From Kofleriaceae bacterium (lineage in GTDB: Bacteria > Myxococcota_A > Polyangia > Haliangiales > Haliangiaceae), in assembly GCA_024762925.1 (NCBI GenBank), contig JANTGM010000037.1, positions 1 to 50,047 on the forward strand: a stretch of 50,047 nucleotides of DNA, given 5' to 3'. The translations under genes and the position numbers were made by a program. Below, piece after piece: positions 1 through 50,047 of this stretch (positions are counted from its first letter, which is position 1; each line of letters opens with the position of its first letter). The notes beneath the pieces are model-generated. The model did not search any database. It had not been told where the DNA came from and saw only the letters and a list, made by a program, of their open reading frames with translations.

Positions 1-17
1 TGGAACACCAGACCACA

Positions 18-94
18 GCGCCGAAGGCGCGAAACACCACGCTTGCTCGCAAGCGTTAGCTAGTTTTTGTCCCTATCGGGACGGAAACTAGCTA
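18..94. repeat. Cluster of three consecutive hairpins after the crp-like gene
   Basis: Three inverted repeats follow one another. At 18-30 there is GCGCC-GAA-GGCGC. At 39-56 there is ACGCTTGC-TC-GCAAGCGT, a perfect 8-bp stem. At 57-94 there is a long stem of about 17 bp with a TATC loop and two G-T type mismatches. The last stem overlaps the TAG stop of the Crp-type gene, which reads leftward, and both its arms carry CTAG near the base. No T-run follows on either strand, so it is not a classical intrinsic terminator, although it could still end or stabilise the crp transcript. The CTAG-bounded arms resemble the ends of the dispersed element family found elsewhere in the window, so this may be a very short, internally deleted relative. 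That link is an inference. Confidence 0.6.
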
Positions 95-781
95 GTAGAG
101 GGCCCTGAGGCTCTCGGCGTCGGTGACGATGACCTTTCGACCTTCGGTCGTGAGTAGGTCTTTGCGCTTGAACTGGCTCAGCGTTAGCGAGACGGTCTCT
201 CGAGTAGAACCAATGAGGTTTGCCAACTCTTGGTGGGTAATCTTAAGTGCGATAAGGGTGCCACGGCTGTCCTCGACGCCGTACTCATCTGCGAGCTCAA
301 GCAGCAGCTCAGCGAGCTTTGATGTGACATCCCGAAACACCAGGGTCTCAACTTTGTTCTCCAGGTGCAGTCGACGCTTGGCCAAGAGCTTGGTCATGCG
401 CAGGCCGAGACTGGCGTTATTTGAAAGGAACTCTTCGAAAACGGCGCGACTCACCTCAGTAATCATCGAGTTCTCGGTTGCCTCGGCCATTTCTTGTCGT
501 GGGCTGCCATCCACAAGGCAGGTCTCCCCAAAAATCTCAGAGGGGCCGCAGTAGTTGAGGGTGAGTGCCTTGCCATCGCGAGTCACCTTGGAAATCTTCA
601 CCCGCCCGCCGTTGACCAGGAAGAGCGACTCACCCGGATCCCCAGGCAGATAGACAACTTCGCGCCTTCGCACCTCGCGTAGGTCTACCGATTCGGAAAG
701 ACGGGCCATCTGATCCGGCCCGAGCCCGGCGAGTAGTGGCACCTTCTTCAAGTACCAGAGGGTTCGCTTGTTGTCTTGCAC
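92..781 (-). CDS. Crp/Fnr-family transcriptional regulator
   Basis: This is a cytoplasmic DNA-binding regulator of about 229 aa, the usual Crp/Fnr length. The N-terminal half is a cNMP-binding-type beta-roll (LAGLGPDQMARLSES, then the GDPGESLFLVNGGRVKIS turn and a FGE element). A long dimerisation helix follows, then a winged helix-turn-helix with the classical recognition stretch ITHQELANLIGSTRETVS. The beta-roll lacks the usual Arg-Thr/Ser pair of cAMP binders (RQEMAEA instead), and there is no Fnr-type N-terminal cysteine cluster, so the effector is unknown. The open frame continues far upstream, but that part is antisense to the CPBP and AgmX-like genes. The GTG at 781 gives the family length, and a TTG at 817 is an alternative start. 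It lies 50 bp downstream of the CPBP protease gene on the same strand. Confidence 0.9.
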   Translation of the reverse strand: MQDNKRTLWYLKKVPLLAGLGPDQMARLSESVDLREVRRREVVYLPGDPGESLFLVNGGRVKISKVTRDGKALTLNYCGPSEIFGETCLVDGSPRQEMAEATENSMITEVSRAVFEEFLSNNASLGLRMTKLLAKRRLHLENKVETLVFRDVTSKLAELLLELADEYGVEDSRGTLIALKITHQELANLIGSTRETVSLTLSQFKRKDLLTTEGRKVIVTDAESLRALY

Positions 782-831
782 GTATACGAATGTAGCAGCG
801 CTTTCAGTTTTCTTCAATCCTGTAGTAAAGC

Positions 832-1599
832 TTACGAAACGATGTCGACCCCATTCGGCGTTGTGTAGTGCACAAGAGCCCCTCCAAACACCGTCAAGAG
901 AGCTGCAATGAAGGCAAACGACGAAGGGGGAAACCACCCCACATGGCTCGCGATCAGCAGGCTCGAATTGTAGGAAGCATGTAGCAATATTGAAGGCCAC
1001 AGCGATCCAGTTCGCAGCCGAAGGGCACCGGTAGCCAAGCCGAGCGCTGCTGTGGGCAGTAGTCGTGCCAGATTGAAGTGCGAGAGACCGAACAAAACCG
1101 CACCGGTGATGAGGCCGGCGGGCGGGCCCAAACGTTTGCACAGCGACGGTAGCACCAAACCTCGATGTAAGAGTTCTTCGCAGACAGCCGGAGCAACCGC
1201 GAAGAACGCGATGCTTTGCCAAAGGGGCCGAGAGGGGAGTGCGAAGATGGCTTCGAGTTGGGCGTTTTGCTCGGGGCTTGCCCAGTTCGCTCCGATGGGG
1301 GCAATCCAGTGAACAATCCAAATCCACATCGAGACCGCAACGAGCCCGGCGCCAATAAGCGTCACGCTTGGGAAGGTCGATAGTCCCAATGCAGCAAAAC
1401 GTCCGGTACGTGCCCGAGAAACCGCGAGCGCTGGCAGGGCAAAGCAGCCAACTTGCGCTGCAACAAGTCCCGGGGCACCGCAACTCGCCAGTTGCGGGCC
1501 GAGAAGTACAAAGAGCGCCACACTCAATATGGCAGTCGCAAGTACATCGCCATCCGCAAGCACCCATGCACCGTACGCATGGAGGTCGGGCGTTGACAA
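832..1599 (-). CDS. CPBP-family intramembrane metalloprotease (Abi-type)
   Basis: This is a polytopic inner-membrane protein of about 255 aa with the CPBP (PF02517) motifs: the glutamate pair and arginine in CEELLHRGL, the FGLSHF histidine, and the late HASYN motif. These residues form the presumed intramembrane metal site. Family members cleave prenylated or membrane peptides, and others are linked to bacteriocin immunity; the substrate here is unknown. The frame is open up to a GTG at 1677, but that would overlap the membrane segment of the divergent gene. I therefore place the start near a TTG at 1599; a GTG at 1563 is also possible. No clear ribosome-binding site decides between them. It precedes the Crp-type gene by 50 bp, so the two are probably cotranscribed. 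Confidence 0.82.
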   Translation of the reverse strand: MSTPDLHAYGAWVLADGDVLATAILSVALFVLLGPQLASCGAPGLVAAQVGCFALPALAVSRARTGRFAALGLSTFPSVTLIGAGLVAVSMWIWIVHWIAPIGANWASPEQNAQLEAIFALPSRPLWQSIAFFAVAPAVCEELLHRGLVLPSLCKRLGPPAGLITGAVLFGLSHFNLARLLPTAALGLATGALRLRTGSLWPSILLHASYNSSLLIASHVGWFPPSSFAFIAALLTVFGGALVHYTTPNGVDIVS

Positions 1600-1618
1600 C
1601 CGTGCTAGTTTGATTGTC

Positions 1619-2239
1619 GTGAGTTCTTCGTTTGTTCTCGGTATTGGCTTGGGCGTCGTTCTTGGCGCTGCGGGCACCTATCTCGCTCTGGAGAAGCCCT
1701 GGGCCAGTGACAGCAAGACGGTTGCGACGGCGAAATTGGATGCGGGGCCAGCGGCGGAAGAGCCGACCAAGGGCAAGCAACGGGGCAAGCGGCGCGGCAG
1801 GAAGGGCAAACGCAGAGCCCCGAACGAAGATGTTGGGTTGCAGAGTATCGACGAGCGTGTCCAACTAACTGCCGCCGATCGAAAAGTCGTTTGGAAGGGG
1901 CCTGCGGTTGTCTTGCCAGAGCGAAATCTCGACATGTCGGGTGGTGGCGGCGGTCGCAGTCTGGACCAGGGCGAAATCAGCAGTGCTGTGAGCGGCGGGC
2001 AGCGCGGCTTGATGAAGTGCATCGCCGACGCCAGGGGGCAGGCGGAGTTGGCGGCCAATATTACGCTCAAGTTTCTTGTCAACGGCGATGGCAGCATCGG
2101 CAAGCTGCGTGTGCGTGCGCCAAGCTATCTCATCAAGAACGGTCTGCATGGCTGCTCCGCACAGGCCGTGCGCAAGATGCGCTTTCCAAGCACAGGGGCT
2201 GCAACCGTGGTAACCGTGCCGTTGGACCTAAGCTACTAA
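1619..2239 (+). CDS. Membrane-anchored AgmX/PglI (TonB-C)-like protein
   Basis: The protein begins with one hydrophobic N-terminal segment (FVLGIGLGVVLGAAGTYLAL) that should anchor it in the inner membrane. A Lys/Arg-rich linker follows (KGKQRGKRRGRKGKRR), then a roughly 90-residue C-terminal domain with GEISSAV, GLMKCI, LKFLVNGDGSIG and a second Cys near HGCSAQAV. This layout (helix, charged linker, small domain with a pair of cysteines) resembles the AgmX/PglI C-terminal or TonB-C-like domains that are common in Myxococcota. The function is not known; a periplasm-spanning or gliding/adhesion-related role is only inferred. The start is uncertain: GTG 1619 and TTG 1610 are both possible, and neither has a clear Shine-Dalgarno. 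Its TAA stop overlaps the stop of nadE, which converges on it. Confidence 0.65.
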   Translation: MSSSFVLGIGLGVVLGAAGTYLALEKPWASDSKTVATAKLDAGPAAEEPTKGKQRGKRRGRKGKRRAPNEDVGLQSIDERVQLTAADRKVVWKGPAVVLPERNLDMSGGGGGRSLDQGEISSAVSGGQRGLMKCIADARGQAELAANITLKFLVNGDGSIGKLRVRAPSYLIKNGLHGCSAQAVRKMRFPSTGAATVVTVPLDLSY

Positions 2240-3921
2240 GAAAACTTCTTTGGGTGCTTGCACGCCAGTGGCATGCGACGTCCGGGGCCAAAGCTCTTCG
2301 AGCGCACCTTTAATCCGGGGGCAAGCTGGTAGCGTTTGTATTCGTTGCGTCGAACCAGGCCCAAGACATGCTCGACGACGGCCGGGTCAAAGTCCCGCTG
2401 CAGAGATTCCGCGCTCTCTTGCTGTTCAACGAAGCGTGCGAGTAGTGGGTCGAGAATCTCGTAGGGCGGTAGGCTGTCTTGGTCAAGTTGGCCTGGGCGC
2501 AACTCTGCGCTTGGCGGCTTTTGGATGGTTGATTCTGGAATGACTGCCTTGCCCGCCCGGACATTCACGGCGAGAGCGAGCTTGTAGACGTCTGTCTTGA
2601 AGACGTCACTCAAGACACTTAGACCGCCGCACATATCCCCGTACAAGGTGCAGTAGCCAACTGCGACTTCGCTCTTGTTACCAGTGTTGAGAAGCAAATG
2701 ACCAAACTTGTTTGAAAGCGCCATCAACATGACCCCGCGGGATCGTGCCTGCAGGTTCTCCTCGGTAACGCCCTCTTCTGTGCCTTCAAAACTTGGCGCC
2801 AGACTAGTTTCGAGCGCTGCGACCGTTCCTTCGATTGAGATGACCTGGTAGTGAATCCCCATTGCATCCGCAAGCGCTTTTGCATCGGAGAGCGAGTGTT
2901 CAGAAGAATACTTAGACGGCAAGGCGATTCCGTACACGTTCTCGGGACCCAGCGCTAGGGCGGCGATTGCAGCAGTTAGAGCGGAGTCGATGCCACCAGA
3001 GAGCCCGAGGACAACGCTCGAAAATCCACACTTTGTCGCGTAGTCTCGAAGGCCTAGCACGAGAGCATCAAGACAGGCCTCGATTTCGCCAGCCTCTCCG
3101 AAACCGTGACTGCGTCGATCCGCCATCTTGATGTGGCGATGGTCTTCGGACAAATCAACCACCAAGAGGTCAGTCTCAAACTCCTTGCACGACCCCCGAA
3201 GCTCGCCTTCTGCATCGATGGCCATCGAGCCACCGTCGAAGATGAGGTCATCGTGCGCACCGACTTGGTTTACGACCAATAGGGGCAGGTTGTGACGTCT
3301 AGCCTGTGCTTGCAGCATGTCCTGACGCACTCTGCGCTTGTCGGCCCAGAACGGCGATGCACTTAGATTGATGAGAACGTCTGCACCAAGCGCGGTGAGT
3401 TCATCAATTGGATCCGAAACGTAGCGCCTTGGCTCTCCATGCTCATCGCCAAAATGCTCAGAGTTATTCCAAATGTCTTCACAAATCGAGACCCCAAGCT
3501 TGTAGCCCTCAAACTCGATTAGACGGCGCTCGGTGGCAGGCGAGAAGTAGCGTCTCTCATCAAAGACGTCGTAGGTGGGAAGCAGCGTCTTGTGCACAAC
3601 ATCGCGAACGACGCCATCTTCAAGCAGTGCAGCGGCGTTGAATAGGCGCTCAATACCGGCCTCATAAGCGTGATCAATGAAGCCGACAAGTGCTGGAAGT
3701 GGCGTTCTCTCGGCGAGTCTCTTCAATGCTGCGAGTTGCTTCTCCACAAAGTGTGGTTGGTCGAGGAGGTCTCGCGGGGGGTAGGCAGAAATCGCAAGCT
3801 CGGCGCAAACAGCGAGTTGCGCGCCCGCTTGCTTTGCATGGCCAAGGGCGGCGAGCAGGCGATCCACATTGCCTTGCAGGTCGCCGACAACGGGGCTCTC
3901 CTGGACGAGTGCTACTTTCAT
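2236..3921 (-). CDS. nadE: Glutamine-dependent NAD+ synthetase
   Basis: This enzyme converts nicotinic acid adenine dinucleotide to NAD+ using ATP and glutamine, the last step of NAD biosynthesis, in the cytoplasm. The protein is 561 aa, typical of the two-domain form. The N-terminal nitrilase-like glutaminase domain shows the Glu-Lys-Cys triad: E41 in CAELAISAYPP, K111 in VHKTLLPTYDVFDE and C147 in GVSICEDIWN. The C-terminal synthetase domain carries the PP-loop LGLSGGIDSALT near residue 300 and later STIQKPPSAELRPGQ. The glutaminase domain means ammonia can be supplied by glutamine. It starts with ATG. Its TAG stop overlaps the TAA of the convergent AgmX-like gene. Confidence 0.96.
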   Translation of the reverse strand: MKVALVQESPVVGDLQGNVDRLLAALGHAKQAGAQLAVCAELAISAYPPRDLLDQPHFVEKQLAALKRLAERTPLPALVGFIDHAYEAGIERLFNAAALLEDGVVRDVVHKTLLPTYDVFDERRYFSPATERRLIEFEGYKLGVSICEDIWNNSEHFGDEHGEPRRYVSDPIDELTALGADVLINLSASPFWADKRRVRQDMLQAQARRHNLPLLVVNQVGAHDDLIFDGGSMAIDAEGELRGSCKEFETDLLVVDLSEDHRHIKMADRRSHGFGEAGEIEACLDALVLGLRDYATKCGFSSVVLGLSGGIDSALTAAIAALALGPENVYGIALPSKYSSEHSLSDAKALADAMGIHYQVISIEGTVAALETSLAPSFEGTEEGVTEENLQARSRGVMLMALSNKFGHLLLNTGNKSEVAVGYCTLYGDMCGGLSVLSDVFKTDVYKLALAVNVRAGKAVIPESTIQKPPSAELRPGQLDQDSLPPYEILDPLLARFVEQQESAESLQRDFDPAVVEHVLGLVRRNEYKRYQLAPGLKVRSKSFGPGRRMPLACKHPKKFS

Positions 3922-3994
3922 GAGCGCACGCTATCACTGCAGGGATAGTCGTGGGAATCGGCTCCCAGACAAGTTGGCCGTTGGTGTCACCAAG

Positions 3995-5749
3995 CTACTC
4001 AGAGACCGAGCTTTGATAGGTTTTGTCGCCGTTGAAGCTTGTGTAGACTTCGTAGGTTTTCACCTCTTGATCGGTCGGAAGCTCAACCTCAATCGTTGCC
4101 AGGCCCGCATCGTCGGTCACACCTCGGCCAACGCGAAAGGAGTCGTTGCCTCCCATTCCTGCGGGTGCCAAGAACACGTTGATGAGCATGCCTCCGATGC
4201 CCTGGCCTTGCGAATCGAGTAGCGACGCTGTGACGTTGATTGTTTCGCCGCGAAAGCCCGCCGATGCTGTGGCTAGCACGTTGGTGAAGGTCGGAATCTT
4301 GCTTGCGCGGTCGGCATCTTCTTCCTCTGGCAAGTTGCTTCCCGGTCCCGTCAGTGGACCTTCATCGTCATTTGGCAAATCCTCAACATCGATGTCGGAA
4401 CCATCTTCGCCCTGGCCGAAGAAACTGCCATTGCCCTCTCCCTGGCCCCCGCTGCCCTCATATGGCGCTTGCCGCTCGGCGATTTGATCGTCTCGTAGCC
4501 CCTTCACATCGCCTTCTAGACGCGTGTAGTTTTCCTCGTACGTCTCAGGTTGCGGGAAGGGATCCTCGCCGCGGGGGCGGTACATCGACTTGTCTTCCGC
4601 ATTGCTAACGTTGAGTGTTGATGCAGCGCCGCCAAGATCGATTCGCATCCAGTCGGATTCGGGAAGCCAGACTTCGACCCAAGCGTGTGCTTCGTTGGCA
4701 ACGTAGCGAGAGGGGATGCCCAAGGCGTTTGCGGTGATCATGAATGCATAGGACCGGTGTCGACACACACCTGCCTGGCTGTTGTACAGATCGAGATACA
4801 CATTGCCGGTGTTTGGAGGCGGTGACTTTGCATCAAAGGATCGAAAGTAGAAGACCAGCTTGTCGAGAACTTCGCCCACTCGCATGTTCTTGTGGAGGCG
4901 CATTTCGTCGAGCACACCGTCAGCGGCCTTCTGTACCTCAGAGGGCAGAGCCACAACTCGATCTTGCGGAATGTTGCGCACAAGGATGCCTCCAGCGGGA
5001 CTTGGTGCGAAGTACCTTGGCGAAGCTTCGCTTAAGAAGATAACTCGGTAGCTGCCCTTGCTTCCCGCTTCATCGGTGCGAACAAAGTAGTTGTCAGCCG
5101 CATCCTTGGAGAAGATGAGGCTGGTCGAAGGCGTGGTCTCGTATGAGAGGATTCGCATGTTGGGTGAGACCGAAGGAATGGGCACATCAAAGCCTGGTCG
5201 CAGTTCGACCATCACGGAGCCCCAAAACAGATCGTGCCCAGGGGTTGGCTTTCCCCCCACCGGGATGTCTGCCAGTGCCGCGGACCTCAAGACCAACGTG
5301 TAGTCGGCTCGAACCGTATCGAGAGAGCTCATGCGCTTGAATGGAACGATTGACGGATTGAAAACCTCAACATAGCTGAGCTCGTTGTCGGCGCCTGTGA
5401 AGTAGTCTGCATGTGCTTCGGTTTGGCGGTCTGCACCAAATCCGCTGCGGCCATGAACCGGCTCACCATTCTCGGCTTTGTTTGCATCGTCGGGTTTCGA
5501 GAGCAGCTTTTCTTGGGATGCGATCGCTGTGGGGTTTTGCCGTGCCGCTGGTTCTGGCCCAATGATGGGGACACCCATGCCTAGGCGGGCGCTTGTTCGA
5601 GCCTGTTGCTCATTGGGAACTCGGATGTCCTCGTGGAGTTTGGTCGGGCGTGACGGGTTGCTCTGAGCCAAGGCCACAGTGAGTCCTGATCCACCGACGG
5701 CAAGTAGCCCGAGGAGGGCAATCGCTTTGCTCCGAGACATGGCGTTCAT
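3995..5749 (-). CDS. Exported transglutaminase-domain protein with C-terminal Ig-like domain
   Basis: This is a secreted or periplasmic protein of about 584 aa. The N-terminal signal peptide (SKAIALLGLLAVGG up to VALAQS) supports a start at one of two adjacent ATGs (5749 or 5740). The long open frame upstream of them is probably not translated. A transglutaminase-like cysteine-protease core lies in the middle, with a Cys in SQAGVCRHRS, a His in NEAHAWVEVW and an Asp in MRIDLGG, all in the right order and spacing. An acidic Gly/Asp/Glu-rich linker follows, then a C-terminal Ig-like domain of the bacterial Big type (FRGETINVTASLLDSQGQ, then DDAGLATIEVEL). Such proteins crosslink or cleave extracellular proteins or peptidoglycan peptides; the substrate here is unknown. 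It is divergent from the transporter fusion gene. Confidence 0.85.
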   Translation of the reverse strand: MNAMSRSKAIALLGLLAVGGSGLTVALAQSNPSRPTKLHEDIRVPNEQQARTSARLGMGVPIIGPEPAARQNPTAIASQEKLLSKPDDANKAENGEPVHGRSGFGADRQTEAHADYFTGADNELSYVEVFNPSIVPFKRMSSLDTVRADYTLVLRSAALADIPVGGKPTPGHDLFWGSVMVELRPGFDVPIPSVSPNMRILSYETTPSTSLIFSKDAADNYFVRTDEAGSKGSYRVIFLSEASPRYFAPSPAGGILVRNIPQDRVVALPSEVQKAADGVLDEMRLHKNMRVGEVLDKLVFYFRSFDAKSPPPNTGNVYLDLYNSQAGVCRHRSYAFMITANALGIPSRYVANEAHAWVEVWLPESDWMRIDLGGAASTLNVSNAEDKSMYRPRGEDPFPQPETYEENYTRLEGDVKGLRDDQIAERQAPYEGSGGQGEGNGSFFGQGEDGSDIDVEDLPNDDEGPLTGPGSNLPEEEDADRASKIPTFTNVLATASAGFRGETINVTASLLDSQGQGIGGMLINVFLAPAGMGGNDSFRVGRGVTDDAGLATIEVELPTDQEVKTYEVYTSFNGDKTYQSSVSE

Positions 5750-5878
5750 TGTAGCCGCAAATAGCGTCCGAGCCAGGTACCATGATGGTCTCACTCTAGA
5801 CGCTCCCGTTGAGCAACCTGCTGTGTCCCGTTTGCAACCCACTACAATCACTTCGGCATTCGCCTTTTCGGACTAGGT

Positions 5879-8800
5879 GTGGAGGCTCTTCAGGCGAAAT
5901 CGACGGGCCAGCGTCGCCGCGTTGGCGCCGCCTTGGTTTGTGCAGCTGCTATTGGTGCTGTCGTTGCACAGTTGCTCAGCAGCGCCGATGCACTCTTTCT
6001 CTCGCGGGTAGGAAGTCGCCACCTCGGGACGGCTTTCGCAGTCTCCTCGGCTGCATCGGTTGCGCTCCTGTGGGGACTGGGTGCAGTTGCCGATCGGCGC
6101 TCGCGCTCAGGGCTTCTCTACAAAATAAGCGGGGGTTCGATTGGGGTTGTGGTTCTCTTAATCCTTGGTCTCGGGGTTTTTCCTAGGATAACTTCAGCGT
6201 TCCTCATCGTCGCTGGAAAGCAAGTTGGTGGTGCGCTTGAGCTTCTGCTGTGGTTGGTGATCGCCGATCGCTTTACCGCTCGTGAGGCTCGCAAGCTGCT
6301 GCCTTGGGTCGTGGTCGCCAATGGGGCAGGGGCCACACTAGGAGCACTCTCAGTTGGTCCTCTAGCTGCAGGCCTAGGAGTTGAATCGCCCTTGTGGAGT
6401 GCGGTGGCGCTGCTTGTTGTCGTGAGCGGGTGCGCGCGCTTGCTCATGCGGGCACCCGATTTGCGAATTGCCCAGAGCTTGAGTCCACGAGCAAAGGCGC
6501 CTTTGTGGTCCGGTGTCGCGGTTCTAAAGGACAGGCCTCTCGCCGCGTGGCTGGCGGTCCTTGTCGCAACAGCGGGGGTCTTCGCACCCATGATGTACTA
6601 CGCACTATCGGTGACCGCAGCTGCGGAATTCGCGACCGAAGTGGAACTGGCGGGCTTTTTGGGACGCTATCGAGCGTACGTGCAAGCCGCCGCTCTCGTC
6701 GCGCAATTGGTTGCAGCTCCCTACCTGTCCAAACGGCTCGGTGTTGGTCTGATGCTGCTCTTGGCCCCCATCGGGGCGGTCGCTGTCGCCATTCTCGTGG
6801 GGGCGTCTCACGCACTGGTTCTCGTAGCATTGGCCCAGGGCGCGACCAGAATTTTAGACGTCGCGATCCAATCTCCAACAGAGCAACTCATACAAAACCT
6901 CCTGCCAGAAGAACTCCGAGGCCGGGTCGCTGGAATTGTCGGCGGAGTCGCAAAACGATCGGGCGCCATCGCAGGCGGGCTCTTGGCCTCTGTCCTTATT
7001 GTCTGGCCGCTTGCATTTTACGGTGCTCTGCTGGCTGCCGCTGTGGGGTGGTTCATCGTGGCTAGCGTTCTTTGGCGCAGATTCCCCTCGCTCGCAGTCG
7101 CCGAGCTCTCAGGTGCTGGTGCGAGTCGAAACGTTGAGACAGCAGCTGGCCTCGCAGACGGTAGGGGCTTGGCGCGTCTTCGGATGGGGCTACTGTCGGC
7201 CTCCGAACGCGAGCAAGCCAGCGCAGTATTGTTGCTTCGTCGACTAGGCGATGCGGGCGCTGCCGACGTCATCGCCCAATTGCTGCAGTCGCTTGACGAG
7301 GCAGATGACGAGGGTGTTGCCCAACGGCTGCGTGTGGAGGTTCGTCGGGCGCTCGGAGATGGACTTCTGGTTTCGGTGGAGGCGGCGAGAATCGCCGAAG
7401 GCATTCTCTCGGTGGAGGGCGCTCGCGATGCATCTTCGGCCATCATGGTGCTCGGATGTGACGCTTCTCTGAGCGCGCAGGATTTGCTTCGAGCGCATGC
7501 CGAAACAAGTATTTCTGCCGAGGTTGCAGTCGCTCGGGTTGCGGGCGAATCGGTGCTTGAGGTTCTTCGCCTGGCGGGCCACGGCGATGATGTCGTCGAG
7601 GAACTGCGCTGTGAGATCGCGCGCGCTCGGATGGGCCTCTCGAATGAGAATTCAGAAGAACTCGCAGAGCGGCTGCTGCGTTCTCTGGTGCGCTGTGAGC
7701 GTCCCGAACTTCAATTGGATGCGCTCGACTCCGTGGTGCGGGCCATGGGCAGTCCTGGCGAGTCTGCAATTGGTCTGCTTGTTAGCGCGCGCCTTGCACA
7801 GTTGGCAATCGAGTGGCGGACACAAGAGCAGCCCGCGCTTCGAGAAGCTGCGCTCGTCGCAATGTGCGCAGGAGGTGCTCCAGAGTATCGGACGCTGGTC
7901 CAGGCCTTGGGAGATACTGAAGAGCGCGTGCGCCGACGCGCTGAAACGCTGGTGCGGGCTGCGGGCGACGAGGCTCTAGAGGCGCTGACCGTTGCCTCAC
8001 AAAGTGGGCGAGCACACCTTCGAATCGCTGCGGTGGAGATTCTTGCGGATTTACGCCCGTCTACCGCGGCTCTTGAGGCGCTACTGGAGCGCGAGCTGGA
8101 AGAGATGGCCAGTGCGAGCAAACATGCACAGGCAATGAGAGAGCTGGCCAGAGGGGACTTGGTTCGAAGAAGGCTGCAAGAGCGCGTCGAAGAAGCAGTT
8201 TTGGCGGCGCTACTTGCACTTGAAGCCCTCGGGGGGGCTACGGGGCTGGGGGTTGTTGCAAAACGTCTCTCGCGTGCTGTGAGCGTGCGGTCACGTGCGC
8301 GTGCCTTGGAAGCGCTAGATGCGCTCCTTCCGCGACGCATTGCTGCGGAGATGCTCGGTGCGATCGAAGGCACTCTTGGGCCACGCATTGGTGTACCCGC
8401 GGCCATCAAGGCGGAACTCGCTGGGCGGGATAGGCTTACTCGTGACCTCCTGGTGTATGCGCTGGGCAGCGAAGGGCGGGCTCAGTATCGTGACACCATC
8501 ACTGAAGCGGCACAAACAGCACAGGCGGCGCAGGTGAGCGCAGATCCTCTTGCGCTGGTGCAGCGCCTCGTTCGAGCCGAGGATGGTAGGGTTGTCGCAG
8601 ACGTGCCGAACCTCATGGAGACCATCGCCGTGCTCTCTAAGCTGCCGCTGTTTTCCGATCTGCAAGCGGCTCAATTAGAAGAACTCGCAGTGATCGTCCA
8701 ATGGCGTCGCGTTAGCGCGGGGGAAACGCTCATGGAACAGGGGGACCGAGCCAACTCCATGTTCTTCGTGAAAAGTGGGCGCCTGGACGTGGTCGTGAAG

Positions 8801-9019
8801 GGAGAGACCGTAGCAACACTTGGTGTTGGTGAGCCGGTCGGTGAACTGGGGCTCTTCTCCGAAGATAGGCGTAGTGCGACAGTGGTGGCGGCTAGCGATG
8901 CAATGCTGGGAATGGTCACCCGCGAAGATATTGAGAACCTCATCGAGGATGTCCCAGGTATCGCGTTGCGTCTCTGTCGAGCGATGAGCCGCCGTCTAGC
9001 AGAGGCGAATGCTCGCTAG
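5879..9019 (+). CDS. Transporter (MFS/NTT-like) fused to HEAT repeats and a cNMP-binding domain
   Basis: This is a 1046-aa protein in three parts. Residues 1 to about 400 form some 10-12 membrane segments of the major-facilitator or nucleotide-transporter (NTT) kind, with ADALFLSRVGSRHLG near the start. Residues of about 410-890 are alpha-helical HEAT-like repeats, rich in Ala, Leu, Arg and Glu. The last 130 residues are a cyclic-nucleotide-binding beta-roll (LPLFSDLQAAQLEELA, GDRANSMFFVKSGRLDVVV, GEPVGELGLFSEDRRSAT) that keeps the Glu and the Arg-Ser-Ala-Thr of genuine cNMP pockets. The architecture suggests a transporter gated or scaffolded by a second messenger; the substrate is unknown. 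The start is GTG at 5879 with AGG just upstream. Its TAG stop is shared palindromically (CTAG) with the gene that converges on it. Confidence 0.82.
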   Translation: MEALQAKSTGQRRRVGAALVCAAAIGAVVAQLLSSADALFLSRVGSRHLGTAFAVSSAASVALLWGLGAVADRRSRSGLLYKISGGSIGVVVLLILGLGVFPRITSAFLIVAGKQVGGALELLLWLVIADRFTAREARKLLPWVVVANGAGATLGALSVGPLAAGLGVESPLWSAVALLVVVSGCARLLMRAPDLRIAQSLSPRAKAPLWSGVAVLKDRPLAAWLAVLVATAGVFAPMMYYALSVTAAAEFATEVELAGFLGRYRAYVQAAALVAQLVAAPYLSKRLGVGLMLLLAPIGAVAVAILVGASHALVLVALAQGATRILDVAIQSPTEQLIQNLLPEELRGRVAGIVGGVAKRSGAIAGGLLASVLIVWPLAFYGALLAAAVGWFIVASVLWRRFPSLAVAELSGAGASRNVETAAGLADGRGLARLRMGLLSASEREQASAVLLLRRLGDAGAADVIAQLLQSLDEADDEGVAQRLRVEVRRALGDGLLVSVEAARIAEGILSVEGARDASSAIMVLGCDASLSAQDLLRAHAETSISAEVAVARVAGESVLEVLRLAGHGDDVVEELRCEIARARMGLSNENSEELAERLLRSLVRCERPELQLDALDSVVRAMGSPGESAIGLLVSARLAQLAIEWRTQEQPALREAALVAMCAGGAPEYRTLVQALGDTEERVRRRAETLVRAAGDEALEALTVASQSGRAHLRIAAVEILADLRPSTAALEALLERELEEMASASKHAQAMRELARGDLVRRRLQERVEEAVLAALLALEALGGATGLGVVAKRLSRAVSVRSRARALEALDALLPRRIAAEMLGAIEGTLGPRIGVPAAIKAELAGRDRLTRDLLVYALGSEGRAQYRDTITEAAQTAQAAQVSADPLALVQRLVRAEDGRVVADVPNLMETIAVLSKLPLFSDLQAAQLEELAVIVQWRRVSAGETLMEQGDRANSMFFVKSGRLDVVVKGETVATLGVGEPVGELGLFSEDRRSATVVAASDAMLGMVTREDIENLIEDVPGIALRLCRAMSRRLAEANAR

Positions 9020-10968
9020 CGCGATTCCACGTACGGTCTCGCCTGCACGATCCACACGGTCTCGCCTTCCAAGAGCCACTCCACGTCGAGGGCGTGGCGG
9101 CTGGAGAAGAGCGGCGCAAAACTCTGCACAGCGTTTGCCAAGCGCTTGGCGCGCTCTTCGGTGAGAATCACCCCGCGGTGCGGGTTTTCCACTTCTTGAA
9201 TGCCACCCTTGCTGTCAAAGACAAGCATATATGGATCGTCAGAGCGACTGATAATCTTGGTGCCATCGTTGGCTGTGTCGAAGATGATTTGCTCGGGGAT
9301 CTTTGTGCCTTCGACGACACGCATACCAAGGCCACTCTTTGCATTGATGGTGAAGCTGTTGTCGTCCTCCGGGTTGTACAAGTTGGTTGTGATGAGCACG
9401 CCAGCTGCAGTGGCGTTGACCCCGGTCTGAATTAAGACGCCTGCGTGGACCTGCTTGTGATCGATGCCAAACAGGTCTCGCTCCTCAAAGGCTCTGTAGT
9501 TCCATAGGGAGGCCCAGACTGTCTTGACCGCAGTCTCAAGATTTTTCTTACCGCGCACGTTGGGGACCGTGTCGTAGAGGCCAGCGCCGTTAAATCCAGG
9601 CAAGTCCTCCGCATTGGTGGAGGAGCGCACAAATACGCCACCGCCACCGAGTTTTAGGCGAACGCGTTTGTAGATGGCGTCGAGCACCTCGTCGTCCATA
9701 GGAGCGCTTAGGATCTGCTCTCGCAACGTGGCGAGAGCGTTTTTTCGGTAGCGCGCGTCAGATTTTATCTTGGGGTCGCTAAGAATACTTCTTACTATCT
9801 GGTCAAGTCCGTTCTTCTTCAGGTGACGTTGGTAGTAGAAGAACGGCAGCCCAAAGCCCTTTGGGATATTCACTTTGGAGAGCCCCGCTGAGGCAATCTC
9901 ACCGAGGTTTGCCGTCTTGCTGCCGTAGGTCCGAGCATGACCGGCCCGAAGCGCGGTGAGCATGGGCATGTTGGCAGTCTCCAAGTCTGCTGGCGGTACT
10001 GCCACAGTACGACGCTGTTTTCGCTGTCGCTCATAGCTAGCGATTTCAATGTTCGTGGCGAGCCTTAACACATGCTCGCGATCGCCCACTTCGTAGTACA
10101 CCACCTTGCCATTGAGTTCGTTGTAGTCAACGTTGGCGTTGCGATAGCCGGCATTGGGGATGCCCCAGGCCGTTGCCCGGAGGTTGACATGGGAGAGCGG
10201 CGTTGAGAAGACTGTCGACATGATGCCCGAAACGGGCGAAATATCCGGATACGACTCCTGCAATAGCACAATGTCGTCACGTTCAAAGACTAGCGACTCG
10301 TAGGGAGTATTCCTGGGAACAACTCGCAGCGTACCCACTGAGCTGCCCTTGTTGAATGCCTGGTATGGTGCACTCTTGTAGAGCGCATCGTTCGTGATGG
10401 TCTTGATGTTCTTGCGTGCAACAGCCTTCGCAACGCGCTCTTGGGAAGGGGAGTCGGGCCGAAAGAGAAGCTCCTTTTTGTAGAAGGTCTTTTTGAGCTT
10501 CTTGTAGACGCGCTCCACCCCTTTTGCGTCGATCTTATCGCCTTCCCAGAACGCAAAGCTCATCTTGTCGACCTTGAGGTGTTCGGTGATGTAGCCCAGG
10601 ATGAAGCGTGGTTTCACACGCTTGTAGTTCTTGTTGTATTCACGGATGTTGTCGGCGGTCCACGCCTGCTTCAAGAGCACGCCAAGTACGAAGTCAGCGT
10701 GGATTTTGAAGACGTTCACATCGATGAAGTAGATCTCGTCGGTCTTGATGTCGATGATGAACTTGCCGAAACGGTCGCTTCCCAAGACCCGTGAGTAGTT
10801 CTCAAACGTCGCTCGGTCGGGAATCGAGCGTACGTATATCCGTTGCGATTGAGCGCTTGCGTCTCTGGGCAACGCCAAGAAAGCCAGGCTCGCGAGTAAA
10901 GCGGCCAGGACGAGGGCCGTTCGGCGGGACCGAGAACGGGACGATCGAGTAGGCAACACAGTGCGCAT
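9016..10968 (-). CDS. Exported PEP/pyruvate-binding (PPDK_N) dikinase-like protein
   Basis: The protein is 650 aa from the ATG at 10968. A Sec-type signal peptide (twin-basic RSRRTALVLAALLASLAF up to DASAQS) suggests export. A central segment near residues 240-300 resembles a phosphohistidine domain, with H260 in TPLSHVNLRATAWGIP. Residues of about 340-650 form a PPDK N-terminal ATP-grasp domain: TYGSKTANLGEIASAG, GVFVRSSTNAEDLPGF, GAGLYDTVPNV and a C-terminal DVEWLLEGETVWIVQARPY. In PEP synthase and PPDK the His domain follows the ATP domain, whereas here it precedes it, as in alpha-glucan water dikinases. An ATP-using enzyme outside the cytoplasm would be unusual. It may be a binding protein or may be retained inside. 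A longer TTG start at 11007 would overlap the divergent gene. Confidence 0.8.
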   Translation of the reverse strand: MRTVLPTRSSRSRSRRTALVLAALLASLAFLALPRDASAQSQRIYVRSIPDRATFENYSRVLGSDRFGKFIIDIKTDEIYFIDVNVFKIHADFVLGVLLKQAWTADNIREYNKNYKRVKPRFILGYITEHLKVDKMSFAFWEGDKIDAKGVERVYKKLKKTFYKKELLFRPDSPSQERVAKAVARKNIKTITNDALYKSAPYQAFNKGSSVGTLRVVPRNTPYESLVFERDDIVLLQESYPDISPVSGIMSTVFSTPLSHVNLRATAWGIPNAGYRNANVDYNELNGKVVYYEVGDREHVLRLATNIEIASYERQRKQRRTVAVPPADLETANMPMLTALRAGHARTYGSKTANLGEIASAGLSKVNIPKGFGLPFFYYQRHLKKNGLDQIVRSILSDPKIKSDARYRKNALATLREQILSAPMDDEVLDAIYKRVRLKLGGGGVFVRSSTNAEDLPGFNGAGLYDTVPNVRGKKNLETAVKTVWASLWNYRAFEERDLFGIDHKQVHAGVLIQTGVNATAAGVLITTNLYNPEDDNSFTINAKSGLGMRVVEGTKIPEQIIFDTANDGTKIISRSDDPYMLVFDSKGGIQEVENPHRGVILTEERAKRLANAVQSFAPLFSSRHALDVEWLLEGETVWIVQARPYVESR

Positions 10969-11031
10969 CTTCCTAAAGCTAACGCAGCTGGGGCGGCTCG
11001 GTTGCAATGGAAGTCGTATATTCTCACTGGG

Positions 11032-12327
11032 ATGTCAAAAGCAGCAGCACCGCTATCATGGCCCGCCCGGACGGTTGGCGGTTGGCTGTCTCGCACGTCA
11101 GTCTTTTGGTTCGCAGCCTATGCGGTGATTTTTGCGTTCACGACGTACTTCTGCATGTACAGCTTTCGCAAGCCCTTTGCCGCTGCGGACTACGCAGGGA
11201 GCGAGTTCTGGGTCTTTGACCTCAAGAATGCGCTGGTCATCTCCCAACTCATCGGCTATGCGCTCAGCAAGTTCGTTGGCATTCGCTTCAACTCCGAACT
11301 GCTTCATCGGCATCGCCTTGGGGCGCTCATTGGGCTCATTCTCTGGGCGGAGGCAGCTCTGCTGTTGTTTGCCCTGCTTCCGCCCGAGGGAAAGGTCTTT
11401 GCGATCTTTCTCAACGGGCTTCCTCTCGGGGCCGTGTGGGGCATTGTCTTCTCGTTTCTTGAGGGGCGCCGGTCCTCAGAACTTTTAGGAGCCGGGCTCA
11501 GCTGCAGCTACATTGTCGCATCGGGATTCGTGAAATCTGCCGGCAAGGGGCTCATGGAATCGGGAGTCTCCGAGAGTTGGATGCCAGTGGCTACGGGGGC
11601 CATCTTCTTGCCGATATTTCTGATTGCTGCATACGCTCTGAGTCTCTTGCCAGCACCATCGGCAGAAGACGTTGAGCAGCGCAGTCTTCGCCAGCCCATG
11701 CAGGCCCAGCACCGGAAGGACTTTGTGAGTACGTACTGGCCAGGCCTTGGACTCCTTGTCACGACCTATCTCTTCTTGACGTCCTATCGAGACTTTCGAG
11801 ACAACTATGCCGCCGAGATTTGGAAAGAAGTTGGGATGGGGGATAGCGCAGTCATCTTCACGAAGACGGAGCTGCCCATCGCGGCGGTGGTGATGTTCAC
11901 ACTCGGGCTTCTGTATTTGATTCGCGACAACCGCCGTGGGTTGGCTGCGGCATATGGGATCATGATTGCGGGAAGTCTGTTGGTGGGAATCTCAACGTTG
12001 CTCTTTGACGTCGGGTGGGTGGGGCCAACATGGTGGATGACGCTGGTGGGACTTGGCCTCTACATGGGCTATGTGCCCTATGGATGCGTGCTTTTCGATC
12101 GCAAGATTGCCGCGCTCCAGACGGTTGCGACGGCGGTCTTCCTCATCTACATCAGCGACGCTGTTGCCTACGGTGGATCGGTTGTCGCAGTGCTCTACAA
12201 ACAACTCGGCGAGCCTCAAACCTCCTGGCTGCAGTTCTTCCGTGGCTTCTCGTATCTCACCTCGGCGGTGTGCACCATCGCGCTTCTGGCGAGTGCCACC
12301 TATTTCCTGCGTCGAACCAAGTCATAG
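11032..12327 (+). CDS. MFS-like multispanning transporter (perhaps DUF5690)
   Basis: This is a 431-aa integral membrane protein with about 11-12 hydrophobic segments. It opens with FWFAAYAVIFAFTTYF followed by CMYSFRKPFAA, which resembles the first helix region of organophosphate/glycerol-phosphate-type MFS carriers. From memory the pattern also fits the uncharacterised DUF5690 family. A conserved-looking charged stretch TSYRDFRDNYAAEIW lies mid-protein before the second helix bundle. The substrate is unknown. I chose ATG 11032, preceded by ACTGGG, because TTG 11002 would overlap the upstream divergent gene. The TAG stop at 12325-12327 coincides with the left end of a putative inverted-repeat element. 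Confidence 0.75.
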   Translation: MSKAAAPLSWPARTVGGWLSRTSVFWFAAYAVIFAFTTYFCMYSFRKPFAAADYAGSEFWVFDLKNALVISQLIGYALSKFVGIRFNSELLHRHRLGALIGLILWAEAALLLFALLPPEGKVFAIFLNGLPLGAVWGIVFSFLEGRRSSELLGAGLSCSYIVASGFVKSAGKGLMESGVSESWMPVATGAIFLPIFLIAAYALSLLPAPSAEDVEQRSLRQPMQAQHRKDFVSTYWPGLGLLVTTYLFLTSYRDFRDNYAAEIWKEVGMGDSAVIFTKTELPIAAVVMFTLGLLYLIRDNRRGLAAAYGIMIAGSLLVGISTLLFDVGWVGPTWWMTLVGLGLYMGYVPYGCVLFDRKIAALQTVATAVFLIYISDAVAYGGSVVAVLYKQLGEPQTSWLQFFRGFSYLTSAVCTIALLASATYFLRRTKS

Positions 12328-12434
12328 GAGCCGTCTTCGCGGGGAATTCGCTGGCCGGCTCCAAAGACTTGCATCGCTTCCCGACGAAGCGACAGGCTTC
12401 CTGGTGGGTTCTTTCTTTGAATCCGCACCTAGGA
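12324..12434. repeat. Possible degenerate copy of the CTAG-bounded inverted-repeat element
   Basis: The right end reads TTTGAATCCGCACCTAG, close to TTTGAATCGCGCACTAG of the clear copy at 30498-30679. The left end begins on the TAG stop of the MFS gene (ATAGGAGCCGTCTTC) and pairs imperfectly with the right end. Internally, TCGCTT and AAGCGA form a 6-bp stem around a 7-nt loop at about 12370-12388. The copy is short (about 111 bp) and diverged, so membership is tentative. Confidence 0.4.
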
Positions 12435-12478
12435 AACCTCTCAAGACCTTGCCTAGGCTTGTGCCATCGAGGCCTGTG

Positions 12479-12493
12479 TCGTCGTTAAACGAC
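12479..12493 (-). terminator. Short hairpin just after ppiB
   Basis: CGTCG-TTAAA-CGACG forms a perfect 5-bp stem two bases beyond the ppiB stop codon. There is no clear T-run, so it may act as a 3' stabiliser rather than a full intrinsic terminator. Confidence 0.4.
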
Positions 12494-12494
12494 G

Positions 12495-13010
12495 CTATTC
12501 GGTGATGGTGACTTTGATCATTTGAACTGGCGTGATTGGATTGTCGCGCCCATCTGTCGGTGTGTTCTCAATTTTTGTGACCACATCCATGCCCGATATG
12601 ACTTTGCCAAAGACTGGGTGCTTGGAAGGACCTGGCGTGAACCAGTCTAGGTAGGAGTTGTTCACGGTGTTGAGAAAAAACTGGCTTGAGCCACTGTTGG
12701 GGCGACCCGTGTTTGCCATGGAAAGCGTTCCAGGTTCGTTGGAGAGTTTGGCGTTTTCTGGGTGCTCGTCCTGGATGCAGCCGTCTGGGCCGTTGCCAGT
12801 GCCGGCGGCTGGGGACTTTGGATCCTTGGAGTTTGGGCAGCCAAACTGGAGCATGAAGCCTTTGATGACACGGTGAAAATGCAGACCGTCGTAGAAGCCG
12901 CTCGAAGCTAGCTTCACAAAGTTACCAGCGGTGTTTGGCATCTTGTCGGCGAAAAGCTCGACGGTAATGTCGCCGAGAGAGGTCTGTAGTGTTGCGGTCG
13001 GATTTGCCAT
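12495..13010 (-). CDS. ppiB: Cyclophilin-type peptidyl-prolyl cis-trans isomerase
   Basis: This enzyme catalyses cis-trans isomerisation of X-Pro bonds during protein folding. The 171-aa protein is a single cyclophilin domain with the expected motifs: [15 protein letters not shown] (active-site Arg, Phe and Gln), [19 protein letters not shown] and [14 protein letters not shown]. There is no signal peptide, so it should be cytoplasmic (PpiB-like rather than PpiA-like). Two cysteines (FGCPN and DGCIQDE) lie in an insert around residues 58-80, as seen in some bacterial members. The ATG at 13010 gives the family length. It stands alone, convergent with the MFS gene and divergent from the lipoprotein gene. 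Confidence 0.93.
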
Positions 13011-13079
13011 GGTGCACTGATAACAAGGTGCTCGTCACCTGTCATCCCACCGCCGCCATAATGCGGCTATATTGTTGCA

Positions 13080-14063
13080 ATGGGTTGTCGAGATGCGATC
13101 GGTCGAATCACGAGTTTGCTGGGAATGGCTGCATTCACGGTATCTTGCGGGCCGGTCTCCGAGTCACACTCAGTCGAGCGGCCAACGCTCGAGACGGTTG
13201 TCGAGACTGAGAAGGCAGCCCAGGGCTGGGGGGCGGATGTCGCAGACGGATTCCTGCGGCCCTGCAAGACACTCAGCGCAAGTGGCGGCTTGGTCGAGTT
13301 GTCTTGCGATGCGTACCAGTTGGTGGAATTTCGAAAGCCGCGCGCGGAACCAGAGCCAGGAGGTGAGGTCGCGCCGCCCGAAGGTCTCGGTGCACTTGTC
13401 GAAATCCTGCAGGCACGCTTCGGCCCCTTTGCTGAAACGCGAGGGGAGGCAACGATCGACTCACAGTCGATCGAAACGAGTGATTTCTCTCCTAAGAACT
13501 CTTCGGATCCTGGGGCTCGCGGCCTTGCCGTACACATCAGCAATGTGGAAGGGCACTTTTGGGGCTTGGCCTGCTATCGAAAAGATGGCAAGGCAGTGAA
13601 TCGCTCGTACTGCACCGATGCGATTGCGACCGCGGCTCGAGCAGGTGGGCTTGCGCATGTTGGCGCCATGCCCCTAAAGGGCTTTGGCGATGGGAAGCTC
13701 GTTGCCCCTCAAGGCTGCGAGAGTGTAAAGGGACGCAAGATCCAATGCGCGCGGGGGGCGCTTAGTTGGTCGACAGGCGACGCCAAGGCGATCCGTGAGA
13801 AGACGGTCTCCGATCTGAGAGCAATGGCAAAGACCGAGAAGGTGAAGCTTTCGACGGAAACGCGCCAGTGCCTGCTCTTTGACAAGACCGCCGATTGCAA
13901 AATCGTGAAAATCGAGAATGCAAGCGATGGAGCAAAGCTCAACTTCATCTTGCTACTCGGCGGGGGGCAGGACCGTCTCGTTGTTTGCACGACTCCCGAG
14001 GATATTGACGAGCCACTCCCACCTCCATGCGATCAAGTAATCTCCCTCGTGCCCTCGCAATGA
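13080..14063 (+). CDS. Putative lipoprotein of unknown function
   Basis: The protein is 327 aa. The N-terminus has a positively charged start, a hydrophobic stretch and FTVSCG, which resembles a lipobox although it is not canonical, followed by an acidic, flexible region. The rest contains several cysteines (FLRPCKT, LSCDAY, GLACYRKD, RSYCTD, PQGCES, IQCARG, RQCLLF, ADCKIV and VVCTTP) that could form disulphides in the periplasm. I do not recognise a domain. The stop codon overlaps the start of the acyltransferase gene by ATGA, so the two are translationally coupled and probably work together. Confidence 0.7.
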   Translation: MGCRDAIGRITSLLGMAAFTVSCGPVSESHSVERPTLETVVETEKAAQGWGADVADGFLRPCKTLSASGGLVELSCDAYQLVEFRKPRAEPEPGGEVAPPEGLGALVEILQARFGPFAETRGEATIDSQSIETSDFSPKNSSDPGARGLAVHISNVEGHFWGLACYRKDGKAVNRSYCTDAIATAARAGGLAHVGAMPLKGFGDGKLVAPQGCESVKGRKIQCARGALSWSTGDAKAIREKTVSDLRAMAKTEKVKLSTETRQCLLFDKTADCKIVKIENASDGAKLNFILLLGGGQDRLVVCTTPEDIDEPLPPPCDQVISLVPSQ

Positions 14064-15031
14064 TTCGCATTTCGTTAGAAGAACTCTCAGAGCAAGCAGA
14101 GGCCTTCGATGCCGCGGTGATGGCCTCGGGCAACATCGACCAATACTGCTCGTCCACCGATTGGATCCTGCCAGCAAGTGCTGGGCTCATGCCAAAGCGC
14201 GAGAGCTACATCTTCGAAGAAGAGGGTTGCTACTGGGCCTTCATGCGGTCTTCACACGCGAGAGGGTTTGCCTATCTAGAACCCCTAGAGGCTATGTGGG
14301 CTCTTGCGTGTCCCGTTGTGGGCGCAGATATCGAGCGCCTTGCCGCCGGGATCGAACGGCTTTGCTCGCAACCCAAGGACGAATGGAAGCTCATGGTTCT
14401 GGCCGGGCTTCCCGCAGCCCATCCCTTGCTGGCAGCGATCGTGACGCGGCTTACGGGCCGTGTGCGACTCGCGCTTGGGGAGAGTTCTGTGCGACTGATT
14501 GCGTCGCTCAAAGACGGCATGCCCGCCTACTTAGCTCGGCGATCGAAAGGATTTCGTCGCTCTCTTCGGAGGTCGGAGGCCAAGGCGCGAAAGGCCGGCA
14601 TATGTTTTGAAAACGCCTCGGATTTGCCCGCCGAGACAGCATTTCAGCGCGTCATCGAGGTTGAAAAGCGCGGCTGGAAGGGGCGAGATGAGGTGGGAAT
14701 CGCCAGTGGTGATATGCACGAATTCTACAAGTGCATGCTGCCTCGTCTAGCCGCTCGGAACGCCCAGCAGGTTCGATTTGCCACCAAAGATGGGCGCGAT
14801 GTGGCGTACATCATGGGAGGGCTGCGCGGAGCAACCTATCGCGGCTTGCAGTTCAGCTACGACTGTGAATTCGCTGAATATGCGCTTGGTAACCTGCTGC
14901 AACTTGAGCAAATGCGATTTTGCGAGCAGCAGGGCATTCACCACTACGATCTCGGTATGTCAATGGACTACAAGCGTCGGTGGTCCGACTCAGAACACGA
15001 GACTCTTGCGCTCTTTGTGATTCGAGATTAG
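14060..15031 (+). CDS. BioF2-like (CelD/FemAB-type) GNAT acyltransferase
   Basis: This is a cytoplasmic protein of about 323 aa. The C-terminal half has the features of the BioF2-like acetyltransferase family (Acetyltransf_6): an Arg/Lys-rich helix LARRSKGFRRSLRRSE, VEKRGWKGR, DGRDVAYIMGG, FAEYALGNLLQLEQM and the closing HHYDLGMSMDYKRRW. Relatives transfer acyl or aminoacyl groups in cell-wall, exopolysaccharide or lipid metabolism; the substrate here is unknown. I place the start at ATG 14060, inside the stop of the preceding lipoprotein gene (ATGA overlap), rather than at the in-frame start 33 nt upstream. The tight coupling to an envelope protein suggests an envelope-related role. Confidence 0.8.
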   Translation: MIRISLEELSEQAEAFDAAVMASGNIDQYCSSTDWILPASAGLMPKRESYIFEEEGCYWAFMRSSHARGFAYLEPLEAMWALACPVVGADIERLAAGIERLCSQPKDEWKLMVLAGLPAAHPLLAAIVTRLTGRVRLALGESSVRLIASLKDGMPAYLARRSKGFRRSLRRSEAKARKAGICFENASDLPAETAFQRVIEVEKRGWKGRDEVGIASGDMHEFYKCMLPRLAARNAQQVRFATKDGRDVAYIMGGLRGATYRGLQFSYDCEFAEYALGNLLQLEQMRFCEQQGIHHYDLGMSMDYKRRWSDSEHETLALFVIRD

Positions 15032-15069
15032 GTGCCTGCACAGGGAGTTCGCTACACTAACCGGCGTTG

Positions 15070-16176
15070 ATGGTCCCTTCATTGCAAAAACTGCCAGCAT
15101 CCATTGGTCGCTGGTGTCTGGCACCTCTGGCAGCGCTTTGCTGTGTAAGCATGGCAGGCTGTTTCGACCCCCGAACGCAAGAAGGGCTCGCATGCAGTGG
15201 ATCGGGTGGGTGCCCCAGTGGGCAGGACTGTGTTGCTGGGCTCTGCTACCGACCGGGAAATGGTCCTGGGTTTGATGCCAGTGTAGACGCTGCATCGGTA
15301 TCGTGCACCACGGAGATTCTGGCTACAGGTCAGTCTGGTGCAACGGATCTCGATGCCGCTGATGCAGACTTTGTGTACTGGACCAATGAGGCCAACACGC
15401 TGGTGCTGCGCTCTCCGAAAGCGCGCGGACCTGTCGAGGTCTTCCACGACTCTGGGGTGGACAAACACCCTCACGCAATCATCACCGATGAGACCCACGT
15501 GTACTGGACGGAGAGTGATACGGCAGGGCGAATCGTGCGAAAACCCAAAGACAGCCTTGAGGCGGACCTCCCGGAAGAACTTGCGTCGGGGCAGGGCGAA
15601 CCTGTGGGCATCGCCCTGGATGAGACGTATGTCTATTGGGCGAACCTAGGTGGCAATAGCATCAATCGAGTGCCAAAAATCGGTGGTGCCGTTGAAGTTA
15701 TCGCCGTGTCCCAGCTGATGCCCACAGCGTTGGTTGTCGACGACACGCATATCTTCTGGTTGAGTGCGGGATCCGGGCAAGTCATGCGCTCGGTCAAGGA
15801 TGGTCCACCGTTGCAGCAGCTCGCGGGCGGACAGGGGCAGCTCTCGTACCTGAGCCTCTCGGCCGATTTGGTCTATTGGACCGACGGAACCAGTGGCGAG
15901 GTCTTATCGGTGGGAAAGGACGGCGGGTCATCGCTTGTGGTTGCTAGTGGACAGAATGGACCAGCATCGATTGCCGTGGCTGCCAACGCGGTGTACTGGA
16001 GCAACGAACTTGCCGGGGAAGTCATGGTGCAGAGTTTGAACGGCGGCGACCCCATTGAGGTTGCGAGCGGCCAGAGTCAGCCTCTCGGCCTCAAAACCGA
16101 CGGAGACGACTTGTATTGGCTCAACAAGCTCGATGCTGACAACCGCCTCGTTCGCGCCACCTGCGATCCGCTATGA
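15070..16176 (+). CDS. Lipoprotein with YWTN-type beta-propeller repeats
   Basis: The protein is about 368 aa. The signal sequence ends in a lipobox (SMAGC). A short cysteine-rich segment follows (CSGSGGCPSGQDCVAGLC), a style frequent in Myxococcota lipoproteins. The rest is made of about seven repeats of roughly 43 residues, each centred on an aromatic motif: FVYWTNEAN, HVYWTESD, YVYWANLGG, HIFWLSAGS, LVYWTDGTS, AVYWSNELA and DLYWLNKLD. These should fold as a beta-propeller, probably an adhesion or ligand-binding surface anchored to a membrane. ATG 15070 is preferred over the TTG immediately before it. It lies upstream of slyX with a 7-nt gap. Confidence 0.82.
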   Translation: MVPSLQKLPASIGRWCLAPLAALCCVSMAGCFDPRTQEGLACSGSGGCPSGQDCVAGLCYRPGNGPGFDASVDAASVSCTTEILATGQSGATDLDAADADFVYWTNEANTLVLRSPKARGPVEVFHDSGVDKHPHAIITDETHVYWTESDTAGRIVRKPKDSLEADLPEELASGQGEPVGIALDETYVYWANLGGNSINRVPKIGGAVEVIAVSQLMPTALVVDDTHIFWLSAGSGQVMRSVKDGPPLQQLAGGQGQLSYLSLSADLVYWTDGTSGEVLSVGKDGGSSLVVASGQNGPASIAVAANAVYWSNELAGEVMVQSLNGGDPIEVASGQSQPLGLKTDGDDLYWLNKLDADNRLVRATCDPL

Positions 16177-16183
16177 TGGGCGG

Positions 16184-16411
16184 ATGACGAGCGCCAAATC
16201 GAGCGATGGCCAAGGGAGCGATAGCTCGCGAATCCACGAACTGGAAGTACGCCTGGCCTACCAAGATCACTTGCTTGCAGAACTCGATGGAGTTGTGCGC
16301 GGCTTTGCCCTGCGTGTAGAACGCCTAGAGCGCGAATTGAGCGAGCTTAAGGAGAGCACTGGTGCTTCTCTTGAAGTTGGTGCCGGCAACGAAAAACCTC
16401 CACACTACTAG
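16184..16411 (+). CDS. slyX: SlyX-family coiled-coil protein
   Basis: This is a 75-aa protein, the normal SlyX size. After a short polar N-terminus it has RIHELEVRLAYQDHLLAELD and then a second heptad-rich helix with RVERLERELSELKE, the typical SlyX coiled coil. The molecular function of SlyX is not established. The start is ATG 16184, preceded by GGGCGG; the open frame extends upstream but only through the propeller gene. The TAG stop at 16409-16411 is part of the CTAG that begins the downstream repeat element. Confidence 0.85.
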   Translation: MTSAKSSDGQGSDSSRIHELEVRLAYQDHLLAELDGVVRGFALRVERLERELSELKESTGASLEVGAGNEKPPHY

Positions 16412-16645
16412 TGTCTAGTTCATTGACATTGGTTATCAGAAACGAAGAGAGTTGGTTTGCTGGCAAGGCGGGAAGAGGGCACTTGCTGGGCAAGTGACCG
16501 ATGAACAACGATGAGCAAAGCGGCCAGCGAGCGAAGCATCGAGTTTGCTTGCTCAAGGGCAATGCATCAGCCACCAGTACGCGATTGATGAATACAGAAC
16601 GCTATCACACGTCTTCTCGCCCCCTTGTCCTCAGTGGCCAAGGCA
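16408..16645. repeat. Composite of CTAG-bounded inverted-repeat elements upstream of hflX
   Basis: The left end starts CTAGTGTCTAGTTC on the slyX stop codon. From 16450 the sequence parallels the copy at 30498-30679: GGCAAGGCGGGAAGAGGG, a perfect hairpin CACTTGC-TGG-GCAAGTG at 16480-16496, and the following box GTGACCGATGAACAACG. From about 16577 it instead matches the opposite orientation of the copy at 49898 (GCGATTGATGAATACAGAACGC against GCGATTCATGAAGATAGAACGC, then CTTCTCGCCC). This looks like two partial elements facing each other. The stretch between slyX and hflX holds no other gene that I can support. Confidence 0.65.
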
Positions 16646-16688
16646 TTGCCTTGCCAGTGCGAAACCCGCGAATAACTACGGAGCAAGT

Positions 16689-18011
16689 TTGATCGAAACA
16701 GCCAAAGACAAGGTGCCAGAGTTTGCGGTGCTTGTGGGCGCTTATATTGGGCGCGACCTTGGTTTGGCCGACGTGCACCTCGACGAACTTGAGAGCTTAG
16801 TCTCCGCAGCGGGTGGGACATCTGTCGCTCGGCTAATTCAGCGTTTTTCTGATCTTCGGTCGACATCGCCAGCAACCTACATCGGCAGCGGCAAGGCGGC
16901 GTTTCTCGCAGAATTGGTTGAGGCAAACGAGGCGACCATTGTGGTCTTTGATAACGAACTCTCGCCGGCACAAGTACGGTCCCTTGAGGAGATTGTCGGC
17001 TGTCGAGTCATCGACCGCAGCGAACTCATTCTCGACATCTTCGCCGGTCGTGCTCGCTCTCGGGAGTCGCGCCTCCAAGTAGAGTTGGCTCAGCTGCAGT
17101 ACACAGCACCGCGATTGCGCGGCATGTGGAGTCACTTGGAGCGGCAAGCAGGTACGGGAGGGGCTGGTGGTATGGGGCTTCGGGGGCCGGGGGAAAAGCA
17201 AATCGAGATTGATCGCCGCATCATCTCAAAGCGGCTTTCGCGCTTGCGCGCCGAACTCGATACGATTCACAAGCGGCGCAAACGGGAAGTCAACGCACGT
17301 GTTGGCAAGCACTACTGCGTAGGGTTGGTGGGCTACACAAACGCAGGCAAGAGCACCTTACTCAATTCCCTAACATCGGCTGAGACGTATTCCGCCGATC
17401 AGTTGTTTGCCACTCTCGACACAAAGACCCGGCGCTGGCGGCTACCAGGTGGCATCGACACGATGCTCAGCGATACGGTGGGCTTTGTGCGGGACCTTCC
17501 GCACCAGTTGGTCGCGAGCTTTCGCTCCACCCTCCAAGAGGCTCTCGAAGCCGACCTGCTGTTGCATGTCATTGACGCATCCCATCCACAGGTGATGGAG
17601 CAAATTACCACAGTGGAAGAGGTGCTCGAAGATTTGGGCTGCGACCTCTCAAAGCTGATCTGCGTTCTCAACAAAGTGGATCTGATCGACGAAGCTGGAG
17701 AGGGAGAAGATGTCATTACGGTGCTTCGCGCTCGTCTTCCCGAAACGGTTGTGATCAGTGCGGCTACGGGGGCAGGGACCGATGGGCTCGCGAATCTCGT
17801 GCTCGAACGCTACAAGGAGAGCTGCACGTTTTTTCGCATCACAGCGCCTGTTAGCAGTGGCAAGCTTCAGGCATTCGCGCGAGCCAACTGCGGAGTAGAG
17901 GAAGAGACCTACGACGCCGAGCATTGGACGGCACAGTTGAGCGTGCCCGAGTCGCTGGTGGCTCGAATGCGCTCGTTGTGTCCCGAGGCGCGCTTTGAAC
18001 GCATTCGCTGA
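16689..18011 (+). CDS. hflX: GTPase HflX (ribosome rescue/splitting factor)
   Basis: HflX binds the 50S subunit and splits stalled ribosomes, chiefly under stress. The 440-aa protein has the N-terminal HflX domain (LSPAQVRSLEEIVGCRVIDR, then RLRGMWSHLERQAGTGG and a GxRGPGEKQIEIDRR motif) followed by a G domain: G1 GYTNAGKSTLLN, G3 DTVGFVRDLPHQLV, G4 NKVD and G5 SAATG. The TTG at 16689 is chosen because GGAG lies 5 nt upstream and gives a family-typical N-terminus. The open frame runs further upstream but only through the repeat element. A TTG start behind a structured repeat suggests low or conditional expression. Confidence 0.93.
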   Translation: MIETAKDKVPEFAVLVGAYIGRDLGLADVHLDELESLVSAAGGTSVARLIQRFSDLRSTSPATYIGSGKAAFLAELVEANEATIVVFDNELSPAQVRSLEEIVGCRVIDRSELILDIFAGRARSRESRLQVELAQLQYTAPRLRGMWSHLERQAGTGGAGGMGLRGPGEKQIEIDRRIISKRLSRLRAELDTIHKRRKREVNARVGKHYCVGLVGYTNAGKSTLLNSLTSAETYSADQLFATLDTKTRRWRLPGGIDTMLSDTVGFVRDLPHQLVASFRSTLQEALEADLLLHVIDASHPQVMEQITTVEEVLEDLGCDLSKLICVLNKVDLIDEAGEGEDVITVLRARLPETVVISAATGAGTDGLANLVLERYKESCTFFRITAPVSSGKLQAFARANCGVEEETYDAEHWTAQLSVPESLVARMRSLCPEARFERIR

Positions 18012-18042
18012 ATACCGCAGGCGATGCTTCATGCAGTCTCGG

Positions 18043-18939
18043 CTAGAAGGCTGAAGGGAGCGCCGGCGGCTCTTTGTCGGTCCAGCCGATTCCGTGGGCT
18101 GTGTAGTCCGCGATTTCGACGTATTCAAGCGCGCGATGACTCTGCAGCATGACGTCGTTTGGGTAGAGCATCTTCGCTTTGTGAGCTCGGGCGGCGGGCT
18201 TGTACAAATCTTCCGCACCAAAAATGTGGAGAAGCTCGTGAACAAAGGATGCAGGTCGTTCTGGAACCATGATCGAAGCAAGGGATGCGGGCCCTGCAAA
18301 CTGTGAGACTTCGAGTCGCCTAAGAAATACGACGGCTCGCTCCATTTGGCTGTCGTAGGAATAGCCCTTTGGTTGGGCATAGGAGCGGCCAACCTTTGCA
18401 ACGTGCAAGAGTGCCAATCTATGATCGCAAGGCACGGCTGGGGCGCCAGGAGACAGGAGATACAGTCCTAATGGGTTTGCACTCGCGCCCACAGCAGCCT
18501 TTGTCCACGAATGGTCATCGGTTGACGTGGGAACCTCGACCTCGCTCGTGTATTGCGTCTCTTGCTCGTGCCAGAAGAGTTCTATGGAGCGGGACTTCGC
18601 TACCTTTTGCAAATACGCAAATGCCAACTTGCTTGCCAAAAGCGACTTACTGCGCAGCTGTTTCGTCCACTGGGAATACGCATCGTCAACAAAGATGTGT
18701 TCAACGCAAACGTGTCCTCGAAGCTCGCTTGCGCTGCCTTCGCCACGCATGGAATTCTCCCGTGTGGTGGTTTGCCCCTCGTGAAGCTTGCCGTGGATAC
18801 CCAGGTTTGGCGCTGAGCTTAGTTGTAGAGCCGAATCATCGAGGAGCCTGTAGTTGCTTGGGCTGGCAGAGGCTGGGCGATGCAACAAGACCAGTCCAAT
18901 GAGCGCGATGCCGATGCGGGCCGAGGGCATACAGCCCAT
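18043..18939 (-). CDS. Exported zincin metalloprotease-like protein
   Basis: The protein is about 298 aa. It has an N-terminal signal peptide (IGIALIGLVLLHRPASAS). Late in the chain is FVHELLHIFGAEDLY, an HExxHxxGxxD zinc-binding signature with two His and a downstream Asp, as in snapalysin-like and related zincins, followed by KMLYPNDVM, which may serve as a Met-turn equivalent. I do not recognise the remaining residues. The likely role is extracellular or periplasmic proteolysis. Two in-frame ATGs (18939 and 18930) are possible; the upstream part of the open frame is probably untranslated. It lies downstream of the M15-like peptidase gene on the same strand. Confidence 0.75.
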   Translation of the reverse strand: MGCMPSARIGIALIGLVLLHRPASASPSNYRLLDDSALQLSSAPNLGIHGKLHEGQTTTRENSMRGEGSASELRGHVCVEHIFVDDAYSQWTKQLRSKSLLASKLAFAYLQKVAKSRSIELFWHEQETQYTSEVEVPTSTDDHSWTKAAVGASANPLGLYLLSPGAPAVPCDHRLALLHVAKVGRSYAQPKGYSYDSQMERAVVFLRRLEVSQFAGPASLASIMVPERPASFVHELLHIFGAEDLYKPAARAHKAKMLYPNDVMLQSHRALEYVEIADYTAHGIGWTDKEPPALPSAF

Positions 18940-19048
18940 ACAGCAACGCTCGTGCCACCGAACTGCCACCTAAGAGTGCAAGCATGCATCGGACCCACAC
19001 AAAGAGTGTGATCCCGTGGGACACCGTGTTGCGAATTCGGCACGGTGC

Positions 19049-20518
19049 CTAGCTCTTCTCTTGCGATTTGCGCCGAATCGCCACCAACGCCATCAGCAGT
19101 AGAAGCCCACCAGCCCACGGCGATTGGCCAGGGGTGGTTTGACAGCCATTGGTGACCAAGCCCATGGGGCCATCAGGATCATCTGGCGTGCTCGGTGTGT
19201 CTGGTCTGTCTGGTGTGTCTGGTGCTTCACCTGTACTTGGGTCCTCTGGATCGGGCTCCTCTACGGGCTCTCCACCTTCAGGGATGAGACGAATTGCATC
19301 GACAACCACACGAGCTTCACCTTCGATGGCGACATCACTGTTGTCAAATACGATCAGCTTCTGTCCCGCACCCTCAGAGAAAGCAAAGGTACCGAGGCTC
19401 AACCATGGATCTTCTTGTCCAGCCACGGAAGTGAGGTCCGTTTCAATCGGAGCGAGTCCCCGACCGTGATAGAGGTAGTAGCGTGCGTTCTTGTGTGTTG
19501 CGAATTCGGGCGGAGCAAAGACTTGCAACTCATAGTTTCCGGCTTCCTCAAGGTCGATTTCCCATTCAGCAAAACTCTGATGCTTGCCACTCTGTACTGC
19601 GCGAGTCCAAGCCAGGCTGCCATTGTGTCCTTCGTTTTCGTGCTGCCAGTAGTTGGCAGGTCCGCGCAGCCAGATGCACGCATCAGAGTCAATCACCCCT
19701 CCAGTTGCAGGGATGGAGGCACAAACGCCGGTTGGTTCTGGCTCCTCGGGCTCTTGGTCACCAATCGGCGGAATGGAAGGGGCTTCGTCTTCTGGGGGAT
19801 CCTCCGAAGGCTCTTCTGGTAGTTCTTCAAGAGGATCGGGAATGGAAGGCGGTGGTGCTGGAGGCTCGGGCTCGGCGGAACCCTCTGGCTCAATTGGCGT
19901 CCAATCATCTTGCAGCCAGGTAGTCTCCCCACGACCAGCAGCTTCGGTGAGTTCGATGTGTAGGTGGTCATTGTGAGGATGTGCACCACTGTAGTAGCGC
20001 TCCTTGGTGCCTTTTTGGCGATGCCCACCCCAGCTTGTTCGGTCCCAAATGACAAACTGAATGCCGATGTCTTCAGCGTTGGCGACCAGAAAATTCCCAA
20101 TTGGATCTCCTTCGCCATTGTTGGCCTCGGCACCAAAGCCCACAGGCAACATGATGTCCAAAGCTCGGCCAGTGGAGTGCACCGATGCCTTGTTTGAGTT
20201 GCCAACGATGTGCCTACAGGAGAACCCGCCAATGCTGAGAATCTGGGGATACTTGTTCGTGAGGTAGTCGCGAAGAGCAATTGCTCCATCGGTTAGGCCG
20301 TCTCCGCAATCGCCTGTCCAGTCACCAGCACTGGTGTAGGAAACATCTTGATCATCCCCAATGCGAACAACCTCTGCGGGAATCCGCCATCGTGAGCCAG
20401 TCGCGTTGTCTTGCTTTGACGCTGTGGGATCGAAATAGGCTTGTTCTTCAGGGGCGCAGGCGCCGATGGTGAGGCCGACCAGGAGCAGAAGCAGGGAGAA
20501 GCGTGGAGAGGAGTGCAC
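19049..20518 (-). CDS. Lipoprotein peptidase (M15/ARB-07466-like) with golvesin domain and MYXO-CTERM-like tail
   Basis: The protein is about 489 aa. The N-terminus has a lipobox (LTIGAC). Residues of about 50-220 resemble the D-Ala-D-Ala carboxypeptidase-related ARB-07466-type domain: CRHIVGNS, SVHSTGRALDIMLP and HPHNDHLHIEL supply the His/Asp zinc ligands. A Pro/Glu-rich linker of about 70 residues follows. Next comes a golvesin/Xly CBD-like beta-sandwich (WEIDLEEAGNYELQVFAPP, ending VVVDAIRLIPEG), a second Pro/Asp/Thr linker, and finally GCQTTP, a hydrophobic helix and RRKSQEKS, which is a MYXO-CTERM-like sorting tail. Having both a lipobox and a C-terminal sorting tail is unusual. The function is probably peptidoglycan cleavage at the cell surface. 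The GTG at 20518 is the likely start, with no strong ribosome-binding site. Confidence 0.8.
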   Translation of the reverse strand: MHSSPRFSLLLLLVGLTIGACAPEEQAYFDPTASKQDNATGSRWRIPAEVVRIGDDQDVSYTSAGDWTGDCGDGLTDGAIALRDYLTNKYPQILSIGGFSCRHIVGNSNKASVHSTGRALDIMLPVGFGAEANNGEGDPIGNFLVANAEDIGIQFVIWDRTSWGGHRQKGTKERYYSGAHPHNDHLHIELTEAAGRGETTWLQDDWTPIEPEGSAEPEPPAPPPSIPDPLEELPEEPSEDPPEDEAPSIPPIGDQEPEEPEPTGVCASIPATGGVIDSDACIWLRGPANYWQHENEGHNGSLAWTRAVQSGKHQSFAEWEIDLEEAGNYELQVFAPPEFATHKNARYYLYHGRGLAPIETDLTSVAGQEDPWLSLGTFAFSEGAGQKLIVFDNSDVAIEGEARVVVDAIRLIPEGGEPVEEPDPEDPSTGEAPDTPDRPDTPSTPDDPDGPMGLVTNGCQTTPGQSPWAGGLLLLMALVAIRRKSQEKS

Positions 20519-20680
20519 GGGCGAAATTGATGCACAAAGCGCACCGTTTTTCGGTCCGACCCAAAGCAACGTTTTGTCTGCGCGTTTGTGGAATTACGGA
20601 TGCTTATGATTCCCTGGGGGATCTGATCTCATCACTGCTGGGCCCGTTGTCCCCACGGTCGCTGGAGACGCTGGACCTAC

Positions 20681-22090
20681 CTAGACCGCCAATGCCGCAC
20701 ACAGGACCTCAGCAAGAAGCGTCTCGTCTTGCTCTGGCACGGTTCGCAAGTCGATAAGCAGCTCGCCCCCGCCAACCCGCACCATGACCGGTGGTCGGCC
20801 CCGCCGTAGTGCTGCTTCCACGATGGCAGCTTGGGTGCCTTTGGTGTCGATGGCAACCAAGGTGGTTGGCAAGCCGGCCTCAGGAGCGGCCCCAGCTCCG
20901 ACCTGTGATTGCCCCGGCCGAAGTTGAATCCCGCACGACGCTGGTAGCGAGCCCCGTAGGGACTCAGAGAAAGTCTTAGCCCTGGCTTCGATAGAACTCG
21001 CGCTCAGTCCTAGCATTCTCAATGCGGGAATCTCTCGCTCAGGTTCTTTGCTGTCACGATAGATTCGCAGCGTGGCTTCGAACGCCGCAAGGCAGAGCTT
21101 GTCGACCCGAAGAGTTCTTAGTAGCTGGTGTTTCTTGAGTTGCGCAATCAAGTCTGCTCGTCCAGCAATCACGCCGATCTGAGGACCTCCGAGTAGTTTG
21201 TCACCACTGAACGTCACGATGTCGGCTCCCTCTGCGATGGACTCTTGAACGGTGGGTTCTGAGGGAAGACCAAACATCTGTAAGTCAACAAGGCATCCCG
21301 CTCCCAGGTCGTGCATGATGGGAACGCCTGTTCTATCCGCAAGAGGGCGCAGCTCGCCCGCTGAGATGGACTTGGTGAATCCAATCACTCGGTAATTGCT
21401 GGTGTGCACTTTGAGGAGCAGTGCGGTGTCCTCTTGGGTCGCTCCCTCATAGTCTCGAAGGTGTACGCGATTGGTAGTCCCTATCTCTCTTAGGTTGCAC
21501 CCAGAGAGTTCCATGATTTCGGGAATTCGGAATGAGCCTCCGATTTCGACCAGCTCGCCGCGGGCAAGGACGACATCGCGCCCCTTAGCAAACGCTGAGA
21601 GGCACAGGACCACAGCAGCTGCATTGTTGTTCACAACGATTGCGTCTTCCGCACCTGTGAGCTCGCACAGCAGTTCGCGAACGTGCTCATAGCGCGAGCC
21701 TCTTTCCCCTGTCTCCAAGTCGAGTTCGAGGTTCGAATACTCTGTTGCCACTTGCGTCATGTGCTCAATGGCGCCCGGGGCCAACAACGCGCGCCCCATG
21801 TTGGTGTGCAGCACAACCCCGGTGGCGTTGATGACGCGTCGCAATGAGTATCTGGCCGTGCGCTTGGCACGTTCGCCGATCTCACGCACCAAGCGCTCAT
21901 GCCAGGCGACCTTCTCTTGAGAATCCACAACGATTGGTTCAAGACCGTCACGCATCGCTTGCACGATTGCCCGAGTCTCTTTCAGGACAGCCCATCTAGG
22001 ACAGCTGGCAAGAAGCTCCTGGATCGGAGCTGCAGCGAGCAAGGCGTTGACCGAGGGGATGTGTTGATAGTGCTCCTTTGGCAAAGTCAT
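20681..22090 (-). CDS. selA: L-seryl-tRNA(Sec) selenium transferase
   Basis: SelA converts Ser-tRNA(Sec) to Sec-tRNA(Sec) using selenophosphate and PLP. The 469-aa protein matches the family over its whole length: RRVINATGVVLHTNMGRA near residue 85, YSNLELDLETGERGSR, VNNNAAAVVLCL, EIGTTNRVHLRDY and the PLP-lysine motif FSGDKLLGGPQIG, ending with VGGGELLIDLRTVP. It starts with ATG. No selB, selD or tRNA(Sec) gene was found in the window. Presence of selA implies that some UGA codons are read as selenocysteine in this organism. Confidence 0.96.
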   Translation of the reverse strand: MTLPKEHYQHIPSVNALLAAAPIQELLASCPRWAVLKETRAIVQAMRDGLEPIVVDSQEKVAWHERLVREIGERAKRTARYSLRRVINATGVVLHTNMGRALLAPGAIEHMTQVATEYSNLELDLETGERGSRYEHVRELLCELTGAEDAIVVNNNAAAVVLCLSAFAKGRDVVLARGELVEIGGSFRIPEIMELSGCNLREIGTTNRVHLRDYEGATQEDTALLLKVHTSNYRVIGFTKSISAGELRPLADRTGVPIMHDLGAGCLVDLQMFGLPSEPTVQESIAEGADIVTFSGDKLLGGPQIGVIAGRADLIAQLKKHQLLRTLRVDKLCLAAFEATLRIYRDSKEPEREIPALRMLGLSASSIEARAKTFSESLRGSLPASCGIQLRPGQSQVGAGAAPEAGLPTTLVAIDTKGTQAAIVEAALRRGRPPVMVRVGGGELLIDLRTVPEQDETLLAEVLCAALAV

Positions 22091-22307
22091 ACCGGAGGTT
22101 GCATCGTACCGGGCACATGCCGCACGTCCCAGAAACTCTCCCTCACTGATAGTTAGGATTCTGTGTGTTTCCTAGTATTTCAATAGCTTGCATTCGTTCC
22201 CCTGTGCTGTGGCAGTTCAAGATGTGCCCTCGCGATCTGAATCATTGGCCCGGCTCAACTTGCCCCCAGAGCGGCCGAATCGACAGACGTGATTGGGAAT
22301 GGGAACG

Positions 22308-23450
22308 ATGGCCGCTTTCACTAGGCGTGCCCTGATGCTTCTGGCTGCGGGTGCTGTGATGGGCGTGGCGGTTGTCCTCGGAGTGCTGCTTGTTCCCGAG
22401 TACTACTTCCTTGCTGTGCCTGGTCTCACCATTGCGGGCTTCACGCTCAATGATGGTGCGCGTGCGAGCTTGCGTGCGCAAGCGAAACTTCCCATCGAAT
22501 TGTTCGATACGGTGTTTCGCGGGTGCCTAGAACAAGCATTTCAGATTACAGAAGAGGTTAAGGAAAGTTCTGAATCTGGAGTCTTGCAAGCATCGGAGTC
22601 AGTTGCTCGCATTCATGCAGACCTGGGCAATCATGTTCGGGATATCGAGCTGCTTGAGGTCCGCATGGACGGCAAGGGAACCGACGACAGTCTCGCATCG
22701 GTGGTGAGCAAGCAGCGAACGTTCTTGGAATCCGTTCCGCAGGTATTGCGCGACATCGAGGGACGAACGCAGGACCTCACCAAAACGGCGATTGAAGCCC
22801 AGACACACACCTCCGACATCCTGGGTTTGGTTGGCGACATCAGAAAAATTACAAAGAGCAGCAAACTCTTGGCGGTCAACGCGTTGGTCGAAGCAGCACG
22901 AGCAGGAGATCGCGGTAGGGGATTTGCGGCAGTCGCTGTGACGATGCAACACGTCGCAGATCAAGTAGCAGCCTTCAGCGATTCGATCGCCCAGATCGGT
23001 GAGTCGATGGCTGGCATCCTGCCACAGATCGCCACCGTCTCCGACGCCATTCGTCAAACCTGCGCAGACCAAGCGACACAGTTGGCGAGTCGAGCGTTGC
23101 GGCTCGATGAAGTGTATGACGCACAGCGCTCAGACCTGCTCGAACTGATGGGTGGACTTAAGCAAGGCGGTCTTCACGTTCGTACCAACACCAACCAAAT
23201 TCTCCGAGAGCTGCAGTTCCAAGACCGAATGCGTCAAGAACTGGAGCGCGTGCAAGCCCGCACAAGGGTACCACTGCAAGTCTTAGAAGCGCTGAACCTT
23301 GAGATTCAAACGGGGGCCGTTGCCACAGAGTCGTGCGAGGAGCGCTTGTGGGCTCTCGTGGAGCAGGTGAGGAGCGACTCTCGGTTGGACACCACACATT
23401 CCGATGGAGCTGAGGAGGGGCAAGCCTGCGGCACCTTCGAAATGTTCTAG
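22308..23450 (+). CDS. Methyl-accepting chemotaxis-like protein without a sensor domain
   Basis: The protein is about 380 aa. A short basic N-terminus leads into two closely spaced hydrophobic segments (LMLLAAGAVMGVAVVLGVLL, then YFLAVPGLTIAGFTL) with almost no loop between them. A long cytoplasmic coiled-coil follows, with the receptor hairpin region around KLLAVNALVEAARAGDRGRG and FAAVAVTMQHVADQV. No periplasmic sensor domain fits, so input must come from the membrane or from partners. The C-terminus ends TFEMF, an aromatic-x-x-Phe pentapeptide like the CheR/CheB tether of other receptors. ATG 22308 follows GGGA; ATG 22299 and TTG 22293 are alternatives. It is the first gene of the chemosensory operon. 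Confidence 0.8.
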   Translation: MAAFTRRALMLLAAGAVMGVAVVLGVLLVPEYYFLAVPGLTIAGFTLNDGARASLRAQAKLPIELFDTVFRGCLEQAFQITEEVKESSESGVLQASESVARIHADLGNHVRDIELLEVRMDGKGTDDSLASVVSKQRTFLESVPQVLRDIEGRTQDLTKTAIEAQTHTSDILGLVGDIRKITKSSKLLAVNALVEAARAGDRGRGFAAVAVTMQHVADQVAAFSDSIAQIGESMAGILPQIATVSDAIRQTCADQATQLASRALRLDEVYDAQRSDLLELMGGLKQGGLHVRTNTNQILRELQFQDRMRQELERVQARTRVPLQVLEALNLEIQTGAVATESCEERLWALVEQVRSDSRLDTTHSDGAEEGQACGTFEMF

Positions 23451-23554
23451 CTAGCTTGGCCCCCAAGGATTCCTTCGCGAGATCGAAATCGTTGAATGCT
23501 GTGCGCGATGGCTGCAGAAACTCTGCTCTTTGGCCGATACGGGAATGGCACGGA

Positions 23555-23869
23555 ATGGAAACAAAGGCAATACAGATCGAGGTTGGGGCGACGTTGGACA
23601 TCGACACGGTTGGAAGTCTCCACCGACAAATCTGCGATGCGATGGACCATGCCTCTGACTTGGACCTGGACCTGTCCGCTGTTGTCAACTTCGACACGGC
23701 GGGCATGCAGCTCCTGGTCGCAACAGCGCTCGCCTGCCAAAAACGGGGCCTGAGGGTCAGCTTTGCGGGGCCACGTGCAGAGCTGGCAGCCGCTGTTGCG
23801 AGTCTCGACTTAGCAAAGTTCTTAGGGGCTTGGCCTGTGGAAAACGCGAATCACGAGGTTTGCGCCTAG
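23555..23869 (+). CDS. STAS-domain protein of the chemosensory operon
   Basis: This is a 104-aa, single-domain STAS protein (anti-anti-sigma-factor fold). The signature VNFDTAGMQLLVATALACQ corresponds to the DSxG region of SpoIIAA-like proteins, with Thr where the phosphorylated Ser usually sits. STAS proteins are found in some chemotaxis clusters and may bind CheA or act as a phospho-switch; its partner here is unknown. The start is ATG 23555. The frame is open back to 23456, but that part does not look like the family. It lies 13 nt upstream of cheY. Confidence 0.82.
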   Translation: METKAIQIEVGATLDIDTVGSLHRQICDAMDHASDLDLDLSAVVNFDTAGMQLLVATALACQKRGLRVSFAGPRAELAAAVASLDLAKFLGAWPVENANHEVCA

Positions 23870-23882
23870 CAGAAGGGAAACT

Positions 23883-24245
23883 ATGGCACAGATACTCACG
23901 ATCGATGACTCAGCCACCATGCGCCAGCTTCTGCGCACAACTCTCGCAGATGCTGGCCATCATGTCATTGAGGCGAAAGATGGTGTCGAGGGCCTGCAGG
24001 TGGCACATGGCTGCTCGCCGAGAGTTGTCATCACGGACATCAACATGCCGAGGATGGACGGCCTAACGCTTATCAAGAAGCTCCGCGCCATTCCCGAATA
24101 CAAACGGATTCCGATCATCGTTCTGACTACCGAGATCGACGGCAAGAAGAAACAAATCGCAAAAACGGCAGGGGCTACGGGGTGGATAACCAAACCGTTT
24201 GATCCACCCAAACTACTGGCCGCCATTAAGCGAGTGCTGGGCTAG
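23883..24245 (+). CDS. cheY: Response regulator receiver protein, CheY-like
   Basis: This is a 120-aa, stand-alone receiver domain. It has the acidic pair in LTIDDSATMR, the phospho-acceptor D52 in VITDINMPRMDG, the Thr in IVLTTEID and the Lys in WITKPFDP. It is predicted to be phosphorylated by CheA of the same operon and to carry the signal to a motor or to a gliding/regulatory output. AGAAGGGAA lies just before the ATG. Confidence 0.95.
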   Translation: MAQILTIDDSATMRQLLRTTLADAGHHVIEAKDGVEGLQVAHGCSPRVVITDINMPRMDGLTLIKKLRAIPEYKRIPIIVLTTEIDGKKKQIAKTAGATGWITKPFDPPKLLAAIKRVLG

Positions 24246-24263
24246 AGCCGCGAGGGCAATCGC

Positions 24264-26294
24264 ATGGCATTGGATCCGAGATTCAGGGCGCTCTTCGAGA
24301 CCTTCTTCGAGGAGGCGGCTGAGGGGCTTACGGCAGCCGAAGGCGCGCTGCTCAACCTCAGTCCAGGAAGCGAAGATAGCGAACTCGTAAATCTTCTGTT
24401 TCGGTCCATACACTCGATCAAAGGCGGGGGAGGTACGTTTGGCTTCACTCATCTCGGACGTCTTTCGCACGTCATGGAGACGCTCCTCGATCAAGTTCGG
24501 GAAGGCTCACGGCATCTAGAGTCGCACTCACAAGATCTTCTCCTCCAGAGCGTCGATTGTCTGCGATGCATCTTGATTGCGCACAAAGAAGCTGTGGATG
24601 TGGATGAGGAGCGATGTGAGCGTTTAAGCCTCGAAATCGAGAGCATCCTGGCCGCTGGGCCTGGTGCTGCAAAGGAGGCGGCCCCAAACACTGAGGTCGT
24701 CGAATCGCTTCACTCGCAGCATGGCTGGCGAATCGCGTTTCAACCGTTTCCGCACTTCATGGCTCATGGGAACGATCCATATCGTCTGATTCGGTTGGTG
24801 CAGGAGCTTGGGCCAACTACCATCGTGAGCAGCTTTGCGGAGGCCAAGAGCTTTGCCAGCTTTGAGCCCGAAACGTGTGCATGCTCGTGGATTCTCGAGC
24901 TTCGTGGAGAGGCTTCTCGCGAAGAGGTTCGGGACATATTCTCGTGGGTTGAAGGCGACGATTGCGAGCTTGAAATTGTCGAACTGGCCGACGAGAGCGC
25001 TTCCAAAACTGAAGCAGAATTCGAGGTTGCAAGCGAGGTGGCAACACACGCGACATCACAAGCGAGTACCTCGGTGCAAATGGCGTCGAGTTCGATTCGA
25101 GTTCCGGTAGACAAGATCGATAGCCTCGTGAACTTGGTTGGTGAACTCGTCATAACCCAATCAATGCTTGCACGAGTGGAACAAGACAACGTTCTGCACC
25201 AAGTTCCTGAGCTGCGCGATGGCCTCGGTGAACTTGAGCGCAACACCAGAGAGCTGCAGGAGACTGTCATGCGAATTCGCATGTTGCCGATTGGAACGAC
25301 CTTTGCTCGGTTTCCACGGCTGGTTCACGACCTGGGCCGCCAACTCGGCAAGCACATCGACCTTCGGCTTTCTGGGGAAAACACCGAGCTCGATAAGACC
25401 GTGTTGGAAAACATCGGTGACCCCTTGGTGCACATAATTCGCAACTGCGTCGATCATGGGATTGAAGCGCCCGCGTCTCGGGAAGCCGTTGGAAAGGATC
25501 CCATGGGCACCATTGATTTGAGAGCCTTTCATCAGGGCGGCCACGTTGTGATCGAAGTTCGCGATGATGGGGCAGGGGTGAATCGGGAGAAACTGCTCGC
25601 AAAGGCCGCCGAGAAGGGTTTGGTAGAAGCAGATGCTGCATTGTCTGATGAACAAGTTCTGCAGATTCTCTTCCATCCCGGTCTGAGCACAGCCGAGCAG
25701 GTTTCCGACATCTCGGGGCGTGGTGTGGGCATGGACGTGGTGAAACGAAATATCGAGGCACTCGGGGGCGCGATTGCCGTCGCTAGTGAACCTGGCAAGG
25801 GCACGCTCTTTCGGATTCGTCTTCCCCTCACGCTCGCGATCATCGACGGCCAGAGGGTTCGGATTGGTGACGAGACGTACATTATTCCACTTGTAAATAT
25901 TGTCGAGTCTCTACAGGCCAAACATCACCATATTACGTGTATTGCAGGCCGTGCCGAAGTGTATCGCTTTCGAGGCGAGGCGCTTCAATTGGTGCGAGTG
26001 TCAGAAGTTCTCTCAGTTCCGAGAAGTCAGAAGTCTCGCGATGGAATGGTCGTTGTTGTGGAAGGTGATGACCGCGAGGTTGCGCTAGTGGTGGATGAAC
26101 TCTTGGGGATTCAGCAAGTGGTGATCAAGAGCCTCGACACCAATTTTGAACGCGTTGCCGGACTCTCTGGTGCCACTATCTTGGGAGACGGAACGATCGC
26201 ACTCATTTTGGACATGAACGGATTGATTCGACTGGCAAATAGCTGGAGGCATTCTCGTGCCACGCAAAGCCGATGCCGTTTGGCATCGCAGTAG
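24264..26294 (+). CDS. cheA: Chemotaxis histidine kinase CheA
   Basis: This is a 676-aa sensor kinase in the usual order. The P1 Hpt domain has H50 in FRSIHSIKGGGGTFGF. A P2-like region follows (HGWRIAFQPFPHFMAHGNDP). Next are the P3 dimerisation helices starting DKIDSLVNLVGELVI, then the P4 ATPase with N-box NCVDHGIEAPASR, G1 DDGAGVN and G2 GRGVGMDVVK. A C-terminal CheW-like P5 domain starts near VRIGDETYIIPL. It phosphorylates CheY and CheB and possibly controls the STAS protein. No receiver domain is fused to it. Start ATG has GAGGG about 7 nt upstream. Confidence 0.97.
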   Translation: MALDPRFRALFETFFEEAAEGLTAAEGALLNLSPGSEDSELVNLLFRSIHSIKGGGGTFGFTHLGRLSHVMETLLDQVREGSRHLESHSQDLLLQSVDCLRCILIAHKEAVDVDEERCERLSLEIESILAAGPGAAKEAAPNTEVVESLHSQHGWRIAFQPFPHFMAHGNDPYRLIRLVQELGPTTIVSSFAEAKSFASFEPETCACSWILELRGEASREEVRDIFSWVEGDDCELEIVELADESASKTEAEFEVASEVATHATSQASTSVQMASSSIRVPVDKIDSLVNLVGELVITQSMLARVEQDNVLHQVPELRDGLGELERNTRELQETVMRIRMLPIGTTFARFPRLVHDLGRQLGKHIDLRLSGENTELDKTVLENIGDPLVHIIRNCVDHGIEAPASREAVGKDPMGTIDLRAFHQGGHVVIEVRDDGAGVNREKLLAKAAEKGLVEADAALSDEQVLQILFHPGLSTAEQVSDISGRGVGMDVVKRNIEALGGAIAVASEPGKGTLFRIRLPLTLAIIDGQRVRIGDETYIIPLVNIVESLQAKHHHITCIAGRAEVYRFRGEALQLVRVSEVLSVPRSQKSRDGMVVVVEGDDREVALVVDELLGIQQVVIKSLDTNFERVAGLSGATILGDGTIALILDMNGLIRLANSWRHSRATQSRCRLASQ

Positions 26295-26307
26295 AAGGAG
26301 TAGAGCA

Positions 26308-26841
26308 ATGGAAGGGGTTATTGGACTGGGCGACACGAGCATTGCGGCAATCGGCACAAGCGAGTCAGGGGCCTCCAAAGGTGCACAGCAGTTTCTGACA
26401 TTCATGCTCGACGAGCAGGAATACGGAGTGGACATCCTCGATGTACAGGAGATTCGCGGCAAAGGGACGGTTACTCGCATTCCCAACGTTCCAAGCGACA
26501 TTCGAGGCATCATAAATCTTCGCGGCATCATCGTGCCCGTAGTGGACTTGCGAGTGCGATTTGGGATGGAGGCGAAGTCAGCCCCCCCAAAGCGTGTGAG
26601 TATTGTTGTGCTCAAAGTTAAGAGCGGTAACCGAGAACGTGCCGTTGGGATCGTGGTCGATGCAGTCTCTGATGTCTATAGCGTCACCGCGGACAACATT
26701 AAGGACGCCCCCGAGATGGGCGACGATGTAGATCACGAATTCGCCTCGGGCCTAGCGATTGTGGGCGAGAGGCTCATCATCTTGCTGGAAGCGAGCAAGC
26801 TTCTCAGCGGCGAGGCAACTGGCGATTTGGAAGCAAGGTAG
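26308..26841 (+). CDS. cheW: Chemotaxis coupling protein CheW
   Basis: CheW links receptors to CheA. The 177-aa protein has a 25-residue polar N-terminal extension, then a single CheW domain: [51 protein letters not shown] and [13 protein letters not shown]. The start is ATG 26308, with GGAG spaced 7 nt upstream; an earlier in-frame ATG lies inside cheA and is rejected. It is located between cheA and the soluble receptor gene. Confidence 0.95.
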
Positions 26842-26855
26842 GCGGGCACGGAACT

Positions 26856-28958
26856 ATGAAAACCAACAAGGACAAGACTATGGACAAGAGGAAGGCTGCG
26901 AAACCTGCTGCGAAGAGGAAGGCTGCGAAACCTGCTGCGAAGAGGAAGGCTGCGAAACCTGCGGTGAAGAAGAAGGCTGCGAAACCTGTGGTGAAGAAGA
27001 AGGCTGCGAAACCTGCCGTGAAGAAGCCACGTACACGAGGCCCGAGCAAGAAAGAGGTCGCGCTCGCAGCGGAACTCACGCGTTTCAAGTCGGCGTTAAA
27101 CCTGGCGACAACCGCCATGATGTCCATCAACAAGGACTTCGAAGTTGATTACGCCAATGACGAGACCTATCGGCTACTGGAGTATCACGCGGACACACTG
27201 CGCACGCTGTATCCATCGTTTCGTACCGAAAGGCTCCTTGGTACATGCATTGACATCTTTCACCGTGTTCCATCCCATCAGAGAAACCTTCTCGCCGATC
27301 CACAGAATCTGCCATTCAAGTCGGTGATAACGGTTGGCCCGCTGAAGTTCGAAATCAACGTGGCGGGCATCTCCAGTGAGGACGGTGAGATTGACGGGTG
27401 GTTTCTTTGTTGGGATGACGTCACCGAGAAACACGCGCAGGAAACGGAGTCACTGAGACTGCAGTCAGCCATCGATAACGCTCGCACCGCGATCATGATG
27501 ATCGATATGGACCTGACAATCACGTATGTGAATCAGTCCACGAAGAAACTGCTCGCTGCTCGGCGCGACGAACTGCGGCGTCTGTACCCAACGTTTGAGG
27601 TTGAGAACATTGTTGGCACGTGCATTGACGTGTTTCATCGAAACCCGGCGCACCAACGCCGTTTGCTCTCCGACCCGTCCAATCTGCCGTGGCAATCCGA
27701 CATCAACGTTGGGCCGCTGACCTTCGACATTAACGTTCGGGGCGTCTACGATGTTGATGGCAAACAGGTTGGCTGCTCCCTTGAATGGGACGATGTAACG
27801 GACCAGCGCAATGGTCAGGAACAGGTTGAGAGAATCATTGCCTCGGCAGTTGGTGGCCAGCTTGATGGGCGGATTGAGACATCTGCCTACTCTGGTTTTA
27901 TGCGCGACTTCTGCGAAGGGGTTAACAGTCTTGTCGATGCCATTGTGGCGCCAATGGACGGAATTTCCAACGTCGCCGATGCTCTTGCCAAAGGCGATCT
28001 AACCAAGACGATGGAGGGCGAGTATCAAGGCCAGTTCGCATCGGTGAAGGACTCTCTCAATGCCAGCATCGCCGTGCTGAGCTCGATGGTGGCCAAGATC
28101 AACTACACCGCAAGCGAGTTGTCGGCAGAGGCGAGCACAATTTCCCAGGGCAATACCGAGCTGAATGATCGCACGCAGGAACAGGCCGCCTCGCTTGAGG
28201 AAACCGCTGCGGCCGTCGAGCAAATGACGTCGACAACAAGGCAGAACGCGACCAACGCCAACAATGCAAGCACGTTGAGCCGTGAGGCGTCGCTTTTGGC
28301 GAATCGTGGTGGGGATGTCGTAGGGAAGGCTGTTACTGCCATGGAGAGCATCAATTCGGCATCTAAGAAAATTGCGGATATTATCGGGGTTATCGACGAG
28401 ATTGCGTTTCAGACGAACATTCTCGCGCTGAACGCCGCAGTGGAGGCGGCCCGCGCTGGAGAGCAAGGTCGCGGATTCGCTGTTGTCGCCTCCGAAGTGC
28501 GCAACCTCGCGCAACGCAGCGCTGGCGCAGCCAAGGAGATCAAGGGGCTAATTCAAGACAGTGTTGAGAGAGTCGCAGAAGGTTCAAGCTTGGTGAATGA
28601 ATCGGGGCAGACTCTTTCCGAGATTGTGCGTTCTGTTGACCAGGTGAGTCGAATCATTGAAGACATTGCCACAGCCTCGGAGGAACAGAGTGCTGGTGTC
28701 GAGTCCATCAATCAGGCCGTGATGAAGCTTGACGAGATGACACAGAAGAATGCGGCTCTTGTCGAAGAGGCGGCGGCCACAAGTGGTGCTATGGACGTCA
28801 AGGCGCATGGCCTCCTTGATCTCATGAATCACTTCACCATTGACAAGGGGCAAGCAGCTCCCGTGCCTTCGATGCCAGCTGCATCGAGAACAACGACCTC
28901 GGCATCGGTTCGGGCAGCGCCCATGTCCAGTCCTGGCGATGGCTGGTCCGAGTTCTAG
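26856..28958 (+). CDS. Soluble chemoreceptor with histone-like basic tail and two PAS domains
   Basis: The protein is 700 aa with no membrane segment. Residues of about 9-60 are very basic and are made of five 9-residue repeats of [18 protein letters not shown] type, resembling histone H1 or HU-like C-tails. Two PAS domains follow, both with the receptor-type motif [15 protein letters not shown] or [15 protein letters not shown] and ending WDDVT. Next come a HAMP-like region ([21 protein letters not shown]) and the signalling coiled coil with the hairpin [20 protein letters not shown] and [20 protein letters not shown]. The C-terminus is GWSEF, an aromatic-x-x-Phe tether pentapeptide. It should be a cytoplasmic receptor; the tail suggests DNA or nucleoid attachment, as reported for FrzCD of Myxococcus. 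Start is ATG 26856; ATG 26880 is also possible. Confidence 0.93.
26886..27020 (+). repeat. Five tandem 27-bp repeats encoding Lys/Ala/Pro units
   Basis: Five in-frame copies of a 27-bp unit occupy 26886-26912, 26913-26939, 26940-26966, 26967-26993 and 26994-27020. The first two are identical; later ones differ by a few bases, giving KR/KK and AA/AV/VV changes only. The repeat encodes the histone-H1-like tail of the soluble receptor and could expand or contract by slippage. Confidence 0.92.
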
Positions 28959-29017
28959 GAACGCACTTGTGAGCAACAACCAATGCCACTCTGCTCGCGA
29001 CTGGGAGCAAAGCTACA

Positions 29018-29875
29018 ATGAGTGACGAGTTTGACAAGAACCGGGACTACCGTTTCACGAAAGCGCACTTTGCCTACCTCTCAGGCCTGGTGGAGCGGGA
29101 GATTGGAATCCAGCTTCCCGAGCACAAGGAGCGCTTGGTCTACGGACGGCTTGTGCACAGACTGCGGGACTTGAGGTTGAGCGACTGTGAGGATTACATC
29201 CGCCTGCTCGAAGACCCAAGCAGTGGAGAGATGCGAGAATTCCTAAACGCCGTGACGACCAACGTGACGTCGTTTTTTCGGGAACCACATCAGTGGAAAG
29301 CGCTGCGAGAGAGGTTGCTCCCGGAACTCCTGGCGACAAAGTCCGAAAAGCGTCTTCGCATTTGGTCGGCGGGATGCTCAACCGGGCAAGAGCCCTACAG
29401 CATCATGATGTGCCTCAGTGAGTTCTTTGATGAGTCTTGGGACGTCCAGCTTCTGGCGACCGACTTGGATACAAAGGTCATTGAGACGGCCCAAGAGGCA
29501 ATCTACAAAGAAGAGTTGGTGAATCGATTTACGCAAGCACAGAAGAGACGATGGTTGTTTCGTGGCACTGGTGAACACCGTGGAATGGTGAAGGTTCGTC
29601 CAGAGCTGCGGACGAACGTGACATTTAAGCCGCTCAATCTGCTTAAGCCGTGGCCCTTTGCCGGCCCATTCGACATGATTTTCTGCCGCAATGTCATGAT
29701 CTACTTTGACAAGCAGCTCATGTTCGATCTGGTTCGGCGGTTCGAAGAGAAACTCACGCCTGGTGGACTGCTCTTGGTTGGCCACTCAGAATCTCTTGTC
29801 GGTGGAGATTTTCGACTTGAATCGATTGCGAGGAACACCTATCGAATGCCACCTGTCACAGAGCGGGCTGCATGA
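29018..29875 (+). CDS. cheR: Chemotaxis protein methyltransferase CheR
   Basis: CheR methylates receptor glutamates using S-adenosylmethionine, for adaptation. The 285-aa protein has the N-terminal helical domain (FAYLSGLVEREIGIQLPEHK), the VTTNVTSFFREPHQW motif, the SAM-binding IWSAGCSTGQEPYS and the IFCRNVMIYFDKQ motif, ending GHSESLVGG and YRMP. It starts with ATG. The stop overlaps the cheD start by ATGA, so translation is coupled. Confidence 0.97.
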   Translation: MSDEFDKNRDYRFTKAHFAYLSGLVEREIGIQLPEHKERLVYGRLVHRLRDLRLSDCEDYIRLLEDPSSGEMREFLNAVTTNVTSFFREPHQWKALRERLLPELLATKSEKRLRIWSAGCSTGQEPYSIMMCLSEFFDESWDVQLLATDLDTKVIETAQEAIYKEELVNRFTQAQKRRWLFRGTGEHRGMVKVRPELRTNVTFKPLNLLKPWPFAGPFDMIFCRNVMIYFDKQLMFDLVRRFEEKLTPGGLLLVGHSESLVGGDFRLESIARNTYRMPPVTERAA

Positions 29876-30501
29876 GGGTTGTCGATCGAAGCGCGGGGCA
29901 GGCCTATTCGGTGTTCTGGGACCCACGTTCGGAACGCCAGATCCTCCGCGTATCTCCGGGGGGCTACTGTGTAACGCAAGGGTCGCATCTGATTAGCACC
30001 GTGCTAGGGTCGTGCGTCGCAACATGCATCCGTGACCCAAAGGCTCAAGTAGCCGGCATGAATCATTTCATGCTTCCGGAAGCGCCTGACGATGGCCACG
30101 AGGAATGGCGTGGCCTCACGGGAATGGAAGCACGCTACGGGAACTTCGCGATGGAGTGCCTTATCAATGAGCTGATGGCCCGTGGCGCGGCAAAAGAAAG
30201 AATGCAGGTGAAAGTTTTCGGTGGTGGTGATGTTCTAGGGGCGGAACGGTCGGGGGCTTCGCTTGCGAGGTCTGTGGGGAATCGGAATATCGCGTTTGTA
30301 AGAGAATATCTTAAGAGCGAAGGGCTGGTTGTGATGTCTCAGGATCTTGGTGGGCGCGTTTCTCGGAGTGTGAGGTATTTGCCGATTACCGGCCAAGTGT
30401 GGGTGAAACACATGGAGCATCGAACGTCATCGGAAGAAGCCGCGTATCGGAAACGGCTTCACGACGAGCGTGTTGAGACAAACGATGTCGAGTTTTTCTA
30501 G
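29872..30501 (+). CDS. cheD: Chemoreceptor glutamine deamidase CheD
   Basis: CheD deamidates receptor glutamines to glutamates. The 209-aa protein has the catalytic Cys in TVLGSCVATCIRD, the His in AGMNHFMLP and the Thr/Lys-containing VKVFGGGDVL region, plus a C-terminal helix extension (SSEEAAYRKRLHDERVETND). It starts four bases inside cheR. The TAG stop is provided by the CTAG that begins the downstream inverted-repeat element. Confidence 0.95.
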   Translation: MRVVDRSAGQAYSVFWDPRSERQILRVSPGGYCVTQGSHLISTVLGSCVATCIRDPKAQVAGMNHFMLPEAPDDGHEEWRGLTGMEARYGNFAMECLINELMARGAAKERMQVKVFGGGDVLGAERSGASLARSVGNRNIAFVREYLKSEGLVVMSQDLGGRVSRSVRYLPITGQVWVKHMEHRTSSEEAAYRKRLHDERVETNDVEFF

Positions 30502-30679
30502 TGCGCGATCCAGAAAAATTGAGATGGGATCGCGAAGTACGCTTGTTCGCTGCTAAGGCGCGCGAAGGGAGCTTGCTGGGGCAAGTGACCGATCAAGCAA
30601 CCATGAGCGTTGACTCATCAACACGTCCAGCAAGGAGAAGACGAGTGAGCACGCTCAACCTCTTTGAATCGCGCACTAG
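30498..30679 (+). repeat. Inverted-repeat (MITE-like) element, copy between cheD and cheB
   Basis: This is a 182-bp element with CTAG at both ends and terminal inverted repeats: CTAGTGCGCGATCCA at the left and CTAGTGCGCGATTCA (read in reverse) at the right, differing at one position. Inside are the hairpin CTTGC-TGGG-GCAAG (30572-30585), the box GTGACCGATCAAGCAAC and a second hairpin GTTGA-CTCA-TCAAC (30609-30622). It contains no transposase. It starts on the TAG stop of cheD and shares its right CTAG with the next element. Confidence 0.85.
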
Positions 30680-30849
30680 TGTCGGGTCCAGAATGGTTGA
30701 TCGACGATCGCGAAGGGGGGGCGTTCACAGGCAAAGCGCGAACAACGAGCTTGCTGGGGCAAGGGAGGCGCTGAGCAACGCAGAGCCGAAGGCGTCCAGA
30801 GGACGAAGAACCGAGCGAGCGCGAGCAAGATTTTTGAATCCGACACGAG
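30676..30849 (+). repeat. Second inverted-repeat (MITE-like) element upstream of cheB
   Basis: This is a 174-bp element in tandem with, and in the same orientation as, the preceding copy. The left end is CTAGTGTCGGGTCCAGAA; the right end read in reverse is CTCGTGTCGGATTCAAAA, 14 of 18 matching. The ends differ from those of the neighbour (TCGG instead of GCGCG) but still match each other. Internal hairpins are CTTGC-TGGG-GCAAG (30750-30763) and CGTCC-AGA-GGACG (30793-30805). The right end stops a few bases before the cheB ribosome-binding site. The two elements fill the whole cheD-cheB gap. Confidence 0.8.
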
Positions 30850-30868
30850 TGCAGAAAGGTGAAGGATA

Positions 30869-31909
30869 GTGGGCGCGATTAAGGTCTTGATTGTCGATGA
30901 CTCAGCTTTGGTCTGTGAAATGCTGACGGGCATCTTTGCGAGCGATTCTGCCTTTGAAGTTGTGGGGGTTGCCCATGATCCATACGAGGCTCGCGACCTC
31001 ATCAAGCAACTCAACCCAGACGTGTTGACGCTGGATATTGAAATGCCCCGAATGGATGGTATTAGCTTCTTGCGCAACCTCATGCGCTTGCGGCCGATGC
31101 CTGTAGTCATGGTCTCGTCACTCACGCAGAGGGGCAGCAAGCAGACCCTAGACGCACTTGAGCTTGGTGCTTTCGACTTTGTCGCCAAGCCACATACGGG
31201 CGACTTGCGAGATTTGGAAACCGAGATTCGCCGCAAAGTTCGCGCCGCGGCTGGAATCGGAGTCACGAGCGTCCAGCGGCCCAAACCAGAACCAACAGAG
31301 CGTATTGGCAGGCAGGGCACAAGCATCATTGGCATCGGTGCTTCGACCGGAGGTACTTCGGCACTAAGACATGTTCTGGCTGAGATGCCCGCCGATAGCC
31401 CACCGATCGCTATCGTGCAGCACTTGCCAGCTGCCTTCAGCAAGGCCTTTGCCAAACGCCTTGATGGTGTGTCACCACTGGCCGTTACACTTGCGGAAGA
31501 CGGTATGCACGTTATGCCAGGGCACGCCTATGTGGCCCCGGGGGACGCGCATATGACAGTGGAGGGGCGCAGGAGGGTCGTCTTGCGCCTAGAGAAATCC
31601 GCGTGTGTCAACGGCCATATGCCGGCCGTAGACCCGCTCTTTGCTTCGATGGCTGCGAACCTCAGTGACCGATGCATTGGCGCTTTGATGACGGGGATGG
31701 GCGCCGATGGGGCCGCTGGGCTGTTGGCGATTCGCAGGGCCGGCGGCTATACCCTTGCGCAGGACGAGGCTACTTCGGTGGTGTGGGGTATGCCAGGTGA
31801 AGCGGTGAAACGAGGAGCCGCCTGCGAAGTGGTAGGACTGCCAACGCTGGCCCGTAGCCTAGTTCGCGTGGTTCGCAAGCAAGCCGACCGCAGAAACGCT
31901 GCTGGCTAA
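30869..31909 (+). CDS. cheB: Protein-glutamate methylesterase CheB
   Basis: CheB removes receptor methyl groups and deamidates glutamines when phosphorylated by CheA. The 346-aa protein has an N-terminal receiver domain (VDDSALVCEML, phospho-site D56 in LTLDIEMPRMDG, K107 in DFVAKPHT) and a C-terminal methylesterase with catalytic S159 in IGIGASTGGTSAL, H185 in IVQHLPAAF and D280 in MTGMGADGAAG. The start is GTG 30869, preceded by AAGGTGAAGGA. It is separated from the rest of the operon by two repeat elements, which may change its expression relative to cheR and cheD. Confidence 0.97.
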   Translation: MGAIKVLIVDDSALVCEMLTGIFASDSAFEVVGVAHDPYEARDLIKQLNPDVLTLDIEMPRMDGISFLRNLMRLRPMPVVMVSSLTQRGSKQTLDALELGAFDFVAKPHTGDLRDLETEIRRKVRAAAGIGVTSVQRPKPEPTERIGRQGTSIIGIGASTGGTSALRHVLAEMPADSPPIAIVQHLPAAFSKAFAKRLDGVSPLAVTLAEDGMHVMPGHAYVAPGDAHMTVEGRRRVVLRLEKSACVNGHMPAVDPLFASMAANLSDRCIGALMTGMGADGAAGLLAIRRAGGYTLAQDEATSVVWGMPGEAVKRGAACEVVGLPTLARSLVRVVRKQADRRNAAG

Positions 31910-31924
31910 GAAATCAGCGCGTGA

Positions 31925-34216
31925 CTAGGCAGTGGGCTTTCCGCGCTTGTATCTGGCCTCCTTGAGGGCCGCCAGCACGGTTTGTGAAAGTGCAAGTGCG
32001 CGGCTAGCGGATCTCTCATCATTCGTCTTAGCTGCGCTCGCGTACTCAGCCCGATAGTACAGCTCGGTCAGTGCTTCGAGACTCTCCGCGCCCGGCACAC
32101 CGCTCTTGGTCAAGTCACGGGCAAACTCGCGTGGTGTAGTGGCATCATCTCGTCTGTGTCCGCGCTTTGCGAGACTTCGAAGTGTCGCGAGATAGTGCTT
32201 AACGACTGGGCTCTTGCGGCGCGTCGACGCTCGAGGTGCAAGAAGCTGATCAATGGTCTTGCGACGTCTCCAAAACGAAAACATCGCAAACAGTCCCGCG
32301 ACAAGGGCCACCAGGACACCCGCCGTTTTTCTGTGTTCCTTTGCCCACCTGCCGGCGCGTTTCAGAGGATCTCTGAAGTACTGATTGGCGCCATTCTTGA
32401 CCGAACGCCCAAAGTTTCGAAAGAGACTGAGCTGCGCATAGAGGTCGTATTCAATGACCCACTTAAACCACTTGAAGCGAATGGTGTCTGCGATTCGGCG
32501 CAAGCGGTCGGTGAGTCCAGAACTGCCGCGTCCTAGCAGGTCGGATTCTCCTGCTGGAGTGGGATCAAAAGTAACCCAACCAGCACCTGGGAAATACACC
32601 TCAACCCATGAGTGGGCGTCACCAGCGCGCACGGCAATGAAGTTGTCGTATTCGTTCCACTCTCCTCCGAGAAATCCATTGACGTTCCTGGATGGAATTC
32701 CCAGTGCTCTCGTCATGATTGTCATCGCGGATGAGAAATATTCGCAGTGACCCATCTGTCTTTCGAATAAGAAGAATTCTACTGGCTCCATGCCCTTTGG
32801 GCTCTCCATCTGCAAGGTGTAGCTGAGTTCGCTCCGGAGCCAGGTTTCCAGGGCGAGTACCTTGTCGAATTGCGTGATAGCATCGCGGGTAATCCACCTC
32901 GCCAGGTCCCGCACCCGACATTCGCTGGTGATGTCGGCTGTGGTCCACGCACCTGTGGGGGCAGGGGATGGCGAGGCGCACTCGGGTAGTTCAGCGGGAA
33001 TCTGCAAGTAGACATTGAAGCCAGGAGGCAGTGGCCCGTTTGCGCCCCGCAAGACCTCTACACTTGGTGGGTTGGGATTTGAGTAGACGGTATAGATAAG
33101 CCCAGCATCGTGATGCTGGCGCAACTCGTCGTTCTTTCCCGATCGCGTGTTGGTCTTGATCTTGTCTTCGAGCGCAAATGACAGTGGCATCGATGCTCCA
33201 AAGAGGACGCTATTGCCAATAGGCTCAAGGTAGACTTTCTGTTTGAGTGCACCCTCCAGACGGCTCTCAAGCTCGTCTGGGGCAACGCGCGGCTTGTCGT
33301 AGAGCAAGTGATGCTCCGCAATGCCATCGGTGGTGTAGGTGGAGCGGTTGGTCTTTGGAGCCGTCTTGCTGCGCTTCCACTGGCCCTTGGTGTAGTTGTC
33401 GAAGGCTACGCCACGCCAATGGATGTAAGGAGCCTGGCGCCCCGCATACTTGGAGTCAACCTCCACCCGCATGACCACGGTTGTGTCCTTCTTGATGAGG
33501 CCGTGACCTCCGAGTTCAACGCCGTCACTAAAGCCCGCCATCGTGATGCCTCCGCGCCCCTTGTCGAAGAAGAAGCCAAAGCCAATTCGAGGAAAGAGCA
33601 GAAAGAGGCTAAGAGCGCTGGCAAATACCGCAAGAGAGACCAGCGAGGTTCCGAGAAAGAACTTGCGTCCCACAATGCGCCTGGAGTTCATGACTCGCTG
33701 CACGCGTACTTGCTCGGCCTCGTCTTGGGTGCTGTGTCGCAACAGGAAGTTGCTCTCAAGCTCACGCCGCAGATGAAAGATCGTCATGGCCCAAGTGAAG
33801 CTGACGACGTAACAGAGGAAGAAGAACCCATAGGTGACTTCCGCGTTGAGCACGGTTCCCGCCGTGAGCAGAAGGAAGCTGAGAAGGTAGATGTGCATGT
33901 AGTCCTTGCTCTCTCTGCGATTGAAGAGCTTGGCCAACATGAGCGTCACAAGAAACTCGGCGCCACCTAAGAGAATGTCTGACCCTCCGATCACGCTCAG
34001 CGTCTCGTACAAGAAAACCAGGACAGCGAAGATGGTCCAGGGGATGGACCACTTGTCGAAGTTGACGCGTGGGGCTTCCCAAAACCAGCTCACAAGGATG
34101 CCAGTGAGGGCGAGGAGTACGATGACGGGATTTAGCAGCCCCGAGAAGGCCACGGCCAGAAATGCACTGAGAACAACCGCATAGGTCGTGACTTTGTGGG
34201 CCTTGGCAAAGCGCAT
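31925..34216 (-). CDS. TgpA-like membrane transglutaminase (DUF3488-transglutaminase-DUF4129)
   Basis: This is a 763-aa inner-membrane protein. The first 220 residues form about six membrane helices (DUF3488/TgpA_N). A large periplasmic part follows, with a transglutaminase core: Cys in QMGHCEYFSSAMTIMTRALG, His in GDAHSWVEVYFPG and Asp in WVTFDPTPAGE. One more membrane helix (TAGVLVALVAGLFAMFSFW) precedes a C-terminal cytoplasmic DUF4129-like tail. TgpA-type proteins occur with moxR and DUF58 and have been tied to viability and envelope processes in Pseudomonas; the exact substrate is unknown. It is the last gene of the moxR-DUF58-tgpA operon, starting two bases after the DUF58 stop (TAATATG). 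Confidence 0.92.
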   Translation of the reverse strand: MRFAKAHKVTTYAVVLSAFLAVAFSGLLNPVIVLLALTGILVSWFWEAPRVNFDKWSIPWTIFAVLVFLYETLSVIGGSDILLGGAEFLVTLMLAKLFNRRESKDYMHIYLLSFLLLTAGTVLNAEVTYGFFFLCYVVSFTWAMTIFHLRRELESNFLLRHSTQDEAEQVRVQRVMNSRRIVGRKFFLGTSLVSLAVFASALSLFLLFPRIGFGFFFDKGRGGITMAGFSDGVELGGHGLIKKDTTVVMRVEVDSKYAGRQAPYIHWRGVAFDNYTKGQWKRSKTAPKTNRSTYTTDGIAEHHLLYDKPRVAPDELESRLEGALKQKVYLEPIGNSVLFGASMPLSFALEDKIKTNTRSGKNDELRQHHDAGLIYTVYSNPNPPSVEVLRGANGPLPPGFNVYLQIPAELPECASPSPAPTGAWTTADITSECRVRDLARWITRDAITQFDKVLALETWLRSELSYTLQMESPKGMEPVEFFLFERQMGHCEYFSSAMTIMTRALGIPSRNVNGFLGGEWNEYDNFIAVRAGDAHSWVEVYFPGAGWVTFDPTPAGESDLLGRGSSGLTDRLRRIADTIRFKWFKWVIEYDLYAQLSLFRNFGRSVKNGANQYFRDPLKRAGRWAKEHRKTAGVLVALVAGLFAMFSFWRRRKTIDQLLAPRASTRRKSPVVKHYLATLRSLAKRGHRRDDATTPREFARDLTKSGVPGAESLEALTELYYRAEYASAAKTNDERSASRALALSQTVLAALKEARYKRGKPTA

Positions 34217-34217
34217 A

Positions 34218-35315
34218 TTAGGGCGCCTCCATCACATGGCTCGCTTGCCCGGGGCGTCGTGCGGCTGAGATGCCTTTGGGCACTACCAAGACCGCCTCAC
34301 TGCGAGGGGCAATTTCCGCGGAGAATGGCTCGGCTTCCGTCTTGGTCTCAAGCAACGCCAACGCCTTGAGCACCCGCTGCACCTGTGTCTCGCCACCAGA
34401 GAAGGGCACCAGTGTGCCGCGGCCGATGAGCCGCAGAGCGTAGCCCTTGTCGAGATACGCCTGAGCCAAAGATGCACAAAAACTGATCGCGTCTTCGAGT
34501 GCCTGCTCTTCCACCTCACCGCGCGTTTCGGGAAGGGCATTATCGATGAGCAGGGTAATGCGCCTCTGGCTCTCGTCCTCAAATTCCCGAACTAAGAGTT
34601 TTCCCTCACGGGCCGTCGAGCGCCAGTGGATCGAGCGACGGTCGTCGCCATCGCGATACTCCCGGAGCCCAAAGAATTCACCTCGGCGGCCAACAGTGTT
34701 GCTGTGATTGTCGCCAAGAAAGTGGCTACGAGGTGCTGGGATAGACACTGGGTGTGTGGAGGGAAAGACCAGGATCTCGCTGGCGTTCTTTGACCGGCGA
34801 CTCTTTCGAAACAACCCAAAAGGAAACTTGGTCGAGACCTGGAACCCCTGAAAGCGGTAAAGCCCACGTCGGCTAATGGTGTGTCGGTAGGCGGTGTTCT
34901 GTGATTTGCCTTCGGGGATCTTTAGGAAGTAGCACCGCTTGTCGACGGGCTGTCCCTCGCAGATGTCTTCCACCTCGAGGGAGTAGGAGGCGAGGCGCTT
35001 TTTGGCGTTGGTTGCTTCGAGTTCCATTAGGAACGGCCGATTTGCGTAGATACGCTTTGGCGCTTGTCGGGTGATTGCCACCGCTCGCAGACAGACATCG
35101 CTCATGATTCCCGAGGCGATGATCACCGAGAGGAGCCAACCCAAGAGTAGGTAGAGGAGGTTGTTGCCCGTGTTGATGGCGGCGAGGCCAATGCCGATCG
35201 TGATGCCGATGAAGTACTTGCCCTCACGAGTCAGCTTGAGCGTTCGGGAACTCCGAAGACTTCGTATGAGTCGACCTGGGAGGCGAAAAGGCCAGCTGAG
35301 GAAACGCCAGAGCAT
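34218..35315 (-). CDS. DUF58-domain membrane protein
   Basis: This is a 365-aa protein with two membrane helices near residues 30-75 ([20 protein letters not shown], then [15 protein letters not shown]). The DUF58 signature follows: [19 protein letters not shown], then [21 protein letters not shown] vWA-like fold is usually inferred for the C-terminal part. In MoxR systems the DUF58 protein probably passes the chaperone action of the AAA ATPase to partner proteins, although the mechanism is not settled. It is located between moxR and the transglutaminase gene with almost no spacing. Confidence 0.93.
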
Positions 35316-35321
35316 GCGCGC

Positions 35322-36341
35322 TTAGGTCGGGACGGCGATTCTAGCTACGATCTCGGCCATAGCACTTTCGCCTTCTTCGCGAATCGAGGCCAGTGATTCG
35401 TGCGCCGAGCTAAGAACGCAGCGATGCGCAAGGGCAGGGACCGCAAGTTCTTTGAAGTCGTCGGGAATGCAAAACTCTCGACCATCGACCATGGCTCGAG
35501 CCTGCGCCGCTCGGTACCAGGCAATCGCTCCTCGCGTGGATACGCCTACCTCGAAGCGCGGCGAGTGGCGCGTGGCCTCGACGATTTCCATCGCGTAGTC
35601 GAGCAGTGGGTCGCTGATAGTCACTTGCTCGACGGCGTCCTGCAGTGCTCTGAGGGTGTCGTGGTCAATGACAGGCGACAAGTCCTTGATGGGATCCGAT
35701 GCTCCGCGCTGGCGCATAATGGCTCGCTCTTGCTCGGGGCTCGGGTAGCCAATACGGATGCGCAAGAGGAAGCGATCCATCTGCGATTCGGGAAGTGGAT
35801 AGGTACCAAAGTGCTCGGCTGGGTTCTGCGTAGCGATGACAAGAAATGGATCGGGCAAGTCATGGGTGATGTCGTCAACCGATACTTGGCCTTCGCTCAT
35901 CGCTTCGAGAAGTGCCGACTGAGAACGCGGCGTGGTGCGATTGATCTCATCGGCGAGAATGATGTTCGAGAAGATAGGGCCGGGCCGAAATTCGAAGTCC
36001 TGCTTGTCGGCCTTGAACATCGAGACTCCGACAATGTCTGAGGGCAGAAGATCGGATGTGAACTGAACCCGCCGAAACGTTCCCCCAACCGAAGCGGCAA
36101 TCGCTCGGGCAAGTGTGGTCTTGCCGACCCCGGGAATGTCTTCGATGAGAAGGTGTCCACGAGCGAGCAGGGCCGTGAGGCATTGCCGAATGACGTGATC
36201 CTTGCCTCGAATTACCTTGGCGACGTTTGCCTCAAGAATTCGAAGGGCGGAAAGCGCGTCCTCCGACTCCGAAGTTGCGAGGGGTTCCGGGGACGCACTG
36301 GACTGAGGCACGGAGGCGGACACTGCTGGCGATTGTAGCAC
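35322..36341 (-). CDS. MoxR-family AAA+ ATPase
   Basis: This is a 339-aa AAA+ ATPase of the MoxR family. Walker A is [15 protein letters not shown], Walker B is [20 protein letters not shown], sensor 1 is [20 protein letters not shown] and sensor 2 is [18 protein letters not shown]. Such ATPases act as chaperones or maturation factors together with DUF58/vWA proteins. The N-terminal 35 residues are Ser/Pro-rich and may be partly untranslated. GTG 36341 is the longest start and there is no clear Shine-Dalgarno. It is the first gene of the three-gene operon. Confidence 0.93.
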
Positions 36342-36432
36342 TTTGAACTTGCAACGAAGTGAAGTTGAGAGCAGGACTCAATATGGCTCAGGAGGGCAGC
36401 TGCAAGCACGTCTGGTGCGACATTGTCGCCAC

Positions 36433-36478
36433 AAAAAAACGCCCCCCAAGCAGCGCCGAGATGGCGCGTCGGGGGGCG
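36433..36478 (-). terminator. Intrinsic terminator of the tetR-etfBA operon
   Basis: Read on the minus strand, a GC-rich hairpin with outer stem CGCCCCCC/GGGGGGCG and an inner GCGCC-ATCTC-GGCGC stem is followed directly by seven T residues. It begins 27 bases after the etfA stop codon. This is the clearest rho-independent terminator in the window. Confidence 0.93.
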
Positions 36479-36504
36479 GTCGATTCCGGATCCAGGTGTC
36501 GAGT

Positions 36505-37479
36505 CTAAGCCTGAGAGGCCTTGAGCTTAGCGATTTCGGCCGTGAGAGCCTCCACTGTGTCCTCCCACTTCGCAACGAGACCATAGTCGGCGATTTGGAA
36601 GATCGGCGCTTCCTCGTCCTTGTTGATGGCAACAATGGTCTTGGAGTTCTTCATGCCAGCCAAGTGCTGGATGGCACCCGAGATGGCCACAGCAATGTAG
36701 AGGTCTGGTGCGACGATCTTGCCAGTCTGTCCCACTTGCCAGTCGGCTGGGACATAGCCCGCGTCGGTAGCTGCACGCGAGGCACCCATCGCGGCGTTTA
36801 GTGTAGACGCGAGTTTTTCGAGAACCGCAAAGTTGTCCCCGTTGCCCATGCCCCGTCCGCCAGAAACGACCACCGATGCGTCGTTCAGGTCTGGACGGTC
36901 GCCACCACCGCCGCCTTCCAGTTTGACGAACTCTGCGCCAAGGGCATTGATTTCGCCGGCCTCAGCAGTGGTGCTGCTGCCCGCGGCGCCCAAAGGCTCA
37001 GCTGGGGCAAACTCACTTTGACGAGCCGTTACGCAAATGATGTCTGACGAGATTTCAATTCGGGAGAATGCGTTGCCTGCGAGGATGGATCGCTTGAACG
37101 TATTCTTGCCTTCAATGTCGGCGATGTCAGAGGCCATGCCCGAGTCGAGCAGCGCTGCCACGCGAGGCAGGATATCCTTGCCAACAGCGCCAGCTGCAGC
37201 ACACACAATGGTTGCGCCTTCGTCTTTCGCGGCCTTTGCCACGATTGGTGCGTAGGTCTCTGCAAGGCAGTGCTCAAGGCCATCGTTTTCCACCACGACG
37301 ACTTTTGATGCGTACTTGCACGCTTCATCGGTTGCAGCCGAGACGCCTTTGCCGATCAGAAGAAGTATGACTTCACCACCATGAAGCTCCGCCGCTTTGC
37401 GAGCGAAGGTAATGGCTGAGAGAGCGTTGGAGCGGAGGGATGCTCCACTGGTTTCACATAATGCTAAAACGTTTCCCAT
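36505..37479 (-). CDS. etfA: Electron transfer flavoprotein, alpha subunit
   Basis: EtfA and EtfB form a cytoplasmic FAD/AMP heterodimer that carries electrons from acyl-CoA dehydrogenases to the quinone pool. The 324-aa protein shows the alpha-subunit FAD-binding C-terminal region: [50 protein letters not shown] and [20 protein letters not shown]. The start is ATG 37479, with AGGAG 8 nt upstream; the longer frame runs into etfB. It follows etfB by 10 nt and ends at the intrinsic terminator. Confidence 0.96.
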
Positions 37480-37489
37480 TTCGTTTCTC

Positions 37490-38304
<815 letters not shown>

Positions 38305-38308
<4 letters not shown>

Positions 38309-38943
38309 AGCTTCTTCCTTTCGAGGCCTCTTAAAATGAGCGTGCCGACCCAGTCGGCCGCGCGCACGATATCGAATTTTTGCTCAGCCCCCAACAGCCA
38401 GGCGAGAGCAAGCTCGTCGACCATGCCAAAGATTCCTCGGGCCGCAACTTGTGCTGGGACGTCGGTTTCAAAAGCACCAGCCGTCTGACCATCGGCAATG
38501 ATGGTGGCCAGAATCTTTAGGTACTCCCCAAACTGTGGATTGGGGTGCTCCTTCATAAACTTCGCACTCTGGCGAAGCTCGACGGTAAGCACCTCTGCGA
38601 GGTTGGGGTGCTCTTCCACCATAAGCAGGTGGGTGTGAATGAAGCTCTCGAGCTTTTCGGTTGGGGTTGCGGCTGCGGCTACGTTTTCGTTCATCCGCGT
38701 GCAGACCTGGCCCATCCGGTTCTCGAAAAGCGAAATCAGGACATCGTCTTTGCTCTTGAAATAGAGATAGATGGTTCCGTCTGCAACCCCTGCCTCTTGG
38801 GCAATCTGCGAGACCTTTGCGCCATAGAAGCCACGCTCCGCGAAGACCGTTTCGGCGGCCGCCAAGATACGAACGCGTTTGTCGGACTGGGAGTTTCCAG
38901 AACCACTGCTGGACTGGCCGGTGGCTGCTGAATGAGCGGTCAT
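38305..38943 (-). CDS. TetR-family regulator, FadR-like (fatty-acid degradation)
   Basis: This is a 212-aa TetR/AcrR-type repressor. The N-terminal HTH is typical: RVRILAAAETVFAERGFYGA, then VSQIAQEAGVADGTIYLYFK. The C-terminal ligand domain resembles that of Bacillus FadR (YsiA), which is released from DNA by long-chain acyl-CoA. Gene order tetR-etfB-etfA parallels the fadR-fadB-etfB-etfA arrangement of Bacillus. An 18-bp operator-like palindrome covers its own start codon, so it probably represses itself and etfBA. The first 20 residues are Ser/Gly-rich. It begins with ATG and has no clear Shine-Dalgarno. Confidence 0.88.
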
Positions 38944-38946
38944 TCA
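38929..38946. promoter_or_regulatory. FadR-box-like operator at the tetR start codon
   Basis: TGAATGA-GCGG-TCATTCA is a perfect 7-bp inverted repeat around a 4-bp centre. Both arms equal those of the Bacillus subtilis FadR (YsiA) box, TGAATGANTANTCATTCA as I recall it; only the central TA differs. It overlaps the ATG at 38941-38943. Binding there would block transcription or translation start of the tetR-etfBA operon. Confidence 0.75.
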
Positions 38947-39050
38947 GTGGCTAAATAGCAGAACGTGACGCACAGTGTCAAGACGATGGCGGTGCTCTCA
39001 GAGGCTGCCGATCTGCTGCTCGTGAACGCTATCTGTGCTAAGAAACGCCC

Positions 39051-39980
39051 GTGAGACTGTTATCGCTACGAACCGCATTCTTCGCCACCATGGTTTCCGG
39101 ACTGGCTCTTTCCGCTGCCTGCACAAAGAAGGACGGCAGCAAAGAGGACGAAGGAAAAGAGGCGTACAAGGACATCGAGAAGACCTTTGACGACACAGAG
39201 CCACCCGCAGCTGAGCGCAAGCCCGTTGAAGGCGTCAACTCTGCGGAACTCGAAAAGCCTATGCAGGTGCGCTTTGAAGCGTTGGTAGACAGTCTTCCCT
39301 CGCCTTGTGGAAAGGCCCACTCACTGCGCACATCCCGCAACACCGATGGGGACTGCAAGCGCGCACCATTTGCTGTGGAGTATGTCTTCGAACTCACCAA
39401 AGATGGCGCCTCTGATTCGGAAATCAAAGAACTCTACGCACTGCGCTTCCGAGACAGTAAGCCAAAGGAATTCAAAGTCAGTCCGGAGACGCCACACCAA
39501 GGGCCGACCGATGCAAGCGTTCAGATCGTGGAGTTCTTCGACTATGGCTGTCCTGCCTGCAAGCAGATGAAGCCTGTGCTCGAAGAGGTTATGGCCCAAA
39601 TGGAAAACGAGGTTGTTCTCTACTACAAGCAGTTTCCTTTGGCAGGCCATCCCGACTCACAGGGCGCGGCACAGGCCGCACTGGCAGCCCACAAGCAGGG
39701 CAAGTTTGACGAGATGCACGCGATGCTCTTCGCCGATCAACACGCTCACAAACTCGACTCACTCAAGGCCTACGCCACCAAGATCGGCGTGGATATGCCT
39801 CAGTGGACCAAGGACTACGAGGCTCTGAAGGGCGCTGTCGATGCAGACAAGGCCGAGGGCGAGGCCGCTGGCATTAGCGGAACCCCAGCGATCTACATCA
39901 ATGGGCGTTCCTACGATGGGCCTAACCACCCAAAATACATGAAGATGTGGCTCGCTGAGGCGTTGGCAGAAGCGATCTAG
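39051..39980 (+). CDS. Lipoprotein with DsbA-like thioredoxin domain
   Basis: The protein is 309 aa. A signal sequence with lipobox (LALSAACTKK) anchors it in the envelope. About 110 residues of charged linker and helical region follow, then a DsbA-type thioredoxin domain with active site DYGCPACKQM, the VVLYYKQFPLAGHPDS segment, a helical insert and the cis-Pro motif GISGTPAIYINGR. It probably makes or isomerises disulphides in exported proteins; many proteins in this window are cysteine-rich and exported. It starts with GTG 39051. The TlpA-like gene lies 56 nt downstream. Confidence 0.9.
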   Translation: MRLLSLRTAFFATMVSGLALSAACTKKDGSKEDEGKEAYKDIEKTFDDTEPPAAERKPVEGVNSAELEKPMQVRFEALVDSLPSPCGKAHSLRTSRNTDGDCKRAPFAVEYVFELTKDGASDSEIKELYALRFRDSKPKEFKVSPETPHQGPTDASVQIVEFFDYGCPACKQMKPVLEEVMAQMENEVVLYYKQFPLAGHPDSQGAAQAALAAHKQGKFDEMHAMLFADQHAHKLDSLKAYATKIGVDMPQWTKDYEALKGAVDADKAEGEAAGISGTPAIYINGRSYDGPNHPKYMKMWLAEALAEAI

Positions 39981-40035
39981 CTCTGCTCTCGGTTCAGTGT
40001 TGAATGAACGTTACCCACTCACGTCGAAGGTTGAT

Positions 40036-40536
40036 ATGTCCGCAAAACGCTTCTCTGCTCTTGTTCTTGCCGGTCTAATGGTTCTCGGTCTCGGTACTGC
40101 CGAGGCCAAGGTTCGCAAGGGTGATCGTGCGGCCGACTTTGTTTCTGTCAAAGATGCTGCTGGCAAGAAGATCGCACTAAAGAGCTACAAGAACCAGGTG
40201 GTGGTTCTCACCTTTGGAGCAAGCTGGTGCAAGCCTTGTGGCAAGGAGCTGCCTGCTTACGAGAAGCTCGCAAAGAAGTACGACAAGAAGAAAGTCATCT
40301 TCATCGCGGTCAACATCGATAGCAAAGTGTCAAAGGGCAAGGCGTTCATGAAGAAGGCCGGAGTCTCTTCGATGCTCGGTCTCTACGACCCCAAGAGCTC
40401 AACGGTGGAGAGCTACGATCCACCGACAATGCCTTCGACCTTTGTTATCAAGAAGGGCATCGTCAAGCATGTGCACGCGGGGTACCGAAGCGGTGATGCC
40501 GCCAAGATCAAGAAAGTCATCGACAAGAACCTCTAG
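40036..40536 (+). CDS. Exported TlpA/ResA-like thioredoxin
   Basis: The protein is 166 aa. A Sec signal peptide (FSALVLAGLMVLGLGTAEAK) is followed by a thioredoxin-like domain of the AhpC/TSA-redoxin class: GDRAADFVSVKDAAGKK, the active site GASWCKPCGKEL and the cis-Pro region PPTMPSTFVIKKG. It is likely a periplasmic thiol-disulphide reductase, as in cytochrome c maturation or as the reducing partner of the DsbA-like lipoprotein upstream. ATG 40036 is chosen because it starts the signal peptide. Confidence 0.9.
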   Translation: MSAKRFSALVLAGLMVLGLGTAEAKVRKGDRAADFVSVKDAAGKKIALKSYKNQVVVLTFGASWCKPCGKELPAYEKLAKKYDKKKVIFIAVNIDSKVSKGKAFMKKAGVSSMLGLYDPKSSTVESYDPPTMPSTFVIKKGIVKHVHAGYRSGDAAKIKKVIDKNL

Positions 40537-40557
40537 CGGATCGCTTCCAAACTTCAC

Positions 40558-40570
40558 GCCTCTGGGAGGC
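40558..40570. terminator. Short hairpin between convergent genes
   Basis: GCCTC-TGG-GAGGC lies in the 57-bp gap between the TlpA-like gene and the convergent trypsin gene. It has no T-run, so it is a weak candidate for a shared terminator. Confidence 0.35.
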
Positions 40571-40593
40571 TCGCACGCCGTTATCTCATCCGC

Positions 40594-42009
40594 CTAGTCG
40601 CGCCGTCGGCGACGGAGCCCGAAGAGCGCTAGGAGCATCAGAAGACTTCCGAATTGCCCACTGCTTCCCGCGGTGCTGCAGCCACCAGACTCGGTCGTCT
40701 TGGGCCAGCAGAGTCCCGACTCAGGTCCCGTTTCAAGGCAGGCAAAGTCCTCAGGGCACGAAGTAGCGTCGATGGGGCTGCACTCACTGGTACAGCGTTG
40801 CTCATCGTCGAGGGTTGCGCACTGGCCGCTTCCACACTGGGGGCCGCCCTCACAAAGATCTCCAAGCTCGTAGTTGGGAGACTCGCAGACGCCTGCTGAC
40901 CCGCAGATGGTGAAGTTATCGCAGTCTTGTGGCCCGTCGCAGGTGGAGTCGAGCGTGACAGAAATCTTCTTACTCGTAACGTCGCCCCGGTTGTCGTAGG
41001 CGCGAGCCTCAATCTCGACGACTCCATCGGGAGTCGTTGTCGGTGTCGAGATCACGAAGGGGGGCAAGCGGCCCAAGAGGTTGGCTTCGAGCTGGCCATT
41101 GACGTAGATTTCGACGTTCTCAAGGCGTGTATCGTCGCTAGCTTCCACATGGACTTGAAAGCCACGTTTGACCTCGGCACCATCGACGGGATTCACGTAC
41201 TCAAGGCTGGGGGGTTGAGCGATGTCATTTTGCGCCACGTAGGTGCTGATGAAGTCGGTGTACTGCGCCACGCGAGTACCACCAGATTCGCCCAGGCAGC
41301 CTTGCAGGCCGTAGGAAGTAATGCTGGCGATGCGCTCAATGCCCCCCGAAAAGGTCAGCAGTCCAGGGCCGCCCGAGTCGCCCTGACAAGTATTGCCACT
41401 GCTATCGCCGTAGAGCATGACCGCGCTGTTGCGAAACCCTGTAACGGGCGTTTGCATATGCCGTTTGCGTCCGCTGCCCACTTCAAAGGCGGTATTTCCC
41501 CAGCCAATCACGTGTAGGGGCGCGCCAATCGCGTTGTTGCCTAGTACCTGTGTGTTGTACTCCATGGGTTCAACGTCGCTATCGTGCTCAAGCAGGACCA
41601 TGGCGATGTCATTGCCCGAAAGGCTCCATGGGTCGAAGTACGTCCAATCCGCGGCCGGAATGCTCTGGATGAAGTTTTCGTCTTGGCCATTGACCCTGGT
41701 GCCGAAGTAGGCCGTAATCGACTCGATAGGTCCTTCCTCCAGATCGATGCAGTGAGCCGCAGTGAGCAAGACCCGAGGTGAGATGAGGGTACTGGAGCAG
41801 TTGAAGGTCCCGCTGCCGTTGGCTGTGGTCACGGAAATGTTCGCAACTGCAGGATACTCGGTTGTTGTGGTTCCGCCGACGATGGCGCTTTGCTCGGTTT
41901 CAACGCTCACTTCTTGGCCGCAGGCCGCCAGAGCTAAGGTGAGGGGAATCGCAAGAAGCGAGGGATGGTGGCGGCACGAGGAGGGTACGAGCATGTGGGC
42001 AGGGTGCAT
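40594..42009 (-). CDS. Secreted trypsin-like serine protease with MYXO-CTERM-like tail
   Basis: The protein is 471 aa. The N-terminus is a lipoprotein-like signal (LALAAC), then a short propeptide ending at IVGG, the usual trypsin activation site. The S1 triad is present: His in LLTAAHCID, Asp in SGNDIAMVLL and Ser in QGDSGGPGL. An Ig-like or cadherin-like domain follows (YVNPVDGAEVKRGFQV), then a cysteine-rich segment with many C-x(4-8)-C pairs. The tail is GGCSTAG, a hydrophobic helix and RRRRRD, a MYXO-CTERM-like sorting signal. It probably acts at the cell surface or is released, for example in predation. Start ATG 42009 or 41994. Confidence 0.9.
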   Translation of the reverse strand: MHPAHMLVPSSCRHHPSLLAIPLTLALAACGQEVSVETEQSAIVGGTTTTEYPAVANISVTTANGSGTFNCSSTLISPRVLLTAAHCIDLEEGPIESITAYFGTRVNGQDENFIQSIPAADWTYFDPWSLSGNDIAMVLLEHDSDVEPMEYNTQVLGNNAIGAPLHVIGWGNTAFEVGSGRKRHMQTPVTGFRNSAVMLYGDSSGNTCQGDSGGPGLLTFSGGIERIASITSYGLQGCLGESGGTRVAQYTDFISTYVAQNDIAQPPSLEYVNPVDGAEVKRGFQVHVEASDDTRLENVEIYVNGQLEANLLGRLPPFVISTPTTTPDGVVEIEARAYDNRGDVTSKKISVTLDSTCDGPQDCDNFTICGSAGVCESPNYELGDLCEGGPQCGSGQCATLDDEQRCTSECSPIDATSCPEDFACLETGPESGLCWPKTTESGGCSTAGSSGQFGSLLMLLALFGLRRRRRD

Positions 42010-42095
42010 GAGTTCGGGACACTAGGCAACTGAAACCCACTCACTTGGCCGCTTCTGCCGCACCATGGAGGACTTGGTGGAGTAGGATCAGCGCT

Positions 42096-45000
42096 ATGGG
42101 CAGTTGTCGATTGGTTGTTGTTGCTCTGCTCGCTGCATTTGGCTGCGCAAGTCCCAACGCCGAGCCGCCCTTTGTAGGGCCAGGGCCGGGGCTCATCTTT
42201 AGTTACCCAGGTGATGGCCAATTGGATGTGCCAACCCGTGCTCGGGTTGCTGTGGCGTTCTCACAGCCTATCGATGCAACCGCGATTGGGCCGTCGTGCT
42301 CCGTTGGTGGTGGCACGATTCGCGGTGGACTCTGCCTGGTGGGGCCTAATGGGCCCGTGGCTGGCGCCTGGGACGTTGTGGGGGATGGTCGAGCGGCCGA
42401 ATTCACTGCAGCAGCACAGCTACCGACAGCAACGAGCTTTGAACTCTTCATCGATCCAAGGGTTCTAGAAGCTGGCGCAGGCAATATCTCAGCAGAGACC
42501 CCTGTCATTCATTTCACGACTCGTGGTGGTGGCAGCAAGGTCGGAATTGCTCCAGAGGTCATCGGAATCCAGGGGGATCCTGCTGATCGCTTCTTGCCTG
42601 GATCCACAACTACGCCGACATTTCCGGTCTCAAATCTGGCGACCTTTCGCTTGGTCTTCTCCGAGCCCATGGATGCACGCACTGCAGTAATGGGCGTGGG
42701 GCTGGAGTTTGTTGCCGTTGGGGCGGGAGGCGATGAAGTCGTGGAGGGAACTGTGCTCGCCCAAGGACGGCATCTGAGCTTTGATCCAGAAGACGATTTG
42801 GAGGCGGATCGAACGTACGAGCTTCGCATCACAGGCGCGCTTCGCGATCTCGGAGGGGAGGCCGCGGTTCCCCAGGTGTATTCCTTTCGGCCGGTAGCGA
42901 GTTATGAAGGGGCGCCACCGTTTCCCAGCGTGCTCGACGTGGACCCAGGAGTTGGAGATCAGAACTTTCCCCAGCCCTCGGGCATAAGCAGTCTGACGCA
43001 AAACAACGTCGAGTTGACCTCGCGGCTCATTGGACAAAACCGCATAGAACTCCTCGATGGCCAAGTCGCCATCTCTCTTGGGCATCCGATTCTCTTCGAT
43101 GCCGCCGTGCCCGTCGTGATCCGCCGCGGGCAGTCGCTGCACTCTACTGGCCTCGACGTGGCGCTTGGCGGAGTTGTGAGCGCTGGCTTGCAAACCGGCG
43201 ATTTGCGCCTGAGCTTTGCCAGCGACGTCACAGGCTTTCTGGTGAGAAATCGCTTCTGGCCCGCGAGTACGATTCCCGACAACGTCGAGGCACCGCTTCA
43301 GGTGTATCTGAGCTTCGATATCGCCGTTTCCGGGCTCGATCCCTTTGGTAATGCCGTGCTGACACAAACCATTCTCGGTGTGCAGGCGACGGGCGTTGCG
43401 GAGGTTGTGGATGGAGAGTTGCACATCGCAAACGTTGGAGCGCTGGAACTCGACCTACTCGGCATTACCCGCGCGCCAACAACACTCGCCCTTGCGATGA
43501 GCACAACGTCGACGGGAGCAGCTCCTCGAGATACCGATCCGCCAGCGCTGCTTTCGACCTATCCCGCGCCAGGGGCGGCGCTCTTCGAAACCACTGATAG
43601 CATTGTTCTTACATTCACCGAACCGATGCGTTTGCGCGGAAGTGACGCCGCAGAGCTTCGCACCGATTTTGATGCGGTAGTACCCGCGGAGTATCGGGCA
43701 TCAGGAAGCATGATCGTGATTACCCCGCTTGAGCCGTTGGAGCCAGGGCAGGGCTTTCGAGTCCATCTTGGTGGCGGAGTTGCCGATATGCACGGCAATA
43801 GCTGGGCGAGCGATCCGGACGATCCTAGCGGTGGCTCGGGAGTTGTGTCCTTTACGACCGCAGAGATTGCGAGTTCTTCTGAACTCCCCCCAACGCTTGT
43901 CACCGTCTATCCAGGTGCGCCATGTTCGCTGCCCGGGCAGGGAGCTGGGAATCGACACTGTGAGTCGGGTGAACCCGATGATGGCGACTACTTGCCATTT
44001 GAGTTGCCAGCCAATCACGCGATGGAGATCCTCTTCGACCAGCCCATGGACCTCTCGAGCATGACCTTGGGAACAGCTTGCGGCGAAGGGGCCATTCGGG
44101 TTGAGGAACGCTCTGGCAATGATTGCGTTCGGGCGATTCCCGGGACGCTCTTGCGCAGCGAGCGGGCGCTGCGCTTTGTGCCTGAGTCTCCTTGGACGCC
44201 CGGGCAAACCTACCAGCTGCATCTCAATGTGGGCGGCAATAGTAGCTGCGCTCCGAATGAACTCTGTGGTGCGAATGGGCTGCCACTGAATACCAATCCC
44301 CTCGCCTCCGCCGACTCCGCTGGGGGGCCAGCTGCGGTCTTCTTCTTTGTAGGTACGGAGGTTTCGCCGACGGATGTCATAGTTACCAACACGCGGCCCA
44401 TCGTCGATCGCAATGGCAACGCTGTGGTCGATGCGGATGAGACGGTTGGTGACACCAATCTGGCCTCCATTCGCTTGGCAGGTGTAAGTGGCTTGGTCTC
44501 CAGTGCCAGCTTCGACATGGAGGATTGCGACGCGTCGACGGCTGAGATCGAGGGCTGCTTGCACCTGAGCGGTGACTTGGTAGTGCGCCTTGAAGAGAGC
44601 CAGGAGAACTGTCGCATAGACACTGCCAATGGGCCCATTGCCGCCGAGCACTGTGTTCCGGTCGAAGTAAGCCCAGGAGCCCTCTACGGCACGCAGTTGA
44701 CCATGGACGCGAACATCCTAGGGCTCGGTCTGGTCAACGATTTGGCAACGGGAAAGATCGTTCTTCGAACCAGGCAAAACGGCGGTCCTATTCGAGGCTT
44801 CATCGTGGAGAACGCGAGTGGTCAACCTGAACTCTTCGTCACCCTGGACACCTTCATGGATGCACCGGACCTATCAATCCTTGGCGGCTTGGCAAGTCAC
44901 GATCTCAAGAGCAAAGAACTGGCAGTGCAATTGCGCGGTCCGGTCGAATTCCGGGACGACGGTAGGCTAAGGATTGTTCTTAGCAATGAGACGCTGATTG

Positions 45001-45119
45001 CATTAGATGTCGAGATTCGGACTCTGGGCATCAATTCGGGGACGATGTCGATGGAAATTGCGCCCGGGGCTATGGTGGTGGACTTTGTGAGTCGGTCCGC
45101 TCGAGGAGGGCTTCGATAG
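42096..45119 (+). CDS. Large lipoprotein with repeated Big_5-type Ig-like domains
   Basis: The protein is about 1007 aa. The signal sequence ends with a lipobox (LLAAFGCAS). At least four domains show the Big_5 (SwmB-like) pattern of a hydrophobic strand followed by F-x-E/Q-P-M: RVAVAFSQPIDATAIG, TFRLVFSEPMDARTA, SIVLTFTEPMRLRG and MEILFDQPMDLSSM, with later strands such as FDPEDDLEADRTYELRI. A middle part (ISLGHPILFDAAVPVV) and the last 250 residues are beta-rich but unrecognised. The likely role is adhesion or surface structure. ATG 42096 has AGGA 8 nt upstream; the longer frame is not needed. Its stop overlaps the start of the OmpW-like gene. Confidence 0.85.
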   Translation: MGSCRLVVVALLAAFGCASPNAEPPFVGPGPGLIFSYPGDGQLDVPTRARVAVAFSQPIDATAIGPSCSVGGGTIRGGLCLVGPNGPVAGAWDVVGDGRAAEFTAAAQLPTATSFELFIDPRVLEAGAGNISAETPVIHFTTRGGGSKVGIAPEVIGIQGDPADRFLPGSTTTPTFPVSNLATFRLVFSEPMDARTAVMGVGLEFVAVGAGGDEVVEGTVLAQGRHLSFDPEDDLEADRTYELRITGALRDLGGEAAVPQVYSFRPVASYEGAPPFPSVLDVDPGVGDQNFPQPSGISSLTQNNVELTSRLIGQNRIELLDGQVAISLGHPILFDAAVPVVIRRGQSLHSTGLDVALGGVVSAGLQTGDLRLSFASDVTGFLVRNRFWPASTIPDNVEAPLQVYLSFDIAVSGLDPFGNAVLTQTILGVQATGVAEVVDGELHIANVGALELDLLGITRAPTTLALAMSTTSTGAAPRDTDPPALLSTYPAPGAALFETTDSIVLTFTEPMRLRGSDAAELRTDFDAVVPAEYRASGSMIVITPLEPLEPGQGFRVHLGGGVADMHGNSWASDPDDPSGGSGVVSFTTAEIASSSELPPTLVTVYPGAPCSLPGQGAGNRHCESGEPDDGDYLPFELPANHAMEILFDQPMDLSSMTLGTACGEGAIRVEERSGNDCVRAIPGTLLRSERALRFVPESPWTPGQTYQLHLNVGGNSSCAPNELCGANGLPLNTNPLASADSAGGPAAVFFFVGTEVSPTDVIVTNTRPIVDRNGNAVVDADETVGDTNLASIRLAGVSGLVSSASFDMEDCDASTAEIEGCLHLSGDLVVRLEESQENCRIDTANGPIAAEHCVPVEVSPGALYGTQLTMDANILGLGLVNDLATGKIVLRTRQNGGPIRGFIVENASGQPELFVTLDTFMDAPDLSILGGLASHDLKSKELAVQLRGPVEFRDDGRLRIVLSNETLIALDVEIRTLGINSGTMSMEIAPGAMVVDFVSRSARGGLR

Positions 45120-45955
45120 TGATGCGAACAGGAGCCTTGGCGGCGGTACTTCTCGGTTCCAGTGGCGCAGTGGCATTTGCTGATGAAGTCTCGCCCACCG
45201 CTTCGGAGACGACAGCAAAACGCGTCTACGCGCGGGCGGCGATCCTTCACATGCAGCCCAACGTGAGTAGCGATGAGGTCTCGCTCTCGAATCTAAGCCC
45301 GTTTGCCGAGCTTGCAATCGAACCTGGCCCGATTGCGAATTCTGGCGTTGGCGTCGACTCCGTAACAATTCCGGCTTTGCTGGTGGGCTACGTCTTGCCC
45401 TATTGGGACGGGCGAGTCAGCATCGAAACTCTGATCGGTGCACCTGTCGAACTCAGCATGAAGGCGGAAGGCAGTCTGGCAAATGAGTCGATTGCTCCCT
45501 TCGCTCTAGGAAATGTTCCTACGGGAGTCCCTGCTGTGGGTGCCGAACTCGGCCGTGCAAAAGCATTGCCGCCGATCGTCACAGGGGTGTATCGCTTTGA
45601 CCCGTGGAAACAGCGATTGCGGCCTTACCTAGGAGCGGGGCTTGCGTACATGCACATCTATGATGCGGAGATCAGCAACCCCGTGCTCACCGAGGTGAGT
45701 GTCCCTGCGTTGGACGTGAGCGATGGAATTGGCGCAGTGCTGCAAGCGGGCTTGGAGACGACGATCCACGGGCGCTACTTTGCTGCACTCGATGTGAAGG
45801 CCATCGTCGGCATGAGTATGGAGGCGAGAGTCCGGGATATCTACATTCGCACGCCAGAGTTACCGCTCTTCGAAATGGCGCACGCTGGCGATGCCACAGT
45901 GGACATCGGCATGACGCCAATCATCATTAGCGCTGGGGTTGGCGCCGAGTTCTAA
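45119..45955 (+). CDS. OmpW-family outer-membrane beta-barrel protein
   Basis: The protein is about 278 aa. A signal peptide (GALAAVLLGSSGAVAFAD) is followed by alternating beta-strand sequence that fits OmpW: RAAILHMQPN near the N-terminus, LLVGYVLPYWDGRVSIETLIG, PPIVTGVYRF, LRPYLGAGLAYMHIYDAE and the final TPIIISAGVGAEF, which ends with the aromatic residue typical of outer-membrane barrels. It forms a small hydrophobic channel. GTG 45119 has AGGAGG at 9-nt spacing; ATG 45122 is the other possibility. It is coupled to the upstream lipoprotein (TAGTG overlap), so the two likely function together at the surface. Confidence 0.85.
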   Translation: MMRTGALAAVLLGSSGAVAFADEVSPTASETTAKRVYARAAILHMQPNVSSDEVSLSNLSPFAELAIEPGPIANSGVGVDSVTIPALLVGYVLPYWDGRVSIETLIGAPVELSMKAEGSLANESIAPFALGNVPTGVPAVGAELGRAKALPPIVTGVYRFDPWKQRLRPYLGAGLAYMHIYDAEISNPVLTEVSVPALDVSDGIGAVLQAGLETTIHGRYFAALDVKAIVGMSMEARVRDIYIRTPELPLFEMAHAGDATVDIGMTPIIISAGVGAEF

Positions 45956-46070
45956 GCGACCTTGGGGCCTTGCTAGAGGGGAGTGTGTTGCGCTGCGGCG
46001 AGCTCAAAGAGCAGCAACCCTGCAGCGAATCCATCCGCCCTTCGATCGACTGCGAGTCCTCGTGCCTGTT

Positions 46071-47162
46071 CTAGCCTTCTTGTGCCTGATTGAGCGCTTC
46101 GGCCTGGTTGTGGGCCCGCAAGGCATCGATGAGCTCGCCGATTTCTCCGTCGAGAATCGACTTGAGGTTTCGCTTGCTCAAGTTGATGCGATGGTCGGTG
46201 ATGCGGTCCTGCGGGAAATTGTAGGTGCGAATCTTGTCGGATCTGTCGCCGGACTTGACGAGATCACGTCGCTGGTCGCGCTCAAAGGCCTCCTGCTCGG
46301 CGAGCTTGGCTTCAAGTAGACGAGAGCGCAGAACGCGTAGCGCTGAGGCTTTGTTCTTGTGCTGCGATTTTTCGTTTTGACAGATAACGACCGTGCCTGT
46401 GGGAATGTGCGTTACACGAACCGCAGAGTCGGTGGTGTTGACGGATTGGCCGCCGGGGCCGCTGGAGCGATAGACATCAAAGCGCAGGTCGCTCTCGTTG
46501 AGTTGCACGTCCACGTCTTCGGCTTCGGGCAGCACCACGACGGTAGCCGCGGAGGTATGAACTCGGCCCTGGCTCTCCGTGGAAGGCACTCGCTGCACTC
46601 GGTGCACACCACTTTCAAACTTGAGTTGCGAGTACACGTTCTTGCCCTCGATGAGCACGATGACTTCCTTGTACCCCCCGCTTGTGCCTTCCGTGCTTGA
46701 GAGTTCTTCTGTCTTCCAGTTGAAGCGCTCGGCGTAGCGCATGTACATACGGTAGAGGTCGCCAGCGAAGAGCGCGGCTTCATCGCCACCGGTTCCTGCG
46801 CGAATCTCCAGGACGATATTCTTGGAGTCCAGCGGGTCTTTGGGAAGCAGGAGAACCTTGATGGCCTGCTGCTGCTCTTCAATCGACTCCTCAAGCTCCT
46901 TGACCTCTTCTTTGGCCATCTCGCGCATATCCGCGTCATCGCTCTCAGCGAGCATGGCCTTTGCTTGTGCCAAGTCGTCCTCGGTCTTCACATACACAGC
47001 CCAAGCGCTCACCATGGCGTCGATGTCTGCATGCTCTTTGCTGAGCTTGGCAAACTCACCACGCTTCGAGATGACGTCTGGGTCGCCCAACAACGACGAG
47101 AGCTCGTTGTAACGGCGCTTGAGGCCAGCCATCTTTTCGCGAAATGCGGCTTCTTCGAACAT
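46071..47162 (-). CDS. prfA: Peptide chain release factor 1
   Basis: RF1 ends translation at UAA and UAG. The 363-aa protein has the RF1-type codon-recognition motif as P-S-T in [14 protein letters not shown] (PxT rather than the RF2 SPF), and the universal GGQ in [20 protein letters not shown] for peptidyl-tRNA hydrolysis. The N-terminal coiled region ([20 protein letters not shown]) is typical. It starts at ATG 47162, 5 nt after the DUF1385 stop, in the common rpmE-DUF1385-prfA arrangement. Confidence 0.97.
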
Positions 47163-47166
47163 GTGG

Positions 47167-48204
47167 CTACGCTACCAGAGGAAGCTCGATTTCGTCGGTG
47201 CTAACGAACACTTCGTAGCTTCCATCGCCGAGTACTACACGACTCGCCTCTGGTTGCTGTTCGCGCCACAAGGTTTTTCGAATGGAGAGGAGTGCGATTT
47301 CAAGTTGGGCATCATCTGGCTCGCGCGTGGTGATTTTCTGCAGAAGCATGCCAGGAGCTGAGAGAGTGCGCGCCAAACGGCTGGTTTCGCAGTGCTTGCC
47401 TGCCAAGCGAATGAGCTCATAGGAGAGGCCTGCGACCGGAAACATGAGGGGGATTTTGATGCCGATCTTGAGCAAGTGATCGACAGTGGCACTATTTGCG
47501 ATCGGAATGCTCAGAAGGGCCGAGAAGAGAACCACGGACACCATGATGACGATGAGCAGGAAGGACGTTCCACATCGGGGATGGAACCGACTCATGCGTC
47601 GGGCGTTCGCAACCGTAAGGTCATGTCCCAGCTCGTAGGTGAAGATCGCCTTATGTTCGGCACCATGGTACTGAAACACGCGTTGCACATCGGGCAGCAA
47701 GGAGATTGCCGCCATGTAGCCAACCAGAATCGCGAGCTTGATGATGCCATCGACAGCGTGAAACGTCACCGAGGATGCGTCAAAGCCGAACATGCTGCCA
47801 AGCCCCCAGGCGGCCAGATGGGGCGCTCCTACAAAGAGGGCGAGCCCGAATACCAGCGAGACGGCGATCATGCCGACAAGTTCCAGGCTGGAGGACTGCT
47901 CGGGCTGCTTGGCAGATCGCGCGCCCAAAGAGCGAGGTGGTGGCGGCCCCGTCTCACTCACCATCTGCTGATTCGCCGAGAACGTCAGGGCACTGAGGCC
48001 ATTGACAAGCGATTCGAGAAGCACAATGCCTCCGCGCATGATTGGCAGGCGGAGGAAACGAAGGTTGCCCCATAGGGGGCGCCACTCATCTTCCTTAATG
48101 ACGATAGAGCCGTTTGGGCGCCTGCAGACCACCGCCAAGGAACGCGGTGATCGCATCATGACGCCCTCGATGACCGCTTGGCCACCTACGGCGGGTTTGC
48201 TCAC
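47167..48204 (-). CDS. DUF1385 (YqhQ-like) membrane protein
   Basis: This is a 345-aa protein of the DUF1385 family: [20 protein letters not shown] at the start, several membrane helices, and the signature [14 protein letters not shown] followed by [19 protein letters not shown]. The function is unknown, but it is conserved next to prfA and rpmE in many bacteria. The start is GTG 48204, overlapping the rpmE stop by one base (TAGTG). The C-terminal region is cytoplasmic. Confidence 0.93.
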
Positions 48205-48455
48205 TACTCAGCAGCGCTGTCGGTGCTCTTGGCCTCAGCCGGAGCATCAGCGGCAGCGCGCTTGTATTTGCGATTGAATCGCTCAACGCGACCAGCAGCA
48301 TCAACGATCTTCTGCTTGCCCGTGTAGAACGGGTGGCATGCACTACAGACCTCGATTTGAAAATCGTCTCGGGTGCTGTTGGTGTCGTAAATAACGCCGC
48401 AAGAACAAGTGATCTTGGTGGGCGTGTACTCAGGGTGATTTGCAGAAGCCTTCAT
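48204..48455 (-). CDS. rpmE: Large-subunit ribosomal protein bL31
   Basis: This is an 83-aa bL31 protein of the zinc-ribbon (C+) form: cysteines in [12 protein letters not shown] and [12 protein letters not shown], then [12 protein letters not shown]. The Ala/Glu-rich tail of about 15 residues is longer than in E. coli. The start is ATG 48455; the 16-residue extension upstream does not fit. It lies between the rho-like gene and DUF1385, a widespread arrangement. Confidence 0.96.
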
Positions 48456-48530
48456 AGTCGTACCTTGGGTTCGTAAGAGGCGGGTATATAGCAGGTTGCA
48501 CACCGCCCTGCTAGTAGGGGTTTCCTAAAT

Positions 48531-48566
48531 TCACGCTTTCTGGTTGCGTGACCCTCGCTTTGCGAG
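48531..48566 (-). terminator. Two hairpins between the rho-like gene and rpmE
   Basis: TCACGC-TTTCTGGTT-GCGTGA (48531-48551) and CTCGC-TTT-GCGAG (48554-48566) lie 60-100 bases downstream of the rho-like stop codon. Neither is followed by a clear T-run on the minus strand. They may stabilise or attenuate transcription into rpmE. Confidence 0.4.
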
Positions 48567-48627
48567 TGCTTGTGTAACGCGTGGAAAATATAAGAAAATT
48601 GCAATGGGCAGGAAGATCGAGGACACG

Positions 48628-49830
48628 CTACAGATCCGCTTCGAGGGCCTTGAGCGCTTTGTGGTAGTCGCCACAGTCGCGCCCGGTCAACCCCGCGCGG
48701 AGGCCAGCGAGGTGCTTCTGGTCGTCAGCATCGAGAAAGTTCGACTCTTCCGGGTTGTAGACTCCATCTTGCTCCAAGGCCAGTGCGCAACCAGCTGCAG
48801 CGGCTTGTGCCGAGAGTTGGATGGTCGCGTTCGCCGAATCGGACAACTCTTGTCGCAGATACGCATCGATGGCCGAGCCCGAGTCGCGCAACAGAGCGAT
48901 GACTGTGATGGAGCCAGCGCCTTTGAGATTTCGGCCGGCCCCCAACAGGCGGCGTGTTGCCTGCATGCCTCGCGGGCTAAGACCGCCAGGAAGGGCCATC
49001 CCGCTTGCGGGGGATGTTTGGCTCGCCGCACTTGCAAGCCGAGAGAGAGAGTCGACAACGATGAGGACATCCTTGCCCTTGTCGGCGGCGCGCTTGGCAT
49101 TCTCTACCACCACATCGGTAATTTGCGTGTGCCTTTGGGCCGGCTCATCGAAGCTCGAGCTGGCGATTTCGCCCGGGGCCGCTGCAAGATACTCGCTCAC
49201 AAATTCGGGGCGCTGCCCAATGACAAGGCAGGTGAGGTCGTACTCACTCTTGTGATGCTTTGCTGCATTGGCCAGCTCCAACAAGAGAGTGTCGCTCTGA
49301 GTGCGGGGTGGTGCAAAGACCAGGGCACGCTGTCCCTTGCCCAGTGGACAGAGCAGATCAAAGAGCTTTGATGACGCACTGGTGTGGGCCAGGTTGATGC
49401 GTTCGGATGAATAGACTGCGGTTCTCTCGGAAAATCCCTGGCTTGTTGTTGCCTTGTCGGTGGAGAGACCGTTGATCGTTTCTACGCGAAGCAGCGCGAA
49501 GTAGCGCTCGCTCTCCTTAGGAGGGCGCACTTGCCCTGTGACGTCATCGCCGGTGTTTAAGTGAAAGCGGCGAATTTGTGATGGTGAGACATAGATGTCT
49601 TGTGGACTTGGTGAAAAGTCGTCCTTCGACCCCCGGAGGAAGCCAAAACCGTCTCCGAGGATTTCAAGCGTGCCTGCGCTTGCTACCGCACCACCGGCCT
49701 TTGTGTGTGCACGGAGAATCTCAAGGATAAGTTGGGGGGCGTCCTTTGGATCGGAGGGCGTAAGCCCTTGCGAGGCGGCCTTGGCATTGAGCTCATCGAG
49801 TGAGCTTTTCTTGAGTTCATTGAGGTGCAT
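48628..49830 (-). CDS. Rho-like protein lacking ATPase catalytic residues
   Basis: This 400-aa homologue of transcription terminator Rho is close to full length. The Rho N-terminal helices (MHLNELKKSSLDELNAK) and the cold-shock-like RNA-binding domain are well kept: GDGFGFLRGSKDDFSPSP, DIYVSPSQIRRFHLNTGDDV and PPKESERYFALL. The ATPase domain keeps overall similarity (LGKGQRALVFAPP, SFDEPAQRHTQI, VDSLSRLASAAS), but the P-loop APPKAGKT is replaced by APPRTQSD. The usual DERPEE becomes GQRPEF, and the Arg finger in GSRMD becomes GSAID. Helicase activity is therefore unlikely. It sits where normal rho is often found. Start is ATG 49830; the longer frame enters the repeat element. Confidence 0.9.
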   Translation of the reverse strand: MHLNELKKSSLDELNAKAASQGLTPSDPKDAPQLILEILRAHTKAGGAVASAGTLEILGDGFGFLRGSKDDFSPSPQDIYVSPSQIRRFHLNTGDDVTGQVRPPKESERYFALLRVETINGLSTDKATTSQGFSERTAVYSSERINLAHTSASSKLFDLLCPLGKGQRALVFAPPRTQSDTLLLELANAAKHHKSEYDLTCLVIGQRPEFVSEYLAAAPGEIASSSFDEPAQRHTQITDVVVENAKRAADKGKDVLIVVDSLSRLASAASQTSPASGMALPGGLSPRGMQATRRLLGAGRNLKGAGSITVIALLRDSGSAIDAYLRQELSDSANATIQLSAQAAAAGCALALEQDGVYNPEESNFLDADDQKHLAGLRAGLTGRDCGDYHKALKALEADL

Positions 49831-49897
49831 CGGTAGAGCTAAGGCTTGTATCACCTTTTTCGGGCCCTGGTGCCAACTGCGACAATGTGAGCTTGTG

Positions 49898-50047
49898 CTA
49901 GTGCGCGATTCATGAAGATAGAACGCGCTCACTCGCCTTCTCGCCCGCTGGAGACTGGCTCTGCCAGTCTTCTTCGTTGTTCCTCGGTCGCTTGCCCCAG
50001 CAAACTCCCTCTTCCCGCCTCGCCAGCAAACGAGCTGACTTCGCGAT
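49898..50047 (-). repeat. Inverted-repeat (MITE-like) element upstream of the rho-like gene, cut by the window end
   Basis: This element is opposite in orientation to the cheD-cheB copies. It begins CTAGTGCGCGATTCATGAAG, matching the terminal repeat of the 30498-30679 element. It contains an 8-bp stem AGACTGGC-TCT-GCCAGTCT (49952-49970) and, read on the minus strand, TTTGCTGGGGCAAGCGACCG plus GGCGGGAAGAGGGAG, all shared with the copy upstream of hflX. The other end is beyond the window. It lies about 70 bp upstream of the rho-like start codon. Confidence 0.8.

Follow-up and report, generated by a model that had tools for sequence, protein, structure and literature searches.

Where in the cell does a soluble chemoreceptor assemble when its N-terminus resembles the tail of histone H1? 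The question is raised by an open reading frame encoding 700 amino acids at 26856-28958, on the forward strand of the window, by which is meant the whole 50,047-nucleotide stretch of DNA from a Kofleriaceae bacterium analysed here. The first-pass annotation had read its N-terminus as a possible means of binding the nucleoid. The answer favored below, which draws on sequence and on analogy with known basic tails, is that this gas-sensing F7 receptor of the soluble Aer2 type is probably held on the nucleoid through electrostatic contacts made by the tail.

Identity of the receptor and its gene cluster

Two PAS domains and a soluble signaling domain had been recognized at the outset. All of these are present, while a HAMP region (PF18947) had been overlooked, and the PAS domains belong to one particular kind, the Aer2 heme type. 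All features of the receptor and of its cluster lie on the forward strand (+). PAS1 spans residues ~65-190 (27048..27425) and PAS2 residues 197-316 (27444..27803), and both are matched by the Vibrio cholerae Aer2 PAS structure 6ceq (E 1.3e-17 and E 2e-20, respectively), PAS1 also by 3vol (E 5e-14). When PAS2 is taken together with the HAMP region, the match to 3vol, the PAS-HAMP structure of Pseudomonas aeruginosa Aer2, reaches E 1e-39. Foldseek matches of the receptor likewise include 3vol, 6ceq, and 4hi4.

The residues expected of a heme sensor are found in both domains. The heme-ligand histidine of P. aeruginosa Aer2, H234, corresponds to His136 of PAS1 (27261-27263) and His261 of PAS2 (27636-27638), and the Aer2 tryptophan reported to stabilize O2 corresponds to Trp186 (27411-27413) and Trp311 (27786-27788). 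This tryptophan is presumably W283 in P. aeruginosa Aer2, and the H234/W283 numbering fits the 4hi4 alignment. His261 and Trp311 are invariant across ten aligned relatives, and His136 and Trp186 are nearly so in an alignment of 20 rows. It is inferred that both PAS domains bind heme, through which the receptor probably senses oxygen.

The HAMP region (residues ~330-411, with PF18947 at 347-408; 27843..28088), which aligns to the Aer2 PAS-HAMP structure, joins PAS2 to the signaling coiled coil (residues ~393-658; 28032..28829). The latter is colinear with E. coli Tsr, and the gap-free alignment of residues 439-662 with Tsr (1qu7) identifies it as a 36H signaling domain. At the C-terminus, the pentapeptide GWSEF (28941..28955) fits the CheR-tether motif x-[HFYW]-x2-[HFYW] of Aer2-like receptors (PMC7184735). 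The AlphaFold model shows a consistent succession past the tail: two PAS folds, the HAMP region, a long coiled coil, and a flexible C-terminus of 35 residues. Furthermore, the receptor matches the NCBIfam model for Vibrio Aer2 over residues 70-680 (E 2e-230), yet this score lies under the curated cut-off of the model. On this evidence from sequence, it is close to certain that the protein is an Aer2-type PAS-PAS-HAMP-MCP receptor in an F7-like cluster.

That cluster begins with a second MCP (22293..23450), which has an N-terminal hydrophobic segment and an McpA-like position, and whose similarity to the MCPs of other clusters is weak. There follow a STAS-domain protein (23456..23869), a CheY-type response regulator that is as much as 52% identical to the CheY encoded in the clusters of relatives (23883..24245), the kinase CheA with its Hpt, dimerization, ATPase, and CheW domains (24264..26294), the coupling protein CheW (26257..26841), the receptor itself, the methyltransferase CheR (29018..29875), the deamidase CheD (29872..30501), an ORF of 122 amino acids (30501-30869), and the methylesterase CheB (30869..31909). 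The 122-residue ORF shares one base with the preceding cheD and one with the following cheB, and has no NCBIfam match. Throughout the cluster, genes overlap or are separated by at most 59 bp; promoter and terminator scans gave results no better than chance.

Judged by its genes, the cluster is of the F7/Che2 kind, resembling Che2 of P. aeruginosa. An Aer2-like 36H receptor and a transmembrane receptor share an F7 cluster in P. aeruginosa, V. cholerae, and Shewanella oneidensis (PMC7184735). The core order CheY-CheA-CheW-Aer2-CheR-CheD-CheB also recurs at two loci from the same phylum (L038 and L039) and in a Myxococcales record (L071). An F7-like CheA is rare in the phylum, being found at E 1e-120 in 7 of 379 sampled genomes. 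In a CheA tree that includes 21 CheAs from gammaproteobacterial Aer2 clusters, the CheA of the window falls near these, in a topology most of whose deep forks are without strong support.

MYXO-CTERM sorting signals are present at the ends of two proteins encoded elsewhere in the window (19052-20569 and 40597-42009, both on the reverse strand). These are a trypsin-like protease and a peptidase-like protein, both putatively located at the surface, and their signals suggest that the host is probably akin to myxobacteria.

The repeat tail and its counterparts in the host genome

The first 62 residues of the receptor (26856..27041) form a basic tail containing 27 Lys or Arg, 16 Ala, 6 Pro, and only 2 Asp or Glu, and are proposed here to tether the protein to the nucleoid or another polyanion. 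Within them, a 27-bp tandem array (26886..27024) encodes five 9-residue units of the form K[RK]KAAKPxx (residues 11-55), followed by a partial sixth (KK). The units are in perfect phase, starting at residues 11, 20, 29, 38, and 47, so the five K-R/K-K-A-A-K-P repeats noted in the first-pass annotation are borne out. The reading frame is certain, because the same frame continues into the PAS and MCP domains, and all repeats are retained with either of the two candidate starts, ATG 26856 or ATG 26880, the latter with AAGGA upstream. Over a run of 49 residues (11-59), the tail consists exclusively of Lys, Arg, Ala, Pro, and Val. It is predicted to be disordered: AlphaFold assigns residues 1-60 a pLDDT of 34-37, and residues 1-63 are all below 50 and without secondary structure. 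As the receptor also lacks a transmembrane segment, its earlier description as a soluble receptor with an H1-like tail holds.

At the DNA level, the array comprises 5.1 copies of the 27-bp unit with 94% match (TRF score 222), and is the strongest tandem array that TRF detects in the window. Units 1 and 2, both KRKAAKPAA, do not differ at any of their 27 bases, which points to a recent duplication. The 9-residue array is unique in the host genome, in which a search for a second copy elsewhere found none. Its copy number is provisional, since the host assembly consists of 246 contigs and breaks at several other KPAAK arrays. That repeat number may vary and tune binding was suggested in the first-pass annotation; searches of two genomes of the same genus found an orthologous CheA or receptor in neither.

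Although the 9-residue unit is unique, 5-residue KKPAA arrays are common in the host genome, with a count of 0 for the reversed-pattern control. Some of the K/A/P tails or linkers in this genome belong to topoisomerase I, to a helicase of the RecQ type, and to HTH, BRCT, and WGR proteins. Others are carried by a trypsin/PDZ protease, by a biotin carrier protein, and by a protein that has one hydrophobic segment. The tails on the biotin carrier and the protease imply that a tail of this kind is, by itself, no proof of DNA binding, and the company that the receptor tail keeps within its genome supports DNA contact only in part.

The tail might instead bind a different polyanion, such as polyphosphate granules, RNA, or ribosomes, in which case the receptor would be located at a cytoplasmic body and not on DNA. 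The occurrence of K/A/P tails on non-DNA proteins of the host agrees with this, as does the localization of AlgP, which has a KPAA tail, to polyphosphate granules (PMC9239181). Yet the same study reports that KPAA peptides bind DNA and proposes that PhaF tethers granules to the nucleoid through its KPAA tail (PMC9239181), and the precedent among chemoreceptors, FrzCD, is nucleoid-bound. Binding to a polyanion other than DNA is considered quite unlikely, and the DNA binding of KPAA-type tails supports a nucleoid tether.

Several of the host K/A/P proteins deserve mention in their own right. The RecQ-type helicase (L193:2-2044, contig C136; DEAD, Helicase_C, and RecQ_Zn_bind domains) carries 23 or more KKPAA-type units in an N-terminal tail that is truncated by the contig end. 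An AccB-like biotin-lipoyl carrier protein (L187:2080-2748, contig C30) bears a KKPAAKK tail at its N-terminus, and the product of L186:430-1743 (contig C25) combines HTH_17 and PTS EIIA-2 domains with a C-terminal (KKPAA)16 tail, an unusual association of PTS regulation with an H1-like tail. Contigs C108, C112, C115, C136, and C232 all end inside KKPAA arrays or no more than a few tens of bases away, and further tailed proteins are therefore probably truncated or missing in the assembly.

Basic N-termini across the family

Within the family to which the window belongs, an F7-like CheA is found at E 1e-115 in 4 of 30 genomes. These four genomes hold five F7-cluster receptors, namely that of the window, two in G005, and one each in G007 and G026, and all five have a basic N-terminus, with a net charge of at least +8 in 35 residues. 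Over this length, the window receptor carries +13. The two G005 receptors begin MPRKPQKPSPSSARSAPRRDRLT (+8) and MPTRTPRRRVTLAPPSPRTKS (+9), that of G007 begins MKTSSRTARRPATKRAGTTRRKT (+11), and that of G026 begins MKKKIKTSKKPQSTTPRRKTIAHKR (+12). The last of these constitutes a fair prediction, as the CheA search alone led to G026, at a time when the pattern of basic tails had already been noted. In its receptor, the sensor is a PAS_3-type domain and no Aer2 PAS is present, but the basic charge is still there.

By comparison, 72 other Aer2-type receptors have a mean N-terminal charge of -1.6 (sd 3.2), and only 1 of the 72 reaches +8; this charge statistic ignores shared ancestry and uses start codons assigned by rule. 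A crude hypergeometric estimate for the first four basic tails gives 4e-6, a figure that serves as a guide only, since it ignores kinship and the exploratory origin of the pattern. Elsewhere in the phylum, the position of the tail is occupied in F7 receptors by a globin (L038, L071) or by acidic sequence (L039), which shows that the basic tail is not general to F7 receptors. Sporadic basic stretches do occur in the gammaproteobacterial relatives L142, L132, and L074.

The family tails have no overall alignment, apart from RRKTIA being common to G007 and G026. The 9-residue repeat is confined to the window receptor, and the feature conserved among the tails is charge. Arg replaces Lys in the tails of the GC-richer genomes (67-72%, against 57%), and the choice between the two residues seems to follow GC content. 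A same-clade origin of all the family tails was considered and rejected: in the CheA tree, G005, G007, and G026 form one supported clade, sister to L071, and the window CheA falls outside it. Placing the basic-tail label on this tree requires two changes.

These tails bear directly on whether the repeats have a binding partner at all. The array could be a near-neutral expansion of a disordered start by 27-bp slippage, serving solubility or spacing. Its units are nearly identical in DNA, as would follow from recent slippage, the 9-residue unit appears in no close relative, and K/A/P arrays are common in the host genome. Neutral growth does not, however, account for the basic but dissimilar tails of the remaining F7-cluster receptors in the family, that of the held-out genome among them, nor for the retention of a basic tail in both copies of one duplicated receptor pair, and it is considered very improbable. 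Conversely, a nucleoid tether is supported by the recurrence of basic N-termini in the family, the same pattern as in FrzCD homologues, in which positive charge is retained and sequence is not (PMC5716589).

Two further features of these receptors were observed. The F7 cluster of G005 (L035:5988-11321) encodes its two basic-tailed receptors in tandem, one of them of more than 1000 residues with extra PAS domains. In addition, the gammaproteobacterial globin-Aer2 receptors L074, L131, L095, and L087 have in common an initial peptide around DPLAWM, followed by a Lys/Arg-rich linker and then the globin.

Membrane or nucleoid: the proposed tether and known systems

The strongest rival to a nucleoid tether is attachment to the membrane, in which the basic tail would bind the anionic inner membrane and anchor a receptor without a transmembrane segment in the manner of other F7 arrays. 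Cryo-ET of four gammaproteobacteria found F7 arrays bound to the inner membrane, and most of the Aer2 receptors in these species have no transmembrane segment (PMC7184735). Similarly, when Shewanella Aer2 was produced in E. coli, it was the solubilized membrane fraction that yielded the purified protein (PMC9855816), and Vibrio Aer2 relatives start with short aromatic-basic peptides (MAFWNRK, MSWWKRN) that are possible membrane contacts. The window tail, in contrast, contains neither aromatic nor large hydrophobic residues and places a proline in each unit, so an amphipathic insertion helix seems unlikely, and its composition fits that of known DNA-binding KPAA tails. The lack of aromatics agrees better with a polyanion that is hydrophilic. 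Membrane attachment is regarded as unlikely, and binding to polyphosphate or RNA, like neutral growth of the repeats, is a weaker rival still.

With the tail acting as a nucleoid tether, the system would probably operate as follows. The two PAS domains would bind heme and O2, and the signal would pass through the HAMP region to the 36H signaling tip, where it would control CheA and CheW. Adaptation would be carried out by CheR, CheB, and CheD, the first of them bound to the GWSEF tether at the C-terminus. The basic tail, whose composition is that of an H1 tail or of the KPAA tails of AlgP and PhaF, would sit at the end of the receptor rod farthest from CheA and CheW and would keep the receptors at the nucleoid through charge contacts that do not depend on sequence. 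The array would thereby assemble on the chromosome as its surface, instead of on the membrane. Selection would keep the charge of the tail and not its sequence, the 9-residue repeats being the recent route taken by one lineage. Both DNA binding and nucleoid location are inferred.

A bolder version, put forward tentatively as something short of probable, is that this would be a second, independently evolved chromosome-anchored array, in which heme-based O2-sensing F7 receptors moved from membrane to nucleoid by gaining basic tails, perhaps twice in one family, and here through an H1-like repeat tail whose length could set binding strength. If nucleoid anchoring is correct, it would be a recurrent and easily evolved option for soluble receptors, and its requirement would be charge rather than sequence. 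The tail would also offer a clean swap system for the choice between membrane and chromosome by F7 arrays whose receptors lack a transmembrane segment. Among chemoreceptors, FrzCD has been described as unique in its use of DNA as a scaffold, and one paper contrasts Aer2 clusters with the nucleoid clusters of FrzCD. None of the papers found in the library searched describes an Aer2 receptor on the nucleoid, and the proposed tether would extend the principle of Frz to a heme-PAS F7 receptor that is unrelated to FrzCD and bears a repeat tail.

Among known systems, the receptor is most similar in its body to Aer2/McpB of P. aeruginosa Che2, V. cholerae cluster III, and S. oneidensis Che1. It shares with them the PAS-(PAS)-HAMP-MCP architecture without a transmembrane segment, the heme His and Trp, the 36H signaling domain, the C-terminal xWxxF tether, and a CheY-CheA-CheW-receptor-CheR-CheD-CheB cluster, which is accompanied in the known systems by a transmembrane MCP and in the window by a candidate for one. 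It alone bears a 62-residue H1-like tail, whereas most other Aer2-type receptors begin with short acidic or neutral peptides, a globin, or further HAMP or PAS domains. Moreover, the known F7 arrays are membrane-bound.

In its N-terminus, by contrast, the receptor resembles FrzCD of Myxococcus xanthus, also a soluble receptor with a basic tail preceding HAMP and MCP domains and conserved among homologues in charge rather than sequence. The basic N-terminus of FrzCD is required for efficient, sequence-independent DNA binding; its arrays form on the nucleoid, and loss of the N-terminal domain costs cooperativity (PMC5716589). Its DNA binding is further modulated by the HAMP domains (PMC12077210). 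FrzCD has two HAMP domains, no sensor domain, and Frz partners, whereas the window receptor has two Aer2-type PAS domains and an Aer2/F7 cluster. Only the latter has a tandem-repeat tail, and DNA binding, demonstrated for FrzCD, is here proposed. Membership of the Frz system was rejected on account of the two PAS domains between tail and HAMP and of the Aer2/F7 gene set; the Frz set (two CheW-like proteins, FrzE, FrzF, FrzG, and FrzZ) is absent, and the window has one CheW and a CheD. The independence from FrzCD that had been anticipated is therefore upheld. A search of 284 genomes of the phylum with an FrzCD query gave no match, with few candidates scored and no positive control, and carries no weight as to the presence of FrzCD.

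Finally, AlgP and PhaF of Pseudomonas and the C-terminal tail of histone H1 share with the receptor a disordered K/A/P-repeat tail, and those of AlgP and PhaF have been linked to DNA binding and to the positioning of granules on the nucleoid. Theirs, however, are C-terminal on granule-associated proteins with an alpha-helical or phasin N-terminal domain, whereas the window tail is N-terminal on a chemoreceptor, shorter (about 49 residues), and built from a 9-residue unit. FrzCD and AlgP/PhaF are thus both precedents for such a tether, and neither is an Aer2-type receptor.

Follow-up and report, generated by a model that had tools for sequence, protein, structure and literature searches.

In the window, by which we mean the whole stretch of 50,047 nucleotides analysed here, two short repeats lie head to tail between cheD and cheB (assigned by Pfam), and a first-pass annotation had noted that the hairpins inside such repeats change in sequence while their pairing is kept, from which it proposed selection for folding as RNA or single-stranded DNA. 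The question raised by this locus is whether such selection exists and, if so, on which copies and on which molecule it acts. The repeats are apparently a small, mobile DNA element: they measure approximately 150-190 bp, often have TA at both borders, and contain inverted arms, side hairpins and a conserved core. The elements of the window and their parts are as follows.

16408..16577, + strand: element D, delta subfamily, with a CTAGTGTCTAGTTCA end
16576..16625, - strand: beta right-end fragment adjoining element D (found by BLAST)
30498..30679, + strand: element A, alpha subfamily, full length, with CTAG ends
30555..30566, + strand: left half of the core motif in element A, AAGGCGCGCGAA
30571..30586, + strand: H1 (first side hairpin) of element A, GCTTGC-TGGG-GCAAGT
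30595..30608, + strand: right half of the core motif in element A, AAGCAACCATGAGC (consensus GAGCAACG)
30609..30622, + strand: H2 (second side hairpin) of element A, GTTGA-CTCA-TCAAC
30676..30849, + strand: element B, gamma subfamily, full length
30749..30763, + strand: H1 of element B, GCTTGC-TGGG-GCAAG
30785..30793, + strand: site equivalent to H2 in element B, GCC-GAA-GGC
30793..30805, + strand: CGTCC-AGA-GGACG in element B, aligned to the right arm of other elements and not to H2
49898..50047, - strand: element C, beta subfamily, truncated by the contig end, model positions 32-173
49952..49970, - strand: H2 of element C, with an 8-bp stem

The repeats of the window and their subfamilies

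The hairpins named in the annotation are all present as letters, namely GTTGA-CTCA-TCAAC at 30609-30622, CGTCC-AGA-GGACG at 30793-30805 and, as read on the + strand, the 8-bp hairpin AGACTGGC-TCT-GCCAGTCT at 49952-49970; the outer ends also differ as it had stated (CTAGTGCGCGAT at 30498 and CTAGTGTCGG at 30676). The hairpin at 49952 is a genuine counterpart of H2. The treatment of CGTCC-AGA-GGACG as the counterpart of GTTGACTCATCAAC compared non-matching parts: it aligns with CGTCCAGC.., immediately 3' of H2, and when the gamma consensus is folded its CCAG is base-paired to the left arm. Elements A and B have CTAG at 30676-30679 in common. The fold of element A has a z value of -3.76 on the strand carrying the core motifs (hereafter the motif strand) versus -4.84 on the opposite strand, and that of element B has a z value of -2.05, with 9 of 200 shuffles being equally good; both elements are partly decayed, and the consensus fold is lost in both. 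An open reading frame of 122 codons (30501-30869) spans the two elements, its start overlapping the cheD stop (TAGTG) and its stop overlapping the cheB start; a Pfam search of this frame gave no matches. Elsewhere in the window, a 27-bp tandem repeat (26859-27051) is predicted to encode the lysine/alanine-rich N-terminus of a putative chemotaxis receptor.

The genome that carries the window (6.79 Mb in 246 contigs, a 98.3% complete draft) contains many such repeats: the beta-type end pattern has 349 matches genome-wide at up to two mismatches, against 0 for the control, and BLAST with five seeds detected 34 repeat regions in 850 kb. They fall into at least seven subfamilies (alpha, beta, gamma, delta, epsilon, zeta and theta), whose consensuses are 174-183 bp long, TA-bordered and MITE-like; all seven start with CTAG and have imperfect inverted arms approximately 55 nt long and one or two side hairpins. 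Short length, high copy number and terminal inverted repeats, the marks of a MITE, are thus found together. H2 reads GCGTTG/CAACGC in alpha, AGACTGGC/GCCAGTCT in beta and GCGCTGGC/GCCAGCGC in theta, and is short in the others; H1 reads CTTGC/GCAAG, with CTTAC/GTAAG in theta and CGTATC/GATACG in zeta. When 57 full-length copies were labelled by pattern, 8 mixed the labels of two subfamilies and 7 more had an unassigned part. Chimeric elements with left and right ends from different subfamilies occur at L124:9550-9734, L155:24-196 and L171:1017-1187 (by eye gamma/beta, beta/epsilon and beta/delta, respectively). Additionally, a second short palindrome, GCTAGTTTTTGTCCC..GGGACAAAAACTAGC or similar, adjoins several elements (L124 approximately 9450-9550, L170:1-127 and L037 after 153).

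Covariation between lineages and decay within subfamilies

In a sequence-based alignment of the seven consensuses, RNAalifold predicted 57 pairs, 27 of which show pair-keeping double changes, with an energy of -73.4 on the motif strand versus -51.4 on the opposite one. Paired cells amounted to 93.7% (79.3% after shuffling), and covariation was 0.481, as compared with 0.200 in shuffled and 0.072-0.125 in slid controls.

A wider sample was obtained by structure. The core pattern TTGCTGGGGCAAGYGACCGA has 163 matches in the own genome at up to one mismatch and none in 55 related genomes, two of them congeneric, whereas R1, a covariance model of the seven consensuses, found relatives in 14 of these 55 (15 of 56 genomes with the own included, at E 0.01), mostly full length and often in multiple copies. 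With R2, a second model built from 37 elements, matches were found at E 1e-5 in 110 of the 317 genomes examined from the class (the own genome among them), covering 67 of 151 genera (8 candidates scored per genome), and in 88 of 377 genomes sampled over the phylum, 29 of which belong to the own class and 59 to other classes (7 scored per genome). The specificity of R2 can be gauged from 850 kb of the own genome, where it gives 27 matches at E 0.1: 25 overlap repeats that BLAST had detected, and a 26th is a zeta element (L069:5662-5835) that nhmmer finds too. L053:16713-16877 was matched by R2 only (E 6e-7), and not by BLAST or nhmmer with the known subfamilies; it is perhaps a further diverged element. 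A sequence-pattern search of GTDB contigs gave at least one Mycolicibacter match among the matches listed, which we took as chance. The ends of the relatives span CTAGTGCC to TAACCCCAG, TAAGGGCCC and CTAGAGC, and the terminal arms are lineage-specific but match within an element.

When up to one mismatch is allowed in each, the core motifs AGGCGCGA and GAGCAACG occur together in 73 of 87 relatives, as compared with a mean of 1.1 after shuffling and 0 on the reverse strand, and they do so in all 21 later elements; both are exact in 40 of the 87. Because the models contain these motifs, the set of relatives was itself chosen for them. A limit of two mismatches was too loose (86 of 87 versus 35 in shuffled sequences), and one mismatch was used instead.

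Among 90 model-aligned matches, 88.6% of the cells pair and covariation is 0.697 (shuffled 0.184, slid 0.048-0.095), and for 37 model-aligned elements the value is 0.731 (0.190 and 0.052-0.122, respectively); both alignments were made by the model and are biased towards its structure. A less model-biased check is provided by a sequence-only alignment of 19 elements (mean identity 57%) from 19 genomes that were absent from model building, though found with R2. Here, 40 of 47 pairs are compensated, and the energy is -79.7, whereas 30 column-shuffled trials average -0.7 and the opposite strand gives -59.3. One core pair is C-G in 9 of the 19 elements and G-C in 8, and column conservation is 0.78 in the core versus 0.61 in the arms. 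H1, which lies far from the ends, covaries as well, as helix 8 in the 90- and 37-element sets and as pairs 77-94 to 82-89 in the 19-element set. Covariation beyond both shuffled and slid controls, the mark by which we recognised a structured RNA or single-stranded DNA, was therefore found, and between lineages there is good support for selection on the folding of one strand.

Inside the subfamilies, the picture is different. In a copy-enriched sample whose hits were assigned by the best of three models (alpha 25, beta 113, gamma 58), the substitution rates against the consensus in paired and unpaired columns were 0.083 and 0.083 for alpha, 0.063 and 0.076 for beta, and 0.128 and 0.134 for gamma. 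Where a double change in these hits keeps a pair, the cell mostly comes from a sequence that belongs to another subfamily (delta, epsilon, zeta or theta). H2 is complete in 72 beta copies, of which 48 keep every pair and 24 carry a broken one; an H2 pair is changed in 32 beta copies, and only 2 of the 32 are compensated, one of these being theta-like. This pattern resembles neutral decay after insertion. Since paired and unpaired columns change at nearly the same rate and H2 is so rarely compensated, the fold has been kept in source lineages and lost in inserted copies; the data support selection for the fold on the former, not on every copy.

The paired changes reported by the annotation thus hold between subfamilies and fail between sister copies, and the selection for folding that it drew from them stands between lineages, where covariation, conserved core motifs and a better-folding strand agree, but not inside subfamilies, where decay proceeds with almost no compensation. 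Stems decaying without compensation, which it had named as evidence against its proposal, do occur inside each subfamily, whereas between subfamilies 27 of the 57 pairs are compensated. The letters of the element vary almost everywhere, yet its folded shape and a short core persist, an indication that it works as a folded single strand.

Borders, IS630 and known repeat families

Of 109 rows of relatives, 71 carry TA at both borders, versus 1 of 106-107 in each of six shifted controls, and the other 38 lack it at one or both; such TA borders are of the IS630 type. CTAG is found at both ends of 32 of 61 own full-length copies, a set picked by a CTAG-containing end pattern, and ten neighbouring pairs in the own genome have a 4-nt border in common, which is CTAG in 3 and a variant in 7. 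According to extracts from PMC2170065, IS630-type elements insert into TA and duplicate it, and the title of a reference given there concerns a CTAG preference. No empty site was seen among the matches listed (joined flanks) or by a paired-flank search, so we only infer target duplication here.

The own genome holds DDE_3 (IS630) remnants, and only remnants; no intact IS630 gene or parent element was found in it. One remnant, on contig C40, carries 66 nt of a beta left end. Directly behind its transposase stop lies an end in which 19 of 26 positions agree with the epsilon right end, a score equalled by none of 100000 shuffles; the left junction of this remnant may have arisen through later recombination. 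Among the relatives, two IS630 copies are inserted in CTAG. When inverted ends were sought beside TA at 15 IS630 loci, TA being required, 6 candidate pairs emerged, two of which (L099 and L105) have CTAG on both sides; these ends were set against those of the MITEs by pattern scan only. No DDE_3 gene lies within the element, which is too short for one, and to judge from these sequences the element acts like a passenger of IS630 and not a member. In the own genome, a 98.3% complete draft, PF13546 (IS701) and Y1_Tnp had no match at E 0.001, and PF01609 had one match, below its cut-off.

Several families of small repeats resemble these elements. The Correia/NEMIS and ERIC/IRU families are sequence-defined and have a narrower range, whereas relatives of the present elements were found by structure, the 20-letter core pattern finding none. 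RUP differs in being 107 bp long and reported from Streptococcus pneumoniae, and we know of no wide covarying fold or conserved core in it. REP/REPIN elements (RAYT, Y1) are likewise palindromic and dispersed, but their ends and borders differ from the TA-bordered ends seen here, and Y1_Tnp has no match in the own genome at the threshold given above. In the parts of PMC2229807 that treat them, RUP (an IS630-Spn1-associated MITE of S. pneumoniae) is likewise a small intergenic repeat with TA ends and IS630-like terminal repeats, and Correia/NEMIS and ERIC/IRU are likewise approximately 100-200 bp long with TA ends and transcripts predicted as long stem-loops. IS630/Tc1-mariner elements such as ISY100 insert at TA and duplicate it (PMC2170065, in extract) and are alike in their borders; they differ in being autonomous and transposase-coding. 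Small TA-ended repeats with hairpin transcripts are thus already well known (PMC2229807 and PMC10969869, both in extract), so the kind of element is known. In the openly accessible literature, to which our search was confined (subscription papers lying outside its scope), we found no description of a phylum-wide family held together by fold and core. Rfam (4227 models) gave no matches for the window at gathering scores, for 551 bp at E 10, or for 14 loci of relatives at E 1.

The nature of the folded strand

We consider the chances about even that the elements form an old, phylum-wide superfamily of IS630-moved MITEs with a selected single-strand fold, most likely of RNA. IS630/Tc1-type transposases would move these non-autonomous, MITE-like transposons in trans and insert them at TA (in this genome frequently CTAG), and the sequences of the ends would consequently turn over with the transposase. 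In active source copies, selection would act on a folded single-stranded form of the motif strand. This would most likely be an RNA transcript, its arms serving as a clamp that holds the core and H1 out to a partner; after insertion, copies would drift and lose the fold.

That one particular strand matters is indicated by its folding. The motif strand is the better-folding one in all 7 consensuses, in 85 of 87 relatives, in 56 of the 57 full-length copies of the own genome and in all 22 later rows; both exceptions among the relatives belong to group G037, in which two of five elements fold better on the opposite strand. Element A of the window, with its lower z value on the opposite strand, speaks against the proposed reading. 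In strand-neutral alignments of the two arms, mismatches on the motif strand are G.T rather than A.C by 34 to 10 in the consensuses, by 312 to 122 over 94 sequences and by 50 to 18 in 20 later elements. Over the 94 sequences the excess is seen in 14 of 15 groups (G037 has 6 to 7), but it counts related, non-independent sequences and stems in part from a tandem U.G that almost every subfamily retains. The models that yielded all the relatives, moreover, have the motifs built in and tolerate G.U.

The relevant fold may instead be that of single-stranded DNA at the replication fork, as in REP/IS200-type elements, a reading that we take seriously while thinking it rather less probable. Own copies avoid genes (6 of 178 lie inside a predicted gene, with a simple gene caller and 90% coding) and divergent gaps (5 of 99), and they show no coding-strand preference (36 sense versus 28 antisense; 64 to 68). 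The motif strand, however, lies on the locally C-rich strand in 83 of 132 own copies (p 0.004), a bias that holds over six window sizes of 3-20 kb (p 0.0003-0.0076) and with one copy per 3 kb (p 0.0017-0.033). To lie against the local GC skew without a coding-strand bias points towards replication rather than transcription, and G.T pairs are tolerated in single-stranded DNA too. Such a bias can also be produced by a host that selects against hairpins on one of the strands at the fork; the tandem U.G pairs look RNA-like, and the Y1 (HUH) transposase expected of such elements has no match at E 0.001 in the own genome. Because the skew may reflect either replication or host selection, we keep RNA as the first choice, with single-stranded DNA close behind.

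We think it unlikely that the elements are plain MITEs in which the palindrome is a by-product of two terminal repeats fitting one transposase, with no selection on a single strand. The arms, lineage-specific yet matched within each element, are what such a process would leave, as is the uncompensated decay of inserted copies, and paired changes can arise in the absence of selection when quasi-palindromes are corrected at replication. The covariation of H1 far from the ends, a core pair that is now C-G and now G-C, the conserved core motifs and the single better-folding strand of nearly all relatives argue against it.

Lampson and Rice in 1997 and Lampson in 2002 reportedly proposed that repeats of Nannocystis exedens are retro-copies of retron msDNA; those repeats, to judge from the titles, are similarly dispersed and myxobacterial. 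A like origin here strikes us as very improbable: msDNA has a similar length and hairpin form and the own genome encodes a type XIII retron reverse transcriptase, but the TA borders, inverted ends and IS630 remnants suggest a DNA transposase, and the 5 kb around the retron contain no R2 match even at E 10 (one retron, one genome, R2 only), so that an element-like unit beside the reverse transcriptase is lacking and a retron origin is disfavoured. The reverse transcriptase gene lies at L041:4179-5543 (G000:C1:44179-45543; PADLOC RT_XIII, 5e-146); immediately upstream of it is a likely msr-msd, delimited by eye by GGAGAAGGGACTG/CAGTCCCTTCTCC.

Returning to IS630-moved MITEs with a selected fold, we put forward with some hesitation, as possible and still doubtful, the broader idea that this is a phylum-wide class of DNA-transposon passengers, a TA-inserting MITE superfamily recognised by its conserved structured core and not by its ends, whose propagation would depend on a folded one-strand RNA (or single-stranded DNA), the ends being exchangeable and the fold inherited. 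The hairpins of MITEs are usually read as a passive outcome of their inverted ends, and here internal parts covary too. The element can be traced by structure where a sequence pattern fails, and its core is kept across many genomes of the phylum; a functional RNA or single-stranded DNA stage of small bacterial transposons thereby becomes a testable question, and the covariance model can be used to seek such elements elsewhere.
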